This document shows, one piece after another, positions 1-14,096 of a DNA stretch of 14,096 nt (its first letter is position 1; every line of letters begins with the position of its first letter). Origin of the DNA: Actinomycetota bacterium. Lineage in GTDB: Bacteria; Actinomycetota; Actinomycetes; Mycobacteriales; Micromonosporaceae. A program made the position numbers and the translations under genes. The stretch lies in NCBI GenBank assembly GCA_005885115.1, contig VAXX01000105.1, positions 1 through 14,096 on the forward strand, read 5' to 3'. The notes below the pieces were generated by a model, which had not been told where the DNA came from, did not search any database, and saw nothing but the letters and a program-made list of their open reading frames with translations.

Positions 1-162
1 CCGGTCGGTCGAGCCGGTCAGGGTGGCGCGGCCGCGCTCCAGGGCGGTATCGCTGATCTCCACCGCGTGTACGGCGATCCCGTTGCGGGCGAAGACCTCG
101 ACGATACCGGCGCCCATGGTGCCGAGCCCGACTACGCCCACGGTGCGAAACTCCCGGGCCAC
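1..162 (-). CDS. 3-hydroxyacyl-CoA dehydrogenase, N-terminal 54 residues (cut by window edge)
   Basis: Predicted NAD-dependent oxidation of 3-hydroxyacyl-CoA, probably 3-hydroxybutyryl-CoA, to the 3-ketoacyl-CoA in the cytoplasm. Only the start of the Rossmann domain is present. After a GTG start, residues 8-20 carry the dinucleotide motif VGVVGLGTMGAGI, with GxGxMGxGI as in the 3HCDH N-terminal family. Glu35, at the end of the second strand (VHAVEIS), is the acidic residue that usually selects NAD over NADP. The GTG start at 162 is preceded by an AGGGAGG ribosome site at good spacing, and the conserved motif falls where the family expects it. The rest of the gene lies to the left of the window. 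It is divergent from the aldehyde dehydrogenase at 314. A second dehydrogenase of this family enters from the right edge of the window. The family is clear; the substrate is inferred. Confidence 0.88.
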   Translation of the reverse strand, partial: MAREFRTVGVVGLGTMGAGIVEVFARNGIAVHAVEISDTALERGRATLTGSTDR

Positions 163-313
163 ACTGCCCTCCCTAAACGACTGTTCAGTACTACCGGGCA
201 GTCTGCCATGTCCGCCCGGTACCCCGCTGTGGCGCGGGACTCAGCGGGCCCGGTCCCTCGCGGCGCCACGGCAGGCGTACCCATGAGTAAGTTTCGGATT
301 TAGACTCGGCGGT
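163..313. promoter_or_regulatory. Divergent intergenic region, dehydrogenase / aldehyde dehydrogenase
   Basis: This 151-nt spacer separates two divergent starts. It contains a small dyad ACTG-TT-CAGT at 180-189, close behind the dehydrogenase start, which could be a repressor half-site pair. It also has a 7-bp inverted repeat, CCCGCTG at 223-229 and CAGCGGG at 242-248, with a 12-nt loop. The -10 box for the rightward gene is listed separately. Regulatory roles are inferred; only the repeats are seen. Confidence 0.4.
301..306 (+). promoter_or_regulatory. -10 box TAGACT of a leaderless aldehyde dehydrogenase transcript
   Basis: TAGACT fits the actinobacterial TAnnnT -10 consensus and ends exactly 7 nt before the ATG at 314. 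Transcription would therefore begin at or next to the start codon. There is no purine-rich ribosome site in front of this ATG, which agrees with leaderless translation. I see no good -35 hexamer. Confidence 0.55.
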
Positions 314-1828
314 ATGACCGCGATCCGCACCCCCGGCGTGCCCGTCATCGAGGACGGCGTCCTGCTCTCCACGAACCCGGCCACCGGTGAGGAGGTGGGG
401 CGGTTCCCGGTCGCGGACGCGGCCGAGGTGGCGGCCACCGTGACCCGCGCGCGGGAGGCGGCGGCCTGGTGGGCCGCGCTGGGCTTCGCCGGCCGCCGGG
501 CCCGGCTGCTGCGCTGGCGGGCGAGCCTGGCCAACCGGATCGAGGAGCTGGCCGAGCTGGTCCACCGGGAGACCGGCAAGCCGGTCGCCGAGGCGATCGT
601 GGAGTCGGCCGGCGCGATCGACCATGTGGCGTGGGCGGCCAGGCACGCGCGGTCGGTGCTCGGGCCGCGGCGGGTGGGCAGCACGCTGATGCAGATCGAG
701 TACGCCTCGCACCTGGAGTACCAGCCGTACGGGGTGATCGGGGTGATCGGCCCGTGGAACTATCCGGTGCTGACCCCGCTGGGCTCCATCGCGTACGCGC
801 TGGCCGCCGGGAACGCCGTCGTCGTCAAGCCCAGCGAGTACACCCCGGCCGTGGCCGCCTGGCTCGGGGCGCGCTTCGCCGAGGCGGTGCCGGAGCAGCC
901 GGTACTCCAGACCGTCTACGGGGCCGGGGACACCGGCGCGGCGCTGTGCCGCTCGGGCGTGGACAAGCTGGCCTTCACCGGTTCCACCGCGACCGGGAAG
1001 AAGGTGATGGCCGCGTGCGCGCAGACCCTCACGCCGGTGCTGCTGGAGTGCGGCGGCAAGGACGCGATGGTGGTCGATGCCGACGCCGACCCCGACCGGG
1101 CCGCCGCGGCCGCCGTCTGGGGCGGCCTGACCAACGCGGGCCAGACGTGTGCCGGCATTGAACGGGTGTACGTGGCCGACGCCGTGTACGACGCGTTCCT
1201 CGACCGGCTCGTGGACCGGGCCGCCCGGTTGAAGGTGGGCGTCGAGGACGGCTCGGACGTCGGGCCGATCACCATGCCGGCCCAGTTGGACGTGATCCGG
1301 CGGCACATCGCCGACGGGCTGGCCCAGGGTGGCCGGGCGGTACTCGGCGGGGCCGATTCCGTTGCGGCACCGTACGCGTACCCGACGATCCTGGTGGACG
1401 TACCGGAGGATTCGGCGGCGGTGACCGAGGAGACGTTCGGGCCGACCTTGACGGTCACCCGGGTACGGGACGCCGACGAGGGCGTACGCCTGGCCAATGC
1501 CAGCCGGTACGGGCTGGGCGGTGCGGTGTTCTCCCGGCGCCGGGGGATGGCCCTGGCCCGGCAGATGCGCTCGGGGATGACCTCGGTCAACTCGGCCATC
1601 TCGTTCGCCGGTATGCCCACCCTGCCCTTCGGCGGCGTCGGTGACTCCGGCTTCGGGCGCATCCACGGCGCCGACGGGCTCCGCGAGTTCAGCCGCCCCA
1701 AGGCCATCACGAGACGCCGGATGCGCTCCCTGTTGCCCTCGCTGACCTTCGACCGCACCCCCAAACAGGTAGCCATGATCGCCCGAGCGGTCAAACTGAT
1801 CCATGGCCGCCCGCACCGACGTGGATGA
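314..1828 (+). CDS. NAD(P)-dependent aldehyde dehydrogenase (succinate-semialdehyde dehydrogenase-like)
   Basis: Oxidises an aldehyde to the carboxylate with NAD(P) in the cytoplasm. The 504 residues are a full-length ALDH. It has PWNY at 147-150, the cofactor loop FTGST at 221-225, the general-base glutamate Glu245 in LLECGGK, the catalytic Cys279 in NAGQTC, EETFGP at 372-377 and the C-terminal PFGGVGDSGFGR at 438-449. A basic/hydrophobic tail of about 40 residues follows the core and resembles the end of mycobacterial GabD2, so a semialdehyde substrate is plausible but unproven. The ATG at 314 is chosen because the TAGACT box lies 7 nt upstream and the N-terminus has normal length. The gene stands alone and converges on the SGNH-hydrolase gene. 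The family assignment is firm; the substrate is open. Confidence 0.93.
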   Translation: MTAIRTPGVPVIEDGVLLSTNPATGEEVGRFPVADAAEVAATVTRAREAAAWWAALGFAGRRARLLRWRASLANRIEELAELVHRETGKPVAEAIVESAGAIDHVAWAARHARSVLGPRRVGSTLMQIEYASHLEYQPYGVIGVIGPWNYPVLTPLGSIAYALAAGNAVVVKPSEYTPAVAAWLGARFAEAVPEQPVLQTVYGAGDTGAALCRSGVDKLAFTGSTATGKKVMAACAQTLTPVLLECGGKDAMVVDADADPDRAAAAAVWGGLTNAGQTCAGIERVYVADAVYDAFLDRLVDRAARLKVGVEDGSDVGPITMPAQLDVIRRHIADGLAQGGRAVLGGADSVAAPYAYPTILVDVPEDSAAVTEETFGPTLTVTRVRDADEGVRLANASRYGLGGAVFSRRRGMALARQMRSGMTSVNSAISFAGMPTLPFGGVGDSGFGRIHGADGLREFSRPKAITRRRMRSLLPSLTFDRTPKQVAMIARAVKLIHGRPHRRG

Positions 1829-1850
1829 ACCACCACGAACATAAGGGCGC

Positions 1851-1894
1851 CAGCCCGAAGGGCTGAAAGACCGCAAGCCGAAGACGGCCGGCTT
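1851..1894. terminator. Hairpins between convergent genes
   Basis: Between the aldehyde dehydrogenase stop and the lipoprotein stop there are two small stem-loops. CAGCCC-GAA-GGGCTG at 1851-1865 has a 6-bp stem and a tight 3-nt loop. AAGCCG and CGGCTT, at 1875-1880 and 1889-1894, pair across 8 nt. Neither has a clear T-tract, as is common in high-GC actinobacteria. A bidirectional terminator is inferred from the position. Confidence 0.45.
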
Positions 1895-2745
1895 CAGCCC
1901 CAGGTGAAGCTGCCCGGCCAGCAGGCGTCGGCCAGAGCGGACTCACCGGTCGCGCTCGGGTGGAAGTAGTCGACCGGGCTCAGGTCGTCGATGCCCAGCG
2001 TCGCGTTGTGTACGGCGCCGCCGTCGTACCGGCAACGCGGCCCGAAGTCCTTGCACGCCTTGGCGAGGATCGTGTTGTACGCGGTGATCCGGTCCCGGAA
2101 CTGCTGTCGCCGAGCGACATCAGCCGGCGCCGTGGACGTCGGGTTGGCCAGCAGCGTCGGGCACACGCCCAGCGCCCAGACCTCCCGCGCGGCCCGGTTC
2201 GGGTGGGCGACCTCCCAGACCCGGTACACGTCCGGGATGCTGACCACGAGCACCCGCGCCTTGGGCAGCCCGGCCCGCAGCGCGTTCAACGCCACGGTCG
2301 CCTGTACCTCGAACTCGGTCGTACCCGTCATGTCGCCGAGCCGGCTGCGGCAGGCGTCGTTGGCCCCGATCAGGATCGCCACGTAGTCCGGCCGGTGCCC
2401 GACCGCGGCGGTGGCCTGACCCGGCAGGTCGTCGATGGTCGCGCCGGCGGTGGCCAGGTTGACCGCGTGGCCTTTGATCGCCGGGTTGCCGGCGAGGATC
2501 CGCTTGTAATGGCTGTCCACCAGAACACCGTCGCCGGTGGCCCAGGAGTTGCGCGGGCAGGCGGACAGGCTCAGGCAGGTGCCGTACCCGGCGGTGATCG
2601 AGTCACCGAGCGCGGCCATCGACGACGGCAGGTCCTTCGCGGCCGGCGCCGACCCGCCGGCCACGCCGTCCGGGCCGCCGCCCTTGCAGGCCAGGGCGAC
2701 CAGGGCCAGGACGGCCGCGGCGACCAACGCCAGCCCGCGCTTCAC
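1894..2745 (-). CDS. SGNH/GDSL-family hydrolase, predicted lipoprotein
   Basis: Probable extracytoplasmic ester hydrolase anchored to the membrane by lipid. A short hydrophobic signal ends in the lipobox LVALAC, with Cys20 as the lipidation site, followed by a flexible Gly/Ser/Ala linker. The SGNH blocks are in order: nucleophile Ser49 in ALGDSIT, block II near NLATAGAT (96-103) with Gly101, block III GAND at 127-130, and the block V Asp259/His262 pair in SPVDYFHPS. Several cysteines in the mature part (for example 57, 63, 132, 195, 231 and 238) could form disulfides, consistent with export. The GTG start at 2745 overlaps the stop of the upstream S53 peptidase as GTGA, so translation is probably coupled. 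Total length is 283 residues, normal for the family. The substrate (lipid, acetylated polysaccharide or another ester) cannot be read from the sequence. Confidence 0.88.
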   Translation of the reverse strand: MKRGLALVAAAVLALVALACKGGGPDGVAGGSAPAAKDLPSSMAALGDSITAGYGTCLSLSACPRNSWATGDGVLVDSHYKRILAGNPAIKGHAVNLATAGATIDDLPGQATAAVGHRPDYVAILIGANDACRSRLGDMTGTTEFEVQATVALNALRAGLPKARVLVVSIPDVYRVWEVAHPNRAAREVWALGVCPTLLANPTSTAPADVARRQQFRDRITAYNTILAKACKDFGPRCRYDGGAVHNATLGIDDLSPVDYFHPSATGESALADACWPGSFTWG

Positions 2746-4214
2746 GCGCCGCCCAGGGCATGCACGATGCGCTCACCCAGGGGGGTACCGAGGCCGGTGC
2801 AGGCATCCCAGCCGGTACCCGCGTGGTAGCCGCCGTTGTCTCCGCTGGTGATGTCGGTGAAGGCGCTCGGGTTGGCGTACAGGCGTTCGTGCGGGGCACC
2901 GGCCGGGGTGCCGTTGAGCTTGTTGGCGAGCACCGTCAGGCCGGTCCACAGTGGAGCGACCGCACTGGTACCGCCGATGACGAGGTCCTGCCCGTTGACC
3001 CGGACCTGGTACCCGGTCAACGGATCCGCGTCACCGGCCACGTCCGGTACCCCGCGCCCGGGCCTACCGGACGGGTTCGCCGGTACGCCGGCGGAGTTCT
3101 GGTACCCGGGCGGTCCGAAGTGGACACTCACCCCGCCGCCGGTCGCGCCGTGCCCGGTGGCCGTCTCGTTCCAGACCACCTCGCCGGAGTCGTCCAGGCG
3201 GGTACCCCCGCAGCCGACCACGTTCGGGCTGGAGGCCGGGAAGTCGACGTGGTCGCCGGGCCCGGCCCGGTCGGCCGACCCGTCGTCGCCGGCCGCCGCG
3301 TAGACCGTGACGCCGAGGGTGGCCGCGTCGGCGAACAGCGCGTCGTACGCGTCGAGCGCCTGCGCCGTCCAGGTCGGTTCGGCGCCGCCCCAACTGATCG
3401 AGACGACCGAGGGCTTACGGCGGTCGTGCAGGGCGGCGGCGACCGCGTCGTAGAAGCCGCGGGTGGTGTTGGGTGCGAAATACACCACCACGTGTACGCC
3501 GGGCGCCACCGCACCGATCACCTCGATGTCGAGCATCACTTCGGCATCGGCGTCGTCGCCCGGTGCGTTGCGGGCCCCGTCGACGGAGACGGCGGTGACG
3601 GTCGGCGGGGTGATGTCCTGTGCGGTGACGTACTCGGTCAGGTCGGTCCGCCGGTACCCGCCGCCGAGCTCGATGACCGCGACCGTCTGACCACCACCGT
3701 CCACAGTGGACGGAAAGCCGTACCGGGCGGCGATCTGCTGTGGCGGGAAGCCTTTGGCGGCCGCGTGCGGAAACATCACGCCCTCGGCCGGCGGCGCGAT
3801 CACGAAATGCGCCATCGCCTGGGGCCGGTCGTCGAGCCCGAGTACGGCCACCACCCGCCCGGTCAGCTCCGCCGGTACCCGTACCGAGCCCTCCCGACCC
3901 CGGTACGTCCGGTCGTCCAGCGCGTACTCGCCCAGGTCCACCCCGAACGCGGAGTTCATCTGGGTCACCGTGCCGATCAGGCCGATCGAGCGGGCGGCCA
4001 GGTCGACCCGGGTGACCGCGAGCCCGTACCGGTGGGCGAACGTCTCCACAAGTGCGACGTCCTCGGGATCGGCCGGCGCGCCGGGGCGGGGCGCGGCCCG
4101 CCGGAGTACCACGGTCACCTCGACCGGCTGGTGCGGGTACGCGTCGCCGATCCGGCTGGCGCCCGGCGCCGGTACCCGGTGACTGCCCGGGACTACGTGA
4201 TGCTGCTCGGTCAT
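2742..4214 (-). CDS. S53 serine-carboxyl peptidase (kumamolisin-like sedolisin)
   Basis: Endopeptidase of the sedolisin family, usually acid-active and self-activating. Residues 1 to about 155 form the pro-domain (VTVVLRRAAP near 33, FGVDLGEY near 90). The catalytic domain follows. The Glu225/Asp229 pair (AEVMLD) and Ser417 (IGGTSAVAP) form the catalytic triad, and Asp310 (AAAGDDGS) is the oxyanion residue. The C-terminal calcium site is visible as DITSGD (454-459) and GTGWD (466-470). At 490 residues it is close to kumamolisin. ATG 4214 is chosen because the open frame further upstream is only antisense to the nitroreductase, the pro-domain starts here as in relatives, and a -10 box lies 7 nt upstream. 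No signal peptide or membrane segment is visible, so the export route is unclear. It overlaps the lipoprotein gene by 4 nt. Confidence 0.92.
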   Translation of the reverse strand: MTEQHHVVPGSHRVPAPGASRIGDAYPHQPVEVTVVLRRAAPRPGAPADPEDVALVETFAHRYGLAVTRVDLAARSIGLIGTVTQMNSAFGVDLGEYALDDRTYRGREGSVRVPAELTGRVVAVLGLDDRPQAMAHFVIAPPAEGVMFPHAAAKGFPPQQIAARYGFPSTVDGGGQTVAVIELGGGYRRTDLTEYVTAQDITPPTVTAVSVDGARNAPGDDADAEVMLDIEVIGAVAPGVHVVVYFAPNTTRGFYDAVAAALHDRRKPSVVSISWGGAEPTWTAQALDAYDALFADAATLGVTVYAAAGDDGSADRAGPGDHVDFPASSPNVVGCGGTRLDDSGEVVWNETATGHGATGGGVSVHFGPPGYQNSAGVPANPSGRPGRGVPDVAGDADPLTGYQVRVNGQDLVIGGTSAVAPLWTGLTVLANKLNGTPAGAPHERLYANPSAFTDITSGDNGGYHAGTGWDACTGLGTPLGERIVHALGGA

Positions 4215-4221
4215 GACCGAA

Positions 4222-4250
4222 AGGGTAGGCGCCGGCGTACCCGCTGTCAC
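4222..4250 (-). promoter_or_regulatory. Promoter of the S53 peptidase operon, leaderless
   Basis: Read on the minus strand, GTGACA (4250-4245) is followed after 17 nt by TACCCT (4227-4222), and then 7 nt lead to the ATG at 4214. Both hexamers and the spacing fit a housekeeping-sigma promoter. The short distance to the ATG and the lack of a ribosome site imply a leaderless mRNA. The region faces the nitroreductase promoter directly. Confidence 0.6.
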
Positions 4251-4280
4251 TGGACCACCCGGCCCGTGTACCCGCAGACT
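4251..4280 (+). promoter_or_regulatory. Candidate promoter of the nitroreductase gene
   Basis: TGGACC (4251-4256) and CAGACT (4275-4280) are separated by 18 nt, and CAGACT ends 6 nt before the GTG start at 4287. CAGACT differs from the leaderless box TAGACT in front of the aldehyde dehydrogenase only in its first base. The two divergent promoters in this spacer abut back to back, so one regulator could affect both. Confidence 0.42.
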
Positions 4281-4286
4281 GTTGCC

Positions 4287-4757
4287 GTGTCCCGCCTCAC
4301 CAGCATCGTCCAGCGGCTCGGTCACCGGCGCTGGTTCGCGATCGCCGGCCGCCGGTTCGTACCCGTGGACCGGTGGCTTTTCCGCCACACAAGAGGCCGC
4401 TGGTCCGTGCTGGACCGCAGCGGCCTGCCGTCGCTGCTGCTGACCACGACCGGGAGACGCTCCGGCGAGCCCCGGACCCAGCCGCTGCTGTACGCGACCG
4501 ACGGCGACGGGTACGTGGTGATCGGCTCCAACTGGGGGCAGCAGCACCATCCGGCGTGGACGGCGAACCTGCTCGCCGATCCGTCCGCCGCCGTGACGAT
4601 CGGCGACGAGGTGATCCCGGTACGCGCGACCCTGGCCACCGGCGCCGAACGTGAGCGCCTGTGGGCGTTGCTGGTGGACCTGTGGCCGGCGTACGAGACG
4701 TACCGGGAGCGGGCCGGCGGGCGGGAGCTACGCGTCTTCCGGCTGGATCCCGCGTAG
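4287..4757 (+). CDS. F420-dependent nitroreductase/quinone reductase family protein (Ddn-like, DUF385)
   Basis: Small split-barrel oxidoreductase expected to bind deazaflavin F420H2 and reduce quinones or other electrophiles, perhaps at the membrane. The 156-residue length is typical. Family motifs are TTTGRRSG (53-60) followed by RTQPLLY, then VIGSNWG (78-84), HPAWTANLLADP (88-99), and the C-terminal YETYRERAGGRELRVFRL. Tyr136 and Tyr139 correspond in position to the tyrosines near the active site of mycobacterial Ddn. The GTG at 4287 is chosen because the family starts about 50 residues before TTTGRRSG and because the upstream reading frame is antisense to the S53 peptidase. Its last 30 bases overlap, tail to tail, the end of the winged-helix regulator gene. 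The family is clear; the physiological substrate is unknown. Confidence 0.88.
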   Translation: MSRLTSIVQRLGHRRWFAIAGRRFVPVDRWLFRHTRGRWSVLDRSGLPSLLLTTTGRRSGEPRTQPLLYATDGDGYVVIGSNWGQQHHPAWTANLLADPSAAVTIGDEVIPVRATLATGAERERLWALLVDLWPAYETYRERAGGRELRVFRLDPA

Positions 4758-5060
4758 CCGGTCGACCAACCGTTGCAGGGCCGCGAGTTCGGCCCGCAGC
4801 GCCTTGCGACCCGGCCGGGTCAGGGCGAGCCAGGTACACGGCCGGCGCCCGTCGTACCCCTTGCGGATCTCCACCAACCCGGCGTCCTCCAGCACCCGCA
4901 GGTGCCGGCTGAGGTTTCCGTCGGTCAGCTCCAGCTCCTCGCGCACGGTCGTGAACGTGCACTCGCTCGCCTCGCTGAGCATCGCGAGGATGCCCAGCCG
5001 TACCCGCTGATGCACCGTCTCGTCCAGGGCCAGCGACGGGTGCGCCTCGTCGGTGCTCAC
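4728..5060 (-). CDS. Winged-helix transcriptional regulator (MarR/ArsR-like, HTH_34 type)
   Basis: DNA-binding regulator of 110 residues made almost entirely of one winged-helix domain. Helices near 14-30 (ETVHQRVRLGILAML) and 35-43 precede the recognition helix at about 46-59 (TDGNLSRHLRVLEDAG). The wing follows (LVEIRKGYDGRRPCTWLALT), then a C-terminal amphipathic helix, ALRAELAALQRLVDRLR, likely for dimerisation. No effector domain or metal-binding cysteine cluster is visible (Cys34 and Cys76 only). The GTG start at 5060 overlaps the stop of the upstream membrane protein as GTGA. A membrane protein paired with a small regulator of this type is a recurrent actinobacterial arrangement, and the regulator may control its own operon. 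The 3' end overlaps the nitroreductase gene on the opposite strand. Confidence 0.88.
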   Translation of the reverse strand: MSTDEAHPSLALDETVHQRVRLGILAMLSEASECTFTTVREELELTDGNLSRHLRVLEDAGLVEIRKGYDGRRPCTWLALTRPGRKALRAELAALQRLVDRLRGIQPEDA

Positions 5061-5809
5061 GCGCGCGCCGCCCGCGACCGCACCGCGGCCAGGACCACCC
5101 ACACCAGCAGCGGCAGGCACATCAGCGCGAGCATGCCGGGGACCGGCAGGTCGGTCTGGCCGCCCAGCCCGATCGGCTGTCCGCCGTCGAACAGCCGGTA
5201 CAGCCAGTACGGCAGTTGCCCGTACAGGGTCGCGCCCTGCCACCAGGCCAGCAACGCCAGCCAGCCGCCGGCTGCGGCCAGCGTCGGCGCGCGCTCGACC
5301 CAGGCGAGCGCCACCAGGCTCGCGGCGACCGCGATCAACGGGGTGGCGAACCCGGATCCCCAGCGCAGCCCGACATCGATGTGGGCCGCATACGGGTCCG
5401 CGGGTGGCTCGGTCGGCACCGCCAGGAGTACGACCAGCAAGAGCAGGGCACCCAGTCCCACCGCCGCGAACAGCCGCCAGGCCACCCGGAACCCGGTCTG
5501 TCGTGCCCGGCGCCGGTACCACCATGCGATGACGGCGAACGCGGCGGGCAGCCCGACCAGCCAGTAGAGGTACGACACGGGCGGGCTGAGCTGCTCCGCG
5601 GGGAGTCCGGCCCAGTAGGGGAACTGGACGATTCCGATCGAGTTCCAGTGCGCGGTGGGGGGCGCGGACCGGTAGAGGACGGTGCTCAGCAGGACGAGTG
5701 CGGCGAGCACCGCCGCCGGTACCCACGCGCCACCGTGCGCCCGTCGGCGGCTGCGGGCCTTGAGCCGCTCCACCTCGCGCAGCGTCTGTTCAGGATCCTC
5801 AATCGTCAT
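5057..5809 (-). CDS. Multi-pass membrane protein of unknown function, partner of the winged-helix regulator
   Basis: I do not recognise a named family. The 250 residues start with a charged cytoplasmic segment (EDPEQTLREVERLKARSRRR) followed by about six hydrophobic segments, near 29-46, 78-97, 110-131, 152-170, 176-195 and 224-244. A loop rich in proline and aromatic residues lies between the first two segments. There are no obvious catalytic motifs. It is the first gene of a two-gene operon, and its TGA overlaps the GTG of the regulator gene. A sensor or a target controlled by the regulator is a reasonable inference. ATG 5809 is preceded by promoter elements only 6 nt away and by no ribosome site, which suggests a leaderless transcript. 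Confidence 0.85.
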   Translation of the reverse strand: MTIEDPEQTLREVERLKARSRRRAHGGAWVPAAVLAALVLLSTVLYRSAPPTAHWNSIGIVQFPYWAGLPAEQLSPPVSYLYWLVGLPAAFAVIAWWYRRRARQTGFRVAWRLFAAVGLGALLLLVVLLAVPTEPPADPYAAHIDVGLRWGSGFATPLIAVAASLVALAWVERAPTLAAAGGWLALLAWWQGATLYGQLPYWLYRLFDGGQPIGLGGQTDLPVPGMLALMCLPLLVWVVLAAVRSRAARA

Positions 5810-5814
5810 TCAAG

Positions 5815-5845
5815 CTTTGTATCGCAAAGTTCCCTGCGTTGTAAA
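5815..5845 (-). promoter_or_regulatory. Promoter and candidate autoregulatory operator of the membrane protein-regulator operon
   Basis: On the minus strand TTTACA (5845-5840) and TACAAA (5821-5816) are 18 nt apart, and the -10 ends 6 nt before the ATG at 5809. A dyad CTTTG-TATCG-CAAAG (5815-5829) covers the -10 box, the classic position for a repressor operator. Autoregulation by the downstream winged-helix protein is inferred. Confidence 0.5.
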
Positions 5846-5879
5846 GGCCGGCCCGAGGCGCGGTTGACCCGGGCCGGCC
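5846..5879 (-). terminator. Intrinsic terminator of the secreted-protein gene
   Basis: The perfect 10-bp arms GGCCGGCCCG (5846-5855) and CGGGCCGGCC (5870-5879) enclose a 14-nt loop, 12 nt beyond the stop codon at 5892. Read on the minus strand the stem is followed at once by TTTACA, a short T-run, so it looks like a standard factor-independent terminator. The same TTTACA serves as the candidate -35 of the next operon. Confidence 0.7.
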
Positions 5880-5891
5880 CTTCAGTACGTC

Positions 5892-6452
5892 CTAGGGATT
5901 GCGGTGGATGACGAACGGGATCGCGCTCGGGTGCTTGCGGTGCGCACCGAGGAATACCCGCCCGGTCGGCAGCTTCTTGCCGTTGGCGGTCAGCCCACTC
6001 ACCCGCAGCCACGGGGCACAGGCGGTGTGGAAGTCGATGCCGTCGACGAAGCCGAAGTCGTTGAACTTGTACGTGATCGTCTTCTTGTCCTTCGACAGCG
6101 TCGCGACGTCACCCTTCTCCAGCTTCACCGGCTCCATACCCATCGGTACGGGGCTGGTGATGACACCGGCGAAGACCACCTTCTCGGTACCCTTGTGGGT
6201 CACGCGAAGGTGGAAGCCCTTCGCGTCGTGCCACAGGTAGTCGCCGCCCGGGCTCTGCGCGCTGAACCCGGTCGGGAAGCCCTGGACCACGCTGACCCAC
6301 GGCGCCGCGTCGCAGCCGCCGCTCTTGGACGGGCTGGGCGAAGCACCGGCGGTCACCGTGGTCGCCGCACCGGCCGGTATCGTGGCGAAGGCGAACGCGG
6401 CCGCGACGGCGGCGAAGCTGCCGGCCGCGACCATGAACACACGACGGGACAT
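5892..6452 (-). CDS. Secreted protein of unknown function
   Basis: I do not recognise the family. The 186-residue product has a clear Sec signal: MSRR, a long hydrophobic run at about 5-24, and a likely cleavage site after AGA near residue 29. A short Ser/Pro/Lys linker (SPSPSKSGG) follows, then a compact domain of about 140 residues rich in beta-strand-forming residues. The mature protein has only two cysteines, Cys47 and Cys145, which could form one disulfide bridging the two ends of the domain. The C-terminus is basic with several histidines (GAHRKHPS, FVIHRNP). ATG 6452 is supported by the AAAGGGG ribosome site about 6 nt upstream and by the signal peptide; the longer frame upstream has no signal. 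The gene is single, with its own terminator and a long leader. Confidence 0.85.
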   Translation of the reverse strand: MSRRVFMVAAGSFAAVAAAFAFATIPAGAATTVTAGASPSPSKSGGCDAAPWVSVVQGFPTGFSAQSPGGDYLWHDAKGFHLRVTHKGTEKVVFAGVITSPVPMGMEPVKLEKGDVATLSKDKKTITYKFNDFGFVDGIDFHTACAPWLRVSGLTANGKKLPTGRVFLGAHRKHPSAIPFVIHRNP

Positions 6453-6717
6453 GAATTCCCCTTTCGTTTCGGCCGGCTGGGGACGCCGGCCCGACGCGGC
6501 AGAGGCTTCCGGTCGCGAATAACGCATTGATGACCTTCTTGTTCGAGCGATGTAAATGCGTGTACCCAGCGGTACGGAGAGTCACCGTATCCGCAGGCCA
6601 CGGGGGTTTGTTCAATGAGAGCGGCGTGAACGCGGCTTCCACGAGGCGGGAACGGATACGGCCCCCTCATGCCGCCAGGCAGAAGCCACGGCTCCGGCGG
6701 CCGTACGAGAGAGCACT
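6453..6717. other. Intergenic region upstream of the secreted-protein gene and downstream of nucS
   Basis: In this 265-nt spacer I see no convincing gene. It holds a candidate ECF-type promoter for the secreted-protein gene (6521-6544), a 9-bp inverted repeat with arms CCGTATCCG (6585-6593) and CGGATACGG (6653-6661), and a small hairpin, ACGGC at 6688-6692 with GCCGT at 6700-6704, just beyond the nucS stop that may act as its terminator. Confidence 0.5.
6521..6544 (-). promoter_or_regulatory. Candidate ECF-sigma promoter of the secreted-protein gene
   Basis: On the minus strand GAAC (6544-6541) and CGTT (6524-6521) are separated by 16 nt, which resembles the GAAC/CGTT layout of actinobacterial stress-sigma promoters. 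Transcription from here would give a leader of roughly 60 nt ending in the visible ribosome site. The motifs are short, so this is tentative. Confidence 0.3.
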
Positions 6718-7377
6718 TCAGAACAGGGTGAGCTCGTCGCGGACGACTCCACGCAGGGCGTCGTAGTCGACGACCACACACCGGATCCCCCGGTCCTCGG
6801 CCAGTACCCGGGCCTGTGGCTTGATCTCCTGCGCGGCGAACACCCCGGAGACCGGGGCCAGCAACGGATCCCGGCCGAGCAGGTCGAGGTACCGGGTCAA
6901 CTGCTCAACGCCGTCGATCTCCCCGCGCCGCTTCACCTCGACGGCGACCGTCGCGCCCGCGCCGTCGCGGCAGAGCAGGTCGACCGGACCGATCGCGGTC
7001 GGGTACTCCCGGCGTACCAAGGTGAATCCCGCGCCCAGCGCGACCGGTGACGCGGCGAGCAGCTCCTGCAGGTGTGCCTCGACCCCGTCCTTGCGCAGGC
7101 CGGGGTCGGTGCCCAGCTCGTACGAGCTGTCCTGGAAGACCTCCTCCAGAGTGATCCGCAGTTCCTCGCCGGCCTTGTTGACCACCCGCCAGACGCCGGG
7201 CGCCTCCTCGATGCGGCACGGCGGGCTCATCCAGTTGAGCGGCTTGTACGCGCGGTCGTCCGCGTGGATCGAGACCGACCCGTCCGCCTTGACCATGAGC
7301 AGCCGGGTGGCCGGCGGCAGGTGTGCCGTGAGCCGACCGATGTAGTCCACCGAGCACCGCGCAATCACCAACCGCAC
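6718..7377 (-). CDS. nucS: Mismatch-specific endonuclease NucS/EndoMS
   Basis: Cuts both strands at base mismatches and provides mismatch repair in actinobacteria that lack MutS/MutL. The 219-residue protein is close to the mycobacterial enzyme throughout. The N-terminal DNA-binding domain has [16 protein letters not shown] (38-53), and the linker has [13 protein letters not shown] (91-103). The nuclease domain has Asp133 in GPVDLLCRD and the Glu147/Lys149 pair in VEVKRR, then [13 protein letters not shown]. The end, DELTLF, resembles the beta-clamp-binding tail of the family. The GTG at 7377 is chosen over an ATG 24 nt upstream because the family begins at RLVIA and because a TACCCT box lies 6 nt before this GTG. 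It is divergent from the DUF4126 gene with 53 nt between the start codons. Confidence 0.95.
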
Positions 7378-7383
7378 CCCGCG

Positions 7384-7389
7384 AGGGTA
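7384..7389 (-). promoter_or_regulatory. -10 box TACCCT of leaderless nucS
   Basis: TACCCT on the minus strand ends 6 nt before the GTG at 7377. It is the same hexamer as in front of the S53 peptidase. No ribosome site is present in front of this GTG. I see no clear -35. The region is shared with the divergent DUF4126 promoter. Confidence 0.5.
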
Positions 7390-7430
7390 CCGCTGTGCCA
7401 CGGTGGCGCGGCGGTGCCATGCTGGTACCC

Positions 7431-8045
7431 GTGTTCGAACTGCTCACCGGCATGGGCCTGTCCGCATCGGCTGGCCTCAATGCCTGGATCCCGCTGCTGT
7501 CCGTCGGGCTGCTGTCCCGGTACACCCATCTGATCACGCTGCCGCCCAGCTGGCACTGGCTGTCCAACGGCTGGACGCTGGCGATCCTCGCGGTGCTGCT
7601 GCTGATCGAGATGGTGGCCGACAAGATCCCGGTGGTCGACCATCTCAACGACGTGGTGCACACGGTGATCCGACCGACGGCGGGCGGGCTGGCGTTCGGC
7701 GCGGCGTCGCAGTCGCAGACGGCCACCGTGTCGGATCCCGGACAGTTCTTCAGTGGGCACCAGTGGATCCCCATCGCGGCGGGCGCGGCCATCGCGCTGT
7801 GCGTGCACGGCGTGAAGGCGACGGCACGGCCGGTCGTCAACGCCACGACCCTGGGCATCGGTACGCCGTTCGTGAGCCTCGCCGAGGACGTGCTGAGCGT
7901 GACGATGTCGCTGGTGGCCATCGTCGTACCCATCCTGATCGTGGTCTTCCTGGCCGGGATCGTACTGTTCTTCGTCTGGGTCCGGCGGCGTCGTCGGCGG
8001 CGCAGGGCGGAGAAGCTGGCGGCGCGGCTGGCCCGCGCCGGCTGA
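7431..8045 (+). CDS. DUF4126 family integral membrane protein
   Basis: Membrane protein of 204 residues with no established biochemical role. The N-terminal signature [19 protein letters not shown] (5-23) is typical of DUF4126. Hydrophobic segments lie near 5-28, 46-64, 110-127 and 147-183, the last long enough for two passes. A conserved-looking acidic/polar stretch ([22 protein letters not shown]) sits between segments, and the protein ends in a run of eight arginines followed by a basic tail, presumably cytoplasmic. The GTG at 7431 matches the usual family start; an ATG at 7419 would add four residues and is an alternative. CATGCT ends 7 nt before the GTG and may be a weak -10 box. It is divergent from nucS. 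Confidence 0.85.
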
Positions 8046-8064
8046 TCCCGCCGGCGTGGCCCGC

Positions 8065-8094
8065 GTGACAGGCCGCTGGGACAATCCGGATAAT
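8065..8094 (+). promoter_or_regulatory. Promoter of the three-gene unknown operon
   Basis: GTGACA (8065-8070) and GATAAT (8089-8094) are separated by 18 nt. This is the best consensus-like housekeeping promoter in the window and the most AT-rich short stretch near it. It would give a leader of about 25 nt containing the GGAGGT ribosome site just before the ATG at 8126. Confidence 0.65.
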
Positions 8095-8125
8095 TAGGGC
8101 GCCAGCTCGTCAGTCCGGAGGTCCG

Positions 8126-8758
8126 ATGTCGTCACCGTCCGCGGTCAACCTGCCGTTATCGGAGGTACGCCGGGCGGCGCACGACGTGCACACCGCGAGC
8201 CGCCGGCTGGCGCGGGTACCGGCGTTGGCGGCCGCGCTCGGGCACCTGGACGCCGCGGCCGGGGCGCTGCTCCTGGCCGAACACGCGTTGCAGGGGTACG
8301 CCGTCTCGACCCGGCCACCGCCTCAATCCTCCACTGTGGACACCGCGGTACCGGTGACCTGGTGGACGGCCCGCATCGCCGTCCTGACCGGGGTCCACCC
8401 GTCCCCGGTACCCGCCCCCGACCTGCTCGACGACGCGCTGGCCCGGGCGCAGGACGGGGACCGGGACGGCCTGGCCGCCGTGCTCGCCGGTGCCGACCCG
8501 ACCGACGGGCTCGGGCTCGCCGCCCGGACCGCCCCGTACGTCCAGCACTACGCCGACCGCGCCGAGCGCCCGTCCGCAGCCCTGGACACCGTCCGGGAGC
8601 TGCTGCCCGGGCTGCCGCCGGGAGTGGCCGAGGCGGTCCTCGCCGGTACGCCGGACGGGCCCTGGGACGGGCACCCCGCAGATCGCGCGGTCGCCGGCAC
8701 CGTACTCCTCGCCGGGCTGCTGAGCCTGTTGGGGCACAAGGGGTTGCCCGGTGACTAG
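8126..8758 (+). CDS. Hypothetical protein, first gene of the FtsK-like/membrane operon
   Basis: I recognise no family. The 210 residues are Ala/Leu-rich and probably mainly helical. Residues about 10-60 form a helical region (LSEVRRAAHDVHTASRRLARV, then LAAALGHLDAAAGALLLAEHALQGY). A Pro/Ser linker (RPPPQSSTVDT) follows, then helical segments around 110-170 and a final Leu-rich segment AVAGTVLLAGLLSLLGHKG that is amphipathic or weakly hydrophobic. There is no signal peptide and no cysteine, so it is probably cytoplasmic. The ATG is supported by GGAGGT upstream. Its stop overlaps the GTG of the next gene by 8 nt, so the products are probably made together. The palindrome TCCACTGTGGA lies at 8330-8340 inside the gene. 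Confidence 0.85.
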   Translation: MSSPSAVNLPLSEVRRAAHDVHTASRRLARVPALAAALGHLDAAAGALLLAEHALQGYAVSTRPPPQSSTVDTAVPVTWWTARIAVLTGVHPSPVPAPDLLDDALARAQDGDRDGLAAVLAGADPTDGLGLAARTAPYVQHYADRAERPSAALDTVRELLPGLPPGVAEAVLAGTPDGPWDGHPADRAVAGTVLLAGLLSLLGHKGLPGD

Positions 8759-9557
8759 CCAACGTGCCGCGGTGATCGCCACGGTACGGGAGCAGCTCGC
8801 CGTAGCGCGCTCGGCTGCCCGTACCACGCTGGCCGGCGCCGAGGCCGCGCACTGGCGGGCGCAGGCCGCCCTCGACGCGGCCCGGCTGCGGCTGGCCGCC
8901 GACGAGCCCCGGCTCGCGGTCGAGCGCGCCAACCGGATCGCGGCCGCGCAGACCCGGTACGCCGGGCGGCGCGCCGAACTGGCCGCGGCGCTGGCCATGG
9001 TCGCGCCCGCCGCCGCACCCGGCGCGGCCGGCGAGCCCTGGGCCGGTTGGGCGCCCACGCCCGGTACGCCGCCCGGCCTCTACCGGATCGGCATGCTGTG
9101 CGGGTACGACGTACCGGCGCTCGTGCCCCTGCTGGGCCGGGCCCACCTGACCGTGCACGGTGGCTCGGCGCGCAGCGTCGACGGGTTGATCGCCGGGCTG
9201 CTGCTACGGGTGCTCGGCAGCACCCCGCCCGGTACCGTCCGGATCGACGTGTACGACCCGGACGGGCTGGCGCCCGCGCTCGCCGGGCTGGTCCGCCACC
9301 TCGACGCCGGCGACGTATCCCGGCCGGAGCCGTGGCGCGTCGCCGTACTCCTGGCTCCTCCGGGCGGGGTGGCGTTGGCCGAGCTCGCGCGTACCCGTGG
9401 GGTACACGTGATCGCGAAGGACCTCAGCGTGCCCGGGGCCATCACCGTCCACTTCGGACAGACGGTCACCACCAGCCTCACCGGTACGCTGCCCGTCGCG
9501 CTCGATCCGGTACCGCCGCCGGAGCTGATCCACCGGGCGATGTCCCATGGCCGTTGA
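8751..9557 (+). CDS. Coiled-coil protein resembling the N-terminal half of FtsK/SpoIIIE-like proteins, without ATPase
   Basis: The 268 residues split into an Ala/Arg/Glu-rich coiled coil (1 to about 85) and a globular domain from about 108. The globular part (YRIGML near 111, VPALVPLLGRAHLTVHG at 121-137, then LLLRVLGSTPPGTVRIDVYDP at 150-170, RPEPWRVAVLL at 191-201, GVHVIAKDL at 217-225) resembles, from memory, the region that precedes the motor in actinobacterial FtsK/SpoIIIE-domain proteins. It looks like a degenerate RecA-type fold. No Walker A (GxxxxGKS/T) or Walker B motif is present and the gene stops before a motor domain could begin, so it is not a DNA pump by itself. It overlaps its neighbours by 8 and 11 nt. 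The homology needs a profile search; a scaffold role is speculation. Confidence 0.82.
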   Translation: MTSQRAAVIATVREQLAVARSAARTTLAGAEAAHWRAQAALDAARLRLAADEPRLAVERANRIAAAQTRYAGRRAELAAALAMVAPAAAPGAAGEPWAGWAPTPGTPPGLYRIGMLCGYDVPALVPLLGRAHLTVHGGSARSVDGLIAGLLLRVLGSTPPGTVRIDVYDPDGLAPALAGLVRHLDAGDVSRPEPWRVAVLLAPPGGVALAELARTRGVHVIAKDLSVPGAITVHFGQTVTTSLTGTLPVALDPVPPPELIHRAMSHGR

Positions 9558-10158
9558 CGAGTACGGGCTGCTCTGCACCGAACTGGCCAGCGCGACCGCA
9601 CAGCGGGACGCCGACGTCAGGGCGGCTGAACAATCCTATGTGGACTGTGTCGCGGCGCTCACCGCCGACATCACCTCGGCCGAGGCGGCGCTGTCCACTG
9701 TGGACATTCAGGTACGGGCGGCCCGGCGCCGCGTCGGCCGGATCGACGCCCACGCCACCACGTTGTGGGGCCGGGCGGCGGACGTACTCGGTCGCCGGGT
9801 CGGTGCCCTGCCCGGTCCCATCCTGTCCACCGTGGACGCCGAGCCGGCGACGGCGTTGCGGCAAGTGGATACCGTGCTGCGTCGGTACCGGCTGGGCCCG
9901 GTACCGGTCCGCCTGCCCAGGCGGTTCGTCGTGGCGCTCCCGCTGCTCGGTGCCGTCGGCGCGGTACCGGTCGTCGGCGCCGGACACGCGCTCGGGATCG
10001 GGCTGCTGAGCCTGGTCCTGGCTCCGTTTCCCGGGCTGCTCGCCGCGCGTACCCTCGCCCACCGCCGGTACGCGGGCTGGCTCGATGTCGGTGCCGTCGC
10101 GCTGACCGTGTTCGGCGCCCTGCTCGGGGCCGGTGCGGCGCTCGTCATGACGAGCTGA
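9547..10158 (+). CDS. Coiled-coil protein with C-terminal membrane segments, unknown function
   Basis: I recognise no family. Of 203 residues, 1-80 are predicted coiled coil (ELASATAQRDADVRAAEQS, TSAEAALSTVDIQVRAARRR). A middle region contains STVDAEPATALRQVDTVLRRY. After a basic stretch, PVRLPRRF, come hydrophobic segments at about 127-145, 148-168 and 179-200, ending two residues from the C-terminus. It is therefore a membrane protein with a long cytoplasmic coiled coil, a shape suited to tethering. The ATG at 9547 overlaps the end of the FtsK-like gene by 11 nt, and the 3' end overlaps ethylmalonyl-CoA mutase by 14 nt tail to tail. The two upstream products, one of them also coiled-coil, are likely partners. 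TCCACNGTGGA palindromes lie at 9694-9704 and 9826-9836. Confidence 0.84.
   Translation: MAVDEYGLLCTELASATAQRDADVRAAEQSYVDCVAALTADITSAEAALSTVDIQVRAARRRVGRIDAHATTLWGRAADVLGRRVGALPGPILSTVDAEPATALRQVDTVLRRYRLGPVPVRLPRRFVVALPLLGAVGAVPVVGAGHALGIGLLSLVLAPFPGLLAARTLAHRRYAGWLDVGAVALTVFGALLGAGAALVMTS
10141..10154. repeat. Perfect 14-bp palindrome at convergent stops
   Basis: CTCGTCATGACGAG is its own reverse complement. It covers the overlapping 3' ends of the coiled-coil membrane protein gene and the mutase gene. It codes in both directions, so it may be partly forced by coding, or it may help end transcription on both strands. Confidence 0.6.
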
Positions 10159-12136
10159 GGCCGGCCGCCTCGCGGACCACCGTCACGAGGTCGTCGATGA
10201 TCCCGGTGAGCCCGAAGTCCTTGGGCGTGAACACCCGCGCGACGCCGGCCGCGCGCAGCTTCGTCTCGTCCCCGGCCGGGATGATCCCGCCGACCACCAC
10301 CGGTACGTCGGCCAGGCCGGCCGCCCGTAGCCCGTCGAGCACCGCCGGTACCGCCGCGAGGTGCGAGCCGGACAGCACCGAGAGCCCGACAATGTTGACG
10401 TCCTCGGCGACCGCTGCGGCGACGATCTGCTCCGGGGTGAGCCGGATCCCCTGGTACACCACCTCGAAACCGGCGTCCCGTGCCCGTACCGCGATCTGCT
10501 CCGCGCCGTTGGAGTGCCCGTCCAGGCCGGGCTTGCCCACGAGTATCCGCAGCCGGCCGAGCCCGAGCTCGGCGGCGGTACGGGCGACCCGGGCGCGGAC
10601 GTCGGCCAAGGAGGCGTCGCCGGAGGCACCCGATGAGGCGGACAGGCCGGTCGGCGCCCGGTACTCCCCGAACACCTCGCGCAGTGCCCCGGACCACTCC
10701 CCCGTCGTCACGCCGGCCCGGACACAGTCGAGCGTCGCCGGCATCAGGTTGGTCGAGGTGGCCGCATCGGACGTCAAGCGTGCCAACGCTTCCACGACCG
10801 CCGACGCCGAACGGGACGCCCGCCAGGACGCGAGTGAAGCGACAGCGGCGGCCTCCACCGCCGGGTCGACCTGTTCGATCGCCTCCGCGCCGGCGGCGGT
10901 CAGCGGGGACGGTTCGGTCTCGGTGAACCGGTTGACCCCGACCACGACGTCCTCGCCGGCCTCCAGGCGCTGCCGTTTGCGGGCCAGCGACGAGACCAGC
11001 GCGCTCTTGAGGTACCCGCTCTCCACGGCCGCCACGATCCCGCCCTGGTCGAGGATCTGGGTCAGCTCGGTACGCGCACCGTCCACAATGGACCCGACAA
11101 GCTGGGCCACCACCGGTGAACCGTCGAACAGGTCCGGGTACTCCAGCAGGTCCGACTCGTACGCGAGCACCTGCTGCAACCGCAGCGACCACTGCTGGTC
11201 CCACGGCCGGGGCAGCCCGAGCGCCTCGTTCCAGGCGGGAAGCTGTACGGCCCGGGCGCGCGCCGAGCGGGACAGCGTGACGCCGAGCATCTCCAGCACG
11301 ATGCGCGCCACGTTGTTCTCCGGCTGCGCCTCGGTCAGGCCGAGCGAGTTGACCTGCACCCCGTACCGGAAACGCCGTTGCTTCTCGGAAGTGACGCCGT
11401 AGCGGGTCAGCGTGATCTCGTCCCACAGCAGCGCGAAGGCCCGCATCTTCGCCATCTCCTCGACGAAGCGCACGCCCGCGTTGACGAAGAAGGAGATCCG
11501 CGCGACCACCTCCCCGATCGGGAGTTCGGGCGAGGCGGCCCGCACGGCGTCGAGAACGGCGACCGCCGTCGCGAGCGCGAACCCGACCTCCTGCACCGGC
11601 GTCGCCCCGGCCTCCTGCAGATGGTACGAGCAGATGTTGACCGGGTTCCACTTCGGCAGGTTCGTTACGGCGTAGGCGATCGTGTCCGCGATCAGCCGCA
11701 GCGAGGGCCCGGGTGGGAAGATGTACGTCCCCCGGGACAGGTACTCCTTGACGATGTCGTTCTGCGTCGTGCCGGCAAGCGTAGCCAGCGACGCCCCTTG
11801 CTCGGATGCGACAACGACATACAGCGCCAGCATCCACATCGCCGGCGCGTTGATCGTCATCGAGGTATTGGCATCCACCAAGGGGATGCTGTCGAACAAC
11901 GCCCGCATGTCGCCCAGGTGCGCCACCGGCACCCCGACCCGGCCGACCTCACCCCGGGCCAGCTCGTGGTCCGGGTCGTACCCGGTCTGGGTGGGCAGGT
12001 CGAACGCGACCGACAGGCCGGTCTGCCCCTTGGCCAGGTTGCGCCGGAACAGCGCGTTGCTGGCCGCCGCCGAGGAGTGCCCCGCGTAGGTACGCATCAC
12101 CCAGGGCCGGTCCGGCGGGTCCAGTCGGTACGCCAT
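10145..12136 (-). CDS. ecm: Ethylmalonyl-CoA mutase (MeaA-type, coenzyme B12-dependent)
   Basis: Converts (2R)-ethylmalonyl-CoA to methylsuccinyl-CoA in the ethylmalonyl-CoA pathway, using adenosylcobalamin. The 663 residues match the MeaA/Ecm type: DRPWVMRTYAGHS at 9-21, AKGQTGLSVAFDLPTQTGYD from 35, TTQNDIVKEYLSRGT in the barrel, NICSYHLQEAGATPVQE, QVNSLGLTEAQPENN, and the strongly conserved LPRPWDQQWSLR. The fused C-terminal cobalamin domain starts near 527 with DGHSNG, in which His541 is the lower axial ligand, followed by LSGSH and GGIIP. Methylmalonyl-CoA mutase subunits are longer and differ in these blocks, and isobutyryl-CoA mutase keeps its B12 domain on a separate chain. ATG 12136 has TACGCT 7 nt upstream, as for the other leaderless genes here. 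Usual pathway partners are not adjacent, but 3-hydroxyacyl-CoA dehydrogenases lie at both window edges. Confidence 0.93.
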   Translation of the reverse strand: MAYRLDPPDRPWVMRTYAGHSSAAASNALFRRNLAKGQTGLSVAFDLPTQTGYDPDHELARGEVGRVGVPVAHLGDMRALFDSIPLVDANTSMTINAPAMWMLALYVVVASEQGASLATLAGTTQNDIVKEYLSRGTYIFPPGPSLRLIADTIAYAVTNLPKWNPVNICSYHLQEAGATPVQEVGFALATAVAVLDAVRAASPELPIGEVVARISFFVNAGVRFVEEMAKMRAFALLWDEITLTRYGVTSEKQRRFRYGVQVNSLGLTEAQPENNVARIVLEMLGVTLSRSARARAVQLPAWNEALGLPRPWDQQWSLRLQQVLAYESDLLEYPDLFDGSPVVAQLVGSIVDGARTELTQILDQGGIVAAVESGYLKSALVSSLARKRQRLEAGEDVVVGVNRFTETEPSPLTAAGAEAIEQVDPAVEAAAVASLASWRASRSASAVVEALARLTSDAATSTNLMPATLDCVRAGVTTGEWSGALREVFGEYRAPTGLSASSGASGDASLADVRARVARTAAELGLGRLRILVGKPGLDGHSNGAEQIAVRARDAGFEVVYQGIRLTPEQIVAAAVAEDVNIVGLSVLSGSHLAAVPAVLDGLRAAGLADVPVVVGGIIPAGDETKLRAAGVARVFTPKDFGLTGIIDDLVTVVREAAGLSSS

Positions 12137-12143
12137 GCCTCGC

Positions 12144-12173
12144 AGCGTACTGAACGGTAGCTTAGGGTGTCCG
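12144..12173 (-). promoter_or_regulatory. Promoter of ethylmalonyl-CoA mutase, leaderless
   Basis: On the minus strand CGGACA (12173-12168) and TACGCT (12149-12144) are 18 nt apart, and 7 nt separate TACGCT from the ATG at 12136. The purine stretch GCGAGG ends only 1 nt before the ATG, too close to work as a ribosome site, so a leaderless mRNA is the better reading. Confidence 0.52.
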
Positions 12174-12206
12174 GTGAGTTCGGTCACCGCCCAGAAATCC
12201 ACCCGG

Positions 12207-12241
12207 GGGTGCATGCGGGTCCACCTACGCGTGGTGCACCC
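12207..12241. promoter_or_regulatory. Nested inverted repeat upstream of the ABC transporter
   Basis: GGGTGCA (12207-12213) pairs with TGCACCC (12235-12241). Inside it CCAC (12221-12224) pairs with GTGG (12231-12234), so the right arm is continuous and the left arm has a 7-nt bulge. It overlaps a possible -10 box, CACCCT (12237-12242). It could be an operator for a regulator of the exporter or an RNA hairpin. Confidence 0.4.
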
Positions 12242-12248
12242 TGACGGC

Positions 12249-12290
12249 ATGAGCGACGACGCGTTCTCCTCAGCGGAGGAGCCAACATGA
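12249..12290 (+). CDS. Possible 13-residue leader peptide of the ABC transporter operon
   Basis: A short frame, MSDDAFSSAEEPT, starts at ATG 12249 and ends in a TGA that overlaps the ABC ATPase start as ATGA. CACCCT lies 6 nt before its ATG, the spacing seen for other leaderless genes in this window, so an mRNA from that box would start on this frame. The ribosome site of the ATPase gene lies inside it. If translated it would couple initiation of the transporter. Its length gives no statistical support. Confidence 0.25.
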   Translation: MSDDAFSSAEEPT

Positions 12291-13138
12291 CAGCCGAACC
12301 CGCGATCCGCGTCCGTGGATTGCGCAAGACCTATGGGCACCACGTCGCGGTCGAGGGGCTCGACCTCGAGGTCCACCGGGGCGAGTGCTTCGCGCTGCTC
12401 GGGCCCAACGGGGCCGGCAAGACGACCACGGTCGAGATCCTGGAGGGGTACCGCCCGCGCAGCGCCGGCGAGGTGAGCGTGCTCGGCCTGGACCCGGCCC
12501 ACCCGACCCGCGACTGGCGGGCCCGGGTCGGCATCGTGCTCCAGTCGATCGGCGAGTTCGAGGCCCTGACCGTACGCGAGGTGGTCAGCCACTTCGCCCG
12601 CTACTACCCGGCGCCGCGCGACCCGGACGAGGTCATCGTCTCGGTCGGCCTGGCCGCCAAGGCGACGGCGCGCACCGGCAACCTGTCCGGCGGCCAGCGC
12701 CGCCGGCTCGACGTCGCGCTCGGCATGATCGGCCGCCCGGAACTGCTGTTCCTCGACGAGCCGACGACCGGCTTCGATCCCGAGGCGCGCCAGGAGTTCT
12801 GGGAGCTGATCCGTGGCCTGTCCGCGGAAGGTACCACCATCCTGCTGACCACCCACTACCTCTACGAGGCCGAGGCGCTCGCGCACCGGGTCGGGGTCAT
12901 CGCCGCCGGCCGGATGCTGGAGGTCGCGACCCCGGCGACGCTGGGCGGGCGGGCCGACGCCGCGACCCTGGTCAGCTGGGACGGCCCGGACGGCCGCGAA
13001 TCAACGGCAACCGATACGCCGACCGCCGAGGTGGCCAAGCTCGCCGCGCGCTTCGGCGGCGAGGTGCCCGGGCTCACGGTCGCGCGGCCCACGTTGGAGG
13101 ACATCTATCTCGCGATGATCAGCAAGGAGTCGCAATGA
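12287..13138 (+). CDS. ABC transporter ATP-binding protein (DrrA-like exporter family)
   Basis: ATPase subunit that powers the ABC-2 permease encoded next to it, probably for export of a small molecule or drug. The 283 residues show Walker A GPNGAGKT at 39-46, the Q-loop glutamine Gln86, the signature LSGGQ at 133-137, Walker B LLFLDEP with Asp157/Glu158, the D-loop GFDP, and the H-loop His190. A C-terminal extension of about 75 residues (after VIAAGRM) ends in PTLEDIYLAMI, the usual tail of DrrA-type proteins. The ATG at 12287 follows GGAGGAG at suitable spacing. Its TGA overlaps the permease ATG (ATGA). The family is certain; the cargo is unknown. Confidence 0.94.
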   Translation: MTAEPAIRVRGLRKTYGHHVAVEGLDLEVHRGECFALLGPNGAGKTTTVEILEGYRPRSAGEVSVLGLDPAHPTRDWRARVGIVLQSIGEFEALTVREVVSHFARYYPAPRDPDEVIVSVGLAAKATARTGNLSGGQRRRLDVALGMIGRPELLFLDEPTTGFDPEARQEFWELIRGLSAEGTTILLTTHYLYEAEALAHRVGVIAAGRMLEVATPATLGGRADAATLVSWDGPDGRESTATDTPTAEVAKLAARFGGEVPGLTVARPTLEDIYLAMISKESQ

Positions 13139-13965
13139 CCACCACCACAGTGGTACGCGCCGGACGCGGCCCCGCACACGTCGCCCGGACCGGTTGGGCG
13201 CGTGGGGTTCTGGAGGTACGCGAGTTCTTCCGGCAACGCGAGTCCGTGGTGTTCACGCTCGCCTTCCCGGTCATCTTCCTGCTCATCTTCGGCTCGATCC
13301 TCAACTTCCCGATCCAGGGCGGCCTCAAGTTCACCCAGTACTTCGCGCCCGGCATCATGGCCGTCGGCCTGTTCGGGGCCAGCTTCCAGAACCTGGCCAT
13401 CCAGATCGCCGTCGAACGGGACAAGGGCATCCTCAAGCGTCTGGAAGGAACGCCGATGCCCCCGGCGGCGTACTTCGTCGGCAAGGTGCTCATGGTGCTC
13501 GTCATGGTGGTACTGGAGATCGTCATCCTGCTCGCCATCTCGGTGGCGCTGGGCAAGGTGAGCCTGCCGACCGACTGGCACCGCTGGGTGACCCTGCTCT
13601 GGGTGACCGTGCTCGGGGTGGCCGCCGGCTCGATCCTCGGGATCGCCTTCTCGTCCGTCGCCCGTACCGGCAAGTCCGCGCCCGCCGTGGTGACCCCGGT
13701 CGCGCTGATCCTCCAGTTCATCTCCGGCGTGTACTTCGTCTTCACCGGGTTCCCGAAGCCGTTGCAGTACATCGGCGCGTTCTTCCCGTTGAAGTGGATC
13801 GCGCAGGGCTACCGCTCGGTGTTCCTGCCCGGGTCGTACGCGCCGTACGAGGCCGGCGGCGGCTGGGAGCACGGCCGCACCGCCCTGGTACTGGGGGCCT
13901 GGGCGGTCGTCGGTCTGGTGCTGGCCGTCCGTACCTTCCGCTGGCGCAACGGCCGCGACGCCTGA
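13135..13965 (+). CDS. ABC-2 type transporter permease
   Basis: Membrane subunit of the exporter, paired with the ATPase encoded immediately upstream. The 276 residues have a cytoplasmic N-terminus (1-38, with the ABC-2 elbow region GVLEVREFFRQRESVVFTLAFP) and six hydrophobic segments at about 39-58, 70-92, 113-138, 152-172, 183-205 and 248-266. The family cytoplasmic motif DKGILKRLEGTPMPPAAYF (96-114) and the FPLKWIAQGYRSVF stretch before the last loop are both present. AAGGAG lies 5 nt before the ATG at 13135, which overlaps the ATPase stop by 4 nt. The stop at 13965 faces the 3' end of the right-edge dehydrogenase with a strong hairpin between them. A half-size transporter is expected to work as a dimer with two ATPases; this is family knowledge. 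Confidence 0.94.
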   Translation: MTTTTVVRAGRGPAHVARTGWARGVLEVREFFRQRESVVFTLAFPVIFLLIFGSILNFPIQGGLKFTQYFAPGIMAVGLFGASFQNLAIQIAVERDKGILKRLEGTPMPPAAYFVGKVLMVLVMVVLEIVILLAISVALGKVSLPTDWHRWVTLLWVTVLGVAAGSILGIAFSSVARTGKSAPAVVTPVALILQFISGVYFVFTGFPKPLQYIGAFFPLKWIAQGYRSVFLPGSYAPYEAGGGWEHGRTALVLGAWAVVGLVLAVRTFRWRNGRDA

Positions 13966-13973
13966 GGTACGTC

Positions 13974-14012
13974 CCGGGCGCGGCTTCTAGTACGAGTAGA
14001 AGCCGCGCCCGG
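13974..14012. terminator. Strong bidirectional hairpin between convergent genes
   Basis: A perfect 16-bp stem, CCGGGCGCGGCTTCTA (13974-13989) with its exact complement (13997-14012), encloses the 7-nt loop GTACGAG. It sits 8 nt after the permease stop and also forms the last codons and stop of the opposite dehydrogenase gene. It has no long T-tract. The length and position make a shared terminator very likely. Confidence 0.75.
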
Positions 14013-14096
14013 TCTTGCGGCCCAGGTCCCCGGCGGCGGCCATGCGCTGCAACAGTTCCGGCGGGAAGAACTTCGGGTCGGCGGTGTCCTCGTAGA
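13987..14096 (-). CDS. 3-hydroxyacyl-CoA dehydrogenase, C-terminal 35 residues (cut by window edge)
   Basis: The reverse strand from the right edge reads through PKFFPPELLQRMAAAGDLGR and then KTGRGFYSY before a TAG at 13989-13987. LGRKTGRGFYxY at the extreme C-terminus is the signature end of the 3HCDH C-terminal domain of bacterial 3-hydroxybutyryl-CoA dehydrogenases. The body of the gene lies to the right of the window. It cannot be the same gene as the fragment at the left edge, because that one shows an N-terminus running leftwards. The final codons and stop are inside the arms of a 16-bp hairpin shared with the convergent permease gene. The substrate is inferred from the family only. Confidence 0.88.
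   Translation of the reverse strand, partial: YEDTADPKFFPPELLQRMAAAGDLGRKTGRGFYSY

Follow-up and report, generated by a model that had tools for sequence, protein, structure and literature searches.

In the SmeA-SffA pair of Streptomyces, a small membrane protein places an FtsK-like ATPase. Type VII secretion offers a second point of reference, as the DUF of EccC is characterized in the part of the source available to us as catalytically dead, pivotal for secretion and possibly hexamerising (PMC11154593). WXG100 proteins carry a YxxxD/E tail pattern (PMC3935865, available in part), while the accessible portion of a report on Micromonospora lupini lists EccC-annotated FtsK/SpoIIIE proteins, which may or may not include the ATPase discussed below (PMC4182475). 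Our literature searches, conducted on partly accessible texts, found no paper on the gene cassette treated here, which as far as the literature was searched is common but uncharacterised. We describe an operon of three ORFs that is likely to derive from this cassette by deletion of the motor and to occupy the cassette's usual chromosomal site; the cassette is widespread in the family Micromonosporaceae.

Gene layout of the locus

The whole stretch of DNA analyzed in this study (the window; 14,096 bases) is an entire contig from a metagenome bin of 607 contigs that is 77.7 per cent complete. The following features were located:

6718..7401, minus strand: endonuclease NucS, flanking gene (NF002876, 3.1e-117)
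7395..8045, plus strand: DUF4126 protein, flanking gene and left border of the conserved site (PF13548, 1.9e-53; synteny)
8065..8094, plus strand: sigma-70-like promoter site GTGACA-18-GATAAT (consensus scan, 10/12 matches; no proof of function)
8117..8121, plus strand: GGAGG, ribosome-binding-like site ahead of ORF1 (sequence around the start)
8126..8758, plus strand: ORF1, helical protein of 210 aa, a shortened relative of the longer protein directly preceding the ATPase in relatives
8751..9557, plus strand: ORF2, 268 aa, GTG start, long helix and RecA-like pre-motor domain of an EccC-like ATPase, lacking the motor
8754..9014, plus strand: ORF2 residues 2-88, single long helix, stalk or coiled-coil like (predicted structure)
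9063..9554, plus strand: ORF2 residues 105-268, degenerate RecA-like domain (model, fold comparison, profile match)
9318..9323, plus strand: ORF2 residues 190/191, point at which the pre-motor domain has an in-frame gap of 42 residues (alignments)
9534..9557, plus strand: end of ORF2, where linker and motor continue in relatives (alignment, search-hit positions)
9547..10158, plus strand: ORF3, 203 aa, helical N-terminal part and about three C-terminal membrane passes (hydropathy, homologue search)
10145..12886, minus strand: methylmalonyl-CoA-mutase family protein, flanking gene and right border (PF01642, 2.9e-129; synteny)

The homologous part of the mutase-family gene spans 10157-12127 and its true start is probably internal. 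An initial annotation of this DNA had described three genes overlapping by 8 and 11 nt behind one good promoter, and this layout was recovered: all three frames are open, the overlaps between ORF1 and ORF2 (8 nt) and between ORF2 and ORF3 (11 nt) are as described, and the site at 8065-8094 is the one promoter-like site in 7900-10300, where shuffles give an expectation of 0.0 (sd 0.1). The third-codon GC of ORF1, ORF2 and ORF3 (0.91, 0.89 and 0.86) compares with 0.91 in the adjoining DUF4126 gene. The annotation could name no characterised family for any of the three products. No Pfam or NCBIfam cut-off was reached by any of them, and the roughly three membrane passes that the annotation assigned to the C-terminus of the third product agree with hydrophobic stretches within ORF3 residues 125-171 and 176-203. 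Pattern scans of ORF1-ORF3 for Walker A and Walker B found neither, and a defence-system library gave no match on the three ORFs, while the intact ATPases of relatives gave motor-type matches.

The window also contains four copies of the near-palindromic 11-mer TCCACTGTGGA (0.00 expected), located by window scan at 2945-2955 and 3700-3710 on the minus strand and at 8330-8340 and 9694-9704 on the plus strand. Genome-wide, it occurs 204 times in the window's own genome, 366 times in G001, 404 in G006, 205 in G003, 304 in G064 (another family), 80 in G008 and 32 in G010, as well as 0-6 times in the other 14 of the 21 genomes; the reversed control gave 0-2. A literature search for the 11-mer found no explanation.

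The motor-bearing cassette in related genomes

The sequences related to ORF2 form the N-terminal portion of proteins that carry an FtsK_SpoIIIE motor (PF01580; two were scanned with Pfam). The Walker A sequence GPSGxGKTN is present in 111 of the 113 intact relatives listed, most of which were found with a site-B query. ORF2 shares the family traits of a long N-terminal helix, a pre-motor domain and a position between ORF1 and ORF3; it stops at the start of the linker to the motor, so that motor and C-terminal domain are absent (268 aa versus mostly 850-950 aa in relatives), and has the inner 42-residue gap as well. The internal gaps keep the frame. The intact ATPase of G030, at the same chromosomal site (site A), likewise lacks some 30 residues here, so the gap does not by itself mean damage.

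The predicted structure of ORF2 consists of an 87-residue helix followed by an alpha/beta domain, with a mean pLDDT of 85.8 that is favoured by an input alignment made of intact relatives and with low confidence around the 42-residue gap. In fold comparison the modelled domain appears RecA-like and matches the EccC5 stalk-DUF, with FtsK tying. By profile comparison, the pre-motor domain of the cassette family matches the Walker-B half of its own motor (probability 66); no sequence match to EccC proteins covered the domain, nor did the C-terminal domain match the motor. The resemblance of the middle product to the pre-motor region of FtsK/SpoIIIE-type proteins, with a degenerate RecA-like domain devoid of Walker motifs, had been proposed in the initial annotation and is supported by homologue search, pattern scan, predicted structure and fold comparison.

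Among 101 related genomes, relatives of ORF1, ORF2 and ORF3 were detected in 21, 47 and 31, respectively, counting the window's own genome in each. The ORF2-matching frames measured at least 861 aa, with three exceptions: the window, a paralogue on contig C369 of the same genome (580) and G020:C27 (212), where the match begins 96 bases from the contig start. Across the family, 321 of 354 genomes contained an ORF2-like match, and among the best matches, which were the ones listed, the sole further short frame (G132:C57) ends at its contig's end. From the matches we chose by hand 29 uncut ATPase loci (20 + 9), and profiles were built from these loci and the window. ORF3 adjoins the ATPase in 28 of them and ORF1 in 24, and a helical gene of about 90 aa is likewise found in 24, while L054 meets the contig edge ahead of this small gene. 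All 35 ORF3 matches lay downstream of the ORF2-like stretch and 20 of 22 ORF1 matches directly upstream of it. In 34 cases 1605-2570 nt separate the ORF2-like match from the ORF3 match, compared with -7 nt in the window. A pattern search of genome contigs for relatives returned 262 matches, none of which was confirmed.

In 13 uncut relatives the cassette stands beside DUF4126, as in the window, and the motor is present in all of them. We further examined 14 DUF4126 regions in genomes without an ORF2 match. DUF4126 was followed directly by the mutase gene, leaving an empty site, in five (the genus mate G001 as well as G003, G009, G028 and G044) and directly by an ABC gene in two (G016 and G039); two had other sequence between DUF4126 and mutase (G023 and G053), the mutase was unmatched in four, and one region (G006) was cut. 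This survey indicates that an empty site is possible and that the cassette in the window sits where it usually does, but without its motor, C-terminal domain and small gene. Small gene and ORF1 are missing from the site-A cassettes of G030, G038, G007 and G047 (L038, L042, L045 and L087), genomes that each carry a complete second cassette elsewhere (L085, L086, L090 and L088). Two (G020 and G052) of the nine genomes with a complete site-A cassette by DUF4126 show a second ORF2 match on another contig. The window fits this pattern, seen in small numbers, of reduced site-A copies accompanied by complete ones.

In the window's own genome, contig C369 encodes the small gene, ORF1, the ATPase and part of ORF3. 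The reading frame of this paralogue (L036, G000:C369, 1897-2880 and 392-1933) is broken between pre-motor domain and motor, at the boundary where ORF2 also ends. P0011, a protein of 862 aa from another assembly, is unbroken; ahead of the break position it differs from C369 at 2 of 313 residues, and beyond it at 1 of 509. P0001 (268 aa) is identical to ORF2 and represents a cluster of 9 sequences with a longest contig of 6056 bases; it and the twins on other contigs may derive from the same samples or share reads with this bin. Together, P0001 and P0011 speak for a genuine loss of the motor at site A and for a C369 break due to assembly or strain. To judge from P0001, the motor-less form is not confined to this contig, though possibly to the same samples. 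The protein-cluster search took in proteins of up to 469 aa, and the nearest full-length site-A motors may be missed. A further protein, P0002 (335 aa), is 56-67 per cent identical to ORF2 and lies on a contig of 1388 bases for which no neighbours are listed. Near-twins of ORF1 and ORF3 occur on further contigs, including the population variants P0132 and P0133, which are full length with few residue differences. P0131, encoded on a contig of 3292 bases, is a 92-aa near-twin of the C-terminal part of ORF1. Its start apparently corresponds to a GTG inside the window gene, and it possibly reflects a strain with disrupted ORF1 or a contig end.

The locus is a real and informative oddity, namely a reduced copy of a common cassette. 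In the proteins scanned, the motor was the one part of the cassette for which a score above a curated family cut-off was observed. A natural motor-deleted copy together with an intact one shows which parts can stand apart, and the motor-less copy allows a test of the pre-motor domain's own role, which is also a question for EccC.

Candidate roles of the motor-less copy

The intact cassette encodes a helical protein of about 90 aa (weakly WXG100-like), ORF1, a soluble ATPase and the membrane protein ORF3, with the ATPase running from a long helix through a non-catalytic pre-motor domain and an active EccC/FtsK-type motor to the C-terminal domain. ORF3 may anchor the soluble ATPase at the membrane via helix and pre-motor domain, and the motor, coupled by the latter, would move or remodel a substrate made of protein (or DNA); the small protein and ORF1 would serve as substrate or adaptor, perhaps as an exported or remodelled partner. 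The window form, which lacks motor, C-terminal domain and small gene, could at most assemble ORF1, pre-motor domain and ORF3 into a membrane-tethered complex devoid of ATPase, for which no ATP-driven step would be possible alone. It would either decay or join the intact paralogue as an inactive subunit, brake or membrane dock. That the window products poison, dock or tune the paralogue appears about as probable as that they do nothing, and a separate motor acting with them is possible, the intact paralogue being available.

It is quite conceivable, if somewhat short of an even chance, that the cell still produces ORF1-ORF3 and that they associate with the paralogous ATPase, in the role of inactive subunits, brake or dock. 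The intact paralogue P0011, the partial copies alongside a complete one in four of four other genomes, close relatives of ORF3 from three further metagenome records (62-68 per cent across some 60 residues) and a supported clade of ORF2 and P0002 (99/98; end branches of 0.30 and 0.19 versus a median of 0.29) all point this way. The EccC DUF, which shares the fold class and is catalytically dead yet described as pivotal for secretion (PMC11154593), counts in the same direction. The decay features of ORF1-ORF3 speak against such retention.

These features would follow if the three ORFs were a non-functional remnant heading to loss and still open through high GC and recency, a reading that deserves serious weight but inclines to the doubtful side. 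The empty sites in the genus mate G001 and likewise in G003, G009, G028 and G044 agree with it, as do the shortening of ORF1 and the median identities (9 to 16 sequences each) of window to site-A orthologues versus those among the orthologues. The latter are unchanged for NucS (0.85/0.85) and mutase (0.79/0.79) and close for ABC (0.71/0.72) and DUF4126 (0.61/0.64), but below the usual level for ORF1 (0.34/0.39), ORF2 (0.39/0.45) and ORF3 (0.33/0.38), although this loss is mild. In an alignment including site-A proteins and 29 intact proteins, ORF2, with its 42-residue gap, kept 37 of 45 columns conserved at 90 per cent (10 gaps; P0002 50/55), lower than 28 of the 29; the one below it was G095 (0.60), followed by G014 and G030 (both 0.84), G019 (0.91) and the rest (0.94-1.00). 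At 80 per cent, however, ORF2 kept 54 of 66 columns (0.82, 18 gaps; P0002 0.82) and six intact proteins were no higher (G012, G014, G019, G030, G052 and G095). Decay is further opposed by the three overlapping frames with intact promoter-like and ribosome-binding-like sites, the in-frame gaps with their counterpart in the intact G030 ATPase, the ORF2 model confidence (favoured, though, by the alignment of intact relatives) and the full-length variants P0132 and P0133, one ORF1 variant (P0131) of 92 aa notwithstanding. Identities and conserved columns together indicate that the ORF genes are under mild relaxation and not in free drift, which is compatible with decay or a new role.

A more specific proposal is that ORF1-ORF2-ORF3 form a selected ATPase-free module, in which a freed EccC-DUF-like domain that has a stalk helix and membrane partner of its own would act on the paralogous motor, docking or throttling it, as part of an undescribed soluble EccC-like cassette system of most genomes of the family; we consider this unlikely.

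That the cassette is DNA-handling FtsK/SpoIIIE machinery for chromosome segregation or conjugation, and not a secretion-type ATPase, seems improbable. The Pfam family of the motor (PF01580 FtsK_SpoIIIE), the fold ties with FtsK and the adjoining of NucS to site A favour such a function, but NucS was matched at site-A loci only and not at other cassettes, and the motor scores closer to EccC than to FtsK. The intact ATPase matched the NCBIfam models of EccCa (1.6e-20), EssC (2.7e-15) and FtsK (4.3e-4), all far under the equivalog cut-offs, and solved structures of EccC (3.8e-25), YukB (1.6e-18) and FtsK (5.5e-7). On the best domain of proteins from this genome and relatives, the motor profile scored 53-62 bits for five of EccC type (a type assigned from their repeated motor domains; EccD shares the contig of four of them) and 18-32 bits for six of FtsK type (assigned by a single motor and 834-889 aa, not by family scan). 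By these scores, the motor of the intact form is nearer to type VII EccC than to FtsK.

The initial annotation was good on domain type as well as on gene linkage, and the long frames with PF01580 answer the check it called for, in that homologues elsewhere are fused to a full motor. It overlooked that the motor was lost, that a fourth gene exists and that the cassette is akin to EccC, and what it took for a self-standing three-gene system is instead a reduced form of small gene, ORF1, ATPase and ORF3 whose motor was lost at the usual site. None of our results bears on the part in cell-envelope or chromosome positioning that it also suggested.

An artefact in which the motor was dropped during assembly of the metagenome bin is very improbable: the bin is fragmented and the C369 paralogue is broken yet unbroken in another assembly, but the identical 268-aa protein on another contig (9 cluster members) and the ORF1 and ORF3 near-twins on further contigs (reads possibly shared in both cases), the overlap of the ORF2 stop with the ORF3 start and the second, internal gap in ORF2 argue against it.

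Comparison with known systems

For a motor-deleted derivative of the cassette, one close comparison is with EccC/EssC. The likeness comprises an inactive domain ahead of an active motor, the closest motor sequence and a similarity, tied with that to FtsK, of the ORF2 model to the EccC5 stalk-DUF. In contrast to EccC/EssC, intact cassette relatives are mostly 850-950 aa long (107 of 120) and look soluble (19-residue hydropathy above 2.0 in 1 of 113), EccD is not nearby and ORF2 is without any motor. In 14 genomes, no EccD was found within 100 kb of core cassettes, while the distant-branch ATPases of G009 and G016 are located about 10-15 kb from an EccD. We refer to the cassette as EccC-like and not as a type VII system because no EccD lies near core cassettes and the small protein is weakly WXG100-like.

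In the genus mate G001, a distant relative of the cassette ATPase (L095, G001:C160, 895-9358; 39 per cent) was observed beside a mycosin-like protease (TIGR03921, 1.7e-73; 247.8 bits versus a cut-off of 278.75) and near a small helical gene and a protein that matches WXG100_2 weakly (19 of 27 bits). This region is possibly a type VII-like cluster.

The small protein of the cassette resembles WXG100 (Esx) proteins in being helical and 86-90 aa long, and the profile alignment superposes the turns. Matches to the WXG100 profile were obtained for 15 of 23 small proteins at E up to 0.1 (best 8.5e-5), while one small protein reached 13.6 of the 27.3 bits of the Pfam WXG100 cut-off. Profile comparison gave a probability of 48 and a score of 25.1 one way and 21 and 21.6 the other way, versus a score of at most 13.7 in 60 column shuffles. 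Unlike the WXG100 proteins of relatives, 27 of 30 of which contain W-x-G, only 2 of the 23 small proteins do, and the YxxxD/E tail occurs in 0 of 23. The N-terminus of ORF1 showed no relation to the WXG100 profile (probability 2.8), while its comparison with the small protein profile gave a probability of 37.

With FtsK/SpoIIIE, the cassette shares the Pfam family of its motor and the ties of the ORF2 RecA-like fold, but its motor sequence is further from FtsK than from EccC. SmeA-SffA is comparable to the cassette in that the gene for a membrane partner adjoins that of an FtsK-family ATPase.
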